DNA of 64,000 nucleotides from Nitrosopumilus piranensis (GTDB taxonomy: Archaea > Thermoproteota > Nitrososphaeria > Nitrososphaerales > Nitrosopumilaceae). The notes under the pieces are model-generated. The model had not been told where the DNA came from. It searched no databases and saw nothing but the letters and a program-made list of their open reading frames with translations. How positions within the stretch are numbered: position 1 is the stretch's first letter; each line of letters begins with the position of its first letter. Made by a program: the position numbers and the translations under genes. This document shows positions 1 to 64,000 of this stretch, one piece after another. The DNA lies in contig NZ_CP010868.1 in NCBI RefSeq assembly GCF_000875775.1, positions 1,623,707 through 1,687,706 of the forward strand. The letters are read 5' to 3'.

Positions 1-2
1 CT

Positions 3-524
3 CTAGCAATTTTTTATAGAAACCATGGATACAGGACCTTTATTCTATTAGATAACACTGAAGAATCAAAACAAATTTCAGCCCAACTAGTTTCAAATGA
101 ATTTTCACCTATTCAGACTATTTTCTTTGAATTGGAAGGCAAAAAGCTTGAATCAATTGAAGACTATATTGTACTTGAAGATTATTTGCATCCAGTTAAT
201 CAGACATACGAGATTAAATTGAGACGAGAGGGATTCTCAAATCTTACCCCGGATGATGTTCTATCAAAAGATGGTAAAGGTAATTTGGAAAAATTAAGAA
301 AGATTTGGCAGGAACATAATGATGATGATTGGGGCAAATTTAACAATGAAGAGATTACCAGATACATTTGTGAAAAAATTGCACTGGAGGAAACAAGTTT
401 TCTCTCAGATAAAACAAAAGATCAATTTAGATCATTGTATAGACTAATTGCAGAACGAATTAGACAATACCAGAATGTCAATACAAAGTCAGATTTAGAT
501 AAGTTTCAAAAGGCCAAAGCTTAA
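3..524 (+). CDS. C-terminal part of a TOPRIM/OLD-like protein (5' end outside window)
   Basis: The reading frame is open from the first base, so this is the tail of a longer gene; a TTG at 132 is only an internal candidate start. The first visible residues read like the end of a TOPRIM fold: a hydrophobic strand followed by LLDN and a helix (residues 8-25 of the visible part), as in OLD-family ATPase/nucleases where the acidic pair binds metal. The remainder is helical and charged with no membrane segment. The OLD/TOPRIM assignment is an inference from a short motif; the ATPase half would lie upstream. It is followed after about 70 bp by a secreted-protein gene. Confidence 0.5.
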   Translation, partial: LAIFYRNHGYRTFILLDNTEESKQISAQLVSNEFSPIQTIFFELEGKKLESIEDYIVLEDYLHPVNQTYEIKLRREGFSNLTPDDVLSKDGKGNLEKLRKIWQEHNDDDWGKFNNEEITRYICEKIALEETSFLSDKTKDQFRSLYRLIAERIRQYQNVNTKSDLDKFQKAKA

Positions 525-597
525 GAAGTTTGCTCATGAAAAATACTGAATTTAAAAATAGAAAGATAGGGAAAAGCCTTTAAGGTTTAAGTTAGAG

Positions 598-2757
598 ATG
601 AATGGTTTGAAATTAATGAATACATCCTCTATGAGAGGAATTCTCCTTTCAGTTATACTATTATTTTCAATAACACTAATTTTAGTTCCATCAAATACAT
701 TCGCTGAAGAGATTAATGCAAAGAGTATTGGACTAGAGGAAACAGTAATCATAGAATTTACAAATGATTCAGATACAGAAATCAATACTTTTAGAATTTG
801 GCTTGGTGCAGATTTTAATTTTAAATCTTTTAAAACAGAAAAAGGATGGATAGGTGAAAAAACGCCTCAAGGAGTAATTATTTTTACATCTCCTGAATCA
901 ATTAAAAAAGGAGAATCAGTAAAGTTTGGTGTAAAGACAGATAACAAAAATCCTGGAATTAATTGGAAGGCAATCGACATTAAAAGTAAAGAACAGGGCA
1001 TGGGAAAAGTATTACCAAAAGAATTGCCCGAAGTTATAAAGAATACAGAAATTAAACCAGATAAAAAATCTGTAGATATAGGAATTCTTTCTGATTCTAT
1101 TTTTAGAATAGTTCCAGAAAAACCCAACATGGGTTCAACTATAAGAGTAACTGGAGATAATTTTGGGGCATCACAAGAATTTGATTTTTACATAGATAAT
1201 TCAAAAATCGGTAGTTTTGAAACTGATGAAAACGGTCACTTTATGACAACAATGAAAATTCCTGATAATCAGAATGCAGACAGAGTAGATTTTAAAATAA
1301 AAGATAGTAAAGGAGAAGAGAAGAAAATTAGTCTAAGAATTGGAGAAATTGAAAACCGAATTCCAGAGACAGAAAATGTTAAACTCACAATCAAAGGAAT
1401 TCCAAATATAATACATAGAGGGGACTTGTTAGATATTTCAGGTACAGGGGCACCAAAGAGTGCAATCACTGCAGAGATTAAAACAGAAGATGGAGATATT
1501 ATCAACTCAAGAACAGCAGAAGTAGATGCTAAAGGAAATTGGAAATTAGCAGAACCAATAGCTATTCCACTAGACACACCATTTGGTAAATATAATGCAG
1601 TTATTACTGATGGAAGAGAAAGTATTCTAAAATCTTGGACAGTTGAATCAAATAAAAAAATAATAATTACTCCTTATAACTTGAAATTTCAACCGGGGGA
1701 GTTACTAAAGTTTAATGGAACTGCAGTACCCAACAAACCAATTGAAATTATTTTGGAGGATCCTCAAGGAAAAGAATTATTTTCAGACATCATTCAGTTA
1801 GATGAATCAGGTTTTGTTGAATTTGAATATCAAACAGAACAATCATCTATTAAAGGCACTTATACTCTAATTGCCACTCAGGATAAAGATATAGAATTTA
1901 TTTTTGCAGGATTAGGTCAACTGCCCGCAATTCCAGTTAATTTAGAATTTGATAGACTAAATTATAGTGCTGGAGATACTGCAGTAATTTCACTTACGGG
2001 GGTAGCATCTGAAATTGTTAGTTTGTTGATTATCGATCCATCGGATAAACCAAAAGGTGAAACAATTTCCATTACTTTACAAGCAGATGGGACTGCAAAA
2101 TATGAACTAGATTTATCAGGATATGCATCAGGAGTGTATACCGCTGTAGCTAGTAAAGGTAGTGCACAAAGTACCGAGATTTTTACTGTAGGATTACAAA
2201 CTGGTTCAGGAGAGATTCAGATAAACACCACAAAATTGAAGTATACACCAGGAGATTCTGTTTTAATTTTAGGAGACACAGCAAAAAATGTTCTACTTAC
2301 AATAACAATGACAGATCCTGATGGAAATATAGTAAAAGAAAAAGAAACTTTTTCGGATAAAAATGGAAAAATTTCTGAAGGTTCATTTAGAATTCCATCA
2401 GATGGAAAAAGTGGAATGTGGACAATTACTGCAAAAAGTGGTTCAAATTTTGACACTATAGAAATTGAAGTATTATCGACAATAGTTGAAGGTATGCAGA
2501 TTATCGTTGAAGAGGGTGCTGAGATCCCAGGATATGGAAATACACTTCAAATAAAGGTTGTTGGAGTTCAGCAGACAGTAGAGATAAGTATTGTGAATGC
2601 AGATGGACAGGTTATTGAATCGTTATCATTTCAGGCATCATCTCAAGGCGAGATAAACCAACCATGGATCATTCCAAAAGATACTGAGCCAGGAACATAT
2701 ACAATTAAAGTATCTGACGCATTCACTTCAGGTGAAACTACATTTGAGATAAAATAA
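598..2757 (+). CDS. Large secreted protein with tandem Ig-like/macroglobulin-like domains
   Basis: 719 residues. A signal peptide is clear: a basic start, a hydrophobic core at about residues 14-32 and an Ala-X-Ala-like site ending TFA near residue 36. After an N-terminal domain of about 110 residues come about five beta-sandwich modules of 85-95 residues. Each has the pattern of a Pro/Gly turn, 'Y.PGD' or 'HRGD', a beta-rich centre and a closing 'GTYTI' or 'GVYTA' strand, resembling macroglobulin MG2 or Big-type Ig folds. There is no C-terminal membrane anchor, so it is probably exported and attached to the S-layer or released. Met12 is an alternative start that keeps the signal peptide. The function is unknown; adhesion or a structural envelope role is inference. 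It is monocistronic, ending 40 bp before apt. Confidence 0.8.
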   Translation: MNGLKLMNTSSMRGILLSVILLFSITLILVPSNTFAEEINAKSIGLEETVIIEFTNDSDTEINTFRIWLGADFNFKSFKTEKGWIGEKTPQGVIIFTSPESIKKGESVKFGVKTDNKNPGINWKAIDIKSKEQGMGKVLPKELPEVIKNTEIKPDKKSVDIGILSDSIFRIVPEKPNMGSTIRVTGDNFGASQEFDFYIDNSKIGSFETDENGHFMTTMKIPDNQNADRVDFKIKDSKGEEKKISLRIGEIENRIPETENVKLTIKGIPNIIHRGDLLDISGTGAPKSAITAEIKTEDGDIINSRTAEVDAKGNWKLAEPIAIPLDTPFGKYNAVITDGRESILKSWTVESNKKIIITPYNLKFQPGELLKFNGTAVPNKPIEIILEDPQGKELFSDIIQLDESGFVEFEYQTEQSSIKGTYTLIATQDKDIEFIFAGLGQLPAIPVNLEFDRLNYSAGDTAVISLTGVASEIVSLLIIDPSDKPKGETISITLQADGTAKYELDLSGYASGVYTAVASKGSAQSTEIFTVGLQTGSGEIQINTTKLKYTPGDSVLILGDTAKNVLLTITMTDPDGNIVKEKETFSDKNGKISEGSFRIPSDGKSGMWTITAKSGSNFDTIEIEVLSTIVEGMQIIVEEGAEIPGYGNTLQIKVVGVQQTVEISIVNADGQVIESLSFQASSQGEINQPWIIPKDTEPGTYTIKVSDAFTSGETTFEIK

Positions 2758-2797
2758 TATCAAACAATTTTATTTCGCCTAAATTTACAAAATCAAT

Positions 2798-3310
2798 ATG
2801 AACTTAAAAGACAAAATAGCAGAGTATCCAAATTTTCCTAAAAAAGGGATTTTATTTAGAGATTTTAGCCCAATTTTAAAAGATCCATCTGCAATGACAG
2901 TAATTGCTGATGAATTTACAAAGCATTTTCATCCAAAAAACATTGATCTTTTTGCAGGTATTGAATCAAGAGGATTTATTCTTGCGTGTATTCTAGCTGC
3001 AAGATACAACAAAGGAATGGTAATGATCAGAAAGGCAGGGAAACTGCCTGGAAAAACCACAAAAACTTCATACACAATAGAATATGGAAAAGACACAATA
3101 GAGATTCAAAAAGACATCATCAAAGAAGGACAAAGAATACTCATTTGTGATGACCTGCTTGCAACAGGAGGAACCGCCAAAGCATCTGCAAAATTAATTG
3201 AGAAAGTAGGTGGTAAAATAGTAGGTTTTGCATTCATTATAGAACTGACAGAGCTTAATGGTATGAAAGGAATAAGCAAGTATGATTGTAAATCATTGGT
3301 GAAGTATTAA
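2798..3310 (+). CDS. apt: Adenine phosphoribosyltransferase
   Basis: 170 residues, the usual APRT length. It converts adenine plus PRPP to AMP and pyrophosphate in the cytosol. Residues 53-60 (AGIESRGF) are the conserved APRT loop and residues 114-127 ([14 protein letters not shown]) are the PRPP-binding signature with the two acidic residues. The stop codon overlaps the start of the methylthioadenosine phosphorylase gene by one base, so the two are almost certainly cotranscribed. Together they recycle the adenine released from methylthioadenosine. The start is an ATG with an AT-rich leader and no obvious Shine-Dalgarno sequence. Confidence 0.95.
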
Positions 3311-4101
3311 TGGAAAAAGATGTGGAAATAGGGATTTTTGGAGGTACTGGAATTTATGATTCAGGACTATTAGAAAACACACAAGAAATAGATATCGACA
3401 CACCATACGGGAAGCCATCAGATACAATTACAGTAGGAACTTTCAAAGGACGAAAAATTGCTTTTCTTCCAAGACATGGGAAAAAACATACAATTCCACC
3501 ACACAGAATTAATTTTAGAGCAAACATTTGGGCATTCAAAGAACTTGGAGTTACAAGAATAATTGCACCTTCAGCAGTTGGGAGTTTAAAAGAAGAGTTA
3601 GAGCCGGGACATTTTGTATTGCCATCACAATTTCTAGACTTTACAAAATCAAGAGATGGTTCATTTTCTGAAGATGGCAGGGTTATTCACATTTCAGTGG
3701 CAGATCCATTTTGTCCAGAGTTACATTCATCAATCACTAAAGTTACAGATAATCAAAATATCAAAATTCACAAAGATTGTACATACGTCTGTATTGAAGG
3801 CCCAAGATTTTCTACAAAAGCTGAATCAAAGTTCTATAGGACAACTGGTGCAGACATTATTGGAATGACTCTAGTTCCAGAATGTCAATTGGCAAGAGAA
3901 GCACAGATTTGTTATGCATCAATCTCAACAGTAACTGATTATGATGTTTGGGCAGAAAAGCCTGTTACTGCAAAAGATGTATTAGAAACACTGTCAAAAA
4001 ATGTTGAAGGAACAAAAAAAATACTAACAGAGTTAATTGAAAAGATTCCTAAAACTAGAAGTTGTTCTTGTGCAAAAGCACTAGAAGAAGCAGAATTCTA
4101 G
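3310..4101 (+). CDS. mtnP: S-methyl-5'-thioadenosine phosphorylase
   Basis: 263 residues. It cleaves 5'-methylthioadenosine with phosphate to adenine and methylthioribose 1-phosphate. Family marks are the phosphate loop GGTG at residues 11-14, PRHG near residues 54-57 followed by the [10 protein letters not shown] segment, and GMTLVPE plus the TDYD motif in the C-terminal third. TDYD is typical of the PNP/MTAP family. The C-terminus carries a CSCAKAL cysteine pair of the kind thought to form a stabilising disulfide in archaeal MTAPs. The start ATG overlaps the apt stop (TAATG). The 3' end overlaps the convergent hypothetical gene by 4 bp. Confidence 0.93.
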
Positions 4102-4382
4102 TCATCAACAAAGGATTCTTTTTTGAGTCCCTCTGGAAGAGACATGTCACCTTGGAGTAAATTTCTCTGAAGAGTCATTATTACCTCTTCAACATCATAA
4201 CCCAATTTTTTTAATTCTTTTTCAGTATCTTTAGAAATTTTTGCTCCAACATTTTGTCCACCAATTCTACCAAACGCTATTGCAGTAAAGCGAAAATCAT
4301 TATTATCTAAAGTGAATTTACCTATAATCTTTGCAGCCATTTGACTACCATGTATATTGTTAATGTGAACTTTGAGTTCCAT
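4098..4382 (-). CDS. Conserved hypothetical protein (94 aa)
   Basis: I do not recognise a family. It is soluble and mixed alpha/beta: an N-terminal beta-rich half (residues 1-50, with an IGG turn) and a charged helical C-terminal half ending in acidic residues. No cysteine motif or membrane segment is present. The stop overlaps the mtnP stop region by 4 bp in convergent orientation. It lies 8 bp downstream of the next leftward gene (zinc protein, 4391-4789), so it is probably in one operon with it and perhaps with the TrmB-like regulator further upstream. Coding is supported by the tight spacing and typical codon use. Confidence 0.7.
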
Positions 4383-4390
4383 TTCAGAAA

Positions 4391-4789
4391 TTAAATTTCA
4401 ACTGCTTTGTTGACGTTATCGTCAATCAAAAAGCTCCAATGTTTTTCATCTTCAACCTTGTAATCTTTAACTGTTAAAGGAATTATCTTTTCATCAAGGC
4501 ATTCATGCTTGATTTCACCATTTTCTTTTAATTTTACTAATTTCCACTTGTATTTTCCCTGCTGTAATTTACAAACAGTAACTCCCCACTTTGCATCAGA
4601 ATCAATTTTTGGCATCCCTACAAGATCAGCCAACTCTTCAATTCCAAGTTGTTTTTCTTCACAAAATCTTTTCTTACACACACCACATCGCCATACATCA
4701 ACTGAGCCAATTGTTCTTTCATCGATGTTGATGTTAACTACACCAAAGTAAACAGGTTGATGTTTACATGTTTCAGTATCAATAGTCAA
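4391..4789 (-). CDS. Small zinc-binding hypothetical protein
   Basis: 132 residues. A probable zinc site is made by Cys8 and His10 near the N-terminus with a CGVC...C group at about residues 35-44 (CGVCKKRFC). The rest is mixed alpha/beta, with a Lys-rich central strand and an acidic C-terminus. No catalytic motif is recognised. The gene sits between the TrmB-like regulator (22 bp upstream) and the 94-aa protein, all leftward. The gene order suggests a small regulatory operon, but the role cannot be read from the sequence. Confidence 0.7.
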   Translation of the reverse strand: MTIDTETCKHQPVYFGVVNINIDERTIGSVDVWRCGVCKKRFCEEKQLGIEELADLVGMPKIDSDAKWGVTVCKLQQGKYKWKLVKLKENGEIKHECLDEKIIPLTVKDYKVEDEKHWSFLIDDNVNKAVEI

Positions 4790-4810
4790 TGTTGTTCAAA
4801 AATCGTAGCA

Positions 4811-5161
4811 TTATTTAGTTCTTGCATCATCATATGGCTTTTCTAATATCACACCTATGCTATCAACAAGTTTATTTCTTTTAAATTCAATATTTTCTCT
4901 CTCACACATTCGTCTATACATGTTAACTACAGTAAATCTAGGATGCATTGCCTCAAATTCGGTTTCAGAAATATCTATGAATGCACCTAAATTCATTAGA
5001 TCCTTTGCTGTATTTTGCGCATCATCCAAGGATATCTTTAATTTTTCTGAAATTACTTGTGGAGACATTTTACCATAGCAAGTAACAAGCAAGTATACTT
5101 TGGCTTGTATAGGATTCAAATGAATTTCAGAGATCAAATCATCTTCAATTCTAGAGTCCAT
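4811..5161 (-). CDS. TrmB-like winged-helix regulator
   Basis: 116 residues. Residues about 10-70 fit the TrmB DNA-binding domain: 'LNPIQAKVYLLVTCYGKMSPQVISEKL' follows the TrmB helix pattern (L.....VYL.L...G..S...I...), then a recognition helix and a short wing. The C-terminal part is helical, with 'MHPRFTVVNMYRRMCE', which resembles the linker helix of TrmB proteins. It lacks the sugar-binding domain of full-length TrmB, so it acts as a short DNA-binding protein. It is the first gene of the leftward three-gene group ending at 4098. Confidence 0.75.
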   Translation of the reverse strand: MDSRIEDDLISEIHLNPIQAKVYLLVTCYGKMSPQVISEKLKISLDDAQNTAKDLMNLGAFIDISETEFEAMHPRFTVVNMYRRMCERENIEFKRNKLVDSIGVILEKPYDDARTK

Positions 5162-5204
5162 TACTTTTCAAGTAAATTATTTGTAATAAAACATGATCCA
5201 TACA

Positions 5205-5441
5205 TCATTTTTTGACTAGAAGTTTTTTAGAAATTTTTAGGGAAAATCCCATCGCAATAAAATGAATTACTGCACCTAGAATTGCACCTAAAATCATGTC
5301 ATCAAAAAAGATCCAAACTAGAACAAACGCAATAAGAGAAGGAACAGATATGATTACAGCAATTACTGCTCCCCTTATCATAATTTCACGCTTTGTTAGT
5401 TTTGAAAATTTTTCATCCTCGGACAATAGCTCAAATTTCAA
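5205..5441 (-). CDS. Small membrane protein with two TM helices
   Basis: The frame is open up to an ATG at 5555, but that would run through the promoter and start of the divergent gene. A TTG at 5441 gives 78 residues and lies about 30 nt from a TATA-like box (minus strand AAATATAAAG at 5475-5466), as expected for leaderless transcripts. Another TTG at 5426 is possible. The protein has a charged N-terminus, two hydrophobic helices (IRGAVIAVIISVPSLIAFVLVW and a Gly/Ala-rich second helix) and a basic tail. Its function is unknown; the divergent partner is a membrane-tethered alpha-crystallin protein. Confidence 0.65.
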   Translation of the reverse strand: MKFELLSEDEKFSKLTKREIMIRGAVIAVIISVPSLIAFVLVWIFFDDMILGAILGAVIHFIAMGFSLKISKKLLVKK

Positions 5442-5465
5442 AAGTGGTAATAAAAACCAAAGATA

Positions 5466-5475
5466 CTTTATATTT
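5466..5475. promoter_or_regulatory. Shared divergent TATA box
   Basis: CTTTATATTT reads as a TATA-like element on both strands. TTG codons lie about 25-30 nt away in each direction: 5498 on the plus strand and 5441 on the minus strand. This is the spacing expected from archaeal TATA box to transcription start, so each message would be leaderless. The assignment is by eye. Confidence 0.5.
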
Positions 5476-5497
5476 GGTAAACCCAAATTGTGACTGT

Positions 5498-5956
5498 TTG
5501 GCAAGTTATAAGGGCGCATATTCAAATGAGCAATCACTGAATTTTGTAATACCAATTATTGTAATATTATTTTTAGGAATAATCTACATTATGACCCAAA
5601 GAGCAGATTCAGGTTTTGTTAGTTTCTTCTTAATTGGGGCAGCAGCACTTACAATGTTTTACTGGGTTAGAGTTTTGAAAAAGATGACAAAAGACCAAAA
5701 GCCACTTTATACACAATCAAGAGAGCAAGAACAGAAAAACTGGGTATATGACCTTATCAAAGGCGAGGGAGAGTTTGTTTTTGTTGCTGAAGTTCCAGGT
5801 CCTGAAGACAAGATTGCAGTAAGGCTAGTTGATGGAATGCTATACATCAGAGGAACTGCAGGGTTTTCAAAAGAAGTTCCAATAGAAGGAGCAAACAATA
5901 TGCAAATATTTGATTTCAAATACAGAAACGGTGTGTTAACACTTAGAATAAAATAG
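5498..5956 (+). CDS. Membrane-tethered alpha-crystallin (Hsp20-like) protein
   Basis: From TTG 5498 the protein has 152 residues; a longer frame back to 5393 overlaps the divergent promoter and is unlikely. Two adjacent hydrophobic helices (IPIIVILFLGIIYIM and FFLIGAAALTMFYWV) are followed by a charged linker. A C-terminal domain of about 70 residues matches the alpha-crystallin core: 'FVFVAEVPGPEDKI' corresponds to the family's 'v.aelPG....i', and 'YRNGVLTLRI' to its closing 'y.NGvLtl.i' strand. The domain would lie on the cytosolic face if both helices form a hairpin. It may be a holdase at the membrane; that role is inference. Confidence 0.75.
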   Translation: MASYKGAYSNEQSLNFVIPIIVILFLGIIYIMTQRADSGFVSFFLIGAAALTMFYWVRVLKKMTKDQKPLYTQSREQEQKNWVYDLIKGEGEFVFVAEVPGPEDKIAVRLVDGMLYIRGTAGFSKEVPIEGANNMQIFDFKYRNGVLTLRIK

Positions 5957-7069
5957 CTAAAGACTTTTTGCTAATTCTAATTTCTGTGGCAGATATTTAT
6001 CAGTAATATTAGTAAGACCATATTTTGCAAATGCCTCAAGTTCTGCTTTTCTTTTTAATCTCAAAAATACTTCTAATTCCTTTTTCCAAATTCCCGATTC
6101 ATATCTTGGATCTTTTTGAAGATCATAACATCTCTTAATATCTGATTCAGTCATTGGAATTGTTGGTAGTTTGTATTTTTCAATATCAGTAGCCCAAACC
6201 CCTACCCATTTTGCATCAGGTACTGTTAATTCTCTTAGATGTGCAGCATTTGCAGAACCAGATTTTATTACCATTGCAATATGTTCTCCATACACATCAC
6301 CATCAGTCAAAATGATTACAGGTAATCCCAATTCATCATGTAGACGTTTTAGTAAGGTTCGAGTAGAACGTGGAGCTTGCCCACCAGTGTTTATGATGAT
6401 AGACTTGAATTTTTTATCAATTTGTTCTTCAACAAATCTTGTAAAAAGACCGCCTTTCTCAATTGCAATTACAATTTCAGCACTAGTATCAACTAGTTCA
6501 GCAGTAGTCAAACTAGGTCCAATAGAATAACCATCTGGATGGTTTGACAAATTCATTTTTTTGCCTTCATAGCCTGGAATTGTATATTCAATATTCAGAT
6601 CACCGAAAATTGAGCTTCGCTCTTCTGGAAAAATATGGAAATCTTCTCTTGGCCTGGATGTTACTGCCTCTAAATCTACAATAATGTTATCAGATTCTGA
6701 TTGATCTTCAAACTCTATTGCAAAGGCTTGCGAAGAGTAATACACATCTCTCAAGGTGGATGATTTTTTTTCTTGTGTTAAACGATTTGCAAAGAATGCA
6801 AGCCACATCAATTGTGTAAAGGAGCGTAGTTGGGCAGAATTTTTAGCACTTCTCAAGGCATTAGAGTTTCCTAGAATGTACTGCCTTAGTTTTTTGTCAT
6901 AAACAATATTACTTACAGATCTGCTTGGAATTGAGAATTTTGGGAATTGGCCATTTTCTAAATCCTCATAGATTTTTGCTCCATGGTTTTTAAGGGATTC
7001 AAGAACACTTTTTTGCTTTTCCTTTGCCTTTTTGCTAATTTCTTTTGCTTTTTCCTTATTTGTTTTCAA
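5957..7069 (-). CDS. top6A: DNA topoisomerase VI subunit A
   Basis: 370 residues. This is the catalytic DNA-cleaving subunit of the A2B2 type IIB topoisomerase, related to Spo11. The 5Y-CAP domain holds the active-site tyrosine in 'TLRDVYY' (Tyr111 by the family pattern, Tyr110 adjacent). The TOPRIM metal residues are Glu204 (IAIEKGG) and Asp256/Asp258 (LTDGDVYG). The N-terminal 25 residues are a Lys-rich extension. It overlaps top6B by 14 bp, so the two subunits are translationally coupled and made together. It is the last gene of a leftward cluster. Confidence 0.97.
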   Translation of the reverse strand: MKTNKEKAKEISKKAKEKQKSVLESLKNHGAKIYEDLENGQFPKFSIPSRSVSNIVYDKKLRQYILGNSNALRSAKNSAQLRSFTQLMWLAFFANRLTQEKKSSTLRDVYYSSQAFAIEFEDQSESDNIIVDLEAVTSRPREDFHIFPEERSSIFGDLNIEYTIPGYEGKKMNLSNHPDGYSIGPSLTTAELVDTSAEIVIAIEKGGLFTRFVEEQIDKKFKSIIINTGGQAPRSTRTLLKRLHDELGLPVIILTDGDVYGEHIAMVIKSGSANAAHLRELTVPDAKWVGVWATDIEKYKLPTIPMTESDIKRCYDLQKDPRYESGIWKKELEVFLRLKRKAELEAFAKYGLTNITDKYLPQKLELAKSL

Positions 7070-8942
7070 TTGGTTTTTCCTCCTCTAGTGTTTTAGTTTC
7101 TGTTTGTTTAGTTTCAGCAGGTTCTAGTTCATCTAAAATTTTCTTATAATTGGGTTGTTTTTTCTTTCCTGCAAGCTCTGTGCAAAACTCTGCGATCATT
7201 GGAATGTATTTTGCATAAAGATTTGCTCGCTTTTTTGCCATTTCAGCTTGTCCTCTTTTTGACATGAATGCTGCCAACTTTCTTGATAGGAATTGCAATC
7301 CCAATCTCAATTCACGTTCAATCTCTTGTCTATCAGCGACATTTTCTTTTCCTGCAGTCTTGTAAGGAATTCTAGTGGAGCAAATATGAGATACTATGAT
7401 AAATGGTGGATCACCTTTTACTTTGTATCGTCCCCAATCTGTATCATTTACAACTTTTAGTACTACATCACTACCCTCATCATAAAGTAGTGGTATTCTG
7501 TTTGCGTATCTATACACATGAGGGCCACCTGTTTTAATATCGCCACCATATGCAATTCCCATCTCAACTATGAATGGAAATCCAGAATAGGCTGATGCTG
7601 GACGCTGGACTACGGCAACAAAATCAGGATTGAAGAATTTCTGAATTCCTTTTTCAAGAGGTCCTTCTCCCAATGGAGCCAAACAGCTTGAATCAGGTGC
7701 CATAAAGTCATCGAACTTTTGAAGAGAATCACTAAGGTTTACTAGTTCTTGATTTGTTAGCGTTCCCATACGTTTTTCAGGCTTGAATCCTGCAAACTCT
7801 GCAAATTTTACTGCAGTAGTAGGTCCTATACGCTGAAATCTTTTTGTCAGAAAAGTGGTGAGAGGTTCTCCTTGAACTGTATTGGTTAATTGCTTATAGT
7901 ATTGGCTTTCAGGATCCATTTCAACTGTTTTTGATTGAGAATCTCCAAAATCCCAATAATACAATTTTTTGTTAGGTACATCAAGATCTTCAATTCTAAT
8001 TTTACTTAGTTTCTCAAAATCCATTTTAAGAAATGACATCAAAGCTATCACAACACGAACTTGACGAGAAAGATTTTTCCATTTCTTTTTTGCTTTTGCC
8101 ATAATAGCAGAGAAGCTAAGATTTTGTTTTGATAATCCCAAGTCTTTTCTAACTTTTTCAATCATTGTGTCATCAATTGTTGGTATTTCAAATTGAGATT
8201 CAACTATCATTCTTCTAATTCTTTCAACATCAATTCCATGTGGATGTGGTCGAATAATTGTTGGTGGAGGTGGTATTTCTTTTACAAATCGTGGATGGTG
8301 GAACTTTTGTCCCTTTGGATCATCAAATGTTATTGTTGCATAAGGTGTAATCAGAGATGTTTCATAAACATAATCTCGGATTTTGTTTCCTGCCTTAGAA
8401 TAGTCACCTTCTAAACAAATACTAACAGAAAGGCCTTTTTTTGAAATTTCCTTTGTAGTGTGTTTTACAATAACTGGTTTGTTTTTTTGAATATCCAATA
8501 GGATTTCAAACTGATTCTGAATTTTTGCATCTGTTGAGCTTTTTACCACTACAGGTTTGTTGGTTGTAATTTGGCCATATAGGATTGCCATTGTTGCACC
8601 CAAACCAAACATACCCCTTGCTTGTTTTAATCCAAATTTTGAACCATAAAGAACAGTTCCAAATGCAAGTGGGATGTGTTTTGCGTCAACGCCTGGTCCA
8701 TTATCTTTTACAGTCAAAATATACGGTTTGGGGTCGGGCTTATCAGGTTCAACTGCCTTAATTGTCAGGTGAACATCAGGCAAAACTCCTTTTTGATCAC
8801 ATGCATCCAAAGCATTTTCGACAAACTCTCTAACAGCAGTATATAATGAACGTGTAGGATTACTAAATCCTGCCAAGTCACGATTACTATAGAAAAACTC
8901 ACTAGGAGAGATTTGATTGAATTTTTCTTTAATAGAAGACAT
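7056..8942 (-). CDS. top6B: DNA topoisomerase VI subunit B
   Basis: 628 residues, the ATPase subunit. The GHKL ATP-binding motifs are visible: 'REFVENALDACD' (Glu39, Asn43 and neighbours), 'VKDNGPGV' near residues 78-85 and a Gly-rich lid 'GMFGLGATMA'. An H2TH-like helical region with 'GLSKQNLSFSAIMAKA' and the transducer domain follow, with a long acidic Lys/Glu tail at the end. It overlaps the KH gene by 14 bp upstream and top6A by 14 bp downstream. ATP binding closes the B subunits around the transported DNA segment. Confidence 0.97.
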   Translation of the reverse strand: MSSIKEKFNQISPSEFFYSNRDLAGFSNPTRSLYTAVREFVENALDACDQKGVLPDVHLTIKAVEPDKPDPKPYILTVKDNGPGVDAKHIPLAFGTVLYGSKFGLKQARGMFGLGATMAILYGQITTNKPVVVKSSTDAKIQNQFEILLDIQKNKPVIVKHTTKEISKKGLSVSICLEGDYSKAGNKIRDYVYETSLITPYATITFDDPKGQKFHHPRFVKEIPPPPTIIRPHPHGIDVERIRRMIVESQFEIPTIDDTMIEKVRKDLGLSKQNLSFSAIMAKAKKKWKNLSRQVRVVIALMSFLKMDFEKLSKIRIEDLDVPNKKLYYWDFGDSQSKTVEMDPESQYYKQLTNTVQGEPLTTFLTKRFQRIGPTTAVKFAEFAGFKPEKRMGTLTNQELVNLSDSLQKFDDFMAPDSSCLAPLGEGPLEKGIQKFFNPDFVAVVQRPASAYSGFPFIVEMGIAYGGDIKTGGPHVYRYANRIPLLYDEGSDVVLKVVNDTDWGRYKVKGDPPFIIVSHICSTRIPYKTAGKENVADRQEIERELRLGLQFLSRKLAAFMSKRGQAEMAKKRANLYAKYIPMIAEFCTELAGKKKQPNYKKILDELEPAETKQTETKTLEEEKPIENK

Positions 8943-9501
8943 CTTGATCTTCCCACAACTTCATTTTTTCTTGTTTTTCTTTTCTATTTGCAGCTTCTAA
9001 TTTATCATAAACTGCACCATGCATACTTCCACTAGAAATAGAAGATATTGCATCAACAGCTAGTCGTAATTTACTTGCATCACCAATAATTGAAACAGTT
9101 TTTCCATAAACTGAGATATAAGTACTGCTAAGATTTTCCATATTCCTTCTTGCTCTACCACCTTCTCCAATAATTCTCCCTTTTATCCTTTCAACATTTG
9201 CAGTAGATTTTCCAGCAAATTCTCTAAGGTCTATAACATGCAATGTGTTTTCTCCTTTCAACAAAGTCATAGCATTTTCAGGAGAAAATCCTCTACCAAT
9301 TGCTGTAACAATTTCCATTGCCTTAAATGGTTGTATCTTTGCAACATCACCATTTGATTTTATCAGTACTTCTCCAGTATCACCATCAATGTCTAAAGAA
9401 ACATGACACAATTTTTCAATTTTTGATTTAACATTACCCGATTTACCAATCAATACAGCTATTCTATCATTAGGGATACGAAGTAATTTTTCAAAGCTCA
9501 T
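8929..9501 (-). CDS. Dual KH-domain RNA-binding protein (Pno1/Dim2-like)
   Basis: 190 residues with two KH folds. The first has the GxxG loop GKSG at residues 19-22; the second has GEGG at 112-115 after the 'RIKGRIIG' helix, followed by 'YISVYGKTVSIIG'. This arrangement is that of archaeal homologues of Pno1/Dim2, which act in maturation of the small ribosomal subunit 3' end. It overlaps rio1 by 4 bp, which fits the known partnership of Dim2 and Rio kinases in 40S assembly. It also overlaps top6B by 14 bp. Confidence 0.92.
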   Translation of the reverse strand: MSFEKLLRIPNDRIAVLIGKSGNVKSKIEKLCHVSLDIDGDTGEVLIKSNGDVAKIQPFKAMEIVTAIGRGFSPENAMTLLKGENTLHVIDLREFAGKSTANVERIKGRIIGEGGRARRNMENLSSTYISVYGKTVSIIGDASKLRLAVDAISSISSGSMHGAVYDKLEAANRKEKQEKMKLWEDQDVFY

Positions 9502-10277
9502 TTTACAATATCCTCAAATAATTCATCTGGATCTTCAACAGAAACTCCTCTTTTATTGAAGAATCTCGTGATGTTATTAATATCTCTTTTAAGAAATTCT
9601 TGAGTATTAGGATGTCTCAAATCAACTGCAGATCCTAAATCAAAAACCACTAGGCCTTTTTCAGTCTTAAAAATATTATATTCTGAAAAATCTCCATGGA
9701 CTAGTTTTGCCTTTTTGTACATTTCACTAATAATTTGAATGGCTTGTTTGTAGTCATCTTCATCTACTTGAGAATCCAATAGAGACTTGCAGGGGGCACC
9801 ATCTTCTCCCACAAACTCCATTGCCAACACATTATTTGTCAAATACAATGGTCTTGGAACTGGAATTCCAGCCTCAAAGCATTGAGTCAGGTTTCGGTAT
9901 TCTTTTTTTGCCCAGAGATATACAAGATTTTTAGTTCCTTTTTTTACATTTGAGAATCTAGGATCACCTAGAATGTATGGCTCACGTTTTTTAAAATTTG
10001 AAGTACTTACAAGATAAATTTTCAAGGCTACATTAGATTCATTTTCATCAACTCCCCAAAAAACAACAGATTCTTTTCCAGCACTTACAGCACCATTGAC
10101 ATAAGCAATGACATGATCTGTAATCATTTTGTACAAAGTCATGACAGTTGGCTTGTCTAAAACTTCATTGACCACTTTGCCCTTTTTGAAACCATCTTCC
10201 AAAGTTTTTCTTTTTGATTTTGAAATCAATTTTTTGTCTAACTTTGATTCTAGCTTTTTACTTAGAATATCTGTCAT
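9498..10277 (-). CDS. rio1: RIO1-type serine protein kinase/ATPase
   Basis: 259 residues. RIO signatures are present: a phosphate loop 'NGAVSAGKESVVF' (residues 61-73), the ATP lysine in 'ALKIY' (Lys86), the catalytic loop 'HGDFSEYN' (Asp196, Asn201) and the metal-binding 'DLGSAV' (Asp213). The N-terminal 40 residues are basic. Rio1 is a ribosome-assembly factor that acts on late small-subunit precursors. The gene overlaps the KH/Pno1-like gene, so the two assembly factors are produced together. The start is the ATG at 10277, about 80 bp from DUF424. Confidence 0.95.
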   Translation of the reverse strand: MTDILSKKLESKLDKKLISKSKRKTLEDGFKKGKVVNEVLDKPTVMTLYKMITDHVIAYVNGAVSAGKESVVFWGVDENESNVALKIYLVSTSNFKKREPYILGDPRFSNVKKGTKNLVYLWAKKEYRNLTQCFEAGIPVPRPLYLTNNVLAMEFVGEDGAPCKSLLDSQVDEDDYKQAIQIISEMYKKAKLVHGDFSEYNIFKTEKGLVVFDLGSAVDLRHPNTQEFLKRDINNITRFFNKRGVSVEDPDELFEDIVK

Positions 10278-10358
10278 TAGTTAGTGATACCTCTACTAGA
10301 TAAAATCAATTTCTTTTTTTCAATAAATCCATTAGAACTAAAAACATCAAATGACATT

Positions 10359-10655
10359 CTACATTTTAAAAACAATTAGAAAAGGGACTCCAGAAATTTT
10401 TTTAACACCATTTTCAGAACCGACCCCCAAATCAATTGATAAAGATATTGTTTCATTTCCAACCATGTTAATAATAGCAGAATTTTTTAGTAATACTTCA
10501 GCTTCTTCTTTATCTACAAATCTTTCTCCATAGTAGCTTTCACTGATGTGCATGTTTAATTCACCTTCAACAATAGTTTTGCCCAATAGTTCAGCATCAC
10601 AAATATTCAACATTGGATTTTTTTGATAATCAGTTTGTCGTACTGCAAATGGCAT
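10359..10655 (-). CDS. DUF424 family protein
   Basis: 98 residues. It matches the archaeal DUF424 pattern: an N-terminal strand with 'NICDAELLGKTI', a central 'SYYGERFVD' segment, then 'NMVGNETISLSIDLGVG'. The function is not established. Its start abuts the aIF2-beta stop at 10655 (1-base overlap), and in many archaea DUF424 genes sit beside translation factors, so a link to translation is plausible but inferred. No cysteines form a metal site and there is no membrane segment. Confidence 0.8.
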   Translation of the reverse strand: MPFAVRQTDYQKNPMLNICDAELLGKTIVEGELNMHISESYYGERFVDKEEAEVLLKNSAIINMVGNETISLSIDLGVGSENGVKKISGVPFLIVFKM

Positions 10656-11077
10656 TATGCATATTTACCTTTTAGAGTAGATTTTGCACCACACGCCTCA
10701 CAAATCAAAAATGAAATACGATTTTCTTTTAGAATTTTTGTATCAGGACTTTTGCAAGTTGGGCATTCAAGATAATCTTTAACATAAATTTGGAACAATC
10801 GAGTAAAATCATCAGGATCACGTCTTCCAATAAACATGGCCTTATCACCAATTCTTTCAGCAGGAACTGCAAATTCTTTTGACAAGTATTGTAACACTTT
10901 GTCAGGATCTCTTCGGAGAACCTTTGGAAATTCAGAAAAATTACGTAAGAAAGTTTTTTGGCCTTCCCACATTACATCTACAACAGGAAGTTCAAACCTA
11001 GCAGTAGATTCCTTTTCAGTATCACCTAGTTTATCCTGTATCCTTTTGAGTAGATTCTCATATTCTGCTTTGGTCAC
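10655..11077 (-). CDS. eif2b: Translation initiation factor aIF2 subunit beta
   Basis: 140 residues. It is part of the aIF2 heterotrimer that brings initiator Met-tRNA to the small ribosomal subunit. A short N-terminal helix binds the gamma subunit. The central alpha/beta domain has 'TFLRNFSEFPKVLRRDP' and the C-terminal zinc ribbon has Cys105, Cys108, Cys126 and Cys129. Length and order match archaeal homologues. It leads the leftward translation/topoisomerase cluster, about 70 bp downstream of the DUF5679-type mini-gene. Confidence 0.96.
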   Translation of the reverse strand: MTKAEYENLLKRIQDKLGDTEKESTARFELPVVDVMWEGQKTFLRNFSEFPKVLRRDPDKVLQYLSKEFAVPAERIGDKAMFIGRRDPDDFTRLFQIYVKDYLECPTCKSPDTKILKENRISFLICEACGAKSTLKGKYA

Positions 11078-11147
11078 TAAAAAACGGTGTAGACTAGACC
11101 CTATATGGGTTTTGAAAAAGAAGAATCGTGTGGATTTTGTTTCTAAA

Positions 11148-11294
11148 TTATTCCATTTTTCCTATTCGGAAAACGTTAGTTCCACATTCAGGACATGTAC
11201 CTTTTACGGCAGGACGTCCATTCTTTAGTTTAGTTTCTTTAGGATTTTTGATATCCCTTTTTTCGCGGCATTTTACGCAATATGCTGTAACCAT
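11148..11294 (-). CDS. Zinc-ribbon mini-protein (DUF5679-like, 48 aa)
   Basis: The minus strand from an ATG at 11294 encodes 48 residues: two CxxC pairs ('YCVKCREK' near residues 5-12 and 'CPECGTNVF' near 34-42) separated by a Lys/Gly-rich loop containing 'KNGRPAVKGTC'. This is the layout of the DUF5679 family, common in thaumarchaea. It is basic and soluble. It lies upstream of aIF2-beta on the same strand with a 70-bp gap and may share its promoter. Confidence 0.8.
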   Translation of the reverse strand: MVTAYCVKCREKRDIKNPKETKLKNGRPAVKGTCPECGTNVFRIGKME

Positions 11295-11543
11295 TCTAAA
11301 AATTGTCAAACGTGGTGGTATTTAGGAAGAGGCTGTGAAAATTATTTAACTACAGGCTAGATGTAGGTAAATTTTTTGTGCGTCAAAAAAAGCCCATATT
11401 CAAAAATTTTAACGAATGTTAGTATTTTTTAGAAAAATATGGCCAAGATTATGTCAAAAACTAATTTTTCGAATATTTGTTTGATAATTAGAAATTTCTT
11501 CAGAGATTATCAATTATAAACTCCCAGAAATTAAGAAAGTAAA
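11295..11543. promoter_or_regulatory. Intergenic region with TATA box for the 11544 gene
   Basis: About 250 bp lie between divergent genes. ATTATAAAC at 11513-11521 is a good TATA box placed about 26 nt before the ATG at 11544, so that message is probably leaderless. The remainder is AT-rich, and I see no small gene or clear hairpin in it. Promoter elements for the leftward zinc-ribbon gene are probably near 11320-11345. Confidence 0.45.
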
Positions 11544-12044
11544 ATGGCATCAAAAAAGGGGGTTGCAATCACAACAATTATTTTAGCTGCAATCACTGGA
11601 GCAAGTTTTTTTGTATGGACTATTCCCCAACAAAATGAAACCACATTTATCGTTACAGACTATAAAAATTATTTAGATGGGGCAAAAGGCATTCATGAAG
11701 TTCTACAAGAATCAACAGATATTGAGTATCAAAAACTTCTAGACGGTGAGATAACACCTGAACAATACATTGCATCAGCTGACATTACATCATCGCAAGT
11801 AACATCTCAGATCAGTGAATTTGTTACATCAAAACCACCTGAAGAATGGCAAAATAGCTATATTAGTTACATGGATGCTATGAAGAAATTTAATTCGTAT
11901 GTTGGAGAGACCAAAGTTCTAGCAAAGCTAATAGAAAATGAAAGATCACAAGAAAAAATTTCAGAGACAATACAAAAAATTGAATCACTAAAGGCAGAAT
12001 CATTAGAATTGATCAAGATCTCTGATGAGTCAAGGCCAGGTTAG
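11544..12044 (+). CDS. Membrane-anchored extracytoplasmic protein, unknown function
   Basis: 166 residues. It has one N-terminal hydrophobic helix (residues 8-26, ITTIILAAITGASFFVWTI) after a basic start, acting as signal anchor. The outer part is almost entirely helical, with many Glu, Lys, Ser and Gln, and a predicted coiled-coil at residues 100-160. No cysteines or catalytic residues stand out. A TATA box at 11513-11521 fixes the ATG start. It sits 70 bp before a DUF373 membrane protein on the same strand. Confidence 0.75.
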   Translation: MASKKGVAITTIILAAITGASFFVWTIPQQNETTFIVTDYKNYLDGAKGIHEVLQESTDIEYQKLLDGEITPEQYIASADITSSQVTSQISEFVTSKPPEEWQNSYISYMDAMKKFNSYVGETKVLAKLIENERSQEKISETIQKIESLKAESLELIKISDESRPG

Positions 12045-12114
12045 CCTCAAAACCGAATTTTAATAATCATAATTGTTGGAAATCGTTAAAAAGCAATTCT
12101 GAGATACAAGATGG

Positions 12115-13260
12115 ATGTCTCAGCGCTCAGACAAAGTTGAAAAAGATGTTAATGCATCAACTGCTAACAAATTACTTGTAATTTGTATTGACAGAGACAA
12201 CGATGTGGGCGAAAAAGCAGGAATAGTAACCCCAGTAATTGGGAGAGATGCTTGTATTGAGGCAGCACAGAGATTAGCATTAGAAGATCCTGAAGATGCA
12301 GATTCAAATTCAATATTTTCAGCAATTAAAACATACGAAGACTTGGTAAGCAAGGGATATCAAGTTGAAGTAGTTACAGTTGCAGGAGTCAAAGACAGAG
12401 GAGTACAAGCTGATGAGAAGGTTCTTAATGAAACAAAAAAAGTATTAGAAAAATTTTCTGCAAATGGTGCCGTAATAGTTTCAGATGGGGAAGACGATGA
12501 AAGTGTTATCCCAGTTATTCAAAATGTTCTACCAGTAGTTTCAGTACAACGTGTTGTAATGAAAGTGAGTAGAAGTGTAGAGTATTCTTATGCTGTTTTT
12601 GGGAAATATCTAAAAATGATTGCATATGATTCAAGATATTCAAAATTTTTCTTGGGAGTTCCTGGAATACTTTTACTGATTGGAGGAATTGCAACAGTAT
12701 TTGATTATACTGCAGAGATATTTGCAGTACTTGTTAGCATTTTAGGTGGAGCATTTTTAATTAGGGCATTTGATATCGATAGAGTCTGGTCAAGCTGGTC
12801 AAAGCCAACACCGATGGGCTTTATCAGAATGTTTACAATGGTTGCAGGAGTACTGCTAATACTTTCATCAATACCAGCTGGAATTACTGCAATTGATCCA
12901 GAACTAATTGAATCAGATACAGGACTTGTTGGAAAGATTACTGATCAAATAATTATCGGTCAATTTGTTGCAGGAGTGTTACCAATATTGTGGACAGGTC
13001 TTGGTGCAATATTTGCAGGAACATTACTTAGTAATTGGATTGGTGGAGTACCAAGACAAATCAGTGACATTTTAAGAATAATTGTTCTAATTGCTTTGTA
13101 TCCAACAATACACCAATTTACTAACATCATGATTTCTGATGTAAGTTCATTTACCTTGATTCCACCACTTCTTGGAGGTCTTGCAGCTACATTGATTTCA
13201 GCCACAATTCTCTTCAAAAAATACAGAAAACATAAAGATCAAGAGATGGTTTCAGACTAA
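12115..13260 (+). CDS. DUF373 family membrane protein
   Basis: 381 residues. The cytosolic N-terminal domain (about residues 15-150) has 'LLVICIDRDNDVGEKAGI', the typical DUF373 opening with conserved acidic residues, followed by a Rossmann-like alternation of strands and helices. Residues about 165-375 form six or so membrane helices, ending in a basic tail. DUF373 is an archaeal family without a known activity. A second ATG lies 4 bases upstream out of frame, so 12115 is the start chosen. Confidence 0.88.
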   Translation: MSQRSDKVEKDVNASTANKLLVICIDRDNDVGEKAGIVTPVIGRDACIEAAQRLALEDPEDADSNSIFSAIKTYEDLVSKGYQVEVVTVAGVKDRGVQADEKVLNETKKVLEKFSANGAVIVSDGEDDESVIPVIQNVLPVVSVQRVVMKVSRSVEYSYAVFGKYLKMIAYDSRYSKFFLGVPGILLLIGGIATVFDYTAEIFAVLVSILGGAFLIRAFDIDRVWSSWSKPTPMGFIRMFTMVAGVLLILSSIPAGITAIDPELIESDTGLVGKITDQIIIGQFVAGVLPILWTGLGAIFAGTLLSNWIGGVPRQISDILRIIVLIALYPTIHQFTNIMISDVSSFTLIPPLLGGLAATLISATILFKKYRKHKDQEMVSD

Positions 13261-13365
13261 TTTGAGCCTGGAATTATCTGTAGCCTGAATTTTTTCAAAA
13301 ACACTGATATCTTTAATCATCTAGTAATTATCAAAAGGTGAACTGACATTAGCAAAATTAAAGAT

Positions 13366-14139
13366 GTGATTTTTCAGCTATCAGGCCTTTACAAGATTTA
13401 TGGGAAAAGGCTAGAAAACGAAATCCAAAATGGAGACATTCCAAACCATGTTGCATTAATTTTAGATGGAAACAGAAGATGGGCTAAAAGACATTTAACA
13501 ATTCCAAAGGCAGGACACTGGAAAGGTGCAGACGCTGTTGAAAATCTACTTGATTGGTGTGAAGAATTTAATATCAAAATTGTTACATTGTATGCGCTAT
13601 CTGCTGAGAATTTGGATAGGAATGATGAAGAACTAGACCATTTGTATGAACTGATTCGAATGAGATTAGAAAAGCTGTACAACGATCCACGAATTCACAG
13701 ATGTAAGATGAGAGTAAAAGGGATAGGAAGAATTGAGTTACTGCCTGAATCTATCAAGAAAGTTCTAAAACGACTAGATGATGCTACAAAAGACTATGAT
13801 AATCATTTTCTAAATATTGCACTAGCGTATGGAGGTCAGTATGAATTAGTTGATGCTGTAAAGAAGATTGGTGAAAAAATCAAAGAAGGTCAACTAAGTG
13901 TTGATGAGATTACCAAAAAAGAGATTGAATCAAATCTTTACACATCACATTTACCACAATCATCACCAGATATGATTTTACGTACGTCTGGAGAAAAAAG
14001 ACTAAGTGGATTTTTAATGTGGCAAAGTGCATACAGTGAGTTAGTTTTTATGGACATTTTTTGGCCAGAATTTAGGAAGATAGATTTGATGAGAGCAATT
14101 AGAACATTTCAAGAGAGAAAAAGAAGATTAGGAAAATGA
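13366..14139 (+). CDS. uppS: cis-Prenyltransferase (undecaprenyl-diphosphate synthase family)
   Basis: 257 residues from a GTG. It makes long-chain cis-polyprenyl diphosphate, used in archaea as the glycan carrier lipid for surface glycosylation. The signature 'LILDGNRRWAKRH' (residues 31-43) contains the catalytic Asp34 and the diphosphate-binding Arg residues. 'YGGQYELVDAV' and the C-terminal 'RTSGEKRLSGFL...WQSAYSELVF' are also canonical. An in-frame ATT at 13348 lies 6 nt after AAAAGGTGA and would add six residues. The 3' end overlaps the Nudix gene by 4 bp. Confidence 0.95.
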   Translation: MIFQLSGLYKIYGKRLENEIQNGDIPNHVALILDGNRRWAKRHLTIPKAGHWKGADAVENLLDWCEEFNIKIVTLYALSAENLDRNDEELDHLYELIRMRLEKLYNDPRIHRCKMRVKGIGRIELLPESIKKVLKRLDDATKDYDNHFLNIALAYGGQYELVDAVKKIGEKIKEGQLSVDEITKKEIESNLYTSHLPQSSPDMILRTSGEKRLSGFLMWQSAYSELVFMDIFWPEFRKIDLMRAIRTFQERKRRLGK

Positions 14140-14555
14140 TAGAAGAGACATCAGCAGGAATAGTATTGTTTAGAAGAGAGGATTCTAAAAACTTGTTTTT
14201 ACTTTTGCATTATCCTTCTGGACATTGGGATTTTGTTAAAGGAAAGATGGAAAAAGGCGAATCAACACACGAAACTGCAATTAGGGAAACAAAAGAAGAG
14301 ACAGGTATTACTGATATCATATTTATAGATGACTTTGAGGAATGGATAGAATATAATTTTCAGTACCAAAAAGAATTAGTTCACAAAAAAGTAGTTTTTT
14401 TCTTGGCTGAGACAAAAACTAAACAAGTAAACATTTCACATGAACATCTAGATTACACTTGGATAGATTACAATACCGCGATGGATAAAACTACTTTTGA
14501 TAATGCAAAGACGGTTCTAACAAAAGCTCAATCGCTACTTACCAAAACTGTCTAA
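14136..14555 (+). CDS. Nudix hydrolase
   Basis: 139 residues. The Nudix box spans about residues 36-58: GK, then KGES, ETAIRE, then EETGI, with the three metal-binding glutamates of REtkEEt. The fold and the 'PSGHWDFVKGKME' lead-in resemble the diadenosine tetraphosphate (Ap4A) hydrolase subgroup. It is translationally coupled to uppS by a 4-bp overlap. Its 3' end overlaps the convergent pyrF by 21 bp. The substrate is uncertain. Confidence 0.92.
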   Translation: MIEETSAGIVLFRREDSKNLFLLLHYPSGHWDFVKGKMEKGESTHETAIRETKEETGITDIIFIDDFEEWIEYNFQYQKELVHKKVVFFLAETKTKQVNISHEHLDYTWIDYNTAMDKTTFDNAKTVLTKAQSLLTKTV

Positions 14556-15281
14556 TTGTAAATTTTTTGCCACGTCTACGGGTTTTGTGGCATTTAGAAT
14601 GGTTCTTCCAACAATTAGATAATTTGTTCCAGAGGAAATTACTTCGTTTGCATTTCCACCTTGAGTTCCAACGCCTGGAGAAAATATACTGAGTTTTTTT
14701 CCAGCCTTTTTGGAGCAGTATTGGATAATTTTTGGAAATGTGGCCCCAACTACAATGCCATCAACTTTGGCAGTAAGGGCCCAATCTAAGAATAACTGAT
14801 AGAGTTGTTGTTTTTTATGCAGTTTTATCTCCATATCATAGGACAATTTAGCCTCAGGGGCACTCATATGACACAATGTAATCACACCTTTACCATTTTT
14901 GTGAGCAGATTTTACCAGGTTTTTCAAACTATCCAATCCCATAATGGGGTTGGCAATTACTGCATCAAATCCTAAACTCCATAAATTTTCTGTAGTTACT
15001 TTGTTAGTATTTCCAATATCATTTAGTTTAATGTCTGCAATTGTTTGCAGACCATATCTATGAGCTGTCTTGTTTATTTTGAAAATTTGTTTGCCACTTA
15101 GTGGTAGCAGTAAATGAAAATTTAATTTCACTGCACAAAGGTATGGATGTAGTTTTTTGATATTTGAGATGGTTTTAGTTTCTAAATTCTTTACAGATGG
15201 ATCATAATCATTGGCAAGAATTACTTTGCCATTTGTTTTTGCAATCTCTGCCAGTCTAGTTTTGAAGGTGGGCATAATCAA
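14535..15281 (-). CDS. pyrF: Orotidine 5'-phosphate decarboxylase
   Basis: 248 residues. It performs the last step of UMP synthesis, OMP to UMP plus CO2. The catalytic cluster appears as 'DIKLNDIGNT' (Asp, Lys, Asp), preceded by the 'CAVKLNFHL' strand and followed by the GLD region. The C-terminal phosphate-binding part is 'SPGVGTQGG' and 'YLIVGRTI'. The sequence belongs to the TIM-barrel OMPDC superfamily, with a slightly divergent N-terminus ('ILANDYDPS'). Met3 is an alternative start. The start region overlaps the upstream hypothetical gene by 26 bp, and the end overlaps the Nudix gene on the opposite strand. Confidence 0.93.
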   Translation of the reverse strand: MIMPTFKTRLAEIAKTNGKVILANDYDPSVKNLETKTISNIKKLHPYLCAVKLNFHLLLPLSGKQIFKINKTAHRYGLQTIADIKLNDIGNTNKVTTENLWSLGFDAVIANPIMGLDSLKNLVKSAHKNGKGVITLCHMSAPEAKLSYDMEIKLHKKQQLYQLFLDWALTAKVDGIVVGATFPKIIQYCSKKAGKKLSIFSPGVGTQGGNANEVISSGTNYLIVGRTILNATKPVDVAKNLQLDSFGK

Positions 15282-15942
15282 CTAATGGGTGAGTGTCTTT
15301 TAATTTTATTATTTTGATATATGAATACCCGTGCTCAGATGGACTATCAACAAATGTTGGTTCAATTACATTACTTGTGGAGAACTTCATGAATGGTTTT
15401 TCTGGATCTTTATCAAGTAATACATGACAAAAATATGAAGTTCCTTCTTCATGAAAATTCATGAAAACCCCAAGAAGCCATTTGTTATTGTGTGGGAATA
15501 AGAAGAGTGGAAATGGTATTTCTTCAAATCCCCAAGTTAGTTTTGCAAGACTAGACATATCTTCTAATTCAATTGGTTGATATCTATCAAGAGTTCCATT
15601 TCCAGGTTTCAAAGTTTTTGGTAGTGATTTTATTCGAACAATTGGGGAATACAATTTGCTAGAATCAGAAGTTGTATCTACAATTTCAGATTCTTCTTTT
15701 CCTCCCTTCAGACCATAACGAAGATAATGCCCGTTTTGTTCAAGTGGTGTAAAGTATACAATTGGTTTTTCTTTTAGAACATCCATTTGAACAGATAAGA
15801 TTTTTCTACCATCATGATCATGCAAAAATGATACGCGTGGCGCACGCTCAAGTGCACAAACGAGCCTAGTAAATTCTAAGGTGGAGTTAACTTGAATGTA
15901 ACGTGGTTGTTTGTCAATAGGAGAAGCAGGAGATTGTTCCAC
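15256..15942 (-). CDS. Conserved hypothetical protein (228 aa)
   Basis: I do not recognise a family. It is a soluble, beta-rich protein with no cysteine cluster or membrane helix. The N-terminal third contains 'RVSFLHDHDGRKIL', and the middle has 'LYSPIVRIKSLPKTLKPG' and a hydrophobic 'FPLFLFPHNNKWLLGVF' segment. Its 3' end overlaps the pyrF start by 26 bp, so it is cotranscribed with pyrF. Purine synthesis (purA) lies upstream on the same strand after a 49-bp gap. A link to nucleotide metabolism is only suggested by context. Confidence 0.75.
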   Translation of the reverse strand: MEQSPASPIDKQPRYIQVNSTLEFTRLVCALERAPRVSFLHDHDGRKILSVQMDVLKEKPIVYFTPLEQNGHYLRYGLKGGKEESEIVDTTSDSSKLYSPIVRIKSLPKTLKPGNGTLDRYQPIELEDMSSLAKLTWGFEEIPFPLFLFPHNNKWLLGVFMNFHEEGTSYFCHVLLDKDPEKPFMKFSTSNVIEPTFVDSPSEHGYSYIKIIKLKDTHPLVDYAHLQN

Positions 15943-15991
15943 GAAGATTTACGATCAATTAACAAATTAAACTTATCCAAAACTTTGGAGC

Positions 15992-16993
15992 CTAGTTTCT
16001 TCTATCAATAACATCATTGACAGTGGGTCCTGTTCCAATAATTGTAACAGGCGTGTTTAATTTATCTTCAATATTTTTTATGAATGCTTTTGCATCATCA
16101 GATAGTTCATCATACGAAGTTTTTCCTGCACAGTCTGTAAACAGTACATCTAACTTTGTAATTGAGATTTGTGTTGCACCATTAAGCATGATTGCACGCC
16201 TAGCTAAATCAAAATCAAAATCAGCTGCTCTACGTTGACGACCAGTAACAGTTCCAAACTCAGACCAACCTTTCTTTTCTGCTTCTTCAAGTGAAAGTTC
16301 TTTATCAAGAGGTCCAGTGCCTACACGCGTAACATAAGACTTGAAGACTACAATTACCTCATCTACTTTGGTTGGGCCTAGTCCAATATCAGCACATATT
16401 CCAGAAGCAGTCACATCTTTTGAAGTAACAAAAGGATATGTCCCATGCCACAATGAGAGAAATGTTCCCTGAGTTCCCTCAACTAACACATTTTCATTTT
16501 TATCCAAAGCAGAATTAATCTCGTAAGGAACATCTGTAACTAGAGAAGCCAATGAATCAAAGTCTTTTGCTAATTTTAAAACCCTCATTGCCCTATCAGC
16601 ATTTGCAGGACCTGTTCCTGAACCAGTACTACCAATCTTCTCTTTTAGATCACCCTTAGAGTCTCTGGCAAGATGGGTCTCCTCAATAATTCCACAGTGC
16701 TTATCAATGAATGCACGTCCTGAAACGCCAAAGTCTTCAATCTCTTTTTTTAGCACATCGGGATTAATCACAACGCCAGGACCAATCATGACTTTGGCGT
16801 CTTTGTTTAGGAATCCACTTGGAAGCATTCGAACTTTGTAAACTCTTTCGCCATCTTTTATGGTGTGTCCGGCATTTGGGCCAGCGCCACCACGAACTAT
16901 TATCTTTGGATTGTCTTTGATTGCCAAATATGAGATGATCTTTCCTTTTCCCTCATCTCCAAAAAATCCACCAACTACAACAGTAGATGTCAT
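15992..16993 (-). CDS. purA: Adenylosuccinate synthetase
   Basis: 333 residues, the shorter archaeal form (bacterial enzymes are about 430). It joins IMP and aspartate using GTP to give adenylosuccinate; the partner lyase purB is at 39208-40569 in this window. The GTP loop 'FGDEGKGK' (residues 11-18) contains the catalytic Asp13. 'GGAGPNAGHT' and 'IGSTGSGTGPA' bind IMP, and 'EGTQGTFLSLWHGTYPFVTS' is the conserved central loop. The C-terminal 'TKLDVL' base-recognition motif is present. Confidence 0.97.
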   Translation of the reverse strand: MTSTVVVGGFFGDEGKGKIISYLAIKDNPKIIVRGGAGPNAGHTIKDGERVYKVRMLPSGFLNKDAKVMIGPGVVINPDVLKKEIEDFGVSGRAFIDKHCGIIEETHLARDSKGDLKEKIGSTGSGTGPANADRAMRVLKLAKDFDSLASLVTDVPYEINSALDKNENVLVEGTQGTFLSLWHGTYPFVTSKDVTASGICADIGLGPTKVDEVIVVFKSYVTRVGTGPLDKELSLEEAEKKGWSEFGTVTGRQRRAADFDFDLARRAIMLNGATQISITKLDVLFTDCAGKTSYDELSDDAKAFIKNIEDKLNTPVTIIGTGPTVNDVIDRRN

Positions 16994-17073
16994 GTTGTTG
17001 AACTTGAACTTGGTTTATTTAAGCTAAAGTGGTCTTGCATCATTTTATAACAGAGATTAAATTTTCTAGATCG

Positions 17074-17535
17074 ATGGTTGGAGAGAATTTTGCAGGAAAT
17101 ATCATTGTTAATTTAGCAAATCTTCCAGACTTTCTGAGAAATCCAATTTTAAAAAAACGCATGATAGAATTCTTTACGCTAACAAAACCAGATCAGGATG
17201 AAGTGATCAATAATGCATTAGAGGCAGGCCCAACAATTCCATTTCCTAACTTTGCAAAGCTTTTCAAAACTTGGCTTAAAATTTTGGCAACGCTTTCTGA
17301 AGAACAAAGAGAAGGGTTGTTTTCTGCATACATTTCAGAAGTATCACAAAACCCACAAAAATTAATCAACTTCAATTTGGATGGTATTTTGGAAATTTAT
17401 CTCACACTAGATGATAATGAAAAAAACATTCTAGCCAATACAATAAAAAGAATAATCAACAATTTAGATGAAGAGCATAGAAGAAGAATGATGTTAGTTA
17501 TTCCAGAAAATGCTAAAAAGCACTTGAAATTCTAA
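17074..17535 (+). CDS. Conserved hypothetical helical protein (153 aa)
   Basis: A GTG at 17029 would give 168 residues, but TTTATAAC at 17044-17051 is a TATA box about 25 nt before the ATG at 17074, so I place the start there. The protein is nearly all alpha-helical, with short hydrophobic helices separated by charged turns ('TLTKPDQDEVI', 'LSEEQREGLF', 'LDDNEKNIL'). This looks like a small HEAT-like or helical-bundle protein. There are no cysteines or membrane segments. It diverges from purA; the 3' end overlaps the convergent YggX-like gene by 4 bp. Confidence 0.75.
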   Translation: MVGENFAGNIIVNLANLPDFLRNPILKKRMIEFFTLTKPDQDEVINNALEAGPTIPFPNFAKLFKTWLKILATLSEEQREGLFSAYISEVSQNPQKLINFNLDGILEIYLTLDDNEKNILANTIKRIINNLDEEHRRRMMLVIPENAKKHLKF

Positions 17536-17813
17536 GCCCCTGTTGGTTCATCAGGCTTTCTGTTATCCTCATTGGTATAATCAATAACTTCTCCTTCAGG
17601 AGACATTACACCTACAAAGATCTTCTCATGTTTTTTCAATAATTTCCTGTGGTCAGGCATTGACATGTCAAGTTTCATCTCATTCATTACCATTATTTGG
17701 TATTCTTTCCATTCAGCCCAACACTTGTTGCAGGTAGGATATTTCTCTGCAACAGGACCTAATTGCTCAGTATCAGGAATAGCATCCTTGCATTTTGTAC
17801 AAGTACGACTCAT
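17532..17813 (-). CDS. Fe(II)-trafficking (YggX-like) protein with N-terminal zinc knuckle
   Basis: 93 residues. Residues about 33-67 ('WAEWKEYQIMVMNEMKLDM...DHRKLL') align by eye with the conserved core of bacterial YggX (W..W...Q....NE..L......HR..L). YggX protects iron-sulfur proteins and handles labile iron. Unlike YggX, the N-terminus carries two CxxC pairs ('CTKCKDAI' and 'CNKCW'), a likely zinc or iron site, and the C-terminal 'VGVMSPEGEVIDY' strand follows. It is probably a metal-handling protein; the exact metal is unknown. Confidence 0.75.
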   Translation of the reverse strand: MSRTCTKCKDAIPDTEQLGPVAEKYPTCNKCWAEWKEYQIMVMNEMKLDMSMPDHRKLLKKHEKIFVGVMSPEGEVIDYTNEDNRKPDEPTGA

Positions 17814-17970
17814 AGAAAGTAGCGATTTGAAACTCCTTTTATCTTTTATTGAATGTAAACGAGAAAAGTGATAAAAAAATTATCTAGTTTATATTCAATT
17901 TTATGGCATTTAATTATCATTTTAAAATTAGAAGTGTTGAACACGCACAAAAATATAAAAAAATGAAAAA

Positions 17971-18066
17971 TTAGGAAATTTCCTTTCGGCATTTTTTGGA
18001 ACAGATTTTCTCAAACATGTCGATAAATTCTCTACCGCAATGAATGCATTTTTTGTAAATATTCAT
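17971..18066 (-). CDS. 31-aa zinc-finger mini-protein
   Basis: ATG at 18066, stop at 17971. It has two cysteine pairs, 'KCIHCGRE' and 'ICSKKCRK', spaced as in a single treble-clef or FYVE-like knuckle. It is very basic. It follows a second zinc mini-gene (18071-18208) by 4 bp on the same strand, which supports both being real. Many thaumarchaeal genomes carry such proteins; the function is unknown. Confidence 0.6.
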   Translation of the reverse strand: MNIYKKCIHCGREFIDMFEKICSKKCRKEIS

Positions 18067-18070
18067 AATT

Positions 18071-18208
18071 TCAATTATGGAATAATTCTACAAAATCACA
18101 ATCTGTACAAAACTTTGCTTGGATTTTTCTCCAAGGTTGGTTTGCAAGAATCGTAACGTTTGTTGCACTTGTTCGAATTTCGTTTGAACATTTTGGACAA
18201 GTTTCCAT
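18071..18208 (-). CDS. 45-aa zinc-ribbon mini-protein
   Basis: ATG at 18208, stop at 18071. A CxxC pair near the N-terminus ('TCPKCSNE') and a second ('FCTDCDFV') near residue 36 enclose a stretch containing 'NVTILANQPWRKIQA', the plan of a small zinc ribbon. The stop is 4 bp before the start of the 31-aa partner. It is upstream of and divergent from the RHH-like gene at 18355. Confidence 0.65.
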   Translation of the reverse strand: METCPKCSNEIRTSATNVTILANQPWRKIQAKFCTDCDFVELFHN

Positions 18209-18354
18209 ACTGTAGAATTGTGTACTACAATATTAACAATGGCAAAAACAGTAGCTTACTTGTCATATTATCAGCTTACTTTTTTTAAAAAAATAATTTC
18301 AAAAAAATTCTAATTACCATACATAATTATTGAAGAATTATTTTAGAAAACCAC

Positions 18355-18888
18355 TTGGACGAAGAACAAAAAAAGAAAACAGAAACAATGTCATTTAGAA
18401 TAGACAGTAATATTCTCAATAAGATGAGAGCAGAATCTGAATCACAAGGAGTTAGTCTGAATGTGTTAGCAAATAAGATATTTTCAAGATATACAGAATG
18501 GGACATGTTTGAGCCTAAAGTAGGCATGGTTCCAATAGCAAAACCAATAGTTAGTGCACTATTTCAAAAACTCTCAGAGCAAGATACAATCGAATTGGCA
18601 AAAAAGATAGGCCAAAGCATTGTATCAGATATTGCAACATTTATGAAAGGTTCTATGGATGTTGATTCGTTTGTATCGTGGTTTGTAACAAGAATGAAAA
18701 TATCTGATTTTGAGATGAATCATAGTGTCAAAGATTCAAGACACAGGTACATCATAAAGCATGATCTTGGTTACAACTGGTCACTATATCACAAAACAGT
18801 TTTGGAGCTCATATTCAATGACGTATTAGAAAGAAAAATTGATTTTAAGATTAAAGATAGAATAATGGAAATATCTTTTGAAAAATAA
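18355..18888 (+). CDS. Hypothetical protein with ribbon-helix-helix-like N-terminus
   Basis: 177 residues from a TTG. The first 50 residues ('TMSFRIDSNILNKMRAESESQGVSLNVLANKIF') have the strand-helix-turn-helix pattern of ribbon-helix-helix DNA-binding domains. The C-terminal 125 residues are mixed, with 'DSRHRYIIKHDLGYNWSLYH', and may sense a ligand or mediate oligomerisation; similar tails recur in thaumarchaeal proteins without a name. Tyr and His residues are frequent there. It ends just before the convergent multicopper oxidase stop. A regulatory role is inference from the N-terminus. Confidence 0.7.
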   Translation: MDEEQKKKTETMSFRIDSNILNKMRAESESQGVSLNVLANKIFSRYTEWDMFEPKVGMVPIAKPIVSALFQKLSEQDTIELAKKIGQSIVSDIATFMKGSMDVDSFVSWFVTRMKISDFEMNHSVKDSRHRYIIKHDLGYNWSLYHKTVLELIFNDVLERKIDFKIKDRIMEISFEK

Positions 18889-20247
18889 TTATACAGACTT
18901 TACTGCTCCAGTCATCCATGGATGAAGCACACAATAATACTCATACAGACCAACGTTTTCAAAAGTTTGCTCAAAAGTATCTCCTGGCATCATCATTCCA
19001 GAATCAAACAAGTCATCATTGCTAGTTACAGTATGAACTGAAATGTCTTTGTTAGTCCATGTTATGGTATCCCCAGATTTTATCTGAGTGACTTTTGGAT
19101 AATATGATTTGTTTGAAGACTTTACTGCAGAGCCCTCTTCAACTTCGCAAATAGTAGTTTCAATTATTTGGGCAGTATCAACAATGACTGATGTGTCGAC
19201 ATTATGTTGTTTGTGACCTGTTGAACCTGCAGAGGTCTTTGAAATCTTTGCATTTGCATCAGATAGTTGTAAGTTGGTTAGGATTTGTTTTTGCCATTCC
19301 CACATATCAATTGATTTAGTTTTGGCAAGATCGGTTCCATCAATAGAGTCAGAGGCATAATCTTGTATGTCAAAGTACGCCATTGTTCCTTTTTCTTCAG
19401 GGATACCATGCAAGTGGAAAAGATAACGTCCAGGTTCTTTCCATTTTGCCTCAAATATTGCAGCGTTTCCAGGACTCACTTCCCAAGTTTGTGTTCTGAT
19501 AGGCTCATTTTCCCAAATACCAGACATAATGGTATCAAATATTGTACCATGAATGTGAAAGCCAAAAGCGGCAATAGCACCCATATCTACATAGTATAAT
19601 CTAACTAATTCACCAGTTTTTGCAGGTAATGGGTTTGTCCAATATTGATCTGCATATCCGTTAAAAAACACATAATCAGGATTCCAAGTCTCTTGGTCTT
19701 CCAAGTCATACTCTCCTTTGACAAGAACGTATTCTCTTGCAGGTTCCAATCCTTCTTTAGGATCTACAATAAATGCACCATACAAACCGTTTCTGATGTG
19801 TTCAGATACAGGCATCACATGACAATGATACATGAAGAGGCCAGCAGGTTCTGCAATGAAATCATATGTGTATGAATCTCCAGGTAAAACTTCTTGGAAG
19901 ACACCGTCATTTTTTTCATTGTGATCTCCATGAAAATGCATTGTATGTGGAAGCTTTCCATTATTGATGAAATTAATTATGACTCTATCACCTTCAGTTG
20001 CACGTAATGTGGGACCGGGAATTGTTCCGTTGTATGTCCAAGCTTCAACTCTTACTCCAGGTGCAATTTCTAATGTGGTGTCTTCAGAGATTATAGTAAA
20101 TGTACGTGTTATGGGAGCAATGTGGACAGAAGTGTCTTGAGCAAAAGATTGTAAAGGTATTTCGGCATTTAAGAAATAAACACCAAGTGTTACTCCAAGA
20201 GATATAACGACTATCACCATAACAGTTGCTCTGTCCACGAGAATCAA
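18889..20247 (-). CDS. Two-domain multicopper oxidase/NirK-like protein fused to a C-terminal cupredoxin
   Basis: 452 residues, exported by an N-terminal signal anchor (residues 7-27). Domain 1 (about 40-165) has HTMHFHGDH (His101-109) and the type 1 site 'YHCHVMPVSEH' (Cys142, His150). Domain 2 (about 170-300) has 'FHIHG' (231, 233) and 'FHLHG' (278, 280). These four HxH-type motifs are laccase-like and could hold a trinuclear copper cluster. In nitrite reductases an Asp occupies the first position of the HFH pair, and a Met axial ligand follows His150 by five residues; here it is Leu155. Residues about 350-452 form an extra blue-copper domain with His, Cys, His and Met ligands. It is probably part of the periplasm-side ammonia-oxidation electron transfer; the substrate is undetermined. 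Confidence 0.88.
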   Translation of the reverse strand: MILVDRATVMVIVVISLGVTLGVYFLNAEIPLQSFAQDTSVHIAPITRTFTIISEDTTLEIAPGVRVEAWTYNGTIPGPTLRATEGDRVIINFINNGKLPHTMHFHGDHNEKNDGVFQEVLPGDSYTYDFIAEPAGLFMYHCHVMPVSEHIRNGLYGAFIVDPKEGLEPAREYVLVKGEYDLEDQETWNPDYVFFNGYADQYWTNPLPAKTGELVRLYYVDMGAIAAFGFHIHGTIFDTIMSGIWENEPIRTQTWEVSPGNAAIFEAKWKEPGRYLFHLHGIPEEKGTMAYFDIQDYASDSIDGTDLAKTKSIDMWEWQKQILTNLQLSDANAKISKTSAGSTGHKQHNVDTSVIVDTAQIIETTICEVEEGSAVKSSNKSYYPKVTQIKSGDTITWTNKDISVHTVTSNDDLFDSGMMMPGDTFEQTFENVGLYEYYCVLHPWMTGAVKSV

Positions 20248-20317
20248 TTTGAAGAATTGTTTTTAATTATGAGGTATTTTTTGCAAACAATTGCAAACAA
20301 TGTAATACATCCTTCTT

Positions 20318-20548
20318 ATGTGTCTGATTTTTTTACAGTATGTCTTGGCACCAAGATGTAAGGGATATTGTATTGACTTTAAAACAAAGAGGTTTGAAGG
20401 AGGGCTAAAGTATCAAAATGGGTTAAAATGGTGCAGCATCTGTTCTCGTTTTATTCATACTGAATTGATTCGTTGCTCATGTTGCAATACAAGATTACGG
20501 AACAGGGCAAAAAATAGAATATATCAAAAACGAACTAAACTCATATAA
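20318..20548 (+). CDS. Small basic zinc-finger protein
   Basis: Up to 76 residues. The core is cysteine-rich: 'APRCKGYC', then 'KWCSICSRFIHTELIRCSCC', giving seven cysteines and one histidine, enough for one or two zinc knuckles. The C-terminus is strongly basic (RNRAKNR, QKRTK), suggesting nucleic-acid binding. The exact start is uncertain: the first residues (CLIFLQYV) do not look typical, and a shorter start near the APRC segment is possible. Such proteins are common in Nitrosopumilus relatives. Confidence 0.65.
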   Translation: MCLIFLQYVLAPRCKGYCIDFKTKRFEGGLKYQNGLKWCSICSRFIHTELIRCSCCNTRLRNRAKNRIYQKRTKLI

Positions 20549-20594
20549 TTTTGGAGCAAAAATAATTAAACCTGAATTTAGTCAATTTAGGGTA

Positions 20595-20723
20595 TTGAAG
20601 GGCACATTCTATCAAATTTCAATGCAAGAAAAAATCAAAGCAGCAAATGTTAGTCAACCTTTTGAATGTAAAGTAATAATAATTAACAAAGACCAAACTA
20701 TCTATGAAGATAAAGTGTCCTAA
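20595..20723 (+). CDS. Possible 42-aa protein overlapping the next gene
   Basis: TTG at 20595 (or ATG at 20622, 33 aa) to TAA at 20723, overlapping the next start by 20 bp in another frame. The residues are mixed ('QISMQEKIKAANVS' then a short beta 'FECKVIIINKDQT'). An AT-rich TATA-like stretch lies near 20557-20568. No motif is recognised, and the coding call is weak. Confidence 0.3.
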   Translation: MKGTFYQISMQEKIKAANVSQPFECKVIIINKDQTIYEDKVS

Positions 20724-20913
20724 ATGTAAAGAGAATGCAGAATTAGCACCGGACTTTTCTTTTGTAAAGTGTGGATCTTGTGATTTAGACATGAGTTATG
20801 GAGAATACATCAAATTTGTAGCTCATAACGAAGCAACATACTCAGACATACTTGGAGACTATGCAGGTAGTACAGAAGGACAAACTGCAGGGTCACTAGA
20901 TGAATGGGATTAA
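20704..20913 (+). CDS. Zinc-ribbon small protein (69 aa)
   Basis: It has two CxxC pairs, 'IKCPKCKENAEL' (residues 3-14) and 'VKCGSCDLDMSYGEY' (21-35), forming a short zinc ribbon. An acidic C-terminal tail rich in Gly, Asp and Thr ends 'SLDEWD'. The combination of ribbon plus acidic tail suggests a protein-binding adaptor. It has a typical ATG start and is preceded by weak gene candidates. Confidence 0.75.
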   Translation: MKIKCPKCKENAELAPDFSFVKCGSCDLDMSYGEYIKFVAHNEATYSDILGDYAGSTEGQTAGSLDEWD

Positions 20914-20973
20914 CAAGATAGTAAAATCATTCATCAGATTAAAATAATTAGTTTGGCAAATCTCTAAACATCA

Positions 20974-21615
20974 TTGGAATTTTTATTAGAAAATATACTT
21001 AATCTCATAGGATTTTTGGTAGGACTTGGAATCGGAATAATGTCATTAATTGGATTTAGGAATACGGGCAGTCCTACATTGTTTAGATTAACAATTGCAT
21101 TTTTTTCAATTAGTTTAGGGTTCTTTGTAATTTGGGCAGGATACATGGCAGAAGACTTTGTCATACAATCAGGAAATATAGAGAGATGGGTGCAAACTTT
21201 GGGAATTGCAATTCAAACAGTAGGATATTTTTTTATTGCATTTTCACACAGCATCAAATCATTTTTTCCAAAATCAAGTTACTTTAGATCAGTTGGAATC
21301 TTACCGTTGTTCTTGGTATCATCAGTACAACTAGAGCATCTATTCAGATCAGTTTCATTTATCTTGTTGGTGTATGGTGCAATTGAGACAATGCTGTCAT
21401 ACATTGATAATAAAAACAAAGGAGCAATCTCAGTTTCAATTGGATTAGCATTATTAGCACTTGGAGAATTTTTGGGATGGTATTCATTTGTATTCCCAGA
21501 ATCAATTTTGTATTCAGTATCAATGGTAATCAAGATTGGCGGCCTGATTGCATTATTCATTCCAGTGAGTAAAGTTCCATTAACTAAGATAAAATTTGAT
21601 GAAGGACTGGAATAA
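20974..21615 (+). CDS. Integral membrane protein with about seven TM helices
   Basis: 213 residues from a TTG. Hydrophobic helices lie at about residues 5-28, 32-55, 70-92, 104-124, 126-145, 150-172 and 182-204, joined by short loops. The first helix pair contains 'GFLVGLGIGIMSLIGFRNTG'. The layout resembles sensor-type membrane domains, but no kinase or effector domain follows. No metal-binding histidines are clustered. The function is unknown. It is followed after 110 bp by an HTH_45 regulator on the same strand. Confidence 0.75.
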   Translation: MEFLLENILNLIGFLVGLGIGIMSLIGFRNTGSPTLFRLTIAFFSISLGFFVIWAGYMAEDFVIQSGNIERWVQTLGIAIQTVGYFFIAFSHSIKSFFPKSSYFRSVGILPLFLVSSVQLEHLFRSVSFILLVYGAIETMLSYIDNKNKGAISVSIGLALLALGEFLGWYSFVFPESILYSVSMVIKIGGLIALFIPVSKVPLTKIKFDEGLE

Positions 21616-21723
21616 TTCAGTCTAGGCTCGAAATTTACAATTTGTCAAATTCTTTTATCTTTTTGGTATATTGCAAAATATCAACGTCCTATCATAGAAA
21701 TTATCAAGATTATACCATAGGAA

Positions 21724-22011
21724 ATGGCAGAGTATAGGACACATATGAAAATTATTGGTGATATACTAGCTACTACCAGAGATGATCTTCAAGACGAAGA
21801 TGGGGCAACAGTAACTTATCTGATTAGAAAAGCAAACATTTCTCATTCTAGAATTTCAAGAATTCTAAAGACATTGGTTTCTCAAGGATTATTAGAACAA
21901 GTCGACACACAAGGTTATAACAAATACAAAATTAGTCAAACAGGTAGAGAGTTCCTTCAAGCATATTACAAGTTTACAAGTTTTGCAGACAATTTTGGAT
22001 TAAGCATCTAA
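21724..22011 (+). CDS. HTH_45 winged-helix transcriptional regulator
   Basis: 95 residues. It matches the archaeal HTH_45 family: a helix start 'YRTHMKIIGDILATT', a turn and recognition helix 'YLIRKANISHSRISRILKTLVSQGLLE', a wing 'YNKYKISQTGREFL', and a final dimer helix ending 'FADNFGLSI'. A paralogue with the same layout lies at 29035-29316. The family is expanded in thaumarchaea and is thought to act as local repressors; the target is unknown. The 3' end overlaps by 3 bp a tiny acidic convergent gene. Confidence 0.88.
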   Translation: MAEYRTHMKIIGDILATTRDDLQDEDGATVTYLIRKANISHSRISRILKTLVSQGLLEQVDTQGYNKYKISQTGREFLQAYYKFTSFADNFGLSI

Positions 22012-22088
22012 TCTTCTTCATCTAACTCATCTAAATTATCATCAAAGTCATCTTCAAAATCAGTGTCCGGATAATCCTCACTAGACAT
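22008..22088 (-). CDS. 26-aa acidic mini-protein
   Basis: ATG at 22088, TAG at 22008, overlapping the HTH_45 stop. Fourteen of the 26 residues are Asp or Glu, with short spacing motifs of Asp-Asp-Phe type. There is no membrane or metal motif. It could bind a basic partner such as histone or ribosomal protein, but this is speculation. Coding is supported only by an intact ORF and a plausible ATG. Confidence 0.4.
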   Translation of the reverse strand: MSSEDYPDTDFEDDFDDNLDELDEED

Positions 22089-22168
22089 ACCTTACAATAA
22101 AAAAAATTTGATGTTAAAAACTTATTCAAAAGAAAATGGTAATAAAACAAAAAAATTAGGACAAAACA

Positions 22169-22765
22169 TTGAAAGTAAATTGCAATAAAGAAGGAATTGG
22201 AAAAGCATCAGAAATAATAGAGGAAGGAGGAATAGCTGTATTTCCAACAGATACCGTTTACGGGATTGGTTGCAATCCTTATGATAAAAAAGCTGTAAAA
22301 AAAGTCTATGAGATAAAATCACGGGACTTTGCAAAACCATTTCCAGTCTTGGTTTTCTCAAAAGAGATAGCAAGCCAAATTGCTGATTTTGATGATAAAT
22401 CAAAAAAGATTGTAGAAAAGTTTTGGCCAGGTCAGCTAACAATCATTTTAAAACTAACTGACATGAAACTAAAAGAGTCACTAAATCTAGCAGATAAGAT
22501 TGCACTACGTGTTCCAAATCACAAATGCACACTAGAGCTGCTAGAAAAATGCAAGTATCTAATTGGAACTAGTGCAAATGTTTCAGGACAACCATCATTT
22601 TTTGATCCTCAGGAATGTATCAAAAATGTAGAAAACTATGATGTTTTTGTTGACGGGGGAACAATTACAAGCAAAGGAGAATCAACAATTATTGAGATAG
22701 AAGATGGCCAAATCAAAATTATCAGAGAAGGTTCTTTGAGCAAAGAGGAGATTTTGGGTTTATGA
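22169..22765 (+). CDS. sua5: L-threonylcarbamoyladenylate synthase (Sua5/YrdC family)
   Basis: 198 residues from a TTG. It makes threonylcarbamoyl-AMP from threonine, bicarbonate and ATP for the tRNA t6A modification at position 37. The YrdC fold is indicated by 'GGIAVFPTDTVYGIGCNPYD' (split here as the PTDTVYGIG motif), 'KSRDFAKPFPVL' and 'TSANVSGQPS'. It lacks the C-terminal Sua5 extension, as in short YrdC-type archaeal forms. It overlaps the THUMP gene by 4 bp. A Cgi121-type KEOPS subunit is encoded convergently just downstream, so t6A genes are grouped. Confidence 0.93.
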   Translation: MKVNCNKEGIGKASEIIEEGGIAVFPTDTVYGIGCNPYDKKAVKKVYEIKSRDFAKPFPVLVFSKEIASQIADFDDKSKKIVEKFWPGQLTIILKLTDMKLKESLNLADKIALRVPNHKCTLELLEKCKYLIGTSANVSGQPSFFDPQECIKNVENYDVFVDGGTITSKGESTIIEIEDGQIKIIREGSLSKEEILGL

Positions 22766-23283
22766 ACTTGATAGTAACATGTGCAAGACACCTAGAATCT
22801 GAAACAGAAGATGAGCTAAGGGGATTTCTAGAGGAGTTTGGGGATTCTGATCCCAAAGTTATAATCACTAGCATGTCAGGCATCTTGACTGCAGATACAA
22901 AGTTAGATCCAGTAAAAGTTGTAGGAAAGATCAAGGAGATGTTACTTGATGAGCCATGGAGTGTAAGGTATTGCTTGAGAATCATTCCACTACAGAAAAT
23001 AGTTGAGACAAAAATCGAAGAGATTCAAAAAGTTGTAGAAGAGTTATCAGACAGAATTTCAAAAGATGAAAAATACAGAATATCAATTGAAAAAAGAAAT
23101 TCAGATTTATCCAGTCAGGAAATAATTAAAAAAATTGCAAGCAAGATAGAAAATCAGGTTTCACTAGAATTTCCAGATAAGGTTGTCTTAATTGAAATTT
23201 TGGGCAACAAGACTGGAATTTCTATTCTAAAAAAGTCAGATATTTTGAGCACAGAGAAGACAAAACGCAGTATTTCAGAGTAA
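22762..23283 (+). CDS. THUMP-domain RNA-binding protein (Tan1-like)
   Basis: 173 residues. A THUMP domain covers about residues 70-165: 'SVRYCLRIIPLQ', 'ISKDEKYRISIEKRNSDLSSQEIIKKIASKI' and 'VSLEFPDKVVLIEILGNKTGISIL' follow the THUMP pattern for tRNA binding. There is no methyltransferase or thiouridylase domain, so it resembles Tan1/THUMPD1, the tRNA adaptor for N4-acetylcytidine formation. It is coupled to sua5 by a 4-bp overlap. The 3' end overlaps the convergent MoaD-Cgi121 gene by 9 bp. Confidence 0.88.
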   Translation: MNLIVTCARHLESETEDELRGFLEEFGDSDPKVIITSMSGILTADTKLDPVKVVGKIKEMLLDEPWSVRYCLRIIPLQKIVETKIEEIQKVVEELSDRISKDEKYRISIEKRNSDLSSQEIIKKIASKIENQVSLEFPDKVVLIEILGNKTGISILKKSDILSTEKTKRSISE

Positions 23284-24048
23284 AACTGCTGCCTTTTCTA
23301 CTAGAATATCTTCTAGAGGAGTCTTGGAGTAAACGCAATCAATTTGTTTTTTTGAAATCTTAAAAGATTTTTTTAGAAAGATTGTATTGTTTTTTGAAAA
23401 CAATGGAATGATTAATGGAGATAATTCCTTGTGCAAAGAGTGTAGATTAGTTTTGTTTCCAATTGCAATTAAAATAAAATCAGCATTTGGTTTTATTCCA
23501 ACAGATGCAATTGCAGCAGATATTTGTTTTGTCAATGCAAAGCGCATCAAGATATCGGTTTCAGGTTTGTTTGAAAGTAAGATATCGTTTTTTTGAGACT
23601 CTAGTGAAAGAGATAAGATTTTTTTCATATGATAACTATTCAAAACAAACTGGCTTGATACTGCCTGAAGTTGGAGTTTGGGATATTTTTTTCTTAGATC
23701 ATCGAGAAACTTTACATCAATTGCCTTTTTTCCTTTGATTTGTAGAATCTGTATCTGTTTTGAAGATATTTTGTAGAGTAATTTCTTTGAAGCACCGCCA
23801 TGAATTACAGGAATGATACTAACTACATCATTGTTTTTGATTATAGTTGATTTTCCATCCATTGCAGAAGAATCAGCACCATTAATGGCAATCAGAATGT
23901 TCTCAGTGTCTAATTTTGGAGAATCATCTGGTTGTAATTGTAATAATAGATCAATTAGTTCTTGAATAGTAATGTCTGATTTTCCAATTTCTAGTTGTTC
24001 TTTTGAAAAAGATTTCTTGGCACCGCCAACTAGTTTTACAGTAATCAT
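23275..24048 (-). CDS. MoaD/ThiS-like ubiquitin fold fused to Cgi121 (KEOPS subunit)
   Basis: 257 residues in two parts. Residues 1-85 are a beta-grasp domain of the MoaD/SAMP type: 'MITVKLVGGA', a helix 'TIQELIDLLLQL', 'ILIAINGADSSAM', then 'NDVVSIIPVIHGG' ending in Gly84-Gly85 as in MoaD tails. Residues about 89-257 fit Cgi121/TPRKB, a KEOPS subunit that binds Bud32: 'QAVSSQFVLNSYHMKKIL', 'LLSNKPETDILMRFALTKQISAAIASVGI' and 'FILIAIGN'. The diglycine is internal, not C-terminal, so it could be released only by cleavage. Neighbouring sua5 supports a t6A role. Confidence 0.8.
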   Translation of the reverse strand: MITVKLVGGAKKSFSKEQLEIGKSDITIQELIDLLLQLQPDDSPKLDTENILIAINGADSSAMDGKSTIIKNNDVVSIIPVIHGGASKKLLYKISSKQIQILQIKGKKAIDVKFLDDLRKKYPKLQLQAVSSQFVLNSYHMKKILSLSLESQKNDILLSNKPETDILMRFALTKQISAAIASVGIKPNADFILIAIGNKTNLHSLHKELSPLIIPLFSKNNTIFLKKSFKISKKQIDCVYSKTPLEDILVEKAAVLL

Positions 24049-24083
24049 GATTATTTGTGCAAGGTCTGAAATTAATATTTAAT

Positions 24084-24554
24084 TTATTTAGATTTTTCTT
24101 TGGTGGTTTCAGTTGCCTCGACTGCTGGTGTTTCTGTAGCAGGTGCTTCTGTGGTTTCAGTTGCCTCGACTGCTGGTGTTTCTGTAGCAGGTGCTTCTGT
24201 GGTTTCAGTTGCCTCGACTGCTGGTGTTTCTGTAGCAGGTGCTTCTGTGGTTTCAGTTGCCTCGACTGCTGGTGTTTCTGTAGCAGGTGCTTCTGTGGTT
24301 TCATCTGCAGATTCATAGTCTGCTTGAGCTTGCTGTTCTGCTTTTGAGGATTCAATTCGTGCTTGTTTTTGTTTTTCTTCGCGAATCTCTTTTTTGATAA
24401 ATTTTGTAATATATCCAGCAACTTCGTTTTTTAGGCCCTTTGAGCGTACAATAGAAACTTGATCTAGAACTTTTTTGTTATCAGCAAAATCTTCACCGAA
24501 TTTAGACTTGTGAGTGTCCAAGACTTCGTATGAAAGACGTTTTATTCTATCCAC
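24084..24554 (-). CDS. rps17e: Ribosomal protein S17e with a repeat-built C-terminal tail
   Basis: 156 residues. Residues 1-60 are archaeal eS17: 'IKRLSYEVLDTHKSKFGEDFADNKKVLDQ' and 'SKGLKNEVAGYITKFIKKE' match its helix-turn-helix fold on the small subunit. Usual length is 60-80 residues. The extra 90 are a Lys/Gln helix followed by four exact copies of a 16-residue Thr/Glu/Ala/Pro unit and a Lys-rich end. Such tails are disordered and would project from the ribosome. The tail is coded by a 48-bp tandem repeat. Confidence 0.9.
   Translation of the reverse strand: MDRIKRLSYEVLDTHKSKFGEDFADNKKVLDQVSIVRSKGLKNEVAGYITKFIKKEIREEKQKQARIESSKAEQQAQADYESADETTEAPATETPAVEATETTEAPATETPAVEATETTEAPATETPAVEATETTEAPATETPAVEATETTKEKSK
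24105..24296. repeat. Four perfect 48-bp tandem repeats inside rps17e
   Basis: Copies begin at 24105, 24153, 24201 and 24249 and appear identical by eye. They encode the acidic T/E/A/P tail of S17e. Because 48 is a multiple of three, copy-number change keeps the frame, so the tail can vary in length between strains. The unit also opens cysteine-rich frames on the plus strand, which are not genes. Confidence 0.95.
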
Positions 24555-24584
24555 GCCTCGTCTAAAGATTAGGGTATTTTATAT

Positions 24585-25403
24585 CTATATTCCAAGATAG
24601 GAGTTTGAATTTTTTTCTAGCAATGATGCAGTGTCATCAAATGATTTGCCTAGAACTTTGGAGGCAGCAAAAATCACACTGGGAATAAAGCTGATTTGTG
24701 CGGATTTCATTTCAAAACATCTAGAAAATCTAACAGGACCATCGGTCTCTACAAGAATTTTTGATTCGTCACTTTTTGATAACAAAGTCTGTTTGTCATT
24801 AGCATAGATCATCACAGGACCAAAGGAAACAAAAAATCCCATATCCATGGCCTTTTGCAGTTGTTTTTTGCTTCCATCAAACCAGTGAAGTAGTGCATGC
24901 TCAGTATTATATGAAGTCATTATTTGTAAAATATCATCTAAACTCTTTCTAGAATGAATAGATACTGGTTTGTGGGATTTTTCTGCACAAGACAGAAGAG
25001 TTTCAAAGACAACAGTTTGTCTTTTAGAGTCTTCATCGTTGTTGGTATACGTAGGGTCAAGTCCTATTTCACCAATTCCTGCAAGTGTATCATGATTGTT
25101 TTCTATCAGATCAACAACTTTTTCTAAATCATCATTTGTACATTCAGGATGAATTCCAATAAAGGGTAATACAAGATTGCTTTTTTTTGCAAGCTCCAAA
25201 GTTTGTAGTGAATTTTCTGCATCCATAGACACGCAACAAGCTTTGATTTTCAAAAACTCCATTTCCTGTAAAGTAAAATCCATATCAGAAGAATAGTGAG
25301 GATCTGACAAATGTATGTGAGAATCAAAATACCATGTCATTTCTTTATCAATTCTTAAAATAGTCTGTATAAATCGATTCCTTAGTGATATTTTTTCACT
25401 CAT
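24585..25403 (-). CDS. TatD-family metal-dependent hydrolase
   Basis: 272 residues; Met22 (25340) is a likely start, since the TIM-barrel begins with 'YFDSHIHLSDPHY' (HxH metal pair). Other metal ligands are Glu in 'GIGEIGLDPTY', His in 'SIHSR', His in 'ALLHWFDG' and Asp in 'LVETDGP'. These match TatD/amidohydrolase 3'-exonuclease-type enzymes. It acts in the cytosol on nucleic acids or, in some members, D-amino-acyl groups. It is divergent from the histone gene, 34 bp away. Confidence 0.92.
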   Translation of the reverse strand: MSEKISLRNRFIQTILRIDKEMTWYFDSHIHLSDPHYSSDMDFTLQEMEFLKIKACCVSMDAENSLQTLELAKKSNLVLPFIGIHPECTNDDLEKVVDLIENNHDTLAGIGEIGLDPTYTNNDEDSKRQTVVFETLLSCAEKSHKPVSIHSRKSLDDILQIMTSYNTEHALLHWFDGSKKQLQKAMDMGFFVSFGPVMIYANDKQTLLSKSDESKILVETDGPVRFSRCFEMKSAQISFIPSVIFAASKVLGKSFDDTASLLEKNSNSYLGI

Positions 25404-25436
25404 TATCTTTTTTCGGAAAAAACTAAAATAAAATTT

Positions 25437-25658
25437 ATGAAATCATCAGAATTAGGTCTATCTGCCATGTATAGAATTCTGAAAAAAGCAGGTGCCGAAA
25501 GAGTTAGTGATGAATCTGCAGATGAATTAAGAAGAGTGATTGAAGAAGTAGCAAATGGTATTGCTAAAAGTGCAGTAGATATGGCTTCTCATGCAGGTAG
25601 AAAAACGGTAAAAGGAGAAGATGTGAAATTGGCTTCAAAACCATTTAACAAATTCTAA
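25437..25658 (+). CDS. Archaeal histone
   Basis: 73 residues, the usual length. The histone fold is clear: helix 1 'SAMYRILKKAGAERVS', loop, a long central helix 'ESADELRRVIEEVANGIAKSAVDMASHAG', then 'RKTVKGEDVKLASK' (loop 2 and helix 3). Dimers wrap DNA into chromatin. There is no tail extension. It lies 34 bp from the TatD start and upstream of tRNA-Cys. Confidence 0.95.
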   Translation: MKSSELGLSAMYRILKKAGAERVSDESADELRRVIEEVANGIAKSAVDMASHAGRKTVKGEDVKLASKPFNKF

Positions 25659-25697
25659 TCTAAAGAGTTTAATTGTTCATTTTGTGTTTTTCAAAAC

Positions 25698-25769
25698 GGT
25701 ACTCTGGCAGAACGGTTATGCGTGGGCCTGCAAAGCCTATACAAGGGGGTTCGACTCCCTCGGGTACCT
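25698..25769 (+). tRNA. tRNA-Cys (GCA)
   Basis: A 72-nt cloverleaf. Acceptor GGTACTC pairs with GGGTACC (one G-U), the discriminator is T (expected for Cys), and the anticodon loop CTGCAAA holds GCA at 25730-25732 over a 5-bp stem. There is no intron and no encoded CCA. It ends one base before the stop codon of the convergent cupredoxin gene. Confidence 0.95.
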
Positions 25770-26216
25770 TTATTCAACAATAACTTGTCCTTCCATCCAA
25801 GGATGTAAGGTACAAAAATAATCAAAAGTTCCTGATTCATCAAAAGTAAGTGTGTATGCTTCAAAAGGATCCAAATATCCACTATCAAAAAGATCTATTG
25901 GTGCATCATAAAATCCAGATGTGACACTATGAAATGCAGAGTCTTCATTTACCCATGTTACTGATTCCCCTACGCTAATTGTAATTATAGATGGGATGTA
26001 ACATTTATCTTCTTTCTCACAACCAGGTCGTGAAACTTTTGTTGGCATTACAACATCGCCTTGAATCTCAGACTCTGATTGAAAAATTTCTGGAACTGAA
26101 TCCGCTGTAGATTCAGGAACCGGTTCAGGTTGTGGGTCTACATCAGTTGAAAAAGCAACAACTAAAGCTACTATGGTAATAATTCCAATTATAGATAAAG
26201 TAGTTATTTTTTTCAT
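25770..26216 (-). CDS. Exported cupredoxin (plastocyanin-like blue copper protein)
   Basis: 148 residues. A signal anchor spans residues 6-22, followed by a Pro/Glu-rich linker of about 30 residues. The cupredoxin fold has type 1 copper ligands His96 ('FHSVTSG'), Cys135, His138 and Met141 ('YFCTLHPWMEG'). Cys66 and Cys72 probably form a disulfide near the N-terminus. It would carry electrons on the outer membrane face, as many thaumarchaeal cupredoxins are proposed to do in ammonia oxidation. Its stop codon directly follows tRNA-Cys on the other strand. Confidence 0.92.
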   Translation of the reverse strand: MKKITTLSIIGIITIVALVVAFSTDVDPQPEPVPESTADSVPEIFQSESEIQGDVVMPTKVSRPGCEKEDKCYIPSIITISVGESVTWVNEDSAFHSVTSGFYDAPIDLFDSGYLDPFEAYTLTFDESGTFDYFCTLHPWMEGQVIVE

Positions 26217-26267
26217 TAAATCATTTCACATCCAAGATAGAGTTATTACATAATTACCAAGTTGTCT

Positions 26268-26278
26268 AAATATATAAC
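26268..26278 (+). promoter_or_regulatory. TATA box for the AIPR gene
   Basis: AAATATATAAC lies about 24 nt before the TTG at 26295, so the transcript would be leaderless and the TTG is the real start. Confidence 0.5.
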
Positions 26279-26294
26279 ATACTAGAAAAGTAAC

Positions 26295-28046
26295 TTGGCT
26301 CAAAACGGAAATGGGTTGTTAGAATACATACCTGGTTCACACACACTATTAGTTCAAAAAAACTCTACCCCACCTCTTGAAGGGTTTGCAGAAAATATCA
26401 GAGGTAGCATACATGAATATGCTGAGAACTCAAAAAGTGATGTCGAGAAAGGAAATAATTTTCTCCAGTGGATATTAACGCGAGTTTTTGAGGCTACAGA
26501 GGATGATGCTGCAGATGCAATTGTAGATGGAGCAAACGACTTGGGCATTGATGCATATCTTCCAGTAGATTTTTCAGATAATACAATTAGATTATTTCAA
26601 TCAAAGTATGGAACATCTCATTCACTAGAAGCAATTGCAAAATTCAAAGAAGATGCAAAAAGGTTACTTTCAAAAGACGTGACTAAAATGAGACCAGAGT
26701 TAGCTCAGCTTGTTACAAAAATAAAGGAAAAAAATCTTAAAGTAAAGTGCTGTTATGTAACAGATCAAAAAGTAGAGTACCATGATGATCTAGTTGAAGT
26801 AATTGATGAGGAAAAAATTATTCAGAAATTATGGGACAGAATAAAGAAACCAGCAGCAGGAAAAAAGTCATCTATACGACTAGAAAAGATGCTAAGACAC
26901 GAAAATACGATTTTAGGAATTTTGAAACTTCGTGAACTTACAGAGTTTGTAAGTAAGAATAGGGACTATGTTTTTGAATCAAATATCAGACAATGGATGC
27001 AGTTTAAGACTACAGTTAACAAAGGCCTGCGCGAAACATTGCAAAGTAATCCTAACAAATTCTTTTTTTATAATAACGGAATAACTATTGTAGTAAGCGA
27101 TTTTTCAGATCTGGGCGAGAACATGATTGAGCTTCATGCACCACAGATAGTAAACGGTGCTCAAACATCAAACTCCATACTTGATCATTCAAAGAGAACA
27201 AAAAACATGGATGGTTCAATGACAGTAACAATAATCAAAGCAGATGATGAACAAGAACAAAATAATATTACAAAGTATAGAAATTCTCAGAACTCAGTAA
27301 GAGGAAAGGATTTAGTTTCTTTGATGGATTTTCACAAATCAATAAAATCACAATTAAAAAATTGTGGCTATTTTTATGAAATTCAAGCAGGTTCTTTTGA
27401 TACAAAATCAAAATCCAAACAATGTGAATATGCAGGAGACTCTACATACAACAATTACCTTCCAGATAATCACAAAAAAGTCATTGTTGCAAAAGATGCA
27501 ATCCAGTCTTTAGTTGCAGGAATTGAACAAAGGCCAACAGAAGCATACAGTTCACCAGCTCAATTTCTTCCAAGAGGGAGCAAGTATGATGATATCTTCA
27601 ATGATAATCTAAAAGACGATTACAGAATTTTGTTGTACCCATATCTTGTAAAAGAATATGCAAAAAAGTCATTAAAGTATGGAAAGAAGGGAGGTCACAA
27701 GACAAAAAGATACGCAACATTGTTTTTTGTTGCAGTGTACTTTAGAATTCTCCACAAGAATATTTTGGAATCAAAGGGAGATTTTAAAGGTGATATTAGA
27801 AAAATAGAGCCTGTTTTTCGCAGTTTCAAACTTAATTCTAGAATTCTAAAGTTGACAGATATAATTGTGACAAAATTTCTTGAAGATACAGTAGTAGATG
27901 ATGAAATAGAGATGGCAAATACAAAACACAACTTCTTTTCCCAACATGTTTGGAATGAGACAATGCTTAGGGTAATTGATAAAAAAATTAGACAAGAAGA
28001 AGACGAAATATTAGCATTAAAAAAACTAACAAACAGTTTGTTGTGA
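26295..28046 (+). CDS. AIPR (abortive-infection phage resistance) family protein
   Basis: 583 residues from a TTG fixed by the TATA box. Residues about 50-180 look like a restriction-type PD-(D/E)xK fold: 'GIDAYLPVDF' (Asp86) and 'LFQSKYG' (Gln102, Lys104). The AIPR core follows: 'FFYNNGITIV' near residue 260, 'QIVNGAQTSNSI' near 290, and a helical C-terminal half ending in a coiled segment. AIPR proteins are linked to phage resistance in bacteria. Here it stands alone with no toxin, methylase or CRISPR neighbour. The catalytic role is inference from motifs. Confidence 0.85.
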   Translation: MAQNGNGLLEYIPGSHTLLVQKNSTPPLEGFAENIRGSIHEYAENSKSDVEKGNNFLQWILTRVFEATEDDAADAIVDGANDLGIDAYLPVDFSDNTIRLFQSKYGTSHSLEAIAKFKEDAKRLLSKDVTKMRPELAQLVTKIKEKNLKVKCCYVTDQKVEYHDDLVEVIDEEKIIQKLWDRIKKPAAGKKSSIRLEKMLRHENTILGILKLRELTEFVSKNRDYVFESNIRQWMQFKTTVNKGLRETLQSNPNKFFFYNNGITIVVSDFSDLGENMIELHAPQIVNGAQTSNSILDHSKRTKNMDGSMTVTIIKADDEQEQNNITKYRNSQNSVRGKDLVSLMDFHKSIKSQLKNCGYFYEIQAGSFDTKSKSKQCEYAGDSTYNNYLPDNHKKVIVAKDAIQSLVAGIEQRPTEAYSSPAQFLPRGSKYDDIFNDNLKDDYRILLYPYLVKEYAKKSLKYGKKGGHKTKRYATLFFVAVYFRILHKNILESKGDFKGDIRKIEPVFRSFKLNSRILKLTDIIVTKFLEDTVVDDEIEMANTKHNFFSQHVWNETMLRVIDKKIRQEEDEILALKKLTNSLL

Positions 28047-28201
28047 TTCTAGTAGGCAGAGTCCAACCAAGTAAAAATCTTGCAGGAGGTTTACATTGGT
28101 CAGACTACTACCTAAATTTCATAAAAACAAGTGGTATTTAACATAATTTTCACCAAGTTTCCAGAATGTTTTTTATATCGATTAAAAAAAGCAGAGTCAC
28201 T

Positions 28202-28369
28202 TTGGGACTAAAAGAAAAATGTGCAATTTGTAGTCAGAAGATTGAGCTTCGTTTTGTTCCCATGGAAGAGTGGGGAATTGAAGGTTCAATTTGCGGAGAT
28301 TGTTATTCAAAAAAAATTCATGAGCATTATCCCGGAGATCACATTAGAGTAAACAAGCACTTAGATTGA
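28202..28369 (+). CDS. Zinc-binding small protein (55 aa)
   Basis: An ATG at 28166 gives 67 residues, but a TATA box (TTTTTATATCG, near 28168-28178) lies about 28 nt before TTG 28202. I prefer the shorter 55-residue form. It has 'CAICSQKIE' and 'ICGDCYSKK', the two halves of a zinc knuckle, and an acidic-basic C-terminal part with three His residues. The function is unknown. It ends 2 bp before the convergent stop of the gene at 28372. Confidence 0.65.
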   Translation: MGLKEKCAICSQKIELRFVPMEEWGIEGSICGDCYSKKIHEHYPGDHIRVNKHLD

Positions 28370-28371
28370 TG

Positions 28372-28959
28372 TTAATCTTCTTTTGAGAATTTATTTGCGT
28401 TAAAACAATTCCAAACTAGAGGATCACTCTTTACATCTTTTTCTTCAAGGAATTTAATATCAGTAATTGTCTTTTTTCTTTTCAACAAGTTTACTTGGAA
28501 ACTAGTGAATTTTTTACAATCACATTTGTTGTACAAACATACATCATCATCACCTTCATCATGATCTGCTGCTTCATGACCGCAATTACACATTGCATCT
28601 TTTTTTACATCGTCAAGTGATTTTTTTGCATACGTACCTAATCTTAGATATGCTTCTCCCCCATGTCCTTTCTTGAAGCGCTCATAATTTTCAGATTTTT
28701 GTAAAATTTTGTAGAAAGACAAATTTGTGTCAGGCTTTTGGGAATCAGCACCCATGATGAACCAGTACTTTTCGCCAGTCTCTACAAATCGGATTTTGAT
28801 GGATGGATCTACCCAATATCGTATAGTATCATGCCATAAAGAAGCAGACTCTTTTCTGTCAGAGACCAGAGGAACTACATTCATTCTAAGATCATAGTAC
28901 CTGTAAGCGACACCAACAAAGTCATTAAACCAAGGAATTGAAATAGACAATGTTGGCAA
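28372..28959 (-). CDS. Hypothetical protein with a Cys/His zinc cluster
   Basis: 195 residues. The N-terminal 120 residues are a mixed fold ('YYDLRMNVVPLVSDRK', 'RYWVDPSIKIRFVETGEKYWFIMGA'). Residues about 124-150 hold a compact metal site, with 'CNCGHEAADHDEGDD' and 'CLYNKCDCKKF', that is CxCGHx4H...Cx4CxC. This Cys/His pattern recurs in small actinobacterial and archaeal proteins and is probably a zinc module. No enzyme motif is evident. It diverges from the HTH_45 gene at 29035. Confidence 0.7.
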   Translation of the reverse strand: MPTLSISIPWFNDFVGVAYRYYDLRMNVVPLVSDRKESASLWHDTIRYWVDPSIKIRFVETGEKYWFIMGADSQKPDTNLSFYKILQKSENYERFKKGHGGEAYLRLGTYAKKSLDDVKKDAMCNCGHEAADHDEGDDDVCLYNKCDCKKFTSFQVNLLKRKKTITDIKFLEEKDVKSDPLVWNCFNANKFSKED

Positions 28960-29034
28960 ATCAGGCTAGAGATTATTTATCTGATCTGAATTAATGGTAA
29001 TACCCTTATATCTGAGTTTTAAAGTAAAGTACGT

Positions 29035-29316
29035 ATGGTTTCCTATAGAACTAGCATGCAGATTGTAGCGGATTTGTTGACTGTTACTGAACAGTCTGGA
29101 CAGGAAGGTATCAAGACAACATCCCTTCTAACAAAGGCAAACTTATCACATTCTAGACTATCCAAATTCTTAGAAAACTTGACCGGCGCAGGTCTGATCA
29201 ATAAAATTGAATTTGATGGGAAAAACACTTTTGTGATTACGCCAAAAGGAAGACAGTATTTAGAGTCTTATGCAAACTTTTCAAGTATTGCAGAATCATT
29301 TGGTTTAGAACTCTAA
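29035..29316 (+). CDS. HTH_45 winged-helix regulator (second copy)
   Basis: 93 residues, paralogous to 21724-22011. Shared features are 'YRTSMQIVADLL', 'LLTKANLSHSRLSKFLENL', a wing, 'GRQYLESYANFSSIAESFGLEL' and the same C-terminal end '..FGL.L'. The start is ATG with a plausible TATA (CCCTTATATC) about 30 nt upstream. It ends 3 bp before the convergent small membrane protein gene. Confidence 0.88.
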   Translation: MVSYRTSMQIVADLLTVTEQSGQEGIKTTSLLTKANLSHSRLSKFLENLTGAGLINKIEFDGKNTFVITPKGRQYLESYANFSSIAESFGLEL

Positions 29317-29319
29317 AAT

Positions 29320-29541
29320 CTATTTCTTAGAACGTCTTCTAGCATTTGCCTTTTGTCGTTCCTTTTTCTCTTTGTATGAACTGTAAAGGATAATGATGAT
29401 TATTCCTGCAATTGAGCCATAAAATAATGGAATGAAAGGTTGTTCGCGCATTTCACCAGTCGTTGGAGAGAAAAATGCAATTGGAATTCCAACTACCATA
29501 AAAATCAAAATTACTGTAAGATACTTGTCCATATTCTTCAT
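29320..29541 (-). CDS. Small membrane protein (73 aa, two TM)
   Basis: TM1 covers residues about 8-24 (LTVILIFMVVGIPIAFF), a loop with Pro/Arg follows, TM2 covers about 37-53 (LFYGSIAGIIIIILYSS), and a strongly basic tail ends 'RRRSKK'. It is divergent to a similar two-TM protein at 29594, with only 52 bp between them. The pair probably shares a promoter region. The role is unknown. Confidence 0.7.
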   Translation of the reverse strand: MKNMDKYLTVILIFMVVGIPIAFFSPTTGEMREQPFIPLFYGSIAGIIIIILYSSYKEKKERQKANARRRSKK

Positions 29542-29593
29542 AATTTACAAAACCATATATCTTTTTGAAATTATCAAAAAACTCAGAGAAAAT

Positions 29594-29779
29594 ATGACAA
29601 AAATGCTGGAATTGGGAGGATTAGGTTTGATAGTTATTATGTTTGCAAGTTTTGTTGGAGCACTTCAACCTACTATTGAACCAGGATTATCACCAGTTTT
29701 TTGGGGATGTGCAGGAGCTGCTCTTATGATAATCATGTATAGAAAATTCAAAAGAAGAAAAGAAGAGAAAACAAATTAG
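29594..29779 (+). CDS. Small membrane protein (61 aa, two TM)
   Basis: ATG at 29594; a longer frame back to 29432 overlaps the divergent gene and is not supported. TM1 is residues about 7-23 (GGLGLIVIMFASFVGAL), TM2 about 31-47 (SPVFWGCAGAALMIIMY), and the tail is basic (KFKRRKEEK). It resembles the divergent gene at 29320-29541 in plan. The two may be paralogues or partners. Confidence 0.65.
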   Translation: MTKMLELGGLGLIVIMFASFVGALQPTIEPGLSPVFWGCAGAALMIIMYRKFKRRKEEKTN

Positions 29780-29866
29780 AAATTTCAAAAAATACAAGTA
29801 ATTGATCAACGTTTAATCAACCGACAGATCTATAAAGGACAATTCCAGGTAATGTATGAGGAGAAT

Positions 29867-29953
29867 ATGACAGAACAAAATAAACAATGGTGGGAAGGTT
29901 TAGGAAAAGAACTTGAGATCGACATTGAAACCCTTGATGAGTCAAATTCTTAA
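29867..29953 (+). CDS. 28-aa acidic mini-protein
   Basis: ATG at 29867 (an in-frame ATG at 29852 would give 33 aa), stop at 29951-29953. GAGGAG lies just before the start. The peptide has two adjacent Trp residues and an acidic second half ('LEIDIETLDESN'). No motif is recognised. It precedes tRNA-Thr on the opposite strand. Confidence 0.4.
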   Translation: MTEQNKQWWEGLGKELEIDIETLDESNS

Positions 29954-29985
29954 TAATTTAGAAATATTTTTTGGAAAATTTACAA

Positions 29986-30059
29986 AGCCTCGGACGGGAT
30001 ACGAACCCGCGACCTAACGCTTACGAGGCGTTCGCTCTACCAGGCTGAGCTACCAAGGC
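29986..30059 (-). tRNA. tRNA-Thr (CGT)
   Basis: A 74-nt cloverleaf on the minus strand. Acceptor GCCTTGG pairs with CCGAGGC, with discriminator T. The anticodon loop CTCGTAA holds CGT (plus-strand 30023-30025) over the AACGC/GCGTT stem, and the T-arm has GGTTCGTATCC. No intron and no encoded CCA. This reads ACG codons. Confidence 0.93.
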
Positions 30060-30112
30060 ACGATTGGATAAATCCATCAGAGTTAATAAAAAGCCTTTCT
30101 GAGTTGGATTAA

Positions 30113-31411
30113 TTGAAAAAAACAATTTCTGGAATTAGAGGAATATTTGGAGAAGATCTTAATCTAAAAGACGTATTAGAGTTTTGTAACAATTTTTCAT
30201 CACTAGTAAAATCACAAAAATGTGTGATTGGAAAAGATACAAGACCTTCAGGATTTATGATAAAAGATACAGCTAGTGCAGCATTGATGAAAAATGGAAT
30301 AGACGTTTTTAATTTAGGAACTGTGCCGACACCAGTTGTTTTTAGAGAAGCAAGAAAGTATGGTGCAGGAATAGTTGTGTCTTCATCTCACAATCCAATT
30401 GAGTGGAATGGTATGAAGTTCATCATAAAAGGAAGAGGAATAAATGAAAAGGAGCTTCCACAAATAATCGAAAAACAAGAAATAACAAAATCAAAAATTG
30501 GTAATGAACAAGATATTTCATCATCATATGTTGAAGATGCAAAGAAAATCATAGGAAATTTAGAAAATCAACCTGAAATTGTAGTAGATATTGGGGGTGG
30601 TGCGGCAAAAGGATTTGCACCTGACTTATTGGAATCTATTGGATGTAAGGTTCTCACACTAAATGAGAACCTAGAAGGATGTTCCAGAGGGCCTGATCCC
30701 ACTGCAGACAACTTGTCAGAACTTGTTTCAGCATCATCTAACAAGGAAATTGGGTTTGCGTTTGATCTAGATGGCGATCGGTTAGTTGTGGTTAGAAATG
30801 GAAAAAAACAAACACCAGATGTAACATTAGGGCTAGGAGTTGCAAAATCATTAGAACTAGGATACAAGAAGTTTGTTCTAAGTATTGATACAAGTGTTTC
30901 AGTTGAAAAATTCATCAAAGAAAGAGGTGGAACTGTTCAAAGAACCAAAGTAGGCGAAGCAAATGTTATTGAACAAATGTTAGAAAGTAACGCACAAGCT
31001 GGAGGAGAAGGAAGTAGTGGTGGCTTTATTTTACCTGAATTCAATTATTGTAGAGAAGGGATTCTCACCAGTGGTTTAATTTCATCTATGTTAGGAACCA
31101 AAAAGTTCAATGAAATTTTGAATTTTATGGAAAGCTATTTCCAAATTAGAGACAAGACTGCAATTGATTCACAATTTCATGACAAAGTAATAGATGATGT
31201 GCATTCGAAATTATCTAAAGAGTATTCAGAAGTTAATACATTGGATGGGGTTAAAGGAATTATTGATGAAGACAGTTGGGTATTAATTAGAAAATCAAAC
31301 ACTGAAGACATCATTAGAGTTTCAGCTGAATCAAATGATGAAGAAAAATGTAGGCAAATTGTAAAAGACACAATAGAATTGGTGAAGCAAAGTTATGACA
31401 AAATTAGATGA
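30113..31411 (+). CDS. Phosphomannomutase/phosphoglucosamine mutase family
   Basis: 432 residues from a TTG. The active-site serine is in 'VSSSHNPIEWNGMKF' (near residue 90) and the metal loop is 'FDLDGDRLVVV' (near 220). The sugar-recognition loop 'GGEGSSGGF' and the C-terminal phosphate-binding 'RKSNTEDIIRVSAES' complete the four domains. It interconverts hexose 1- and 6-phosphates, most likely for surface glycan precursors. Whether mannose or glucosamine is preferred cannot be told. The 3' end overlaps thiL by 17 bp. Confidence 0.93.
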   Translation: MKKTISGIRGIFGEDLNLKDVLEFCNNFSSLVKSQKCVIGKDTRPSGFMIKDTASAALMKNGIDVFNLGTVPTPVVFREARKYGAGIVVSSSHNPIEWNGMKFIIKGRGINEKELPQIIEKQEITKSKIGNEQDISSSYVEDAKKIIGNLENQPEIVVDIGGGAAKGFAPDLLESIGCKVLTLNENLEGCSRGPDPTADNLSELVSASSNKEIGFAFDLDGDRLVVVRNGKKQTPDVTLGLGVAKSLELGYKKFVLSIDTSVSVEKFIKERGGTVQRTKVGEANVIEQMLESNAQAGGEGSSGGFILPEFNYCREGILTSGLISSMLGTKKFNEILNFMESYFQIRDKTAIDSQFHDKVIDDVHSKLSKEYSEVNTLDGVKGIIDEDSWVLIRKSNTEDIIRVSAESNDEEKCRQIVKDTIELVKQSYDKIR

Positions 31412-32345
31412 GTCAGACATTATCAAAATTTTTCAGAAAAAACTAGGAAACAAGAATTTTGTATCTGAAGATGTGGAAATTTTCAAGTTAAGCAAGTCCA
31501 AGGTTATAGCAAAAACAGACACATTAGTTGAGAGTACTGATATTCCTCCAAAAATGAAACTATCAGATGCTGCAAGAAAAAGCATAGTTGCATGTGTAAG
31601 TGATTTTGCAGCAAAAGGAATTAGGCCTCAATATGGCATTATTTCAGTTAATTTTCCTTCAGACATATCACGCTCAAAGATTGAGGATGCTGCAAATGGC
31701 TTTAGAAAAGCCTGCAAAGAGTTTGGGATTTCCATTCTAGGAGGAGATACAAATGAAGGAAGAGAAATTGTGTTTAATGTATGTCTGTTTGGCAGTTCTG
31801 ATGGCATAATACCTAGGAGAGGCTCAAAGAATAAAGATCTAATTTTTACAACAGGTCCATTTGGATATACTGCAGCAGGTTTGGATATATTGCTACACAA
31901 AAAAAGTGGGAAAAGAGATTTTGTCAAAAAAGCTGTCCAGTCAGTGTTACATCCAAAGCCACCAATGAGTTTTGGGATAAGAAACAAGAGATATTTTTCA
32001 TCAGCAATGGATTCTAGTGACGGTCTATCTACTACACTTAATGAGATGGCAAAACAATCAAAAAAGAAATTTGTCATTACCAATTCCCTACACAAAAAAG
32101 ACTTGGAAACTCATGCAAAGATGCAAAAACTGAATATAGATAATCTAGTTTTTCACGGAGGTGAAGAATATGAGTTTGTATTTACCATTAATCCAAAACA
32201 CAAACAAACCGTTCTAAAAAATGCAAGATTACTCAAAACACCAATTATTGAGATTGGTTACGTGACTGCAGGAAAAGGGGTAGTCTTGCAAAGAAACAAC
32301 AAAGAAATTATTCTAAAAGACGCGGGTTGGAAACACTTTAGGTAA
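31395..32345 (+). CDS. thiL: Thiamine-monophosphate kinase
   Basis: 316 residues. It phosphorylates thiamine monophosphate to thiamine diphosphate with ATP. The AIR-synthase fold is shown by 'AKTDTLVESTDIPP' (metal-binding Asp), 'SVNFPSD', 'GGDTNEGREIVFNVCLFG' and 'MDSSDGLSTTL'. The start overlaps the mutase gene by 17 bp, so the two are probably cotranscribed though functionally unrelated. The stop directly abuts the convergent stop of the gene at 32346. Confidence 0.93.
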   Translation: MTKLDESDIIKIFQKKLGNKNFVSEDVEIFKLSKSKVIAKTDTLVESTDIPPKMKLSDAARKSIVACVSDFAAKGIRPQYGIISVNFPSDISRSKIEDAANGFRKACKEFGISILGGDTNEGREIVFNVCLFGSSDGIIPRRGSKNKDLIFTTGPFGYTAAGLDILLHKKSGKRDFVKKAVQSVLHPKPPMSFGIRNKRYFSSAMDSSDGLSTTLNEMAKQSKKKFVITNSLHKKDLETHAKMQKLNIDNLVFHGGEEYEFVFTINPKHKQTVLKNARLLKTPIIEIGYVTAGKGVVLQRNNKEIILKDAGWKHFR

Positions 32346-32666
32346 TTATTCACCTGAAGACACATCTCTTTCAACATTATTTACAATACTAAAAACAGAT
32401 TCAGCAGGCAAAACTGCAACACATTCAGTCATCCACAAATCATCAAGGTATAACAATCGTTTTCTGTCATCGTCTGGCAAGTCATCAGGATGTGCTTCAG
32501 GATATAGTGCATGCATTTTGTATCCTTCATTTGCAATTTGTTGGCATTTTTTCTCTTGAGGTGACAAAATCACTTCATTGATCGGAGTAAATGATTGAAT
32601 TGCCATTGAACCAAACAAGGCAGCAGCTACTGCAACACCAATTGCCAGAAACAAAATAGAACCCAT
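32346..32666 (-). CDS. Membrane-anchored protein, unknown function
   Basis: 106 residues. One N-terminal hydrophobic helix (residues 3-22, Ala/Val/Gly-rich) is followed by a charged outer domain with two Cys (in 'KKCQQI' and 'MTECVAV') that may form a disulfide. 'HALYPEAHPDDLPDDDRKRLLYLDDLW' is the most distinctive stretch. No catalytic pattern is seen. Upstream lies the uS11 promoter region, divergently oriented. Confidence 0.7.
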   Translation of the reverse strand: MGSILFLAIGVAVAAALFGSMAIQSFTPINEVILSPQEKKCQQIANEGYKMHALYPEAHPDDLPDDDRKRLLYLDDLWMTECVAVLPAESVFSIVNNVERDVSSGE

Positions 32667-32782
32667 AGAGAATCTTTGAGTTTGTCAGTATAAGAATAAT
32701 AGTCGTTTTTGAGTCAAGTGACCAAATTAAAGCAAAATCTGAAAATCAATGTTTTTTAAACCCCTTTAGGTGTGAGTAGTCA

Positions 32783-33286
32783 TTGTCAGAAACTGAAGCC
32801 AAAGTTGAGGAAGCACCAGTAGAAGAGACTGAAGCACCTGCCCAGGAAGTTGAATCCGAAGCAGTAGAGCAAAAAGCTCAACCAGAGGCAAAGAAAGAGG
32901 GCCCAGAAAAATGGGGTATCGCTCACATTTACAGTAGTTACAATAACACAATCATTCACATGACCGATCTAACTGGTGGAGAAACTGTTTCCATTAGTTC
33001 TGGTGGAATTCATGTCAATGCAGACAGATACGAATCATCACCATTTGCTGCAATGAAAGCTGCAAATGCAGTAGTAGAATCTGCAAAGACAAAAGGATTC
33101 ACAGGATTTCACATCAGAGTTCGTGCAGTCGGTGGAGTTGGTTCTAGAGTACCAGGTCCAGGAGCACAAGCTGCAATCAGAGCACTAGCAAGAGGCGGAT
33201 TTAAGATTGGAAGAATTGATGATGTTACACCTATTCCTCACGACACCACTAGAAAGAAGGGTGGAAAGAGAGGAAGAAGGGTCTAG
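32783..33286 (+). CDS. rps11: Ribosomal protein uS11 with acidic N-terminal extension
   Basis: 167 residues from a TTG about 25 nt after TTTTTTAAACC. Residues about 45-167 are canonical S11: '[22 protein letters not shown]', '[12 protein letters not shown]' and '[19 protein letters not shown]'. The tail '[21 protein letters not shown]' is the conserved basic end. The extra 40 residues are Glu/Ala/Pro-rich and acidic. S11 binds the platform of the small subunit. It is not in a ribosomal operon here. Confidence 0.95.
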
Positions 33287-33591
33287 GCGACTTTAATTTT
33301 TACGTCACAATTTTTAGAAGCAAAATAATCTTTCATAAATTCAGCAAACTTTTCTTCTTGAGTACTAGAACGGTATTTTGATAACATGTCATCAAACTTT
33401 TCTACAATTCCATTGTGTAGTTCAGGTTTGAATGCAATTTTGAAAAAGGTCCAACCAAAGTTTTCGGTTGGTTCACTGAACACGTATCCATTGTATCCAC
33501 CAGTAAGCGTTTCCATATGAGATAGCGCTTTTTTGATATTGAATGAATCATCAGAATAATTTTTTGTGGAAATTTCTAAAGTTATAGTCAT
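33283..33591 (-). CDS. Conserved hypothetical protein (102 aa)
   Basis: The protein is mixed alpha/beta: '[16 protein letters not shown]' opens, '[24 protein letters not shown]' is a beta region, and a C-terminal helix follows. The family is not recognised. The 3' end overlaps the uS11 stop by 4 bp. The start overlaps the PDCD5-like stop by 4 bp, so it lies in a leftward operon with rtcB and the PDCD5-like gene. A role in RNA or translation is suggested only by that context. Confidence 0.75.
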
Positions 33592-34004
33592 TCTTCTTCA
33601 TCCTGAGATGATTGTTTGCTGAGTTTATCAGTCAATGAAACAAACTTGCCGTCTTGTTCAACATTGATCTTTGTTTCAAGTCTAATGTTTAGTCCAACTG
33701 ATCTAAACAGTGTCATTAATTTTCCACCATCAATTGTTTCGTTAATCTCACCGGATTTTATCAATTCAGATAATTTTTGTACAATAATTTTTGTTTCATT
33801 TGGAAATTGTGATTCTGCGTTTTCTAAAACTTCGAGTCCCCTGAATCCTAAAACTTTGACTAGAATATCTCTTGGATTCTCAGCAGGCTTTTGTTGAGTC
33901 TGTTCTGTGGATTTTTCTGAACTCTGTCGAGATACAAGATTTTTTTGCATCTCGGCTAGTCGTTTTGCTTTTAGTCTCTCTAGTTCTGAATCTTCTTCAC
34001 TCAA
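33588..34004 (-). CDS. PDCD5/TFAR19-like DNA-binding protein
   Basis: 138 residues. The N-terminal segment 'ELERLKAKRLAEMQK' and the helical core 'PRDILVKVLGFRGLEVLENAESQFP' and 'IIVQKLSELIKSGEI' match the archaeal dsDNA-binding PDCD5 family. In most members the core is preceded by 'RILP'-type residues. The tail is acidic ('SSQDEEE') and a Gln-rich linker separates the parts. It overlaps rtcB by 4 bp and the 102-aa gene by 4 bp. The C-terminal half (after residue 95) is longer than usual. Confidence 0.82.
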   Translation of the reverse strand: MSEEDSELERLKAKRLAEMQKNLVSRQSSEKSTEQTQQKPAENPRDILVKVLGFRGLEVLENAESQFPNETKIIVQKLSELIKSGEINETIDGGKLMTLFRSVGLNIRLETKINVEQDGKFVSLTDKLSKQSSQDEEE

Positions 34005-35476
34005 CCTTTTATCACACCTATAGGCACTAATTTTGCTACTTTAGTGGCAATTCCTAGATTGTGAGAAACATCAACTACAGCATCAACATCTTTGTAGGCT
34101 TGAGGTGTTTCTTCCACAACTCCATCTCTGGTCAATGCTTTGATAAAGATGCCCTTATCATTTAGGGATTTTTTTACGTCATTTTCAGTATAGTTTCTCC
34201 TTGCCTTGGAACGAGACATTGTTCTACCTGCTCCATGTGCAGTAGAGCCAAAGCTTAGATCCATGGAATTTGGTTGTCCAAGTAAAATCCAGCTTGCAGT
34301 ACCCATAGAACCAGGTACCAAGACAGGTTGGCCCAAGTGACGATACTTTGAAGGAATCTCATCTCTGTTTGCAGGAAATGCTCTAGTTGCACCTTTTCTG
34401 TGAACAACTAGTTTTCTCTCCTTACCATTTACTTTGTGTTTTTCAACTTTAGCAATATTGTGTGCAACATCATAAACTAGTTTCATGTCAAGATCTGATT
34501 CTGATTGATTAAAGACTCGTTCAAAAGATTTTCGGGTCCAATGAGTAATCATCTGTCTGTTACTCCAAGCAAAGTTTAGTGCTGCAAACATTGCTTTTCT
34601 GTAAGACTCTCCTTCTTCAGAGGTATTAGGAACACATGCAAGTTCTCTGTCTGGCAATGAGATATCATATTTGCTCATGGCTTGTTCTGCAACTCTTAGA
34701 TAATCACTACAAACTTGATGTCCAAATCCTCTTGAACCACAATGAACTAGAACTGTAATTGTTCCTTCTTTGATTCCCATTTTCTCAGCTGCTTCTTGGT
34801 TGTGAATTTCTGCAACTTTTTGAATCTCAAGAAAATGGTTTCCTGAGCCTAAACTACCAAGTTGTGGTGCACCCCTCTTTCTTGCTTTATCTGAAACTTT
34901 GTTTGGATCTGCGTTTTTAATCTGACCGTTTTCTTCACATACATCTGAATCATTTGTTGAACCATAGCCATGATCAATTGCCCAGTTTACACCATTGACT
35001 AGAACCTCATCAAGTTCTGAATGACTCAGTTTTACAGCACCTTTAGAACCCACACCAGATGGAATGGAACTAAAAAGATCAGTGACAATGTCTTTTAGTT
35101 TAGAGCGAACCAAATCTTCAGTTAAATTTGAGCGCAATAGTCTGACTCCGCAATTAATATCGTAACCTACACCACCTGGACTGATCATTCCTTCTTCAGC
35201 ATCCATAGCAGCAACGCCACCTACTGGAAATCCATACCCTTCATGTCCATCAGGCAAAACAACACTATGCCCCACAATTCCCGGAATTGAGGAAACATTA
35301 CGTGCTTGCATAATGGTTCTATCAGTAAGCATCTTCTCAAGTAATCCTTCATTTGCGTAAATTCTTACAGGAACTTTCATGCCCAAATTAGAATCAGCAT
35401 CAATTTGGTATTGATTTTCTCCAATTTTTTTTGGAGTAACTATAGTCATATCATTTGAAAAGCTACAAGGTTCCAA
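34001..35476 (-). CDS. rtcB: tRNA-splicing ligase RtcB
   Basis: 491 residues. It joins tRNA halves with 2',3'-cyclic phosphate and 5'-OH ends, using GTP and Mn. The metal cluster is seen in 'PDGHEGYGFPVG', 'GGVGYDINCGVR' (Cys) and 'LVHCGSRGFGHQ'. The guanylylated His is in 'GSTAHGAGRTMSR' near the C-terminus. Met10 (35449) is an alternative start, because the first nine residues do not look like RtcB. No intein is present. It lies in an operon with the PDCD5-like gene. Confidence 0.96.
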   Translation of the reverse strand: MEPCSFSNDMTIVTPKKIGENQYQIDADSNLGMKVPVRIYANEGLLEKMLTDRTIMQARNVSSIPGIVGHSVVLPDGHEGYGFPVGGVAAMDAEEGMISPGGVGYDINCGVRLLRSNLTEDLVRSKLKDIVTDLFSSIPSGVGSKGAVKLSHSELDEVLVNGVNWAIDHGYGSTNDSDVCEENGQIKNADPNKVSDKARKRGAPQLGSLGSGNHFLEIQKVAEIHNQEAAEKMGIKEGTITVLVHCGSRGFGHQVCSDYLRVAEQAMSKYDISLPDRELACVPNTSEEGESYRKAMFAALNFAWSNRQMITHWTRKSFERVFNQSESDLDMKLVYDVAHNIAKVEKHKVNGKERKLVVHRKGATRAFPANRDEIPSKYRHLGQPVLVPGSMGTASWILLGQPNSMDLSFGSTAHGAGRTMSRSKARRNYTENDVKKSLNDKGIFIKALTRDGVVEETPQAYKDVDAVVDVSHNLGIATKVAKLVPIGVIKG

Positions 35477-35566
35477 TTTTAATCTTCAGTAAAAATTTGA
35501 TCCATGAAAAATCAAAACAAGAAAATGATGATAGAATTTATCTATGATAGATTACTCTTAGTAAGT

Positions 35567-35764
35567 ATGGCAAGAGCAAAATTAACTAAAGAAGAAATAG
35601 AAAAACAAAAAGAAGAGCAAAAAACTAGAGCAAAAGCATCACGAGCAGCAAGAAGAAGTGGAAAAAGTATGAAAAAAGAAGGCAAAGTGAACAAATCAAA
35701 AGCTAAAACAAAGGAGCCTAGATCTCAAAGAAAAATTGCTACAATAAACAAATCACGATATTAG
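35567..35764 (+). CDS. Small very basic protein (65 aa)
   Basis: The longer frame from 35504 begins before a TATA-like stretch (TTTATC near 35537-35543), so I use the ATG at 35567. About half of the residues are Lys, Arg or Glu. A charged helix 'LTKEEIEKQKEEQK' is followed by a basic region 'RAARRSGKSMKKEGK' and a basic end. It likely binds DNA or RNA, but the family is unknown. It ends 10 bp before the convergent large surface-protein stop. Confidence 0.65.
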   Translation: MARAKLTKEEIEKQKEEQKTRAKASRAARRSGKSMKKEGKVNKSKAKTKEPRSQRKIATINKSRY

Positions 35765-35773
35765 TAATTGGAA

Positions 35774-38700
35774 TTAATTTACTCCAATTAACCCCTTTTC
35801 TACCATGTATTTGAGACCATTAACAAATTCAGTTTCATCAATTTGTCCTTCAGCCCACCACTTTGCATTATTTTTTACCCAATACGGAATTGTATCCTCA
35901 GATGTGTCAGATGATTCAGGTAAATCATCAATTGCAATAATGTCTTCTTTAATCATAAATGAGATTCCTTGTTTGAAAGAATCATCTCCAATTGCACCAT
36001 CTGCCCACCACTGTACGTTATTTTTAATCCATTCAGGGACTTGTTTTCGTGAAAGATTTTTTTCTTGTAACAATTCTGTAGATTTTTGTTTGTATGGTGG
36101 AAGTAGATTAAATGTCACAGTATCAGTTTCTTGTCCTTGATATTCTGCTTGAATTTCATATTCACCATGAATTGTTCTCTTATCAAACCAGAGAACGTTC
36201 TCGTAATTACCATCTTTGGTACCAACGATTTTTTGTTCAGCAGTCTGTCCATTAGGATCTGTTATAGTAAATAAAATTCTTGCACCACGAGAATAATCTT
36301 CTATTTCACCAGAAATTTTTAGTTGGATTGGTTCATACCATTGTAATTGCATTTCATTTTGTTCAAGGACTATACTAATTGAATCAGAGTTAGATTGAGA
36401 CACTGAAGGTGTTATATCTACAAAATCAGATTCTACAAGAGGAAGTGTTTCAGTAGGAGACAAGGGTCTTTCAGGTATTGCATCTTGTCTATACAGGGTT
36501 TCCAAGAATACAGGTTTAGTTACATCTAAAATTTGAAATGAGTTGATAGAATCAAAAATAATTCGTTGTTGTTGTCCAATGTTTTTACTGATTGTTTCAC
36601 CACCTACCAAAATTATATCATCATCATATGGAATTAGATTCAACCAACGCTGCCATTTCTCAAATTCAACCTCATCACCACGCTCAAATCTAAATTTTTC
36701 AGAAATTTCATAAGATACTTGAATTGCATCTAATCCATTTACTGTAATTTTTTTGAAATTAAAATTCGGAATGTCTAAACAAGTCATCCATCCTTCTTCA
36801 CCAGGATCATCAAGATAGACAGGAGTTGTTTGAGAATCAATACACCACTGTCTTTCATAATCTTCGATAAAGTCAGTTACTTGGTCATAGTTTTGTAAAT
36901 CAATTTGTTGCCCCACATCATGATATATTCCAAGGGCCAACCAATTCATCCAGGAATTATACCAAAATGAGTAGAAAGTCCTATGTGGAAATTCAGATGT
37001 GTTGATTGATGCCCAAGTTTTCCAATGATCTGGGATTTTCATTGCTACATTATAGTTACTAAGATCATGTAGAACATATTCTAGATTTGGTGGGTCTTCA
37101 TAGTCATAGTAATCGAAATCGTATTCGTCTTCGTATCCATCATCATCAGTTCTGACATCTCCAGGTCCATCATAAGTTCCATCAGGACCATCAAATCCAG
37201 AATATCCTTCATCAAAATATTCTTCTTGAGTGTCTTTATCATCCATCGATGATTCAACATGGATTCCAAAATTGTCTATAGATGCAACATCACCAGCGCT
37301 AACAATTTTTGTATTTCTATTAACAAGATTTGTTATTTCTACAGTTCCTTCTATTAGTTCAACTGTAGTGACATCTCCTGTGTGAGTAGTAATGAATTCA
37401 GTACCTCGCACTGCAAGATTTGCTTTCTGAGTTTCAATTATGCAAAGAAGACATCCTTTTTCAAAAAATGCATGTACCTTGCCTTTCAATAATTGAAATT
37501 TTGATTTTTCTTTACTTGTATCAGCTAATTCAAATTCAGAATTAGGACCAAGAATAACTTTGTGACCAGATTGAAATATGATTTCAATATGTCCACTATT
37601 CAAAGTAAAAATTCTATCCCCAGCATAAAGAATTGAATTTTGTGTCAAATATTCAACATCTCCTGAAGTACGTTTTACGGTTACCTCACCTTGAACTACA
37701 AAGACAACTCCACTTTTTTGTCCTACAACAGGTTCTGGTTTTTCTATAATAACATCAACGCTAGATGTCTTTTGATTTCCATCAGAATCTTTGGCAATAA
37801 CTAGAAGAGAGTAGTGATTTACAGGGATTGTTGGTAACGTGTAAACATTAAGAGTAGTATCAAAAGGTGCAGTTGCAGCAATAGATTTGTTAATTGTTGG
37901 AAATCCCCAATCCCCATCTTGACGAAGTTTTTGGGAATCAGTAGTAAGACTCAATGCAACTGTAACATGTTTTTGTAATACATCACATGTTGGATTTACA
38001 TGTCCTACAAAAATTGGAAATGATGCAGTATCACCTGGAGCAATGGTCTCTATCTTCTTTCGTACAATGAGTTCAAAATCACGACATTCCTCTAATTCAG
38101 GTTCTGGGGCAGGTATGGGTTCAGGGTATGGTGCAGGTATTGGTTCGGGGGTAGGAATCGGTGTTATTGTATCCCCACCAACTGAAACACCTTCTTCTGA
38201 ATCAGTTGTCGAAGATTCTCCACAAGGAACTGCAATGTCTAATTGCTCAACTTGAGATAAAAGATCTAATGCTGCACTTTTGAATGCCGTAGTGGATTGA
38301 TAATAAACTTGATTAGAATAACCGGCTACTACAGCAACATCATCACTAGCTATCCATGTTGTAGAACCTACTTTTTGTTCAGTACCACAATCATAATCAT
38401 GATAAATATCATCATAGTTTCCTTGATACTGCCAATTTACTGAAACAGTTCCTGTTGATGACCAATACCCACTTTCATAATCACCATAAGAACACCAAAA
38501 TGAATTCACATAAGATCCAAAATTTTCTCTGGGTACTCCTTGAGGATCATACACATAACCACCAGCACTAGGAGGACAATAAAGACCACTTGAACCATAA
38601 ACAGGTTCTGGAGGTGGAGGTGGAGGAGCTATCAAAGTTGCATATTCAGAGCTGTAAATATTTCCACGATATTCAGGAGTATAGCTTGCACTGATGTACT

Positions 38701-39076
38701 TGTTTGCAATACCTGATGAATGTATAAAGTCTTGTTCAGAGATAGGTCTAGATATTCCAATAAAAATTCCGGAATTAACATCAGTCTCTACAAGTTGAAA
38801 AGTATCTATCGTAACAGGTACAGTGTATGGTGAAACACGTGTTACAATTTCTGCAGTTATTGAATCCTTTGTGTTTGAAGATATATTTTTGTCAGTATCT
38901 ACAACTTGTACAGTTATTTGTTCACCGATTTCATACTGATTTTTATCTAAAGAAACCTCAATTTCAAAGTTAACTGAAATACCATAAACGTCATCAAAAA
39001 CAAAAAATAAACCAAACAGAAAAAACCCTAGGAATAATACAAATCTTGCATCATAGAAAATATCATGAATTAGATT
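35774..39076 (-). CDS. Giant surface protein with FecR domain and C-terminal WW repeats
   Basis: A TTG at 38635 gives 953 residues. The same frame stays open and protein-like to 39076: a signal-peptide-like stretch (VLFLGFFLFGLFFVF, about 39043-38999) then a beta-rich domain. No ATG, GTG or TTG was seen in that upstream part; an ATG ATG at 39054 is one base out of frame. Domains from TTG-based numbering: Ig-like segment and a Pro/Glu linker to about 190, an outer beta domain, FecR at about 310-460 ('GDVEYLTQNSILYAGDRI', 'ANLAVRGTEFITT'), and a C-terminal pair of WW repeats ('VPEWIKNNVQWWADGAIG', 'IPYWVKNNAKWWAEGQI'), a thaumarchaeal cell-surface signature. It is probably an S-layer-associated protein. 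Confidence 0.75.
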   Translation of the reverse strand, partial: NLIHDIFYDARFVLFLGFFLFGLFFVFDDVYGISVNFEIEVSLDKNQYEIGEQITVQVVDTDKNISSNTKDSITAEIVTRVSPYTVPVTIDTFQLVETDVNSGIFIGISRPISEQDFIHSSGIANKYISASYTPEYRGNIYSSEYATLIAPPPPPPEPVYGSSGLYCPPSAGGYVYDPQGVPRENFGSYVNSFWCSYGDYESGYWSSTGTVSVNWQYQGNYDDIYHDYDCGTEQKVGSTTWIASDDVAVVAGYSNQVYYQSTTAFKSAALDLLSQVEQLDIAVPCGESSTTDSEEGVSVGGDTITPIPTPEPIPAPYPEPIPAPEPELEECRDFELIVRKKIETIAPGDTASFPIFVGHVNPTCDVLQKHVTVALSLTTDSQKLRQDGDWGFPTINKSIAATAPFDTTLNVYTLPTIPVNHYSLLVIAKDSDGNQKTSSVDVIIEKPEPVVGQKSGVVFVVQGEVTVKRTSGDVEYLTQNSILYAGDRIFTLNSGHIEIIFQSGHKVILGPNSEFELADTSKEKSKFQLLKGKVHAFFEKGCLLCIIETQKANLAVRGTEFITTHTGDVTTVELIEGTVEITNLVNRNTKIVSAGDVASIDNFGIHVESSMDDKDTQEEYFDEGYSGFDGPDGTYDGPGDVRTDDDGYEDEYDFDYYDYEDPPNLEYVLHDLSNYNVAMKIPDHWKTWASINTSEFPHRTFYSFWYNSWMNWLALGIYHDVGQQIDLQNYDQVTDFIEDYERQWCIDSQTTPVYLDDPGEEGWMTCLDIPNFNFKKITVNGLDAIQVSYEISEKFRFERGDEVEFEKWQRWLNLIPYDDDIILVGGETISKNIGQQQRIIFDSINSFQILDVTKPVFLETLYRQDAIPERPLSPTETLPLVESDFVDITPSVSQSNSDSISIVLEQNEMQLQWYEPIQLKISGEIEDYSRGARILFTITDPNGQTAEQKIVGTKDGNYENVLWFDKRTIHGEYEIQAEYQGQETDTVTFNLLPPYKQKSTELLQEKNLSRKQVPEWIKNNVQWWADGAIGDDSFKQGISFMIKEDIIAIDDLPESSDTSEDTIPYWVKNNAKWWAEGQIDETEFVNGLKYMVEKGLIGVN

Positions 39077-39207
39077 TCATCTCCATTCTCCAGGGTTTAC
39101 GTCAAAATGAGTTTTAAGGATTACATAATATCCCAAAATTTAGCCTCAAATAATGCGTGAAATACACAAGAAGTAGATTTATTTTCCGATAAATTCAACT
39201 CAAAATA

Positions 39208-40569
39208 TTGGCAATTCTACCTATTGATAGTGGTCGTTATGGCACTAAAGAGATGATGGAGATTTTTAGTGAGCAAAAAAAAGTCAATTATCAATTAGAA
39301 ATTGAAGGTGCAGCTGCAATTTCTCAAAGTGAAATTGGAATGATTCCAAAAACAGTCGGAAAACAAATTCACAAAGCTGCAACGTCTGGTAAGATTACTG
39401 CAAAAAGAATCAAACAATTAGAAGCCAAAAGTGATCACGACACTGCAGCACTAGTAGAATCACTAAGTGAAAAGTGTAGCAAAGATGCAAGACCATGGAT
39501 TCACTATGGACTGACTAGTAATGACTTGGTTGATACAAGCAATTCAATGCAAATGCGAGATGCATTGCAAATCATTGAACCCAAAGTTGCAAAGATGGCA
39601 TCAATTCTGGCAAAAAAAGCAGTAAAGCACTCAAAGATTCCAGCAGTTGGTAGAACACACGGACAGCATGCAAGTATCATTTCATTTGGTTTGAAATTTG
39701 CAAACTGGGCAGCAGAGATGGCAAAACATGTTGAGAGAATTGAAGAGATTAAGAAAAGAATTTTGATTTGTAAAACATTAGGAGTGGTTGGAACAGGTTC
39801 ACTGATGGGTGCAAAGTCACTTGAAGTGCAAAGAAGAGCTGCCAAGCGATTAAAGTTATTTCCAGCAGAAGTTACAACACAGGTAGTTCCAAGGGAAAGA
39901 TATGCAGAATACGTCTTTGAGCTTGCTTTGATTGGCGCTACATTAGAAAAGATTGCAATTGAGATTAGAAACCTTCAGAGAACTGAAATTGGTGAAGTAG
40001 CAGAGCAATTCAAGAAAGGACAGATGGGAAGCAGTGCAGTTCCAGTAAAGAGAAATCCAATCAAAAGTGAGCGTGTATCATCATTATCCAAACTAGTAAG
40101 AAGCCAAGTTGGAGTATCATTTGAGAACATTCCACTATGGCATGAACGTGATTTATCAAATTCAGCTAATGAGCGATTTGTAATTCCTACAGTATCCATT
40201 CTAGTAGATGAAATGTTGGAAACCATGACTAGAATTGTTTCTAATCTAATGGTAAATGAGAAGAGAATTGTAGATAATCTCTACATCACAAAGGGACAGA
40301 TATTTGCAGAGTTTGTACTAGAGGCACTAATCAAAAAAGGAGTGCCAAGATTTGTCGCATATAGAGACGTGCAAAGAGTCGCATTTGAGGCAAATGACAA
40401 GGGAATGTTTTACAAAGATGCAATCAAAAACGACAAAGCATTCTCATCAAAGTTAACTGAAAAAGAAATTGATGCAATATTTTCACCAGAAAAACATCTG
40501 GGTGCATCACCTGCAATTATTAGTAATGTACAAAAATCTGTTCAAAAGACAGTAAAAAAATTCATCTAG
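39208..40569 (+). CDS. purB: Adenylosuccinate lyase
   Basis: 453 residues from a TTG with TATA-like TAGATTTATTTT about 28 nt upstream. It cleaves adenylosuccinate to AMP and SAICAR to AICAR plus fumarate. Signature segments are 'TSNDLVDTS', 'GRTHGQHAS' (catalytic His) and the flexible serine loop 'GQMGSSAVPVKRNP'. The final domain is helical. The 3' end overlaps the convergent asparagine-synthase-like gene by 8 bp. purA is at 15992-16993. Confidence 0.96.
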   Translation: MAILPIDSGRYGTKEMMEIFSEQKKVNYQLEIEGAAAISQSEIGMIPKTVGKQIHKAATSGKITAKRIKQLEAKSDHDTAALVESLSEKCSKDARPWIHYGLTSNDLVDTSNSMQMRDALQIIEPKVAKMASILAKKAVKHSKIPAVGRTHGQHASIISFGLKFANWAAEMAKHVERIEEIKKRILICKTLGVVGTGSLMGAKSLEVQRRAAKRLKLFPAEVTTQVVPRERYAEYVFELALIGATLEKIAIEIRNLQRTEIGEVAEQFKKGQMGSSAVPVKRNPIKSERVSSLSKLVRSQVGVSFENIPLWHERDLSNSANERFVIPTVSILVDEMLETMTRIVSNLMVNEKRIVDNLYITKGQIFAEFVLEALIKKGVPRFVAYRDVQRVAFEANDKGMFYKDAIKNDKAFSSKLTEKEIDAIFSPEKHLGASPAIISNVQKSVQKTVKKFI

Positions 40570-41317
40570 TCTTTAGTAGAGTTTTGTGAATTTTAGAGCC
40601 ATACTGTAGTGCTTTTTTTCTTTTGTTACAAGAAATTTCAGGAACACCAACTTCTTTTGCTAGTTTTCGTATGATATGTTTTCTGTATAGATCTTCAGAA
40701 TCTGTAATCTTTTCTGAAATTGAAACTGTCTTTGCATAATTAATAAAATCTTCAGATAACAATGGCTGTAAAATTTTTACATCAAATTCTGATGCAATTA
40801 GATTTACTGCCTTCATCATCTTTAGTTCATTGTCTAGTTTTGAATCCATTACTTTATTGATTTTAGAGTCACCATCTGAAAATGCCTCTCTATACGCATT
40901 ATAGCCACAAAATAACTCATCGATTCCGTTTGCAGTAACTACTGTATTGATACCCAATCTGTTTGCAAGCTTTGATACATAGTAAAATGCAATACAGTTT
41001 TCATTCCATGAAAGATTGTCAGTTTTTATTTTTTCATGAATTCCAGATGAAATAGATGGGAATGTTTCTGAATCAATCTCTAAGACATGGTGAGGGTAAT
41101 TCATTTGTTCGTTAACTTCTTTTGCAAATAAGATATCATGGGATTCAGAGAATCCAATTGTAAGTAAGGTGACATCATAGTTCATGTCTTGGCAAATCTT
41201 TGAGATTAGAGTACTATCAACACCGCCGGAATATGCAACTCCAATTTTGTTTTGTGTTACAGTTTGAGTGATTGAAGTTTTGATATTATCAAATAACTCT
41301 TGGTATTTGGCATCCAT
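40562..41317 (-). CDS. PP-loop protein, asparagine-synthase C-terminal type, without glutaminase domain
   Basis: 251 residues. The ATP loop 'GVAYSGGVDSTLIS' is followed by 'TANGIDELFCGYNAYRE', the AsnB aspartate-binding part, and a helical tail with 'LYRKHIIRKLAKEVGVPEISCNKRKKALQYGSKI'. There is no N-terminal Ntn glutaminase domain. It may use free ammonia or an unknown partner; asparagine synthesis or an RNA or lipid modification are all possible. Orientation is opposite to purB, with which it overlaps by 8 bp. Confidence 0.85.
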   Translation of the reverse strand: MDAKYQELFDNIKTSITQTVTQNKIGVAYSGGVDSTLISKICQDMNYDVTLLTIGFSESHDILFAKEVNEQMNYPHHVLEIDSETFPSISSGIHEKIKTDNLSWNENCIAFYYVSKLANRLGINTVVTANGIDELFCGYNAYREAFSDGDSKINKVMDSKLDNELKMMKAVNLIASEFDVKILQPLLSEDFINYAKTVSISEKITDSEDLYRKHIIRKLAKEVGVPEISCNKRKKALQYGSKIHKTLLKTR

Positions 41318-41391
41318 TTCTATCCCTATAATTCTACAAAGGGTAATGAATCAAACTCTTTAACTATTAATTTAGATAAAATATACTGTAA

Positions 41392-41670
41392 ATGATGAGA
41401 CTATCACAAGAAGAAATTGAAGTAGAATTGAAAGATTTACCAGGATGGAGTATGATAAATGAAAAACTACATAGAGAAATTGAATTTAAGAGCTTCAATC
41501 AAGCATTTGGATTTATGACCAGAGCAGCAATGGAGATTGAGAAAATGAATCATCATCCAGAGTGGTTTAACGTATACAACAGACTCGTAATCGATTTGAT
41601 GACTCATGATGCAGGTGGCATCACAAAAAATGATATCAATCTAGCCAGAATTCTAAATTCGCTGGTTTGA
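41392..41670 (+). CDS. Pterin-4a-carbinolamine dehydratase
   Basis: 92 residues, the PCD/DCoH size. The conserved '[28 protein letters not shown]' contains the catalytic His-His pair and the substrate-binding Asp. It recycles tetrahydrobiopterin after hydroxylase reactions or moves pterin intermediates. It lies 60 bp before the PTPS-family gene on the same strand, a pterin pair. No aromatic-amino-acid hydroxylase is seen in this window. Confidence 0.93.
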
Positions 41671-41732
41671 TGAGAATTCTAGGCACAAATATTTCAGAAT
41701 TTATATAATGACTCTGGTGCAGATGACTTTAC

Positions 41733-42548
41733 ATGGCAACAAGTCCCACAATATTGGATTCTGACTTTAGGTATATCGACAAGAAAGGAAACCTCATGAA
41801 AACTCGAACAGAGTTAACGGTAGCCCAGATGCTAGACTTTTTGGAAGATGAATACCAATACAATCACAAGGTTACATTGAAAAATGGAACTGAAATTACA
41901 ATTGATTTTAAAACTGCAAAGGGACTCATAGAAGTAATTGACAATGAAGATGACATTGCAAAATACAAACAGATCAAAGAAGACTTTCCTGACCAAAAAA
42001 TCATGGCAATTGGACATGGAAAATATGCTGCACAGTTAAAAGAATTACAAGATATTGTATTTTATGATAAAACACCACAAACAGGTTCTATCTTTTTAGA
42101 TGATGGATCATTTGCATTTGATTATGCACACATCTTGCCACTAGTTGAGAAATGCTCCATACTACATGGACATACATCATCTGTAATGGTTGAACTAGTT
42201 GGACAGATGAAAGACAATTTACTTGTAGACTTTGGTGTTGCAAAAAGAATCGTTAAAGAAGTTTTAACCGCATTTGATCACAAATTCTTCATTAACAGAA
42301 AATATCTAAAATCAGAAGACGACTCTCACTATGTCATATCATTTGAAGGTCCTAAAGGAATGTTTGAATTGCAAGTTCCAAAAAATACAACCTATCTTTT
42401 AGAAGGTGAAGCTACAGTAGAAAATCTTTCAAGTGAACTTATCAAATTACTAGCACCAAAGATGCCAGCAAATGTTGAAGCAGTCGGTGTTTACATCTAT
42501 GAGGGATACAACAAAGGCTCCCATATCATCTCAAATATCTCAAGATAA
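41733..42548 (+). CDS. 6-Pyruvoyl-tetrahydropterin synthase family protein with extra N-terminal domain
   Basis: 271 residues, about 120 more than a typical PTPS/QueD. The C-terminal domain starts near residue 125: 'FAFDYAHIL' and 'CSILHGHTSSV' (catalytic Cys and the zinc HxH), then 'VDFGVAKRIVKEVLTAFDHKFFI'. It ends with 'ATVENLSSELIKLL'. The N-terminal 120 residues (rich in Asp, Lys, with 'KNGTEITIDFKT' and 'IMAIGHGKYAAQL') are unknown and may regulate or dimerise it. It is linked to PCD upstream and overlaps nothing downstream (valS 7 bp later). Confidence 0.85.
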   Translation: MATSPTILDSDFRYIDKKGNLMKTRTELTVAQMLDFLEDEYQYNHKVTLKNGTEITIDFKTAKGLIEVIDNEDDIAKYKQIKEDFPDQKIMAIGHGKYAAQLKELQDIVFYDKTPQTGSIFLDDGSFAFDYAHILPLVEKCSILHGHTSSVMVELVGQMKDNLLVDFGVAKRIVKEVLTAFDHKFFINRKYLKSEDDSHYVISFEGPKGMFELQVPKNTTYLLEGEATVENLSSELIKLLAPKMPANVEAVGVYIYEGYNKGSHIISNISR

Positions 42549-42554
42549 TACAAA

Positions 42555-44870
42555 ATGGACCCAAAAATTACAGAAAAGGCATGGAATCCAGAGTTAGAAG
42601 CACAGGTCTTAAAAAAATGGCAGGACTCTGACATTTACAAATTCACTCCAACTGATGATAATTACACCATAGATACGCCTCCACCATACCCATCAGGCAG
42701 GCCTTGGCACATTGGAGCTGCTGCTCACTACTCCCAGATAGACATGATTGCAAGAACTGCAAGAATGAATGGAAAAAATGTTTACTTTCCAATTGGCATT
42801 GACAGAAACGGATTGCCTGTAGAGTTCTACACTGAAAAAAAGCACAACATCAGAATGAGAGAAACAGAACGTGGAGAGTTTTTGGATTTATGCAGAGAAG
42901 CACTTGATGACTTGGAAGAGGAGATGGTGTTAATCATGACAAATCTTGGTCTTAGTGGTGATTTGAAGAACCATTACAGAACAGATTCAGAAGAGTATCG
43001 GGCATTAACACAATCTACATTTATCACACTATGGAAAGAAGGAAAAATTGTTTTAGCTACTAGACCTAACAACTACGATTGGGTTTCAGGAACTACAATT
43101 GCAGATGCTGAAATTGCATACCAAGACTTGCAGACAAAACTAGTCCACATGAAATTCAAGATTAAAGATACAGACAAAGAAATAATCATTGCAAGTACAA
43201 GACCTGAACTGCTTTGTGCATGTCGTACCATTATAGTAAATCCTGAAGACAAAAGATACACTCCATTTGTTGGAAGTAAGGTAATAGTTCCAATTACTGG
43301 TGCAGAAGTAGAAATCAAGACTCACCACTCTGCACAACAAGACTTTGGCTCAGGAGCTGTAATGGTTTGTAGTTACGGTGATCAAAACGACGTTGCACTA
43401 TTCAGAGAGATGAAGCTAGAAGAGATTGTTGCAATTGGTCTTGATGGAAGAATGACTGAAGTTGCAGAAAAATATGCAGGACTAAAACCAAAACAAGCAA
43501 GAGAAAAAATTATCGAGGATTTAGAATCAAATGGTTTTGTAGAAAAGATTGAGGAGATTTCTCACAGAACACCAATTTCAGAAAGAAGCAAGATTCCAAT
43601 TGAGATTATTCCAATGGAGGAGTACTATCTCAAACAAAAAGACTCCATTGAGAAAATGCGAAAATTAGGCTCAGAAATCACGTTTTACCCCTCTATGCAC
43701 AAACAAATTTTGATGAATTGGCTTGATTCCATATCCATTGACTGGCCAATATCTCGAAGAAGATACTATGGAACAGAGATTCCTATCTGGTATTGTTCTA
43801 GTTGTTCTGAACCACATGTTCCTGAACCAGGAAAATATTATCAACCATGGAAAGAAAAGTGTCCAATAGACAAATGCAGTAAGTGTGGAGCTGCTGAATT
43901 TACTGGCGAGGATAGAACATTTGATACATGGATGGACTCTAGTGTGTCGCCATTGTTTGTATCAAAATATCACAAAGACAAAGAATTTTTTGCCAAAGTT
44001 TATCCAACATCAATTAGACCTCAAGCAAAAGATATCGTAAGGACATGGCTATACTATACACTATTGCGATGTGATATGTTAACGGGTAAGAAACCATGGA
44101 TTGAAGCTTGGATTATGGGTTATGGTCTAGATGAGAAAGGAACGAAGATGAGTAAAAGTAAAGGAAACGCAATTGATCCACTTCCAGTAATTGAAAAGTT
44201 TGGAGCTGACACATTCCGATTTTGGAGTGCAAGTGAGACTAATCACGGATATGACTTTAGATGCAATGAACAAAAGATAGAGTCAACAAAGAAATTCTTA
44301 AGCAAGCTATGGAATGTCTCAAGATTCTTGTCTAGCTTTCCTATAGTCAAAGAAGGCAAGCCGACTACAGTAGATAAATGGATTTTATCTGAACTAAATA
44401 ATTTAGTTAAAGATTGCAAGAAAGGATATGATGAGTACAACTTTTTTGTTCCAGCAATTGCAATTAGGGAATTTACTTGGAATCTTTTTGCAGCTCACTA
44501 TATTGAAATGGTCAAAAAACGAGCCTACGGAGAAGGATTCTCAGAAGAAGAAAGAGATGCTGCCATTTACACCCTACACAAAACACTCTCTACAATTCTA
44601 AAACTACTAGCACCAATTACACCATTTATCACAGAGTATCTCTGGCAGACATTATACTCTGAGAATAGTATCCATACAGAAAGACAAGTAGAAGCAGAAG
44701 ATGTAGAAGATTACTCTAAAATCACAGAAGAAGTAGTCCAGTTCAATTCCAAAGTTTGGAATGAGAAAAAGTCAAAGGAATTGTCATTAAAGGACTCTAT
44801 TGCAGTTGAAGTTCCTGAGGGCTTGGCAGAATTTCAGAAAGATTTGCAGTCAATGCATAATTTAGAATAG
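42555..44870 (+). CDS. valS: Valyl-tRNA synthetase
   Basis: 771 residues, class I. The HIGH motif appears as 'PPYPSGRPWHIGAA' (residues about 42-55) and KMSKS as 'GTKMSKSKGN' (near 535). The editing CP1 domain contains 'STRPELLCACRTI' and 'GSGAVMVCSYGD'. A zinc insertion with four cysteines (CSSC, CSKC) and 'FDTWMDSSVSPLF' mark the archaeal Val type. The C-terminal anticodon-binding helices have 'WDL'-like 'FTWNLFAAHYIEMV'. It is 7 bp downstream of the PTPS gene. Confidence 0.92.
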   Translation: MDPKITEKAWNPELEAQVLKKWQDSDIYKFTPTDDNYTIDTPPPYPSGRPWHIGAAAHYSQIDMIARTARMNGKNVYFPIGIDRNGLPVEFYTEKKHNIRMRETERGEFLDLCREALDDLEEEMVLIMTNLGLSGDLKNHYRTDSEEYRALTQSTFITLWKEGKIVLATRPNNYDWVSGTTIADAEIAYQDLQTKLVHMKFKIKDTDKEIIIASTRPELLCACRTIIVNPEDKRYTPFVGSKVIVPITGAEVEIKTHHSAQQDFGSGAVMVCSYGDQNDVALFREMKLEEIVAIGLDGRMTEVAEKYAGLKPKQAREKIIEDLESNGFVEKIEEISHRTPISERSKIPIEIIPMEEYYLKQKDSIEKMRKLGSEITFYPSMHKQILMNWLDSISIDWPISRRRYYGTEIPIWYCSSCSEPHVPEPGKYYQPWKEKCPIDKCSKCGAAEFTGEDRTFDTWMDSSVSPLFVSKYHKDKEFFAKVYPTSIRPQAKDIVRTWLYYTLLRCDMLTGKKPWIEAWIMGYGLDEKGTKMSKSKGNAIDPLPVIEKFGADTFRFWSASETNHGYDFRCNEQKIESTKKFLSKLWNVSRFLSSFPIVKEGKPTTVDKWILSELNNLVKDCKKGYDEYNFFVPAIAIREFTWNLFAAHYIEMVKKRAYGEGFSEEERDAAIYTLHKTLSTILKLLAPITPFITEYLWQTLYSENSIHTERQVEAEDVEDYSKITEEVVQFNSKVWNEKKSKELSLKDSIAVEVPEGLAEFQKDLQSMHNLE

Positions 44871-44873
44871 ATT

Positions 44874-45347
44874 TTAGTCTATATCATTTACTTGAAAAGT
44901 GATTGGAAGATAAGTCATTCCTTGTTCACTTCTAAAAGATATTTTCCAAGTACCAAAAAACTCACAATCAGAACATTCTTCTAAATCACTAGAAGATACA
45001 GGGGTAAAGTAGTGATTAACAGCATCTTTTGATCCATCATATTGTAATGTGTGATGTATTTTTCCATCAGGACGAATAAAATCTATTTTTCCTTTGGAAT
45101 CTAATGGGATTTGATCTCCAATTAGAAATACAGTATCATCAACACCATAAGTTCCATCTAAAATGGCAAATGGACCTGAGTACAGATTATTAGAATACAA
45201 GTTATCATTTTCAGAATCATCAAAATGACTCATAGAATTTACAGGATTTGATGTAAAATCTGAACTATCCAAAACAAACGTAATCAATACTGCAATACCA
45301 ATAACAATTGGAAGCCCATAGATGATTTTCGGAATTTGTATGATCAA
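44874..45347 (-). CDS. Membrane-anchored extracytoplasmic protein, end of the Hsp20 operon
   Basis: 157 residues from a TTG that overlaps the stop of the 42-aa zinc gene (TTGA). One hydrophobic helix covers residues about 9-26 (IIYGLPIVIGIAVLITFVL), followed by a Ser/Asp/Asn-rich linker. The outer beta domain ('VFLIGDQIPLDSKGKIDFI') carries the pair 'EECSDCEF' (two Cys) that may bind metal. It ends 4 bp from the valS stop, convergent. The overlap suggests it belongs to the leftward Hsp20 microprotein operon. Confidence 0.7.
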   Translation of the reverse strand: MIIQIPKIIYGLPIVIGIAVLITFVLDSSDFTSNPVNSMSHFDDSENDNLYSNNLYSGPFAILDGTYGVDDTVFLIGDQIPLDSKGKIDFIRPDGKIHHTLQYDGSKDAVNHYFTPVSSSDLEECSDCEFFGTWKISFRSEQGMTYLPITFQVNDID

Positions 45348-45472
45348 TTTTTTTTCTCCTTTGCAGAAAATTCAATGCTACACTTCATGCAGCAATATTT
45401 TGCAGATTGATGGTTTTTCAATAAAATAGAATGTTTGCAGTCAATGCCTGTTTTGGAGGCCTGTTCTAACAT
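45344..45472 (-). CDS. 42-aa zinc mini-protein
   Basis: ATG at 45472 overlaps the stop of the 47-aa gene (ATGTTAG), and its stop overlaps the TTG of the next gene. Cysteines appear as 'DCKHS' and 'YCCMKCSIEF', four Cys and several His in a short knuckle. The protein is basic (KEKKN end). The two overlaps on either side strongly suggest translational coupling. Confidence 0.6.
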   Translation of the reverse strand: MLEQASKTGIDCKHSILLKNHQSAKYCCMKCSIEFSAKEKKN

Positions 45473-45609
45473 CTCGAGTTTCCTCCAAAACACTTGTTGC
45501 ACAATATCTCACAGGAGTCAGTAAGGGCAACTCGGACGTTGCTTGACCAGCATTTGTGACACAAGCCTACAAAAGTTGTAATATGTGGGGAGGAAGGGGC
45601 TCCCCACAT
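45466..45609 (-). CDS. 47-aa zinc mini-protein
   Basis: The frame is open to 45660, but an ATG at 45609 gives 47 residues and avoids a long overlap with the previous gene. 'LCHKCWSSNVRVALTDSCEILCNKCFGG' gives CxxC plus a second Cys group, a zinc-ribbon plan. The ATG sits inside an 11-bp hairpin (45582-45610), which could hide the start. If so, expression may depend on unfolding; a TTG near residue 16 would be the other start. Confidence 0.55.
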   Translation of the reverse strand: MWGAPSSPHITTFVGLCHKCWSSNVRVALTDSCEILCNKCFGGNSRC

Positions 45610-45610
45610 A
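45582..45610 (-). promoter_or_regulatory. GC-rich 11-bp hairpin within the Hsp20 operon
   Basis: TATGTGGGGAG (45582-45592) and CTCCCCACATA (45600-45610) are exact inverted repeats with a 7-nt loop. GC runs of this sort are rare in this AT-rich genome. On the minus strand the hairpin contains the ATG of the 47-aa gene. It is not followed by a T-run, so it is not a simple terminator. Confidence 0.75.
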
Positions 45611-45632
45611 GATGAATCGCTTGTCCTTTGAT

Positions 45633-45815
45633 TTATGCAAGAGCTGCGACTGTGTGACATAATACCTCCTCACCGTACATGCATTGACTATGGAATCTGA
45701 CTTCAGTTGGTTGGGCGCAATTAGTGCAAACTAGTTGTAATGCTTGTCTGCAATGTTCACATTGCAGATGCATCTCTAGTTCTCCACCACACTGTCTACA
45801 TAATGTGTCCGGCAT
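45633..45815 (-). CDS. 60-aa zinc mini-protein
   Basis: Cysteine pairs 'LCRQCGGE', 'QCEHCRQA' and 'VCTNCAQP', then 'SQCMYGEEVLCH', make up to two zinc sites, similar to a double zinc ribbon. The start ATG lies inside the last codons of the 60-aa membrane gene (20-bp overlap), after GGGTGAT. The frame is intact, with codon use like its neighbours. Part of the Hsp20 leftward group. Confidence 0.65.
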   Translation of the reverse strand: MPDTLCRQCGGELEMHLQCEHCRQALQLVCTNCAQPTEVRFHSQCMYGEEVLCHTVAALA

Positions 45816-45978
45816 GTTGGATCACCCAATGTGCTATTTTGTAAATGTCACCAGTCAGAAATGCAGTTGCAATTCCTGCACCAATGGGAACACCCATTGC
45901 CATGCAGGCAAGATCAAATGCAACTACTTTTTTGAATGGCGCATGTACCATCTTATTCCATGTACTCATCTTTTGCAT
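45796..45978 (-). CDS. 60-aa small membrane protein
   Basis: ATG at 45978 follows GAGGTGA, a good Shine-Dalgarno. A hydrophobic stretch (residues 20-42, Ala/Gly/Ile-rich: 'FDLACMAMGVPIGAGIATAFLTGDIYK') makes one helix or a hairpin. His residues follow at 49, 55 and 58. It overlaps the next zinc gene by 20 bp. It may recruit the Hsp20 or zinc partners to the membrane; that is speculation. Confidence 0.65.
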   Translation of the reverse strand: MQKMSTWNKMVHAPFKKVVAFDLACMAMGVPIGAGIATAFLTGDIYKIAHWVIQHAGHIM

Positions 45979-45990
45979 TTTGGTTTCACC

Positions 45991-46113
45991 TCAAGGAAAG
46001 TTTCTCCTGCCAAACTTCCATTTGGAAAGAATCTCCTCAGATTCTGAGGAAACTTTTTCCATCGAAGTTTTGACAAATCCTTTGATTTGCTCTATTGACG
46101 AATTTACTTTCAT
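45991..46113 (-). CDS. 40-aa amphipathic mini-protein
   Basis: ATG at 46113 with GGAGGAG about 8 nt upstream; stop at 45991-45993, 13 nt before the next start and overlapping its Shine-Dalgarno. The residues form one charged helix ('SIEQIKGFVKTSMEKVSSESEEILSKWKF') with a basic end. It lies between hsp20 and the membrane mini-gene. No known family. Confidence 0.55.
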   Translation of the reverse strand: MKVNSSIEQIKGFVKTSMEKVSSESEEILSKWKFGRRNFP

Positions 46114-46132
46114 CTTTTTTCTCCTCCGCAAT

Positions 46133-46627
46133 TTACTCCACTGCAATAAGCTTTCCTTGGGGTTGCTCTTTTGCTAGGGATAGAGTTAGTTCTAAAACCC
46201 CATTTGTGTACTTGGCTTTTGCAGAGTTTTCGTCTACTTTTGATGGTAGAGGTATTTTCTTTTCGTACTTTCTGTCGCCATGCTCAGCTGAAAGCATAAC
46301 ATACTTTCCTGATACATTCAACTTGATATCAGACTTTTCAATTCCGGGCATCTCTGATACCAGTTTCAAAGTACGTTCTTTGTCATTGACTGAGACATCA
46401 ACGTATGGATCTCTTACTTTGGAATCAGCAAGAGTACTAGTTGGTTTGGCATTTCCCCACTCAGTGACATGAGGAACTCCATCTTCTCCTATGGTCTTTA
46501 CATAACCATAGTAGTATGGTCCAGCTGTCTGGATATTGGTTGGTTTTGTATATTCGAAGACGTCATCCATGGCAAAAAAAGGACTAGACAATCTTCGAAA
46601 TGCTCTTTCGAATTGGTCATCAAACAT
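46133..46627 (-). CDS. hsp20: Small heat-shock protein (Hsp20/alpha-crystallin)
   Basis: 164 residues. The alpha-crystallin domain is at about 85-160: 'DPYVDVSVNDKERTLKLVSEMPGIEKSDIKL' opens, and 'YTNGVLELTLSL' is the closing strand. The N-terminal 80 residues are a long disordered arm with 'AFRRLSSPFFAMDD'. It binds unfolding proteins in large oligomers as an ATP-independent holdase. It heads a leftward operon of mini-genes. A TATA box lies at 46660-46671 and a palindrome at 46699-46722. Confidence 0.93.
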   Translation of the reverse strand: MFDDQFERAFRRLSSPFFAMDDVFEYTKPTNIQTAGPYYYGYVKTIGEDGVPHVTEWGNAKPTSTLADSKVRDPYVDVSVNDKERTLKLVSEMPGIEKSDIKLNVSGKYVMLSAEHGDRKYEKKIPLPSKVDENSAKAKYTNGVLELTLSLAKEQPQGKLIAVE

Positions 46628-46659
46628 CTTTTAATCACCGGTGTATGTAATAGAGGTTA

Positions 46660-46671
46660 CAAAATATAAAG
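46660..46671 (-). promoter_or_regulatory. TATA box of the Hsp20 operon
   Basis: CTTTATATTTTG on the minus strand (plus 46671-46660) lies about 25 nt before a predicted start of transcription near 46640, with the ATG at 46627 following. Short leader of about 13 nt. Confidence 0.55.
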
Positions 46672-46698
46672 ATTTTGCATAAATTATCCATAAATAAC

Positions 46699-46722
46699 AT
46701 ATTGTCATATTTATGACAATAT
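46699..46722. promoter_or_regulatory. Perfect 11-bp palindrome between hsp20 and a zinc-finger gene
   Basis: ATATTGTCATA, 2-nt spacer, TATGACAATAT. It lies about 28 bp upstream of the Hsp20 TATA box and about 30 bp before the zinc-finger gene start. The dyad is the form expected for a dimeric repressor or activator site in archaea. A role as operator is inferred from position and symmetry only. Confidence 0.7.
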
Positions 46723-46750
46723 TAAAATAGAATAATTATGGAGGGATTCC

Positions 46751-46954
46751 ATGCAAACTGCAATCTTAGAATTTGAAGATCATGCAAGACCAAAATCCCA
46801 AAGACAAGTTACCTATTTTTGTAGATTATGCAGAGAGTATGGAATTAAGACAAGAAAAGCACATCTGCAAAACTTTCACAATGCAAGCAGAGATACTGTA
46901 ACTAAAAGAAGCAATGGAGATTTGGTGGATGTTATCTTTATAGAATCAAGATAG
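46751..46954 (+). CDS. C2H2-like zinc-finger protein, divergent from hsp20
   Basis: 67 residues with ATG after GAGGGA. A zinc finger of the form CxxC...HxxxxH ('FCRLCREYGIKTRKAHLQNFH', residues about 23-43) is followed by basic residues and a hydrophobic end. It could be a small DNA-binding protein and is a candidate for the palindrome next to it. It transcribes away from the Hsp20 operon. Confidence 0.75.
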   Translation: MQTAILEFEDHARPKSQRQVTYFCRLCREYGIKTRKAHLQNFHNASRDTVTKRSNGDLVDVIFIESR

Positions 46955-46998
46955 ATCTTCAAAAAATAAAAATATCTCAAATGGAGTACTGAAAAAAA

Positions 46999-47109
46999 AT
47001 GGCTACAGGTAATGGTTGCAATATGTGTGATTCAGAGCATGATGGTGATTTTTACAGATTTTGTAAATGTAGTTGTCATGCAAGAATTGCAAGAGAGATT
47101 GTAGGATAA
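46999..47109 (+). CDS. 36-aa Cys-rich mini-protein
   Basis: ATG at 46999, stop at 47107-47109. Four cysteines and two histidines ('CNMCDSEH', 'FCKCSCHAR') form a compact zinc site. The codons are typical. It is 45 bp after the C2H2 gene on the same strand, perhaps transcribed with it or from an AAAATATCTC element near 46967. Confidence 0.6.
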   Translation: MATGNGCNMCDSEHDGDFYRFCKCSCHARIAREIVG

Positions 47110-47130
47110 AATGTTGATTTGAATTAAGAA

Positions 47131-47745
47131 TTAGTTTTTAGAGTCTTTAACTAGATTTACAAAATACTTGTGAACTGCCAAATCCTCAGTCAGTTCTGGA
47201 TGAAAAGAAGTTCCAATGATATTTCCTTTTTTGATTGCAACAATTTTCTCATTAAACTTTGCAAGTACCTCAACATCACCAGCTGAAGAAATTGCAGGTG
47301 CTCGAATAAAGACACCATTAAAGTTTGAAATTCCAATAGAGTCCATTGAGATGTTAGCTTCAAATGATTCTCGCTGTCTTCCAAAAGAATTTCTTTCAAG
47401 CTCAATGTCTAGAAAATCAAATAGCGGTTGCTCAGTCTTTCCTACAACCTTGTCACTTGCATTGTTAGATAATAGTATCATTCCAGCACAAATTCCTAAA
47501 ACTGGCATTCCTGATTCTACCTTTTGTTTGATTATTTTTTGAGAACCATTTACTAGAGACATTTGTCCAATTGTGGTACTTTCACCACCAGGAATGACTA
47601 GTCCATCCATTTGAGATATCTCCTCAGGGGTTTTTACAACATGAACAGTTGCATCTTCATTGAGGTCAGCAATAGAAGCTATCAAAGAAGATGCATTTTC
47701 AGCAACATCACCTTGGACAGATAAAATTCCGATTTTGGCACTCAT
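47131..47745 (-). CDS. pdxT: Pyridoxal 5'-phosphate synthase glutaminase subunit
   Basis: 204 residues. It provides ammonia from glutamine to PdxS. The class I glutaminase triad is the Cys in 'GICAGM' and the His/Glu in 'SFHPELTED'. '[13 protein letters not shown]'-like opening '[10 protein letters not shown]' is typical. It overlaps pdxS by 4 bp, forming the standard pdxST operon. Confidence 0.96.
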
Positions 47746-48710
47746 GCTGAACCGCCTCTGTCTTGCATACGTAATTCTAGGGTCTTAACATCTAATCCTA
47801 ACATTGATTGTCGCTCATCAATCATCTTTTGTGCTTCTTTGACCTTGTCAGTCTCATCCCAGAAAGTTGTAGCCAAAACTATTGCTCTTGCACGTTCTGG
47901 TGCATCATTTGCATTAAAAATTCCAGAACCAACAAAGATTCCATCACAACCAAGTGACATCAAATATGCTGCATCAGCTGGTGTTGCAATTCCACCTGCT
48001 GCAAAATTCACAACAGGTAATCTACCAAGTTTTGCAGTCTGCTCTACAATATCATAAGATACTTTGAACTCTCTTGACATTCGGACTAAATCTTGATTGT
48101 CACCTGAATCATAAATTGATTTTATTGCTCGTAGTTCATCATTTACTTTTTTAATGTGAGTGATAGCTTCTGCAACATTACCAGTCCCTGGTTCTCCTTT
48201 AGTTCTAATCATTGCAGCTCCTTCTTCGACTCTTCTCAAAGCTTCTGCAAGTGATCGTGCACCATTTACAACTGGTGTTGTCAAATCCCATTTCCAAATG
48301 TGACGAAGCTCATCAGCTGGAGTTAATACTTCTGATTCATCAATCATATCAACATCAGTCTCTTGCAAGACAAGTGCTTCATTGACATGACCAATTCTAC
48401 ATTTTGCCATAACAGGAATTGTAACTGAATCCATAATATCTTCAATAATTCTAATACTTGCAGTTCTTGCAACACCACCTGCTTTTCTAACATCAGATGG
48501 AAGTTTGTCTAATACCATTACAGAGACTGCGCCTGCCTCTTCGGCTATCTGTGCTTGCTCCACAGTTGTGACATCCATTACAACTCCGTTTTTTAGCATA
48601 TGTGCAAAGCCACGCTTTAGAGTAGAAGAGCCACGGATAACATCAGATGATTCTGATTTTTCAGAAATTATTCCCTTTGCATCTTTACGTTCTCCAGATA
48701 ATGGAAGCAT
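47742..48710 (-). CDS. pdxS: Pyridoxal 5'-phosphate synthase subunit PdxS
   Basis: 322 residues. It builds PLP from ribose 5-phosphate, glyceraldehyde 3-phosphate and ammonia. Markers are '[20 protein letters not shown]' near the N-terminus, '[21 protein letters not shown]' and the Lys-containing 'AKCRIGH', then '[10 protein letters not shown]' and '[13 protein letters not shown]'. An N-terminal extension of about 25 residues precedes the barrel. It is coupled to pdxT. Confidence 0.97.
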
Positions 48711-48740
48711 ACTCTAATTTTTCCTAGACGGTATTTGTAC

Positions 48741-49274
48741 CTATTCACTTATGTCATTAATAATCCGGTCAAGTTCAGATTCAACCATGGTAATTATTGG
48801 AGGAATAAAACCATCAGTTGCACTTTGTTCTGGCCAATGGATTTCTTGTGCCCTGCCATTCAAAGTTATTTTTACATTAGACTTTTGAAATTCAGTTGCA
48901 TTCTCTAAAATTGGAAAAGACTCAGACGGGATTTGCATAAACCCAGTCTCTTTGATTAGTGCCTTTATCTTGTTTAATTTTTTTTCATCTAGTGTAGAGC
49001 GAATGTCTGGCTGAAGATATCCTTGCTCAGTTACAGAATACTTCATCTCCCCGTCATTTTTGATTGTTAGGATTTCGGTCTTTTGTGCACCAACACGTTC
49101 TGTTACTCCATAATTGATCTTCTTTAGTTGATGTTTTGTGTATTCAATGTCAATCTTATCAAAAGAGTTTGCAGCAGAAATTGGAATTTCATTTTTTGTT
49201 AATAATGGAACAGAAATTAGTAATGCAACAATGACAGGAATTGCTCCCAATACCAAGTAAAATTTTTTCACCAT
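48741..49274 (-). CDS. Membrane-anchored extracytoplasmic protein, unknown function
   Basis: 177 residues. An N-terminal hydrophobic helix (residues about 6-26) acts as anchor, and the outer domain is a mixed fold with 'RSTLDEKKLNKIKALIKETGFMQIP' and 'VKITLNGRAQEIHWPE'. The last 40 residues are acidic. No Cys pairs or catalytic triad. It is 30 bp downstream of the pdxS gene in opposite transcription order (same strand) but separate in function. Confidence 0.72.
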   Translation of the reverse strand: MVKKFYLVLGAIPVIVALLISVPLLTKNEIPISAANSFDKIDIEYTKHQLKKINYGVTERVGAQKTEILTIKNDGEMKYSVTEQGYLQPDIRSTLDEKKLNKIKALIKETGFMQIPSESFPILENATEFQKSNVKITLNGRAQEIHWPEQSATDGFIPPIITMVESELDRIINDISE

Positions 49275-49364
49275 AATTTATGAACAAATACAGTTTCTCA
49301 TCATTCTCAAATAAATCTTGATTAAAAATAAGTTAAAATTCAAGATGAATATGTCGATTCTTGT

Positions 49365-49438
49365 GGGTCTGTAGTCTAGCCTGGTAGGACGATGGTCTCC
49401 AAAACCATCGGTCGTCGGTTCAAATCCGTCTGGGCCCA
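49365..49438 (+). tRNA. tRNA-Trp (CCA)
   Basis: A 74-nt cloverleaf. Acceptor GGGTCTG pairs with TGGGCCC with wobbles, discriminator A, and the anticodon loop CTCCAAA holds CCA at 49399-49401. The 3' CCA is encoded at 49439-49441. The T-stem has one U-U mismatch. No intron, unlike many archaeal tRNA-Trp. It ends just before the aconitase stop codon. Confidence 0.92.
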
Positions 49439-49441
49439 CCA

Positions 49442-51724
49442 CTATCTATTTCTCAAAACATTAAGAGCAGAACCAGCTTTGAACCATTCAATCTGAGCTT
49501 GATTGTAAGAGTGATTCAGCATAATCTCTTCTTTGTTACCATCATTATGTGTAATGATACACTTGACTTGTTTGCCAGGTTGCAAACCATTCAAATCAAC
49601 TAGACTGATTTTATCATCTTCTAGAATTTTTTCATAATCATCAGGGTTATCAAATGTCAATGCTAGCAATCCCTGCTTTTTCAAGTTGGTCTCATGAATT
49701 CTTGCAAGACTTTTTGTAATTACTGCAGCGCATCCCAAATAACGTGGAGTCATTGCTGCATGTTCTCTGCTGCTTCCCTCACCGTAGTTGTTATCGCCAA
49801 TGATTACCCATCGCATCTGTTTTTCTTTGTATTGTCTTGCGATTTGAGAAAATGATTCTAGTTGATTATTCAAAACATTCTTGCCTTTTCCTACTTCGTC
49901 ATTAAATGCATTGACTGCACCAAGCAACATATTATCACTAAGATTATCCAAATGGCCTCGAAGGGATAGCCATGCACCTGCAGGAGAGATATGATCAGTT
50001 GTACATTTTCCTTTGGCCTTTACCATGATTGGAAGTTCTTCAAAGTCTTTTCCATCCCATTGTGAGAATGGTTCTAGTCTTTGCAGTCTCTTGCTGTTAG
50101 GATCAATGATTACCTCAACATCATCAGTGTTTTCTGGAGGTGCAACAAAGATTCCTTCAGGTCTCACGAATCCCTCTTCTGGAACTTCAGGGGCAGGCTT
50201 TGGAGGCTCTAGCTTGAACTTTGTTCCATCAGCTGCAGTTAGTTCATCAACAAGAGGATTAAAGGAGAGTTTTCCGCCCAAAGAAAGTGCAATAATCATT
50301 TCAGGACTGCCAATGAAATTCAATGTACTGCGGTGTCCGTCATTTCGTCCAGGGAAATTTCTGTTAAATGTTGTAACGATAGTGTTTTGCTCATCTTTGT
50401 CTAGTTCAGGTCTGTTCCATTGACCAATACAAGGACCACATGCATTTGCCAAAACTGTTGCACCAATGTCTTTGAGTGAATCCATCTGTCCATCACGTTC
50501 TATTGTTCCTCGGATTTGTTCAGAACCAGGAGTAACTAGTAACGGAATTTTTGCTTTGATTCCTTTTTGTTTTGCTTGCTCTGCTAAACTAGCAGCACGT
50601 GACATGTCTTCATAAGATGAATTTGTACAACTACCAATTAATGCAACAGAAATTGGATCAACATAATCATTTGATTTTACATCATCGGCTAACTCAGAGA
50701 TGGAGCGTGCTAAATCAGGAGTGTGGGGTCCTACAATGTGTGGTTCTAGTGTTGAAAGATTAATCTCAATTACTCTATCAAAGAATTTTTCAGGATCAGA
50801 TTCTACTTCAGGATCAGCTATTAAGGATTCCTTGTTTTGATTTGCAAGTTCTGCAATGCCACTTCTGTTTGTATATTTTAGATAAGTCTCCATTCTCTCA
50901 TCGTATGGGAAGACTGAACATGTTGCACCAATTTCTGCTCCCATGTTAGTGATTGTGGCCTTGCCAGTACAGCTAATTGATTTTGTTCCAGGACCAAAGT
51001 ATTCAACAATAGCATTGGTTCCACCAGATACTGTCAACTCTTCTGCAACCTTTAGAATGATATCTTTGGGAGCAGTCCATCCGGTTAGCTTACCAGTTAG
51101 TTTAACGCCAATTCTTTTTGGGTATAGTAATTCCCAAGGCAGCCCAGCCATTGTTTCTGCTGCATCTAATCCACCAACACCAATTGCAATCATTCCTAGA
51201 CCACCAGCATTTGGAGTATGAGAGTCAGTTCCAATCATTAATCCACCAGGAAATGCATAATTCTCAAGTACTACCTGATGAATGATACCTGCACCTGGTT
51301 TCCAAAATCCACATCCATATTTTGCAGAAGCTGATTGCAAAAATTTGAAGACTTCGCTGTTCTCATCAAGTGAAACTTTCATGTCAACATCGCCTTGAAC
51401 TTCAGCTCGAATCAGATGATCACAGTGTACAGTAGTTGGCAATGCTGTTTGTTTTAGTTCTGCTTGCATAAATTGAAGCATTACCATTTGTCCTGTTACG
51501 TCTTGTAATGCAACTCTGTCGGGTTTGAGAAAAACGTAATCTTTTCCACCAGTAAAATTTGTATCATCAATTTGGTTAAAATGTCCAGAAAGGATTTTTT
51601 CAGTAAGTGTTAGTGGTCGTCCTGTAACGTTTCGGAATTTTGCGATGTTTTCTTTTAGTTTTGTATAAACACCTGAAACAAGTTCCGGAGTAGAATCAAT
51701 ATTCACATTATGCGGAGAATTCAT
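49442..51724 (-). CDS. acn: Aconitate hydratase
   Basis: 760 residues. It isomerises citrate to isocitrate in the TCA cycle. The 4Fe-4S ligand cysteines are in 'SCTNSSYED' and 'NACGPCIGQW'. The C-terminal swivel domain has 'GDNNYGEGSSREHAA'. Length and order (short N-terminal part) fit the aconitase group found in archaea. Its stop abuts tRNA-Trp on the other strand. Confidence 0.95.
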   Translation of the reverse strand: MNSPHNVNIDSTPELVSGVYTKLKENIAKFRNVTGRPLTLTEKILSGHFNQIDDTNFTGGKDYVFLKPDRVALQDVTGQMVMLQFMQAELKQTALPTTVHCDHLIRAEVQGDVDMKVSLDENSEVFKFLQSASAKYGCGFWKPGAGIIHQVVLENYAFPGGLMIGTDSHTPNAGGLGMIAIGVGGLDAAETMAGLPWELLYPKRIGVKLTGKLTGWTAPKDIILKVAEELTVSGGTNAIVEYFGPGTKSISCTGKATITNMGAEIGATCSVFPYDERMETYLKYTNRSGIAELANQNKESLIADPEVESDPEKFFDRVIEINLSTLEPHIVGPHTPDLARSISELADDVKSNDYVDPISVALIGSCTNSSYEDMSRAASLAEQAKQKGIKAKIPLLVTPGSEQIRGTIERDGQMDSLKDIGATVLANACGPCIGQWNRPELDKDEQNTIVTTFNRNFPGRNDGHRSTLNFIGSPEMIIALSLGGKLSFNPLVDELTAADGTKFKLEPPKPAPEVPEEGFVRPEGIFVAPPENTDDVEVIIDPNSKRLQRLEPFSQWDGKDFEELPIMVKAKGKCTTDHISPAGAWLSLRGHLDNLSDNMLLGAVNAFNDEVGKGKNVLNNQLESFSQIARQYKEKQMRWVIIGDNNYGEGSSREHAAMTPRYLGCAAVITKSLARIHETNLKKQGLLALTFDNPDDYEKILEDDKISLVDLNGLQPGKQVKCIITHNDGNKEEIMLNHSYNQAQIEWFKAGSALNVLRNR

Positions 51725-51861
51725 CCCGAATTTAATATTTACAATTAAAAAAATTCAAAAATCAAAGCCACAGGCATGTAAATTCTTAACAATTATAAGC
51801 TAAAAGCAGCTTTTTAATTCATTGTTGGGGAGTCACATGTTTTTGAAGATGAGGTGTAAAA

Positions 51862-52494
51862 ATGGTCAATAAGGGTTTTCCAAAATTTGGAATGTCTCAA
51901 GCAGGTGCATTTGTTGCAGCTCTAAAAAATTACAATTTACCTGATTTCATTTTAGTTCTTGTTGCAAAAGAATGCAAGTCAGACTTGCTAGAAAGAGGAA
52001 GAATCGATGACAGACTACAAAGCATGAATGATGAAGCATTAGAGTTATTGCACAAAGTCTTTGTAGGATGCGAAGAAGACAAGGCAGGAAAATATGCACA
52101 GTACAGATTCTATGCATATGTCTCAAGTATGTACCACAAATGCGAAGTTCTAGTCAATGAAACAATTCCTGGTAAAACTGGCAAGAATCACAAAATTCCC
52201 GTAGCAGTAAAAAACAACGGAATGTACATTGCAGTTGCACAAAACAAGGCAACCGGACATCCAGTTAATAAAAAAGATGCAGTAAAGTTCTACGATATAG
52301 TAGATGACATTAAGAGTGGGGACCACGGAACTATGCTAACTGATGCAATTTTTGGCTCCTCAGTAGGATTCAAAGGAGATGCACTAGTTGAATTAGAAAA
52401 CTTGAGCAAATCAAGAGATGATGATCCTGAAAACAAATTAGATTTTAAAACAGCAAACTTTGAAAATAATATTTACTCTGTAACAAAGTGTTAA
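51862..52494 (+). CDS. Conserved hypothetical protein (210 aa)
   Basis: Soluble mixed alpha/beta protein. A distinctive part is 'IPVAVKNNGMYIAVAQNKATGHPVNKKDAVKFYDIVDDI' (split by a strand and a helix), which has the look of a nuclease or kinase-like core, but no certain family. N-terminal residues 1-45 form a helical region 'GAFVAALKNYNLPDFILVLVAK'. Two Cys pairs are far apart. GAGGTG 8 nt before the ATG is a good Shine-Dalgarno. The HExxH gene is convergent, 3 bp away. Confidence 0.7.
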   Translation: MVNKGFPKFGMSQAGAFVAALKNYNLPDFILVLVAKECKSDLLERGRIDDRLQSMNDEALELLHKVFVGCEEDKAGKYAQYRFYAYVSSMYHKCEVLVNETIPGKTGKNHKIPVAVKNNGMYIAVAQNKATGHPVNKKDAVKFYDIVDDIKSGDHGTMLTDAIFGSSVGFKGDALVELENLSKSRDDDPENKLDFKTANFENNIYSVTKC

Positions 52495-52496
52495 TT

Positions 52497-53099
52497 TTAC
52501 AAATTTAGTTCTCTAGTATCCATTGTAAGAAACATTGGCTTTCCATCTGTTCTTTTAAAATTTTCATCATATTGTTCAAACTCTAATTGCTCAAAGAGAT
52601 GTTTTGTCCAAATATCATGTACTTCTCTTGCATGTTTTTTTCTACCCATCTGTCGCAGCTGCTCATGAAGTATTTCATGAGATACAGTTGTACAGTTTTT
52701 TTCTGCAAGGTATAGTTCATTGTTTGGCTCTTTTGGTTTTACCCAAAATACCATTCCAAAGTTTTCTGCATGATATCCTTCACAAGTACAATCAGTCCAC
52801 ATTGGTCTGAAATGAGTCAGATAGAAATGATAGATGTCTTTGCCTCTTTGGTCATGATCACGCAATAGAGTATGTGTGTCTAGTTTTTGTAAAATGCTAG
52901 TTGGCTTTGTGATCATTTGATCACATTTGATTTCATAGTCTTTGCCAAACTTTTCTTTAATCCAAACTTTGAAGAATTGAGCCATTTTCTTGACATATTC
53001 ATACTCAAATTGTCTCTCTTTGAGCTCTTCTTCTTTTACGACAAAAATAAAATGTAAAATCATAATAAGAAAAAAGGGGTGTTTATGTTTGGCCTTCAA
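52497..53099 (-). CDS. Hypothetical protein with HExxH metal motif
   Basis: 200 residues at most; Met13 (53063) is more likely, because the first 12 residues overlap the RAM gene. 'SHEILHEQLRQMGRKKHAREVHDIWTKH' (residues about 143-170) is a zinc-metallopeptidase-like HExxH on a helix with further His residues. The central 'DCTCEGYHAENFGMVFWV' segment has Cys and His. No signal peptide is convincing. A minimal zinc protease (gluzincin-like) is possible but unproven. Confidence 0.68.
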   Translation of the reverse strand: MKAKHKHPFFLIMILHFIFVVKEEELKERQFEYEYVKKMAQFFKVWIKEKFGKDYEIKCDQMITKPTSILQKLDTHTLLRDHDQRGKDIYHFYLTHFRPMWTDCTCEGYHAENFGMVFWVKPKEPNNELYLAEKNCTTVSHEILHEQLRQMGRKKHAREVHDIWTKHLFEQLEFEQYDENFKRTDGKPMFLTMDTRELNL

Positions 53100-53322
53100 T
53101 ACCCATTAGGGTTAGTGTTGAGCGAATCTTTTCAATTTTTCTGATCTTCCAAGTAATTGTTTCTCTAAGTTTTTCAACAGTATCAGACTCGATCTTGGCC
53201 AAAATATCATATGCACCAAAAGTTCCGTGAACTTCCTTAACACCTTCTAAGCCCTTTAGTTGTTGAATAATTGCTTCTTCAGAACCTAGTTCACAGTTGA
53301 TTAACACATAAGCTGTTGCCAT
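53083..53322 (-). CDS. Stand-alone Lrp/AsnC-type RAM (ligand-binding) domain
   Basis: 79 residues. The beta-alpha-beta-beta-alpha-beta RAM fold is clear: 'ATAYVLINCELGSEEAIIQQLKGLEGVKEVHGTFGAYDILAKIESDT' then 'VEKLRETITWKIRKIEKIRSTLTLM'. It lacks the HTH domain, so it may be an amino-acid sensor that pairs with a separate Lrp protein. It overlaps the HExxH gene by 17 bp. Confidence 0.92.
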   Translation of the reverse strand: MATAYVLINCELGSEEAIIQQLKGLEGVKEVHGTFGAYDILAKIESDTVEKLRETITWKIRKIEKIRSTLTLMGIEGQT

Positions 53323-53365
53323 AAAATAATTACAAAATTCGACTATATCAATAAACCGATTACGT

Positions 53366-53806
53366 TTAGTTTTGAGAAATCTTTAAAATTTCATCCCAAA
53401 TTGGCTTTGGAACAGGCATGACAGATAATCTAGAAATTCGAATCAGTTCCCAGTCTTTAAATTTTTTATTTTTCTTCATCTCATCAAGTGTAACGGGACG
53501 CTTTAGTGCTTTTTTGTATTTTACATCAACTACAATAAAACGTTCAACGTCTTCTTTGGGATTCGAATATGGTTTTGATGTAACTTGCATAATTCCAACT
53601 GCTTGTCTTTCATCACCGGTGTGATAAAACAAAACAAGATCACCGGATTTCATTTCCCTCATGTGCTTTAATGCCAAGTTGTTATGGACACCATCCCAAA
53701 CAGTTGTCTTGTCTTTTTTTAGTTGCTCAAAATTATAACCGCGAGGTCCGCTTGGTTCTTGTTTTGCCAACCAGTAATTTACCATTTTCAAATTTTGTAT
53801 CATCAA
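53366..53806 (-). CDS. EVE-domain protein
   Basis: 146 residues; Met8 begins the canonical 'MVNYWLAKQEPSGPRGYNFEQLKKD' start of the family (split for display), so the start may be 53785. Signature parts are 'WDGVHNNLALKHMREMKSGDLVLFYHTGDERQAVGI' and 'LKRPVTLDEMKKN'. EVE/YTH-like proteins bind modified bases, such as methylated cytosine or N4-acetylcytidine, in nucleic acids. The gene is near a tRNA-related set. The ligand is not known here. Confidence 0.92.
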   Translation of the reverse strand: MMIQNLKMVNYWLAKQEPSGPRGYNFEQLKKDKTTVWDGVHNNLALKHMREMKSGDLVLFYHTGDERQAVGIMQVTSKPYSNPKEDVERFIVVDVKYKKALKRPVTLDEMKKNKKFKDWELIRISRLSVMPVPKPIWDEILKISQN

Positions 53807-53811
53807 GGGAT

Positions 53812-53826
53812 ACTTTATGGTTTATG
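53812..53826 (+). promoter_or_regulatory. TATA-like box upstream of the structured RNA
   Basis: ACTTTATGGTTTATG lies about 25 nt before the first paired base (53842) of the RNA described next, the spacing expected for an archaeal promoter. Confidence 0.4.
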
Positions 53827-53839
53827 AAAAGACAAAATG

Positions 53840-54005
53840 TTCCCCGGTTCTGACTCGCACAAGATCATTGGTATTTTAGCCAAAACCTCCTTGGGTTCTG
53901 AAACCGGGGTTGCCCATAATGTAGCACGCCTGGGTGAATTAGAAATCATTGGTATCATTACGATCGACATCATCCTAATCCGTCTGCGTGCCTGCTCTTG
54001 GGCGA
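53840..54005 (+). ncRNA. Candidate structured RNA, two coaxial hairpins, about 165 nt
   Basis: The GC content is about half, against one third around it. Hairpin 1: CCCCGGTT (53842-53849) pairs with AACCGGGG (53902-53909). Hairpin 2: TTGCCCA (53910-53916) pairs with TGGGCGA (53999-54005), and GCACGC (53924-53929) with GCGTGC (53986-53991). The 11-nt ATCATTGGTAT occurs once inside each (53864-53874, 53945-53955). A TATA-like box lies just upstream and the next gene's TATA begins right after. A 67-aa frame over this stretch is unlikely to be a gene. It does not match RNase P, SRP or C/D-box motifs I looked for. Confidence 0.65.
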
Positions 54006-54036
54006 TTAATTATAGAGCATATCCTACTAAAAACCA

Positions 54037-54300
54037 TTGATGGAGATCAAAAATCAAACACTGTTTTTTGTAGGAATCATAGTTTTGATTTTGGGGATGT
54101 TGATCATAATTTTTGATTATCCACAACTTCAGCTCTTAGAGAGTATGGATTCAGAATCATACTATATGCTTGATCAACAAAAAAAGGACATTCATCAAAG
54201 AATGAAAATTGAAATTAGCATTGGAATTGGATTATTTGTCACAGGAATTGGATTACTAGCAGTGTCTTTTCTAAAGATATTTGAGAATAGACTCAGATAA
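54037..54300 (+). CDS. Small membrane protein (two TM)
   Basis: TTG at 54037 or ATG at 54040, after a TATA (TTAATTATA, 54006-54014). TM1 is residues about 7-27 (TLFFVGIIVLILGMLIIIFDY) and TM2 about 61-80. The loop between is charged with 'MLDQQKKDIHQRMKIE'. Function unknown. It follows the RNA above and is convergent with pheT (30-bp overlap). Confidence 0.7.
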   Translation: MMEIKNQTLFFVGIIVLILGMLIIIFDYPQLQLLESMDSESYYMLDQQKKDIHQRMKIEISIGIGLFVTGIGLLAVSFLKIFENRLR

Positions 54301-55935
54301 TGATATCTCAAAACCAACTACAGGTACGCGGATTTTGTAATTTTCAATAATTTTGGAGTTTATCTCACCGATAACACCAATTGTTTTATTGTTAATTACC
54401 ACATCGGCACAATGACCTTTTTCAAATGAAGGATGTTCTGTAGTTTTGGTTTTAATTTCTATATCAAATCCTGTCTTTAATGCTGATTGTAAAACAGACT
54501 TGATTTCAGTAAAGTTTGCATCCTGATGTGCACTAATTCCAGAGAAACACCTTTCTTCAGAGACAGGATTGCCTGAAGAAAATACTGTTCCAGTTTCAAA
54601 TAGTTTCTGAGGATATGACTCGTGAATGTTCTTTGATAGATTCTCTAATAATCCAGGCAAAATTGAATCACGCAATATTGTATGCTCTTGGCTTTTAGAG
54701 TCACGAACAGAGATGATGGTTTGTGGTTCACGGTTTGCCATTTCATAAAGAACTCTTTTGCTAGTCAAACTAGAGTTCAGTGCCTCAAGATATCCTAGTC
54801 CAATCATAGTTTGACTAAGAGATTTTAGTTGCAGTGAGATTGGATTTGTTTGTCCAAGTGTTTGAGAAGGAGACATTGTAGGCTCAAGATTCTGTATTCC
54901 ATAGCCTAAAGCAACTTCTTCAACTAAATCCATTGGGCCAAAAATATCAAAACGATATGCAGGGATGACGCAAACAATATTTTTGCCTTTGAGCGTGGCA
55001 TCAAGTCTTGATTTTTTTAGAGACGATACAATCTTTGAATTATTTAGATTCAGTCCAAGTGTTTGATTAATTAATAATGGATCAACTATCATCTTTCGTT
55101 CAGCAAGTTTTGGAGAAGAGTTTTTTGCACCAGAGATTTGAACTGACTCCAAAGAGAATCCAGCGCTTTGCAAAATTGTTGCAACCACAGATAACATGTC
55201 TTCTGCATCAGCTTTGTTTATTCCGGTAACCTCAACAAACAGATTTTTGGTTTTTGTAGTTACAGTAGTTACTGCAGCATTAATTATGGGAGGAAAAGAA
55301 ATTGTCTTCTTGTTTGCATCAAGTATCAAAGGCATCTTAGAAGAATTTGCAAGCAAATCTCCATAGTCCTTTCCAACCTCAGTTGTTTTGAGAATCTCAT
55401 CAATGGAGAGTTCTTTGGTAGAGTTTAGCGGAGTAAACTTGTATTTTCTATCAGATGTGGCATAGACTAGAGGAAACTGAATTTTATCTAAATCATGAAT
55501 ACCAATTGAGGATTTTTTTCTTTTTCGTCCAATTCCAAAATGCAGGTCTTCTTGCATTACCATGAGTTGCTTGATGGTTTTATCATCAATTTTTCCATTT
55601 TTTGCAACGATTCCAGTTACAAATGGCCTTACTTTGGTAACATCAGATTTTACAGAAATGGCATATTGTTTTGATTTTTTGATTTTGAGTTTGATTGCAC
55701 CTGTTTTGATTCCTAGCAGTCCTTGCATTCCCAATGCAATTCCAAAGTCAGTGGAATAATCAGGTCTGTTTGGACTGTATTCAATTCGGACTAGATCCTT
55801 GTCTTCAGACTCTATATCAAGTCCTAAAAATGGCAATGAATCTGCAATCTGTTTTTTTGATGCCTTGCCAATTAGTTTTTGAAGACTAGAATAAGATAAT
55901 TCTACTACTGGCATTTTGTTGCACTCCTCAACCAA
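54271..55935 (-). CDS. pheT: Phenylalanyl-tRNA synthetase beta subunit
   Basis: 554 residues, the archaeal/eukaryotic type. B3/B4 domain segments appear in the first half ('IEYSPNRPDYSTDFGIALG'), the B5 helix-turn-helix is 'FDIFGPMDLVEEVALGYGIQNLEP' and the catalytic-like C-terminal part contains 'RDSILPGLLENLSKN'. It works with pheS as an alpha2-beta2 enzyme. It overlaps pheS by 31 bp. No FDX anticodon-binding end, as in archaea. Confidence 0.95.
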   Translation of the reverse strand: MVEECNKMPVVELSYSSLQKLIGKASKKQIADSLPFLGLDIESEDKDLVRIEYSPNRPDYSTDFGIALGMQGLLGIKTGAIKLKIKKSKQYAISVKSDVTKVRPFVTGIVAKNGKIDDKTIKQLMVMQEDLHFGIGRKRKKSSIGIHDLDKIQFPLVYATSDRKYKFTPLNSTKELSIDEILKTTEVGKDYGDLLANSSKMPLILDANKKTISFPPIINAAVTTVTTKTKNLFVEVTGINKADAEDMLSVVATILQSAGFSLESVQISGAKNSSPKLAERKMIVDPLLINQTLGLNLNNSKIVSSLKKSRLDATLKGKNIVCVIPAYRFDIFGPMDLVEEVALGYGIQNLEPTMSPSQTLGQTNPISLQLKSLSQTMIGLGYLEALNSSLTSKRVLYEMANREPQTIISVRDSKSQEHTILRDSILPGLLENLSKNIHESYPQKLFETGTVFSSGNPVSEERCFSGISAHQDANFTEIKSVLQSALKTGFDIEIKTKTTEHPSFEKGHCADVVINNKTIGVIGEINSKIIENYKIRVPVVGFEISLSESILKYL

Positions 55936-57296
55936 TTCAAATTGTTATTGTAAAATTCTCTTACATCATCAAGACCATACTTTAGCATTGCAATTCTTTC
56001 AATGCCACCGCCCCATGCCAAGACAGGTTTTGTTATGCCAAGAGGTTTTGTAACTTCAGGTCGGAATATTCCCATTCCAAATAACTCAACCCATTTTCCC
56101 AATCTTTCATTGTATACCATAGTTTGAAGTGATGGCTCTGTATATGGGAAGAAGGTTGGCCAGAACTTTATTTTTGTAATTCCAATTCGTTTGTAAAACT
56201 CTCGCTGAATTCCCATTAGATTTCTCAAGTTGGCATCTTTGCCAACAACTACTCCTTCAATTTGATTAAATTCTACAAGATGTTTGTAGCTGACTTTTTC
56301 ATTTCTAAAGACACGTCCCAATGAAAATACTCGGGCCTCATCAGGTTTTGTTTCTGCAAGATGTTTTATTGTAACACAAGTGGTGTGGGTGCGTAAAACC
56401 ATCTTTCGCGCTTCGTTGATATCCCACTGGTATCGCCAATTTTTCTTGTGAGATTCAGAAACCTTTTTGATTTGCTCAGGTGTTGCAATCTTTTTTGCAG
56501 AAACCCCATCAAGATAGAAAGTGTCTTGCAGTTCTCTTGCAGGATGGTCTTGAGGGGTAAATAGCGCATCAAAGTTCCAAAAGCTTGACTGTGTCATGTT
56601 TCCATAAATTTCTGAAAAACCCAAAGTGACAAAAATTTCACGAATTTCATCAATAGTGTTTTTTAGAGGATGAGTTCTGGCAACATTAGTAGCAGGTACT
56701 GTAGCTTCAACATCAATTCCGCCTGAAGAATTATCAAGATTAAGTGATTTTGCAGAATCGGTAAGAGAGATTTGCTTGGTCTTTAGAATTTCTTCTACAA
56801 CAAAGTCAGGACGTCTCAAGAGTCCTGATAAATCATCAGAGTCTAGTTGATTAACATCTAATTTCTGCTCGCCGATTTGTTTGAGAGTTTTTTCTCCAGG
56901 TAAAACAGATGGCGGACTCTTAAGAGAAACATTATCTGATGTTGTCTCTACCCAATTGTTTTTTCTTGCTAGTCCCATTGCAGGTCCAAACACTGGACCC
57001 AGTTCTTTTTGTAAATCAGATAGTTTAGATTTTGTTTTTAAAAGATCTAACAATCTTCTTTCAGGTAGTCCCTTTTGAAGAGATTCCTTTCCGTTTTTTC
57101 CCAATCTAATGATACTTGATTTTGATTCATCAACATTTGCCAGTTCTTTTAGTTTTAGCCATTCAATTCCACGTCGGATTTGATCTGATGAAAGTCCTGT
57201 AGATTTTTCAAGATTTTCAGGAGTTTGTTTAGGGTTGTCTTTTAGAGATATGATTATTTTTTTTTCAATATCATGAAAAACCTGTGACAACACCAA
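55905..57296 (-). CDS. pheS: Phenylalanyl-tRNA synthetase alpha subunit
   Basis: 463 residues. N-terminal winged-helix domains (residues 10-110) lead to the class II catalytic core: 'THTTCVTIKHLAE' near motif 2, 'FRNEKVSYKHLVEFNQIEGVVV' and motif 3 'AWGGGIERIAMLKYGL'. It lies directly upstream of pheT with a 31-bp overlap and divergent from trpS at 57341. Confidence 0.96.
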   Translation of the reverse strand: MVLSQVFHDIEKKIIISLKDNPKQTPENLEKSTGLSSDQIRRGIEWLKLKELANVDESKSSIIRLGKNGKESLQKGLPERRLLDLLKTKSKLSDLQKELGPVFGPAMGLARKNNWVETTSDNVSLKSPPSVLPGEKTLKQIGEQKLDVNQLDSDDLSGLLRRPDFVVEEILKTKQISLTDSAKSLNLDNSSGGIDVEATVPATNVARTHPLKNTIDEIREIFVTLGFSEIYGNMTQSSFWNFDALFTPQDHPARELQDTFYLDGVSAKKIATPEQIKKVSESHKKNWRYQWDINEARKMVLRTHTTCVTIKHLAETKPDEARVFSLGRVFRNEKVSYKHLVEFNQIEGVVVGKDANLRNLMGIQREFYKRIGITKIKFWPTFFPYTEPSLQTMVYNERLGKWVELFGMGIFRPEVTKPLGITKPVLAWGGGIERIAMLKYGLDDVREFYNNNLNWLRSATKCQ

Positions 57297-57340
57297 AACT
57301 TCGAAAAAGACTTTTTAAACCTTAACCTAAGTCAATTTGA

Positions 57341-58453
57341 ATGTCAGCTGACGATTTCGTTGTGACTCCTTGGCATGTCGAGGGAGATATAGACTATGAT
57401 AAATTAATCAAGCAATTTGGCACTCAGAAGATTTCTCCAGAATTACTGCAAAGAATCACAAAAATTACTGGCGAAGATCATTTCATGCTCAGACGAGGTA
57501 TCTTCTTTTCACACAGAGAGATGAACAGAATTCTCAATGATTATGAAAAAGGTAACAAATTCTTCTTATACACTGGACGAGGGCCATCAGGACACACCCA
57601 TATTGGCCACTTGGTTCCATGGGTTTTTGCAAAATGGCTACAAGAGAAATTTGATGTTAACATGTATTTTCAGCTTACAGATGATGAGAAATTTTATTCA
57701 AAACAAAATCTAACTTTGGATGAAACAAAAAAATTTGCATATGAAAATGCACTTGACTTTATTGCACTAGGTTTCAAGCCAGAAAAAACAAAAATCATTA
57801 TCAACACAAGAAATATTCAAACGCTTTATCCAATTGCAGCTCAAGTTGCAAAGAAAATTAATTTTTCAAACACTAAAGCCACTTTTGGTTTTACAAATGA
57901 CACTAATATTGGTATGATATTTTACACATCACTACAGTCTGCCCCATGCTTTATTGAAGACAAGCCAGTCTTGATTCCTCTAGGAGTTGACCAAGATCCC
58001 CACTTTAGACTAACAAGAGACATTGCACCTAAAATTGGAAAACCAAAACCAGCATTAATTCACAACATAATGATTCCAGGACTAGAAGGGCCTGGAGGAA
58101 AAATGTCAGCTTCTAATGAAAACGGTACTGTTTACACAACAGATGAACCAAATGTAGTAAAAAAGAAAATCAACAAACACGCATTTTCAGGTGGCCAAAC
58201 AAGTGTTGAAGAACACAGAAAGCTTGGAGGAAATCCAGACATTGATGTGTCATATCAATATCTAAGAATATTTTTTGAACCAGATGATAACAAGTTAAAA
58301 TCAATTTATGATGATTACAAGTCTGGAAAATTACTTTCTGGAGAACTAAAAGCAATTTTAATTGAAAAAATTAATGAATTTCTAGCAGTGCACCAAGATA
58401 AACGCGAAAAGGCAAAAGACCAGATTGATGAATTTCTTTTTGAGAATAAATGA
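57341..58453 (+). CDS. trpS: Tryptophanyl-tRNA synthetase
   Basis: 370 residues, class I. The HIGH variant is 'GPSGHTHIGHLVPW' and KMSKS is 'GGKMSASNENGTVYT'. The 'GVDQDPHFRLTRDIA' segment recognises Trp. It is the archaeal/eukaryotic form. It overlaps the next gene (58450) by 4 bp, suggesting cotranscription. The promoter lies in the 45 bp between it and pheS. Confidence 0.96.
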   Translation: MSADDFVVTPWHVEGDIDYDKLIKQFGTQKISPELLQRITKITGEDHFMLRRGIFFSHREMNRILNDYEKGNKFFLYTGRGPSGHTHIGHLVPWVFAKWLQEKFDVNMYFQLTDDEKFYSKQNLTLDETKKFAYENALDFIALGFKPEKTKIIINTRNIQTLYPIAAQVAKKINFSNTKATFGFTNDTNIGMIFYTSLQSAPCFIEDKPVLIPLGVDQDPHFRLTRDIAPKIGKPKPALIHNIMIPGLEGPGGKMSASNENGTVYTTDEPNVVKKKINKHAFSGGQTSVEEHRKLGGNPDIDVSYQYLRIFFEPDDNKLKSIYDDYKSGKLLSGELKAILIEKINEFLAVHQDKREKAKDQIDEFLFENK

Positions 58454-58731
58454 AAATAACAATTACGTGTGAAGACAAATATGAGGCTCAAAAACTAGCC
58501 AGTCTTATTTTCATCAAAGATGGAAAAGAGACATTTATCACAGGAATTCTAAATGTTGTAAAAAACGAATTGGTAATATCATTAAAGGATAAATCGGCTC
58601 ACAGTATTTTACTTGAGAATGAAGCAAATGTAGAAAGATTTGCAGATTTTACCCAGTCAGTTATTGACAAAGAGCACAAAATAGTATCAACTAAAATTCT
58701 TGAAAATCAAGTAGAGATTGTTAAGGGTTGA
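58450..58731 (+). CDS. Hypothetical protein, possible Pcc1-like fold
   Basis: 93 residues. A beta strand 'MKITITCEDKYEAQKLASLIF', then strands 'TGILNVVKNELVISLKDKS' and a helix 'ANVERFADFTQSVI', resemble the beta-alpha-beta pattern of the KEOPS subunit Pcc1. No fully diagnostic residues are present, so the call is tentative. It is coupled to trpS by a 4-bp overlap. If it is Pcc1, another KEOPS piece would complement the Cgi121 fusion in this window. Confidence 0.5.
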   Translation: MKITITCEDKYEAQKLASLIFIKDGKETFITGILNVVKNELVISLKDKSAHSILLENEANVERFADFTQSVIDKEHKIVSTKILENQVEIVKG

Positions 58732-58733
58732 AC

Positions 58734-58817
58734 CTAGGAACCAAACATGGTCCAGAGTGCCACTGCACCAACCATTGCAATTAAAGAAATTCCAATTGCC
58801 TTCAAATCACTATTCAT
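58734..58817 (-). CDS. 27-aa membrane mini-protein
   Basis: ATG at 58817, TAG at 58734. A short charged start (MNSDLK) leads a 20-residue hydrophobic helix (AIGISLIAMVGAVALWTMF). Typical of single-TM mini-proteins of respiratory or transport complexes. The gene is convergent to the 93-aa gene, 3 bp away. Confidence 0.5.
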   Translation of the reverse strand: MNSDLKAIGISLIAMVGAVALWTMFGS

Positions 58818-58877
58818 AGTTTAATTTTAGAATTATTATAATTAAAGTGTTAATAAATTCTCAAAGATGATTTTAGA

Positions 58878-59834
58878 TCATCGTGGGAAAAATTTACTTT
58901 TTTTCTGTTTAGGTCGGGATTTTTGTTCTTTAGGTTTTGCAACAGGCTGTCGAATTTCATTACAATTCAAGCACAGCACCTTTAGTTCCTCTCTTGCAAG
59001 ATCAGGCTCTGAGATATATTTTCCCCAAGATGAGGCAGAACCGCTACGTCCAATTTCATCAAAAGAAGAATCATCAGAAACAGGACTAAACCCTAGAGCC
59101 CGTTCATCTTTAAATCCACAACTAGAGCAAACTTTGCCTCCCAAGATTTCAAATAATTTTTCTTTGATTGTTGCATAGAATTTATCTGATCCATTACTGA
59201 AAAAGCTCTCGCGTTTTTTTGAAAATTTATCATTTTTTAGTTTTCTAGGTCTATCTCTACTTGATTCTCTTCTGTCATCTCTGGAATATCTTGAGCCACT
59301 GTCATCTCTGCGAGATTCTCTTCTGTCATCTCTGGAGTATCTTGAACCTCTATCATCTCTTGAATAATTATCACGTCCTGAATCTTGTGGTTTATTTTGT
59401 CTAAAACAATCACTGCAGTAAACAGGTTTGTTGGTTCTTGGAACAAATGGGACTTCACATTCATCTCCACAATCAGCACATGTTACAGTTGTAGATTCGT
59501 CTCTGGAATATCTTGAGCCACTGTCATCTCTGCGAGATTCTCTTCTGTCATCTCTGGAGTATCTTGAACCTCTATCATCTCTTGAATAATTATCACGTCC
59601 TGAATCTTGTGGTTTATTTTGTCTAAAACAATCACTGCAATATACAGGCCTATCAGTTCTTGGAACAAATGGGACTTCACATTCATCTCCACAATCAGCA
59701 CACGTTACAGTTGCAGACTCTCTTTTTCTATCTCTAGAGTATCCATCATCTCTAGAATTTCTAAAAGAGCGAGTAGTATCATCTCTTCTTCTAGATTTTT
59801 TCTTATTAGAATACTTTGATTTGTAAAGTTCCAT
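58878..59834 (-). CDS. Arg/Asp-rich protein with duplicated zinc ribbon and degenerate HNH-like end
   Basis: 318 residues. Two copies of a zinc motif ('TCADCGDECEVPFVP' then 'PVYCSDCFRQNKP', about residues 43-76 and 117-150) are separated by Arg/Asp/Ser-rich stretches of 'SRYSRDDRRES' type. Residues 235-300 look like an HNH nuclease domain: 'CSSCGFKDERALGFSP' and 'VLCLNCNEIRQ', but the catalytic His residues of HNH are missing (the usual DH and NCH). The end is basic. It is probably an RNA- or DNA-binding protein with disordered regions. Confidence 0.78.
   Translation of the reverse strand: MELYKSKYSNKKKSRRRDDTTRSFRNSRDDGYSRDRKRESATVTCADCGDECEVPFVPRTDRPVYCSDCFRQNKPQDSGRDNYSRDDRGSRYSRDDRRESRRDDSGSRYSRDESTTVTCADCGDECEVPFVPRTNKPVYCSDCFRQNKPQDSGRDNYSRDDRGSRYSRDDRRESRRDDSGSRYSRDDRRESSRDRPRKLKNDKFSKKRESFFSNGSDKFYATIKEKLFEILGGKVCSSCGFKDERALGFSPVSDDSSFDEIGRSGSASSWGKYISEPDLAREELKVLCLNCNEIRQPVAKPKEQKSRPKQKKSKFFPR
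59281..59724. repeat. Two near-identical 222-bp tandem repeats
   Basis: Copy A about 59281-59502 and copy B about 59503-59724, both in frame (74 codons). They encode one zinc motif and its Arg/Asp-rich flank each. Few differences are seen, which implies a recent duplication or gene conversion. Confidence 0.85.
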
Positions 59835-59903
59835 GATTCTGATTATGTTGATTTTATTGGTTATAGATACTTAGAGGTTGTATTTGTGCCTAGAAAAAAA
59901 TAT

Positions 59904-60233
59904 TCAAACTAGTGATTTGTCCATTTCAGTTGCAAGAATTTCTTGTACTTTAAGAAAATATAATTTTGTTGAATAAGGCATATCATCTAAGTTATTGTCA
60001 ACTGCAATCATAAAATATCTAACAGCACGTTTTGAGATATCTAAATTAAATTTCATCAAAAGTATTGGATCTTGATGAACCTTGATTTTGTCTTGAAGCC
60101 AGGGGGGCGCCATCTCTATTGTTTCTTTGATAATTTTATCATACCAAAATGACAGATTCTGAGGATGTAATCCCTGTTTAAGATTAGATACATCCGTATC
60201 TATTTTTTTCATCATATGGTTAATGATTGCCAT
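59904..60233 (-). CDS. Conserved hypothetical protein (up to 109 aa)
   Basis: Met7 or Met8 may be the start. It is helical with 'LSFWYDKIIKETIEMAPPWLQDKI' and 'AVRYFMIAVDNNLDDMPYSTKLYFLKVQEIL', a single compact helical domain. No Cys clusters or membrane segments. It lies between the RD-rich gene and coaD, all leftward. The role is unknown. Confidence 0.68.
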   Translation of the reverse strand: MAIINHMMKKIDTDVSNLKQGLHPQNLSFWYDKIIKETIEMAPPWLQDKIKVHQDPILLMKFNLDISKRAVRYFMIAVDNNLDDMPYSTKLYFLKVQEILATEMDKSLV

Positions 60234-60285
60234 GAGACTGAATCCTAGAATTTTGTTTTATTGCAATTACTCAAAGTTCTGCAAG

Positions 60286-60762
60286 CTACTTGTCAATTGA
60301 TAACAAGTTTCCTTCTGGATCAATTTCAGAATTCTTGATTCTAGTTGTAGAGATTCTAGAGCCGTCTTTTGCCAAAAACATGGGCACAGTAATGATTTTG
60401 ACTGGAGGCAGACTCTTTTGAGCCCTTAACTTGTTTAGTGCATCTCCCTGATTACTTGTTTCATCACTTACTACAAGTGCCTCAACTTTGGGTTCTAAAA
60501 CTGCAGGTCCAAAATCATTTTCTAGTTTACTAATTTGAAAAGAAGAGTTTGGAAATTCTTTAAAAATAATTTCAGTTAGATTTGCTAGACGTTTTTCATA
60601 TTTGTTTGAAACAGTCTTTCCCTTTCTTTTTGCAAACTCATCACTAGTCAGTCCAATGATTACTTTATCTGAAATTTCAAAAGCACTTGAAAGTAGTATG
60701 ATATGTCCCCTATGAATTATATCAAATGTGCCTCCCATTGCAACTAGAGAGAATTCAGACAT
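60286..60762 (-). CDS. coaD: Phosphopantetheine adenylyltransferase (archaeal type)
   Basis: 158 residues. It transfers AMP to 4'-phosphopantetheine in CoA synthesis. The nucleotidyltransferase HxGH motif is 'GGTFDIIHRGHIILL' (residues about 10-24). 'IGLTSDEFAKRKGK' and 'DGSRISTTRIKN' (ISSTRIR-like) are also diagnostic. It is alone in CoA biosynthesis in this window. Confidence 0.94.
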   Translation of the reverse strand: MSEFSLVAMGGTFDIIHRGHIILLSSAFEISDKVIIGLTSDEFAKRKGKTVSNKYEKRLANLTEIIFKEFPNSSFQISKLENDFGPAVLEPKVEALVVSDETSNQGDALNKLRAQKSLPPVKIITVPMFLAKDGSRISTTRIKNSEIDPEGNLLSIDK

Positions 60763-60795
60763 GCCAATCTATGGGTTTCTTTGAAAATAAACCTA

Positions 60796-61860
60796 CTAGT
60801 TTACATTAATTAAAACAAATGGACCCTGTTCTGCCAAGGGAATGTTACTTCTATCCCAAACAAAAGTCTCAATGAAAAAGAGTCCACTTTTTTCTGGAAT
60901 CCAATCTACTACCTGAGATTGGAGTTTTGCAAATTCAAATCGTCCATCAAATTTTCCAATGTATTCGACTTTGCCAGTTTCAGCTTCTTTGATTTGAACA
61001 TAATACGTGTATGGAACATTATAGCTATTTTGTTCCTCAACAAACTCCACTGTGGTTTTACTTTCAATATTTACTGTAGAACCAAGTGGAATTTCAGATA
61101 GTTTGTTTCCATATGAATCAGTTACAGAAACACTTGATATCGATACAAGTTTTGTTAGTGATTGTGGTTTGGGAATTTTTACATCAACAAAATCAGAAGA
61201 GAACACATCTGATTCTGCAAATAACAAAAAGCCTACTGCTCTAAAATCAATTTTTTTATCAATATTAAATGAGACTTCAGCATCAGACTCAACATCACCT
61301 AATTCAATTGTTGCTACCTCAAGAATTCTAGGTGGTTCAAACCCATCATAGAATGCAAGGTAAACATTGGTGTTAGAATTTGGCGCACCGCTATTTTTCA
61401 ATACTCCTTCAAAGAACAGTGTTTTGTCCAATGAAACTTCACTAGTGTATACAGCAAGTCCTTTTTGTTTTGATGATGAAGAATCAAATCCCAGAAGAGT
61501 GATTGATGCTTGGGTAATTGCAGGATTTGGAGTTTCAGAGCGAATAGTAAATGGAGACTCACCATTTGGTGGAATTACCTCAAGGGTTGTTCTGCCTTGA
61601 ACAATCTCTATAGGATTAGGGTCAAGATCATCAAATAATTTTACTTGAATCAATACATTAGTAACAGAAGTTTGAGAATTGTGATTTTTAACAGCACCAA
61701 CTACAACAGTATAGCCATCAGAATCCTGATAGACAAAAGGAGTTTCACTTTTTAGAGATACTGAAAGTGTTGAAGGAGTATCAGTGACTTCAGCAGAAAA
61801 GGCTTGTGAAAATGGAATAAGAAGGAAAACCAAAAACGCGCCAAAAATGAATTTTTGCAT
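60796..61860 (-). CDS. Secreted beta-sandwich surface protein
   Basis: 354 residues. Signal peptide at residues 1-22 (FIFGAFLVFLLIPFSQAFSA). Three or four beta-sandwich modules follow, e.g. 'SVSLKSETPFVYQDSDGYTVVVGAVKN', 'TLFFEGVLKNSGAPNSNTNVYLAF' and 'SVSVTDSYGNKLSEIPLGSTVNIE'. CARDB/NPCBM-like. No C-terminal anchor. A near copy of its last 25 bases lies at 61936-61960. Confidence 0.78.
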   Translation of the reverse strand: MQKFIFGAFLVFLLIPFSQAFSAEVTDTPSTLSVSLKSETPFVYQDSDGYTVVVGAVKNHNSQTSVTNVLIQVKLFDDLDPNPIEIVQGRTTLEVIPPNGESPFTIRSETPNPAITQASITLLGFDSSSSKQKGLAVYTSEVSLDKTLFFEGVLKNSGAPNSNTNVYLAFYDGFEPPRILEVATIELGDVESDAEVSFNIDKKIDFRAVGFLLFAESDVFSSDFVDVKIPKPQSLTKLVSISSVSVTDSYGNKLSEIPLGSTVNIESKTTVEFVEEQNSYNVPYTYYVQIKEAETGKVEYIGKFDGRFEFAKLQSQVVDWIPEKSGLFFIETFVWDRSNIPLAEQGPFVLINVN

Positions 61861-61980
61861 CAGTATTTTTTTGGTATTGAGATTAATTTTCTAGAACATA
61901 TCATATAGTCAACAAGAAAGGTAACAACGTTTTACCTAGTTTACACTAATTAAACAAAATAATAAAAAGAGATGTAAGTT

Positions 61981-62082
61981 TTAGTTTCTCTTTGCGGTAA
62001 TTGCTAACCAGTAAATTAATCCTGGAGCTAAACCAACAATTAGTGGAATGAATACTGGCCATCCATCTACTGCGCTTGCCAT
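61981..62082 (-). CDS. 33-aa membrane mini-protein
   Basis: ATG at 62082, TAA at 61981. A soluble start with 'DGWPVF' leads a hydrophobic helix (IPLIVGLAPGLIYWLAI) and a basic end (TAKRN). The form is that of small accessory subunits of membrane complexes. It sits between tRNA-Ala and the surface-protein promoter. Confidence 0.55.
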   Translation of the reverse strand: MASAVDGWPVFIPLIVGLAPGLIYWLAITAKRN

Positions 62083-62158
62083 GAGGAAAAACGGAAACTT
62101 ATCCTATTTAAATCCATCCAGCAAACCCGAATTCTGCGAAGATCGTGCATATTAGAAG

Positions 62159-62232
62159 TGGACCGGACGGAATTTGAATCCGTGACCCCCCGCGTGCAAG
62201 GCGGGTATACTACCAGGCTATACTACCGGCCC
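62159..62232 (-). tRNA. tRNA-Ala (TGC)
   Basis: A 74-nt cloverleaf on the minus strand. Acceptor GGGCCGG pairs with CCGGTCC (one G-U), discriminator A. The anticodon loop CTTGCAC holds TGC (plus-strand 62196-62198) over CCCGC/GCGGG. No intron and no encoded CCA. Confidence 0.94.
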
Positions 62233-62312
62233 ACACGAGGTTTGATTAATCTGTGGATTTTAATTGTTGTCTTCTTGGCAAGAATTTTATTTGAAAGCAG
62301 GAATGTTTTCTC

Positions 62313-62867
62313 ATGGTACTTTTAGAATCTCAAGTTAAGCTAAAAGCAGGAGATATTGCACCTGATTTTGAGTTACTGGGAATTGATGACAAAAGACATT
62401 CCCTAAATAATTATAGCAATTACAAAGGAATCTTGATAATTTTCATGTGCAATCATTGTCCTTATGTCAAGGCAAAAGCTGATGCATTAAATGAATTGTA
62501 TGAAAAGTTTGGAAAAGATATTGCAATTATCGGAATCAACAGTAATGATTCAACAAATTATCCTGAAGACAGTTTTGATGCAATGAAAGAGACAGCAAAA
62601 GAGAAGGGATTTGGATTTGACTATTTGATAGATGAGACACAAGAGATTGCCAGGAAATATGGTGCAATGTGTACTCCAGACCCATTCTTGTTTAATGCCC
62701 AAAAACAGCTAGTATTTCATGGAAGAATTGACAATGCAATGAAGCCAGACGATACTGCTACAGAAAAGACCATGATTAACAACATCCAGAAATTATTAGA
62801 TGGAGAAAAAATCGAAAATGACTTTGATCCATCTATTGGCTGTTCAATCAAGTGGAAAGAAAATTAG
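62313..62867 (+). CDS. Thioredoxin-fold (AhpC/TSA-Redoxin) protein
   Basis: 184 residues. The redox centre is 'FMCNHCPYVKAK' (Cys46, Cys49) after 'APDFELLGIDDKRHSL'. A second Cys in 'GAMCTPDPFLF' with a cis-Pro is typical of Redoxin-family proteins. The end carries 'IGCSIKWK'. Function: thiol peroxidase or thiol-disulfide exchange in the cytosol. It precedes tRNA-Ile by 33 bp. Confidence 0.92.
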   Translation: MVLLESQVKLKAGDIAPDFELLGIDDKRHSLNNYSNYKGILIIFMCNHCPYVKAKADALNELYEKFGKDIAIIGINSNDSTNYPEDSFDAMKETAKEKGFGFDYLIDETQEIARKYGAMCTPDPFLFNAQKQLVFHGRIDNAMKPDDTATEKTMINNIQKLLDGEKIENDFDPSIGCSIKWKEN

Positions 62868-62900
62868 ACTTAAATGACTCTGGCCTAGAGATTTGTTCGT

Positions 62901-62975
62901 GGGCTCGTAGCTCAGCTTGGCTGGAGCGTTCGACTGATAATCGAAAGGTCATGAGTTCGAATCTCATCGGGCCCA
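62901..62975 (+). tRNA. tRNA-Ile (GAT)
   Basis: A 75-nt cloverleaf. Acceptor GGGCTCG pairs with CGGGCCC (one T-G), discriminator A. The anticodon loop CTGATAA holds GAT at 62936-62938. No intron, no encoded CCA. It ends directly before the stop of the convergent regulator gene. Confidence 0.95.
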
Positions 62976-63869
62976 TTACTTTAGATTTTGATATACTGTT
63001 TGAGACCACTGAATGATTTCATCTAATTTATCTGTCAAAAGATCAGAACTGTTCTTGGCTTTTTTTGAAGGATTTCCACAAAGTATCAATTTCATACGTT
63101 TTCCAGATTTTATTTTGATTGGATTAATTGAATCAGCAAAAAAGTTCAGTCCCGCATCTGTTTCTGAGAAAACAAGTACAATCAAAATACCTGGTTTTTG
63201 TTTCCAAATCTTTCCAACCAGTTTTTGAAAATCAAGATCAAACAAGACGTTGATTGCCGAAGACATATCCCCCAAATGAGAAACCTGCCATCCATCTGAA
63301 TGAAATGCAGTAGATGCTGCTTCTGCAAGTAGACTGCTATGAAAGTCAGCTGAAATTACAACTATGTTCTTTTTTGGATCAGCAACTATTGGAATTTGAT
63401 TTAAAATTTGAAGAGATTTGGAGATTGTAGTTCTAAGTAGGTTTTGCTCAGCAGAGCCAATTTTTCCTTCATCAAACAAGTTCTTGACTAACTCTATAGT
63501 AGGAGAAATAACTTCAATTATCAAACGATTAGCTGTTGCTCCAGAGTGCAGAGAGTTTCGAATCAAAGAGTAAACTTGATCTTCTTTTCCTTTAATCAAA
63601 TAATCAAGAAACAGAGGTCCGACTTTGAAATAGTCATCAGGAAAATTGAAAGATTCTTGTCCTGGCTCTAAAAACCACAACGTCATATTTCCAATATTTT
63701 TTTGTCTAACCAATCCTTCAACTGCAAAAACCTTGAGATATTTTGTCATGGTAATTCTGCTAATCTCCATTTTATCAGAAATCTCTACTCCTGACATTCC
63801 AGTTTCAGAATCCTTCAAAACTGAAATTAGTTTTTCACGAATTTCTTCAGCAGAATATCCTTTTCCCAT
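62976..63869 (-). CDS. HTH regulator with B12-fold sensor-like domain
   Basis: 297 residues. Residues 5-70 form a winged helix ('SGVEISDKMEISRITMTKYLKVFAVEGLVRQK'). Residues about 85-160 are the four-helix cap of B12-binding sensors, but the usual Trp and Glu-His motif is only 'GKIGSAEQNLL'. Residues 165-290 are a Rossmann-like fold with 'SADFHSSLLAEA' (Asp175 and His177 of the DxHxxG motif, the Gly replaced by Leu). It resembles the CarH/LitR group, which senses light through adenosylcobalamin. Cofactor binding is unproven. The stop adjoins tRNA-Ile. Confidence 0.82.
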   Translation of the reverse strand: MGKGYSAEEIREKLISVLKDSETGMSGVEISDKMEISRITMTKYLKVFAVEGLVRQKNIGNMTLWFLEPGQESFNFPDDYFKVGPLFLDYLIKGKEDQVYSLIRNSLHSGATANRLIIEVISPTIELVKNLFDEGKIGSAEQNLLRTTISKSLQILNQIPIVADPKKNIVVISADFHSSLLAEAASTAFHSDGWQVSHLGDMSSAINVLFDLDFQKLVGKIWKQKPGILIVLVFSETDAGLNFFADSINPIKIKSGKRMKLILCGNPSKKAKNSSDLLTDKLDEIIQWSQTVYQNLK

Positions 63870-64000
63870 AATTGCTCTTGGATGAAGGTATTGTATAAAG
63901 ACTAATTTTGATTAACACCAGAAATATATTTTTAAAATGGTTCTGTCACCTTTACAGTGTATATCCTCCATGTTACCCTTAGGTTGATAATTATCACAAG
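63870..64000. other. Intergenic end of window
   Basis: 130 bp with TATA-like ATATATTTTTAAAATG near 63925-63940, probably for a gene that starts beyond the window or for the regulator on the other strand. I see no convincing gene; a 16-codon ATG frame at 63938 has no support. Confidence 0.3.

Follow-up and report, generated by a model that had tools for sequence, protein, structure and literature searches.

Eukaryotes make much of their ubiquitin as fusions. In Ub-eL40, Ub-eS31, and FUBI-eS30, an N-terminal ubiquitin-like protein (Ubl) is carried on an unrelated protein of translation and is freed after a Gly-Gly (GG) pair. E1 enzymes activate Ubls at a free C-terminal glycine, as is established for the Ubl superfamily. 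One of the Ubls, Urm1, has a His-Gly-Gly (HGG) tail and in eukaryotes performs both sulfur carriage and protein modification. In two further described systems, a GG-ending Ubl is joined to a working enzyme subunit. The MoaX protein of M. tuberculosis needs a cut between Gly82 and Ser83 to be active (PMC4326299), and a JAMM protease of D. radiodurans cuts a MoaD–MoaE fusion after the second Gly (PMC8832034).

The fusion of a Ubl with the KEOPS subunit Cgi121 was published in 2010. Makarova and Koonin described it from all Thaumarchaea then available, together with a Ubl–E1 fusion and co-transcription with ribosomal protein S17, and proposed either that KEOPS is regulated by SAMPylation or that the Ubl has an ancestral role in tRNA modification (PMC2948915). 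The passages of the paper that were consulted do not discuss the GG at the junction, its cleavage, or the state in which the two genes are adjacent (PMC2948915). A literature search, with subscription papers mostly outside its reach, found no later work on the Ubl–Cgi121 fusion.

Here we describe the fusion encoded in the window, the whole 64,000-nucleotide stretch of Nitrosopumilus piranensis DNA that was analyzed. Its architecture is that of the Thaumarchaeota fusion described in 2010, including the S17 link and the separate Ubl–E1 fusion (PMC2948915). The fusion resembles MoaX and the D. radiodurans protein in joining a GG-ending Ubl to a working enzyme subunit, but its partner is a subunit of tRNA modification, whereas theirs is the enzyme that uses the Ubl, and the cleavage is one that we infer. 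Its layout is similar to that of the ubiquitin–ribosomal fusions, although the Ubl family and the partner are different and JAMM proteases, not eukaryotic deubiquitinases, would have to make the cut. The fusion itself has been known since 2010; what appears to be new is the signature of the junction, an HGG that is frozen and that was an ancestral free end. Judging from these sequence comparisons, a ubiquitin-like protein of marine ammonia-oxidizing archaea is made joined to Cgi121 and probably cut free after synthesis. If this is true, one of the ocean's most abundant archaeal groups makes its Ubls solely as fusions, and one of these Ubls is born joined to a tRNA-modification subunit, which ties Urm1-type chemistry to KEOPS. 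The locus would then offer a direct test of the link between Ubls and tRNA modification that was proposed from gene context in 2010.

The Fusion Gene and Its Two Domains

The ORF of the Ubl–Cgi121 fusion (23275–24048 of the window, reverse strand) is intact, starts with ATG, and is translated into a protein of 257 aa. Residues 1–85 (23794–24048, reverse strand) form a beta-grasp ubiquitin-like domain of the ThiS/MoaD/Urm1 family. This domain was matched by the Pfam models ThiS (PF02597, residues 12–85, 37.5 bits, cut-off 22.5) and Urm1 (PF09138, residues 2–85, 23.0 bits, cut-off 21.8) as well as by VIA-align. With next to no linker between them, it is followed by the Cgi121 domain of KEOPS at residues 86–257 (23278–23793, reverse strand), which was assigned using the NCBIfam Cgi121 model NF011465 (E 8.7e-47, 159.1 bits, cut-off 40), VIA-align, and mapped CCA contacts. 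The Pfam CGI-121 model reached 22.8 bits on residues 117–251, slightly below its cut-off of 25. The original prediction, in which a beta-grasp domain ends in HGG at residues 83–85 and the chain runs on into Cgi121, thus agrees with the ORF, the Pfam and NCBIfam matches, and the AlphaFold model.

The AlphaFold model of the fusion, built with 38 aligned sequences, has a mean pLDDT of 90.8 and a pTM of 0.67, so the relative placement of the domains in it is uncertain. The structural comparisons by Foldseek and VIA-align, together with the model itself, place the predicted beta-grasp fold, which had been named as a check on the earlier reading, at residues 1–82 and the Cgi121 fold at residues 87–257. 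Residues 87–257 were superimposed by VIA-align on Cgi121 chains, human TPRKB among them (Z 17.4, rmsd 2.8, 164 residues), and align to residues 0–173 of 7szc_B; a Foldseek search with the fusion model matched Bud32–Cgi121 with E 4.8e-9. Residues 1–85 gave Z of 8–11 against the chains of MoaD, Urm1, SAMP1, and TtuB in VIA-align, and Urm1 chains were the top Ubl matches of the domain in both the Foldseek and the profile comparisons.

The residues of M. jannaschii Cgi121 that contact the tRNA 3' CCA have been described (PMC7718258). Four of them, Gln28, Ile72, Ile76, and Gly80, correspond to Q128, I176, I180, and G184 of the fusion, all of which are invariant in the alignment (A2). The contacts Met60 and Lys56 are not retained in the fusion, and Phe21 is not alignable.

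The Ubl domain shares the beta-grasp fold with eukaryotic Urm1 and Haloferax SAMP, and the HGG end with Urm1. Unlike them, the N. piranensis Ubl is made as a fusion and remains under the NCBIfam equivalog cut-offs for Urm1_like (28.4 against 70) and SAMP1 (24.3 against 60), and we therefore term it Urm1-like without classing it as Urm1 or SAMP1. In fact, the equivalog cut-offs of Urm1, SAMP, and MoaD were all failed, and as the profile is short the score cannot choose among them. On the grounds of the HGG tail and of a genome without MoaE, the domain can be judged closer to Urm1/SAMP than to the MoaD of molybdenum cofactor synthesis. Of the earlier label, MoaD/SAMP-like, the SAMP/Urm1 side is therefore kept and the MoaD side is not.

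The His-Gly-Gly Junction

The HGG of residues 83–85 (23794–23802, reverse strand) closes the Ubl domain. It is internal in the fusion, and in sister families it is usually the C-terminus of the protein. The putative cleavage site, directly after Gly85, is suggested by the invariance of this motif, by the tree, and by a low pLDDT. A total of 300 genomes of the host's class were searched for homologues of the fusion, the genome samples being weighted towards MAGs. HGG was kept in all 57 fused proteins from genomes of the host's family and in 80/80 loci of a named genome collection (Nitrosopumilus, Nitrosarchaeum, and relatives), which gives 137 fused loci altogether. Conservation of GG among homologues, on which the original prediction depended, is thus borne out. 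The residue right after HGG is most often Ser in the fused proteins, as it is after the internal GG of MoaX.

Among the 57 fused proteins, the invariant columns are H83, G84, G85, and just 15 others of 257, and the mean entropy is 2.2 bits at positions 86–110 compared with 1.25 in the Ubl domain. On a tree built with FastTree from 116 distinct sequences, parsimony requires no change at position 83, 84, or 85. On the same tree, positions 86–95 require 25, 36, 18, 15, 32, 42, 15, 33, 25, and 37 changes, respectively (mean 27.8). Meanwhile, HGG is the sole run of at least three residues with a pLDDT below 50 in the model. Being the least ordered part of an otherwise confident model, it is unlikely to be conserved for a structural reason, and a disordered linker that merely joined two domains would have no evident reason to be frozen as HGG is. 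The motif appears to be a strong and apparently unreported mark of a processed precursor.

One fused Ubl–Cgi121 locus of another family (L075, 688–1611, genome G271) has HCS in place of HGG, and GG is therefore not absolutely required there. A joint loss of GG and E1 in this genome was considered and rejected: E1 was not found in it, but it is a MAG that is 82% complete, and some other genomes bearing HGG gave no E1 either.

An internal translation start is unlikely as a general source of free Cgi121, as the junction has no conserved start codon. The stretch from codon 63 to codon 136 of the gene in the window contains none, and 79 of the 137 fused genes have none at all at 84–105.

Separate Genes in Related Families

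In the 300 genomes of the class, full-length matches to the fusion came from nearly all members of the host's family, and the matches elsewhere were weaker and often paired. In the other families of the class, the Ubl and cgi121 are two neighboring ORFs, with the Ubl first. Among the 33 outgroup Ubl genes that were read, 24 end exactly at HGG and the other nine carry 1–5 extra residues. The common neighborhood of S17e, THUMP, and Sua5 genes, described below, indicates that the fused and split forms are the same gene pair. Since relatives with these shared neighbors have a split, HGG-ending Ubl upstream of cgi121, the fusion is explained as two old neighbors that lost the stop codon separating them, and on this comparison HGG is the ancestral free C-terminus of the Ubl.

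Whether the fusion is general in thaumarchaea, as the original prediction had asked, depends on the family: it is general in that of the host, but elsewhere the genes are usually separate neighbors. Compared with the "all Thaumarchaea" of the 2010 paper (PMC2948915), the larger number of genomes places the fusion mainly in one family, with two genes in the sister families. Fusions were also found in two further families (L064, L068). Within the host's family, two loci have been split again, one by a stop after HGGA (L225, genome G028) and one by a change of frame seven residues past HGG (L226, genome G105). Outside the class, the Ubl and Cgi121 genes are adjacent in a few families (f29, f50), and in others their matches lie far apart.

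At one outgroup locus (L230, 971–1828, genome G282), the Ubl runs through HGG into an unrelated phosphoribosyltransferase (Pribosyltran, 59.3 bits), with cgi121 adjoining. Full-length Nitrosopumilus-like fusions were also seen in records titled Proteobacteria bacterium or Nitrososphaeraceae archaeon (L163, L190), which are probably misnamed MAGs.

Ubiquitin-like Proteins and Their Enzymes in the Genome

The N. piranensis genome (one contig, 1.71 Mb) contains exactly two ThiS-family matches, and both are fusions with an internal GG. The second is a Ubl–E1 fusion of 447 aa (L002, 433–1776, reverse strand) with PAVAGG-S at the joint; AGG is kept at this joint in the nine other Ubl–E1 fusions that were read. 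The profile search of this genome found no free ThiS-family protein, which rules out a free Ubl of that family as the one performing E1-dependent work in it. Among the matches listed, almost all Ubls of the host's family lie in ORFs sized like the two fusions, and nearly every genome of the family keeps two distinct Ubls. Judged by these matches, the host's lineage appears to have few or no free Ubls of the ThiS family.

The genome also encodes one E1 (ThiF), one Ncs6/TtuA-type tRNA thiolase (TIGR00269), and two Prok-JAB (JAMM) proteases, both with an intact HSHP...S..D motif, so that the JAMM and E1 enzymes that had been suggested as partners of the fusion are both present. The JAMM genes do not lie beside the fusion gene. 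Every genome sampled from the host's family has at least one JAMM. The first JAMM type is a clear match in 19 of the best 20 JAMM loci compared, one of them from a 0.8 Mb genome, and being so widely matched it is the better candidate protease of the two. JAMM is also common where the Ubl is already free, and its presence is therefore not specific. A tie between absence of JAMM and a free Ubl was not upheld: the f7 genomes without JAMM have free HGG-ending Ubls where these were seen (L080, L236), but they belong to one family and provide too few events. At one locus (L215, 716–2598, genome G020), a JAMM gene is followed by an overlapping gene for a Ubl–E1 with a C-terminal rhodanese-like stretch, a physical link between JAMM and Ubl–E1.

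An E1 match was missing in 17 of 150 genomes, 16 of which belong to the host's family. All single-contig genomes of this family have E1. In the E1-less genomes that were re-examined, the threonine synthase gene that adjoins E1 was also missing or was cut at a contig end. The idea that HGG is retained despite loss of E1 was dropped, since these absences look like assembly gaps. In many MAGs of the family, contigs are broken or missing at the threonine synthase/E1 region (L251, L256–L259), which mimics gene loss.

MoaE was absent from 28 of the 29 host-family genomes searched, with N. piranensis among the 28. The remaining genome (G138) encodes on the reverse strand of locus L095 (1459–2136) a MoaD–MoaE fusion in which a GG is internal; MoaA-like and MoaC/MoaB-like coding lies next to it. 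This third type of Ubl was found once and is separate from Ubl–Cgi121.

Proposed Precursor Cleavage and Alternative Explanations

Free relatives end in HGG, and the fused forms freeze HGG beside a variable stretch. The simplest account of both facts is a precursor that is cut after Gly85, and we estimate the probability that this happens and that the Ubl is then activated by E1 at about 0.7. The product of the fusion gene would be the precursor, to be cut after Gly85 by a protease; the likeliest candidates are the two JAMM/Prok-JAB proteins encoded elsewhere in the genome, JAMM being proposed here by family and precedent. The cut would free a Urm1/SAMP-like protein of 85 residues that ends in HGG, ready for adenylation by the E1 of the genome. 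It would also yield a Cgi121 of normal size that enters KEOPS, and the size fits, as Cgi121 released at Gly85 would begin at roughly the same point as the solved Cgi121 chains. The freed Ubl would most likely deliver sulfur to the Ncs6/TtuA-type thiolase in the form of a C-terminal thiocarboxylate and may additionally be attached to proteins. By making both products from one chain, the fusion would hold them at equal amounts and couple t6A synthesis with wobble thiolation. The likeliest role of the Ubl seems to be to carry sulfur for tRNA thiolation, with roughly even chances of being correct, and a job in protein modification is a good deal more tentative. In some methanogens, an Ncs6-type enzyme thiolates tRNA and apparently needs no Ubl to do so. 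The thiolase is therefore no proof that the Ubl of the fusion is its sulfur carrier, and the Ubl of the Ubl–E1 fusion could serve it instead.

The cut might also be used in other ways. If the Ubl were released mainly as a SAMP-like modifier, perhaps of KEOPS or ribosomal proteins, the Ubl of the Ubl–E1 fusion would serve the thiolase, and the two distinct Ubls kept in nearly every host-family genome, among the matches listed, do suggest a division of labor. The conserved S17e linkage points the same way, and SAMPylation of KEOPS or of neighbors such as S17e was proposed by Makarova and Koonin (PMC2948915). The domain is, however, nearest to Urm1 by Foldseek and by sequence, and we consider this use of the Ubl possible but doubtful. 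It is rather improbable that the cut at Gly85 acts as a regulated switch, in which the uncut Ubl restrains Cgi121 and t6A synthesis and cleavage frees both KEOPS and a Urm1-like carrier, turning on s2U34 and t6A37 together.

The original prediction had set release by a protease beside a fold kept as a regulatory module, and conservation strongly favors release, although we infer the cut itself. A chain that stays whole, its Ubl being a permanent KEOPS module that, for instance, covers or tunes the site at which Cgi121 contacts the tRNA CCA or recruits partners noncovalently, would leave unexplained why HGG, disordered in the model and followed by rapidly changing residues, has not changed once, and why related families have a free HGG terminus. 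Giardia Ub-eS31, a known uncleaved ubiquitin fusion, has lost its GG (PMC11354881). Regulation of KEOPS through Cgi121 is nevertheless plausible (PMC7718258), the fusion is kept family-wide and almost linkerless, and the L075 protein is fused without GG, so we rate a permanent module as unlikely rather than negligible. An accidental stop loss between neighbors, without functional meaning and tolerated since both domains fold, would fit the two re-split genomes (G028, G105), in which the fused state may have been dispensable, and the independent fusions in at least two other families (L064, L068). It is nonetheless a poor prospect, given that the fusion persists in almost every member sampled from a large family; moreover, a neutral fusion would still need the cut for use of the Ubl, which leads back to precursor cleavage. 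Finally, the domain gives weak matches to MoaD models and shares the common fold, but we find it hardly credible that it serves molybdenum cofactor synthesis as a true MoaD: 28 of the 29 host-family genomes lack MoaE, and in the remaining one MoaE is fused to a MoaD distinct from this Ubl. For N. piranensis, where MoaE was not found in the genome, such a role of the fusion's Ubl is contradicted.

Gene Neighborhood

The gene for ribosomal protein S17e (PF00833; 24084–24554, reverse strand) lies upstream of the fusion gene on the same strand. S17e adjoins the gene in 79/80 loci of the named collection, in 25 of 27 other host-family loci, and, even on short flanks, in 26 of 34 outgroup loci. Further upstream on the same strand is a TatD-family DNase gene (PF01026; 24585–25403, reverse strand), a neighbor kept in 74/80 named-collection loci. 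As had been noted earlier, sua5 and a THUMP gene are next to the fusion; both are on the opposite strand and convergent with it. The gene for the stand-alone THUMP-domain protein (PF02926; 22762–23283, forward strand) shares 9 bp with the fusion gene at the latter's 3' end and is its convergent neighbor in 80/80 named-collection loci. The Sua5/TsaC gene (22169–22765, forward strand; TIGR00057, 178.7 bits), encoding L-threonylcarbamoyladenylate synthase, is a convergent neighbor in 77/80 of these loci; the product of this enzyme is the substrate for KEOPS. Convergent THUMP and Sua5 genes were seen in 16 of the 34 outgroup loci, again on short flanks.

The sequence coding for the C-terminal tail of S17e contains a perfect 48-bp tandem repeat (24103–24303 of the window, 4.2 copies, 100% matches), which encodes an acidic repeat of the TTEAPATETPAVEA type.

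Follow-up and report, generated by a model that had tools for sequence, protein, structure and literature searches.

The locus described here lies in a window of 64 kb (64,000 nucleotides, the whole stretch of DNA that was analysed) within the closed, 1,713,078-base genome of Nitrosopumilus piranensis (G000). There, an hsp20 gene on the minus strand is followed by five small genes and by the longer F157, and is preceded by two predicted operators and a divergent gene on the plus strand. The features, from the divergent gene downstream through the operon, are as follows (positions in the window):

46751..46954, plus strand: divergent C2H2-type protein, 67 aa (CRLC...HLQNFH), candidate regulator or regulon member
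46703..46718, no strand assigned: distal operator (predicted), TGTCATATTTATGACA, an exact copy, immediately 5' of the TATA-like box that serves the divergent C2H2 gene
46662..46671, minus strand: TATA-like box of the hsp20 promoter, CTTTATATTT, recognised from sequence and kept across loci
46646..46661, minus strand: proximal operator (predicted), TGTAACCTCTATTACA, a single mismatch to TGTMAT-N4-ATKACA, immediately 3' of the TATA box of hsp20
46133..46627, minus strand: Hsp20, 164 aa, an accessory small heat-shock protein (above cut-off for NCBIfam NF041800 at 1.9e-52; Pfam HSP20, 3.6e-10; accessory clade)
45991..46113, minus strand: A40, 40 aa (16-row alignment; 28/28 clear matches directly 3' of hsp20; dN/dS 0.30)
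45796..45978, minus strand: B60, 60 aa, one hydrophobic segment (hydropathy and conserved glycines)
45633..45815, minus strand: C60, 60 aa, CxxC microprotein (alignment; dN/dS 0.13; AF2 pLDDT 77)
45466..45660, minus strand: D64, 64 aa, CxxC microprotein starting 28 nt inside C60 (dN/dS 0.38)
45344..45472, minus strand: E42, 42 aa, CxH...CxxC microprotein (ORF and relatives; dN/dS 0.39 from 3 pairs)
44874..45347, minus strand: F157, 157 aa, TTG start, N-terminal membrane helix and beta domain (alignment; AF2 model)

Successive genes of the operon overlap or share translation signals. The stop codon of A40 (TGA) lies inside the Shine-Dalgarno sequence of the next gene (GAGGTGA), and the 3' end of B60 runs 20 nt into C60, which in turn overlaps D64 by 28 nt; D64 and E42 overlap by 7 nt (ATGTTAG, with the E42 ATG over the D64 stop), and E42 and F157 by 4 nt (TTGA, with the F157 TTG over the E42 stop). 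A preliminary description of this DNA had claimed stop/start overlaps and a Shine-Dalgarno sequence over a stop; these are present in the window, and the last three overlaps are kept in relatives as well, since the C60/D64 overlap was identical in 9/9 operons with both genes, and the D64/E42 and E42/F157 overlaps each recurred in 3/3 operons (window included in all counts). The same description gave the small genes 40, 60, 60, 47, and 42 codons, which holds for all but the fourth; this gene has 64 codons and starts at the ATG at 45660, 17 codons before the 47-codon call, with an MSHS/MSYS start that is kept in 9/9 in-operon copies of D64.

The small frames are also conserved as proteins. Median dN/dS (NG86) was 0.15 for hsp20, 0.30 for A40, 0.20 for B60, 0.13 for C60, 0.38 for D64, 0.39 for E42, 0.26 for F157, and 0.09 for the divergent C2H2 gene, although dS was saturated in many pairs and the E42 value comes from 3 pairs only. 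Truncated, off-operon, or frame-broken copies were left out (for D64, G007 and G068; for hsp20, G096, with a frame break; for C60, the second G046 copy and G080; for E42, the second G046 copy; and for B60, G041, G067, and again the second G046 copy). Values near 1 would have spoken against the earlier reading of these frames as real proteins, and the medians for the five small genes and F157 were 0.13–0.39. Judged by these ratios, purifying selection acts on every operon gene, and all five small frames and F157 are genuine genes.

The head gene encodes a full-length archaeal Hsp20, which scored 177.1 bits against NF041800 (cut-off 140) over residues 4–164. In the Hsp20 tree (which leaves out G096, the partly masked G316 C46, and G097), an 87/73 branch separates the core Hsp20 from all accessory proteins but that of G015; L038 (from G095), labelled core, groups with the accessory protein of G018, and the Nitrosopumilus rows G061 and G082 share a mixed clade with rows of g19 and g20 (92/82 support). 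By this phylogeny, the operon Hsp20 belongs to a distinct accessory clade beside the widespread core Hsp20, and its gene is a second small heat-shock chaperone gene. The protein is thus like other archaeal Hsp20 (NF041800) in being a full-length member above the curated cut-off, and differs in belonging to an accessory clade that heads a microprotein operon.

When this Hsp20 was used as query, matches were found in 88 of the 95 genomes of the genus, mostly to core Hsp20 near 45–54% identity, and closer accessory Hsp20 was taken in 19 genomes (20 loci; most distant 53%). These 20 first-round loci, hand-picked from the Hsp20 match rows and mostly the best ones, contained A40 (16 loci), in-operon C60 (15), D64 (9), F157 (7), in-operon B60 (4), E42 (3), and the divergent C2H2 gene (16). 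Comparison of synteny, as the preliminary description had proposed, showed that the order hsp20-A40-(B60)-C60-(D64)-(E42)-(F157) recurs in Nitrosopumilus (the same 19 genomes, 20 loci), with variable tail content, and partly in four more genera: three loci in group g19 (two genomes named Nitrosarchaeum) read hsp20-A40-B60-C60-D64, one of them also with E42, while other genera have hsp20-A40-C60, and g20 has hsp20-C60. D64, E42, and F157 were absent or broken in many of the first-round operons (D64 is truncated in G002, G007, and G068, and its cysteines are changed in G022). The operon as a whole is absent from most of the genus, and its absence from G043 (1,645,259 bases), which is without accessory hsp20, full A40, or C2H2 gene and keeps the core hsp20 with its operator, indicates that it is dispensable in the lineage.

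Among the small genes, A40 is the one most tightly tied to hsp20. Its profile gave matches in 18/95 genus genomes at E < 1e-17 and at 28 places in 27/250 family genomes at E < 1e-6; A40 stood directly 3' of hsp20 at all 28 clear matches, and none was found elsewhere. The 12 named A40 loci come from Nitrosopumilus, Nitrosarchaeum, a Marine Group I single-cell genome, a Nitrosopumilales assembly, and an assembly labelled Nitrososphaeraceae, and of the 26 A40 loci with enough contig beyond them, 23 have C60 following. The 16-row alignment has eight invariant positions, and most rows end in SKW(K/R)(F/I)GR(R/K)NFP. A DNA pattern for this C-terminus occurred at 19 places in the 95 genus genomes, 17 of which were A40 and two of which were other genes (in G043 and G046), and the reversed pattern at 0. 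A similar end, FRL(D/E)KW(R/Q)IG(H/R)RNFP, is found in other genomes on a different protein, ~90 aa long. The description of A40 as amphipathic had to be toned down, and an amphipathic helix was rejected, as the amphipathicity was no greater than in shuffled sequences (406/1000 shuffles of the window protein were as high). In terms of gene association, A40 offers the best-supported protein link to Hsp20 for a proposed partnership.

Upstream of hsp20 in relatives, a TATA-like box is followed at once by the palindrome TGTMAT-N4-ATKACA, a short leader, and a GGTGA-type Shine-Dalgarno sequence. Across 45 distinct hsp20 promoters (core and accessory), the palindrome was exact in 36 and had one mismatch in 5 more (41/45), against a mean of 0 exact and 0.1 one-mismatch sites per 45 shuffled promoters, in a control made of mononucleotide shuffles and with a pattern chosen after part of the same promoters were known. 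A second copy adjoins the TATA-like box of the divergent gene. At 33 loci (the 20 first-round and 13 added loci, leaving out G097, whose contig is without the promoter), both operators, neither with more than one mismatch, were present in 27 and lay 57–58 bp apart in 25, and the proximal operator was missing at one mismatch in 4 (the second G046 copy, G012, G292, and G336). The whole 64-kb window holds only two sites at one mismatch, both at this locus, with 1.5 expected by chance, so that the argument rests on position and conservation and not on rarity. On these two grounds, sequence comparison shows the palindrome to be a predicted operator common to core and accessory hsp20. A wide regulon was considered and none is claimed: in G000 the degenerate pattern with N4 to N6 gave 7 sites versus 4 for the reversed control, one at the core hsp20, one at this locus, two well inside genes, one between convergent genes, one 100 bp before a gene and with a spacer of 5 bases, and one with a spacer of 6 bases.

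The divergent C2H2 gene was found in 50/250 family genomes, and the other 200, G043 among them, had no match at 1e-4. Its protein is well conserved (mean column identity 82% in the alignment), with no Pfam match at E 1 and no PDB relative. Where the gene occurs without accessory hsp20, the palindrome, in a slightly looser pattern, lies within 102 bp in 10 of 16 strong cases (E < 1e-30), and with one mismatch in five further cases. Because its own promoter carries the operator, the C2H2 protein is a candidate regulator, and it may be one regulator or a regulon member. As sole regulator it was rejected, since G043 is without the C2H2 gene and yet its core hsp20 keeps the operator. In three genomes (G015, G145, and G316), the divergent neighbour is a thermosome, whose promoter operator has 0, 2, and 0 mismatches, respectively; all 16 other (core) Nitrosopumilus thermosome promoters have 3 or more mismatches, i.e., the operator is absent from them (0/16).

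By common flanking genes, the 33 loci form 17 groups, which means that the gene order persists although the surroundings change. This diversity of flanks could also be expected of a mobile cassette selected for transfer, in which the small genes would be cargo of little value to Hsp20, as could the patchy occurrence (strong-score A40 in 18/95 genus genomes) and the place of the Nitrosopumilus proteins of G061 and G082 in the mixed g19/g20 clade (92/82). We regard such a cassette as highly improbable, however, given that the unit has retained its paired-operator promoter, which points to function, and that viral contigs gave no confirmed relative of C60 or B60, a result on which a virus origin was likewise rejected.

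None of the small proteins matched a known family above cut-off in Pfam or NCBIfam, and the best PDB sequence-profile matches were at E 0.011 for C60 and 0.17 for the C2H2 protein. C60 has eight invariant Cys/His positions in its alignment (C6, C9, C19, C22, C30, C33, H42, and C45), and comparison of its AF2 model (pLDDT 77) gave a best Z of 2.9, mostly to zinc-ribbon proteins, which allows no fold assignment. B60 contains a single hydrophobic stretch (KD19 maximum 1.86), with conserved G29, G33, and G35. The C60 family has 1 to 8 matches per genome in 120/250 order genomes, and B60 is also multi-copy (four in G000) and elsewhere often divergent from a C60-like gene; as members of both families also stand apart from hsp20 in these same genomes, neither family is dedicated to it. 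In G046 and G080, a short MWFEQ gene precedes C60 and is weakly like the Hsp20 N-terminus (best phmmer E 0.0025).

These proteins may be likened, by size and motif only, to the C(P)XCG zinc-finger micro-proteins of Haloferax volcanii, which, according to two reports (PMC6562870, PMC11241148), are single-domain proteins of < 70 aa with paired Cys motifs and many members per genome. The size agrees; C60 has an invariant CRxCG and further CxxC pairs without a following Gly, and D64 and E42 have CxxC pairs. The difference is that the genes described here have overlapping frames in a conserved sHsp operon. Like those of Haloferax, the small proteins may be co-regulated stress microproteins with independent functions, which would share the transcript of hsp20 merely for the sake of timing and make no contact with Hsp20. 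The multi-copy families of C60 and B60 with their other contexts and the variable gene content behind A40 and C60 are consistent with this, as are the separate condition-dependent phenotypes given for Haloferax zinc-finger micro-proteins in PMC6562870. Two observations argue the other way, namely that A40 was never away from hsp20 among 28 clear matches and that the common order persists in changing neighbourhoods, and we consider independent functions a real but minority possibility.

C60, D64, and E42 are Cys/His proteins that probably bind zinc, as suggested by their residues; the Cys motif alone is no proof of bound zinc, as 5 of 14 purified Haloferax micro-proteins were zinc-free according to PMC11241148. 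With three Cys/His-rich proteins in one predicted transcript unit, metal stress has to be weighed as the function of the operon: C60, D64, and E42 would buffer zinc or copper, B60 and F157 would act at the membrane, Hsp20 would guard metal-damaged proteins, and the inducer would be metal and not heat. The eight C60 ligands look structural in the alignment and not like a thiol-rich store, and the operator is common to core hsp20 and accessory thermosomes, which makes such a unit quite improbable. F157 had been taken as a secreted protein; given its N-terminal membrane helix, membrane-anchored fits better than secreted. Its AF2 model (pLDDT 57) has a helix at 11–27 and strands over 72–153, and matched many MG2-bearing chains (alpha-2-macroglobulin) with Z 6.2–7.3, below 8, over 78–85 residues, so that with moderate confidence the beta domain may be said to resemble MG2 modules.

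The original suggestion of a chaperone-linked unit is well borne out by A40 behind hsp20 at 28/28 places, C60 following at 23/26, the thermosome neighbour in three genomes, and the sHsp operator at the operon promoter. Our favoured explanation, which we hold to be somewhat better than an even bet, sees in the locus an accessory small-heat-shock operon of Nitrosopumilaceae that is inducible by stress and has the microproteins as sHsp accessories. The sequences themselves show that the genes are real and how they are ordered and coupled, and they show the common operator and the distinct Hsp20 clade; that the operon is repressed and induced by stress, that its proteins bind metal, and that any of them are partners is inferred. 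Mechanistically, hsp20 and the small genes would share one promoter, on which a dyad-binding regulator would occupy TGTMAT-N4-ATKACA just behind the TATA box and block RNA polymerase, with the core hsp20 under the same regulator. The position of the site suits a repressor that blocks polymerase, as Phr does according to a review (PMC9133787). The block would be released once heat, oxidants, or metals cause proteins to misfold, and induction by protein damage is suggested by the same site at core hsp20 and accessory thermosomes. Translation of the polycistron would then be coupled, by way of overlapping frames and of Shine-Dalgarno sequences that span stop codons, and would yield the small proteins together with Hsp20. 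A40 would be the dedicated partner of its Hsp20, probably via its invariant C-terminal SKWxxGRRNFP, C60, D64, and E42 would be Cys/His (probably zinc) adaptor microproteins, and through B60 and F157 the response would also reach the membrane and the outer surface. Physical partnership with Hsp20 would be most credible for A40; C60 and B60 are weaker candidates because they belong to larger families with other genomic contexts, and D64, E42, and F157 are the weakest because they are lost or broken in many relatives. A bolder form of this explanation, which we offer as rather unlikely, is that A40 would be the first dedicated archaeal sHsp partner, tuning its own Hsp20 by docking through SKWxxGRRNFP and co-made with metal-binding and membrane microproteins, and that the site would mark an sHsp regulon, the first in ammonia-oxidising archaea, in which the C2H2 protein would be one DNA-binding regulator.

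Phr (Pyrococcus furiosus) and HSR1 (Archaeoglobus fulgidus) are the only archaeal heat-shock regulators named in the sections of the same review that we used (PMC9133787), and a Sulfolobus study (PMC10653856) places both in Euryarchaeota. Following the review, the likeness to these systems lies in an hsp20 under a palindromic or start-site-proximal operator and in an adjoining regulator candidate with an operator at its own promoter. The operator sequences differ, being TGTMAT-N4-ATKACA here versus CTAAC-N5-GTTAG for HSR1 and TTTA/TGGTAA/AAAA for Phr, and the conserved site at the hsp20 promoters is thus of neither the HSR1 nor the Phr sequence. The arrangement differs as well, since the 67-aa C2H2-type neighbour is divergent here, whereas HSR1 is in an operon with hsp20 downstream (PMC9133787). 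In a search limited to the open-access literature, neither this operon nor any heat-shock operator of these archaea was found described, and hsp20 is unmentioned in the part of PMC7785015 that was covered. What is new is the operon composition and the operator, with an ordinary archaeal Hsp20 as head gene.

Overall, the locus points to a stress-control system so far undescribed in marine ammonia-oxidising archaea. A 16-bp site at nearly every examined Nitrosopumilaceae hsp20 promoter is a direct bait for the regulator in very abundant marine archaea, and the locus is a compact test bed for the coupled translation of overlapping microproteins. Small heat-shock proteins are usually regarded as self-sufficient holdases; if A40 binds Hsp20, they can have encoded micro-partners.

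The putative operator of the hsp20 promoters, the palindrome TGTMAT-N4-ATKACA, was found in identical pattern at the widespread core hsp20 gene of both N. piranensis (G000, contig C1) and a relative (G043), in each case immediately behind a TATA-like box:

G000:C1:251295-251310, site of core hsp20, directly behind the TATA-like box
L239 (G043), site of core hsp20, directly behind the TATA-like box

At three loci of the accessory hsp20, which heads the microprotein operon, the divergent neighbour was a thermosome gene instead of the 67-aa C2H2 gene, with zero (L175, G015), two (L170, G145) and zero (L167, G316) operator mismatches at the thermosome gene. A short Cys-rich frame adjoins the C2H2 gene in the window and, among the 20 first-round Nitrosopumilus loci, likewise in G059 and G047:

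46999-47109, plus strand, 36-aa Cys-rich frame

In L061 (G096), the accessory hsp20 frame is broken near codon 28, and neither A40 (the 40-aa protein) nor C60 (the CxxC microprotein) was found behind it. Paralogues of B60, the protein with one hydrophobic segment, occur elsewhere and often have a divergent C60-like microprotein; the genes that often come after these paralogues encode a protein of 326 aa and another of 267 aa, the latter resembling, as judged by eye, a winged-helix regulator:

G000:C1:1345755, G000:C1:915587 and G000:C1:898046; L072, L076 and L077, B60 paralogues

At two loci, a C60 gene away from the hsp20 operon is preceded by a MWFEQ gene of 45-48 aa, whose product weakly resembles the Hsp20 N-terminus:

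L056:10156-10293, MWFEQ gene
L064:6856-7002, MWFEQ gene

The A40-like C-terminal motif KW(R/Q/K)IG(H/R)(R/K)N(F/Y)P closes proteins of about 90 aa and one shorter protein (L179-L184).

A ferritin-like gene (Pfam PF00210) starts exactly 20 bp downstream of a related palindrome, TGTAATATTTTTATTACA, in which the spacer is 6 bases long and whose sequence is identical in four genomes:

L235:2726-2743 (G000:C1:812225), palindrome TGTAATATTTTTATTACA; also in L194, L198 and L201

This palindrome is possibly an oxidative-stress operator.

Follow-up and report, generated by a model that had tools for sequence, protein, structure and literature searches.

A probable two-hairpin H/ACA guide RNA encoded on the minus strand behind pheT in Nitrosopumilus piranensis

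Two adjacent hairpins in the genome of Nitrosopumilus piranensis (1.71 Mb, a single contig) very probably constitute an archaeal H/ACA guide RNA encoded on the minus strand; we put the probability of this reading at about 0.9. They lie in the 64,000-nucleotide stretch of DNA analyzed here, referred to as the window, between pheT on the upstream side and an EVE-domain gene on the downstream side, all on the minus strand. The locus comprises the following features:

53836–54008, minus strand: two-hairpin RNA, very probably an H/ACA guide RNA, recognized by its conserved block, covariation and G·U asymmetry (ends approximate)
54024–54033, minus strand: TTTTTAGTAG, a possible TATA element ~26 bases upstream of the RNA's 5' end
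54274–55935, minus strand: pheT (Pfam), the upstream neighbour, outside the RNA

The hairpins had been proposed, by a reading of the sequence alone, as a structured non-coding RNA of ~165 nt, and the conserved block and the covariation reported below bear this out. Both are located as described: CCCCGGTT at 53842–53849 pairs with AACCGGGG at 53902–53909 (8 bp), and the stems TTGCCCA/TGGGCGA and GCACGC/GCGTGC are present in the adjoining segment 53910–54005. The G+C content is raised at the hairpins (0.47, compared with 0.30–0.36 in the flanks), and the 11-mer ATCATTGGTAT has two exact copies in the 64-kb window, at 53864 and 53945. On its own, such a repeat is unremarkable, since 10 of 369 tiles of 173 nt from the window contain an exact 11-nt repeat. 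Compared with shuffled sequences, folding is more stable on both strands, most markedly on the minus strand (z = -4.12, against -2.63 for the plus strand). The decisive support for the hairpins is comparative, namely their conservation throughout the family together with covariation.

Of 95 genomes of the genus, 82 carry a relative of the block; in the family as a whole the count is 201 of 250, spread over 20 of 22 genera. Across the order, a covariance model built from 34 minus-strand sequences of the family matched 220 of 305 genomes, which belong to 40 of 59 genera; outside the home family its best E-value was 2e-20. Beyond the order, matches were also obtained in two families of the phylum, f37 (E down to 1.7e-7) and f49 (down to 6e-6). 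The model found no match in the genomes G046, G020, G024, G029 and G074 of the genus, one of which is 91% complete; assembly gaps are the likely reason. Two copies of the RNA per genome were observed in G139 and G140. The second copy in G139 is only ~82% identical to the window and stems either from a mixed bin or from a true paralogue.

When the two-hairpin structure was placed on the family alignment, 97.9% of the cells paired. Covariation is likewise present in the structure, as double-sided changes were found in 13 of 35 pairs, compared with 4.7 in shuffled alignments and 0–4 when the structure was slid. The same pairs assign the RNA to the minus strand, where they include 133 G·U and 6 A·C cells, because these 133 G·U cells would be mismatches on the plus strand. 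The plus strand, on which the sequence-only reading had placed the RNA, does fold better than its shuffles; however, its consensus energy is -28.8 kcal/mol as against -39.3 kcal/mol for the minus strand, and ACA boxes, kink-turns and rRNA complementarity occur on the minus strand only. A functional RNA on the plus strand is therefore highly improbable. Even less credible is a small protein gene, suggested by a 67-aa frame from 53837 that is open in the window: this frame is open over at least 55 codons in only 11 of 57 relatives, a nearby start codon is found in 6, and substitutions track base pairing, so that a conserved protein is not what the homologous regions encode.

The gene neighbourhood raises a further alternative, that of a pheT 3' UTR or attenuator element instead of a free guide RNA. 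At 28 of 37 distant loci, with f37 from beyond the order represented among them, the upstream sequence encodes the pheT C-terminus on the strand of the RNA, which would agree with such an element. Yet the RNA is unchanged despite an intervening opposite-strand gene, which is present in the window and in about half of the genus and family loci (31 of 59, partly redundant), and its conserved single-stranded segments match 23S rRNA. We regard a pheT element as very improbable; a guide function would be compatible with transcription together with pheT. The intervening gene (54037–54300, plus strand) encodes an 87-aa membrane protein with a marginal Pfam match to Neurensin (27.8 bits at a cut-off of 27.7). 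It occupies this position in only part of the genus and appears to have been inserted recently between two genes whose pairing is conserved.

The possible TATA element TTTTTAGTAG is similar to TATA-like stretches upstream of the tRNA genes in the window. The TATA-like box claimed earlier on the other side of the hairpins proved weak, as its spacing to the hairpin varies among relatives; it sits at the expected promoter position of the EVE-domain gene, which is on the minus strand. A conserved stretch beyond the RNA, GGATTAATATTTGACTA, was discarded as proof of a promoter, since it is the 3' end of pheT in the relatives (TGLIFD plus stop). RNase P RNA was dismissed as an identity, this RNA being located elsewhere in the genome, and so was a box C/D RNA, for which inspection of both strands by eye gave no convincing C or D boxes.

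The defining parts of archaeal H/ACA RNAs are the hairpin pocket, the kink-turn and the ACA box (PMC3608112, PMC4652768). As criteria we used a lower stem of 7–9 bp, a GA stem of 10 layers, and a distance of 14–15 (16) nt between ACA and the closing pair of the pocket. From 5' to 3' on the minus strand, the order is clamp strand GCCC, AAGAGCA, hairpin 1, ACA, UUAU, clamp strand GGGC, AA, hairpin 2, A and ACA. The predicted parts are:

53923–53992, minus strand: hairpin 1, with lower stem GGCACGC/GCGUGCU, pocket, GA stem and kink-turn/kink-loop
53920–53922, minus strand: ACA box of hairpin 1, invariant in the 34 family sequences and kept in the other families compared
53980–53984, minus strand: left guide of hairpin 1, GACGG, kept across the order and in f37 (AACGG in a few)
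53930–53935, minus strand: right guide of hairpin 1, ACCCAG, kept across the order and in f37
53945–53955, minus strand: kink-turn strand of hairpin 1, AUACCAAUGAU, UGA invariant; reverse complement of 11-mer copy 2
54000–54003, minus strand: 5' strand of the clamp helix, GCCC, paired in 97.8% of cells
53912–53915, minus strand: 3' strand of the clamp helix, GGGC, pairing with the 5' strand on the same evidence
53842–53909, minus strand: hairpin 2, with lower stem CCCCGGUU/AACCGGGG, pocket, GA stem, kink-turn and apical loop
53838–53840, minus strand: 3'-terminal ACA box of the RNA, belonging to hairpin 2, invariant in the 34 sequences and present in more distant matches
53850–53854, minus strand: right guide of hairpin 2, GUCAG, conserved order-wide
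53897–53899, minus strand: left guide of hairpin 2, AGA, complementary to UCU(U), both A's invariant in the 34 sequences
53864–53874, minus strand: kink-turn strand of hairpin 2, AUACCAAUGAU, UGA and CC invariant; reverse complement of 11-mer copy 1

The lower stems of 7 bp (hairpin 1) and 8 bp (hairpin 2) fall within the archaeal range, and pockets and covarying upper stems are present. Both hairpins contain the sequence pattern of a predicted L7Ae site, CC-AAU-GA opposite GA. The 11-mer occurs once per hairpin because it is the reverse complement of AUACCAAUGAU, the long kink-turn strand (CC-AAU-GA); the earlier suggestion that it marks a binding element thus stands, while its placement in a loop does not, the repeat corresponding to one strand of the kink-turn.

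In hairpin 1, double-sided changes affect 5 of 7 pairs of the lower stem and 3 of 9 pairs of the upper stem, and the ACA box follows the lower stem without a gap (0 nt). The GA stem AUUAGGAU/UUUCUAAU closes in tandem G·A pairs with the CC-AAU-GA strand: GA at 53970–53971 lies opposite UGA and supplies these pairs, with AAU bulged out. The predicted hairpin 1 counts 10 layers between its pocket and the second G·A pair, and its distance to ACA is 15 nt; this is exactly the published geometry of productive H/ACA RNAs. Hairpin 2 has a nearly invariant lower stem, with a single double-sided change, whereas 4 of the 5 pairs of its GA stem show such changes. Its kink-turn reads CAAG-GA-GG/CC-AAU-GA-U-CUUG, with a stem around CAAG/CUUG, and its ACA box lies 1 nt after the lower stem. 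A bulged U sits beside the kink-turn, the distance to ACA is ~16 nt instead of the usual 14–15, and the GA stem reaches 10 layers only if the bulged U or non-standard pairs are counted. The Pyrobaculum RNAs sR204 and sR208–sR210 likewise have a bulge near the two kink-turn G·A pairs (PMC4652768); however, these lack a lower stem, which comprises 7–8 bp in the RNA described here.

Genes for Cbf5, Nop10 and L7Ae were found in the genome. In the proposed mechanism, L7Ae would bind both kink-turns, the stems and ACA boxes would be bound by Cbf5 together with Nop10 and Gar1 (the last of these presumed), and each pocket would pair with 23S rRNA and present a uridine for isomerization to pseudouridine. 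We infer transcription, RNP assembly and the resulting pseudouridines.

The two hairpins appear to be separable guide modules, since in family f11 (L136, L137) they lie ~80 bases apart and in family f12 hairpin 2 is found behind pheT with no recognizable hairpin 1 nearby. The spacer in f11 contains the TATA-like stretch TTATTATAAATGG, so that in this family each hairpin may be transcribed on its own.

The guide arms GACGG, ACCCAG, GUCAG and A(A)GA are complementary to 23S rRNA and largely kept throughout the order, whereas the sequences of the upper stems are replaced completely. The two-part pairing around an unpaired U-N that characterizes H/ACA guides is seen in hairpin 2 (CUGAC-UC-UCU(U)), while hairpin 1 pairs on both sides of 5 unpaired bases. 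GUCAG and A(A)GA of hairpin 2 pair with CUGAC-UC-UCUU beside helix 69, at local 23S position 2017. This position corresponds to E. coli 1921 and to yeast Ψ2264, since E. coli 1915/1917 correspond to yeast 2258/2260; yeast position 2264 is a pseudouridine (PMC8307265). Hairpin 2 would target the U after CUGAC (E. coli 1921), with the neighbouring 1923 as the alternative. Within the home family a 7-bp pairing, GAGUCAG:CUGACUC, points to 1923 (yeast Ψ2266), although the additional GA is not conserved elsewhere. The left guide is AAGA in other families and AAA in one clade of the home family. Taken together, hairpin 2 probably guides a helix 69 site, either 1921 or 1923. In f37 and f49 (L157–L162), hairpin 1 keeps GACGG, ACCCAG and ACA, while the arms of the second hairpin differ (AGAGAG and GUUAG/GUUAC); they might address other uridines of helix 69, e.g., 1915 or 1917.

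The arms ACCCAG and GACGG of hairpin 1, the former within (UC)ACCCAG in the window, pair with CUGGGU and CCGUC, which flank UUAGA in the peptidyl-transferase loop from local position 2671. The pattern CTGGGT-N(0-10)-CCGTC occurs twice in the genome, once in 23S. Other targets of hairpin 1 (16S 1314 and 23S 355) were rejected because they form fewer pairs or require upper-stem bases. When words of equal G+C were drawn at random, they matched the rRNA likewise in 0.4% of trials for hairpin 1, 0.8% for the order-wide form of hairpin 2 and 2.7% for the form found in the window; the true rates are higher, since several pocket registers were inspected before the choice, which the trials do not count. 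Hairpin 1 would act on U2585 or, by analogy with Haloarcula, on U2586, which is a pseudouridine in that organism and has been assigned to an H/ACA hairpin in haloarchaea. On balance we favor, with some reserve, a role of hairpin 1 in directing modification within the peptidyl-transferase loop.

Hairpin 1 differs from a conventional guide in two respects. Its target gap has 5 unpaired bases instead of the usual 2, and its ACA box is followed after 0–4 bases by a clamp helix whose partner is the 5' end of the RNA. In other families the clamp strands are unrelated in sequence but complementary (GGCUUUCGUC/GACGAAAGCC, GUCCCUAUC/GAUAGGGAC, AUGCCCGC/GCGGGCAU and GCUCCUGUC/GACAGGGGC), and only 0–1 of 100 shuffles paired equally well in these four cases, whereas several single sequences, including the 4-bp clamp of the window, are indistinct from shuffles. 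As far as could be checked, a clamped ACA box is unusual, since ACA is the last element in published descriptions of the H/ACA motif. The clamp, the five-base gap UUAGA and the retention of both arms would also suit an H/ACA RNA in which hairpin 1 acts as a chaperone, holding the peptidyl-transferase loop during ribosome assembly without modifying the rRNA. We consider this unlikely in view of the standard ACA box, the 10-layer/15-nt geometry and the kink-turn sequence of hairpin 1, and of the Haloarcula pseudouridine in the same loop with its assigned guide hairpin. A tentative reading, which covers either outcome, is that hairpin 1 might be a structural H/ACA variant: its ACA box would lie inside an internal loop closed by the clamp helix, and its arms would grip the peptidyl-transferase loop and leave five bases free, for modification of U2585/U2586 with altered geometry or for chaperoning of folding, in a gene whose place behind pheT is retained in several families of the order and in one beyond it. 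With its clamp and its five-base target gap, hairpin 1 is the most interesting part of the RNA for experiments.

Among known systems, the closest in function are archaeal RNAs with several H/ACA hairpins in one region, as in the minus-strand RNA, namely HP1/HP2 of Haloferax and Pf7/Pab40 of Pyrococcus. According to excerpts of PMC2584109 and PMC4652768, Ψ2586 of the 23S rRNA of Haloferax volcanii is attributed to HP1 and Ψ1915/1917 to HP2 (E. coli numbering). The regions assigned to these RNAs are thus the two that hairpins 1 and 2 are predicted to address, which is a likeness in function. However, hairpin 2 fits 1921 (or 1923) and not the 1915/1917 assigned to HP2, and the clamp helix and the linkage to pheT are features of the minus-strand RNA that the same excerpts do not mention for HP1/HP2 or Pf7/Pab40. 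In yeast, the sites predicted for hairpin 2 are served by snR3 (25S Ψ2264) and snR84 (Ψ2266) (PMC8307265); both have a eukaryotic architecture, and no homology with hairpin 2 is claimed.

A search of the window and 14 related loci against Rfam (4227 models) gave no match above the gathering threshold except tRNAs. On the minus strand, the H/ACA family RF00091 (SNORA62/SNORA6) weakly overlapped hairpin 2 (19.9 bits, E 0.22); membership was rejected, this score being far under the gathering score of 80. No H/ACA guide of ammonia-oxidizing archaea was found in the openly licensed papers searched, and the excerpted part of a metatranscriptome study (PMC5069720) reports other archaeal ncRNAs but not the one described here. 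The RNA had been called undescribed, which is correct for the family and not for the kind: it is new as a family, known as a kind and old within the archaea.

Ammonia-oxidizing archaea are among the most abundant microbes on Earth, and the exact position of a probable H/ACA guide gene can now be given for them, along with a covariance model that works order-wide and two candidate pseudouridine sites, both in those functional regions of the ribosome that are most conserved. Should the likeness to HP1/HP2 reflect homology, the two-hairpin guide would predate the split of these archaeal phyla, and the eukaryotic Ψ2264 site would, if the assignment is true, gain an archaeal counterpart.
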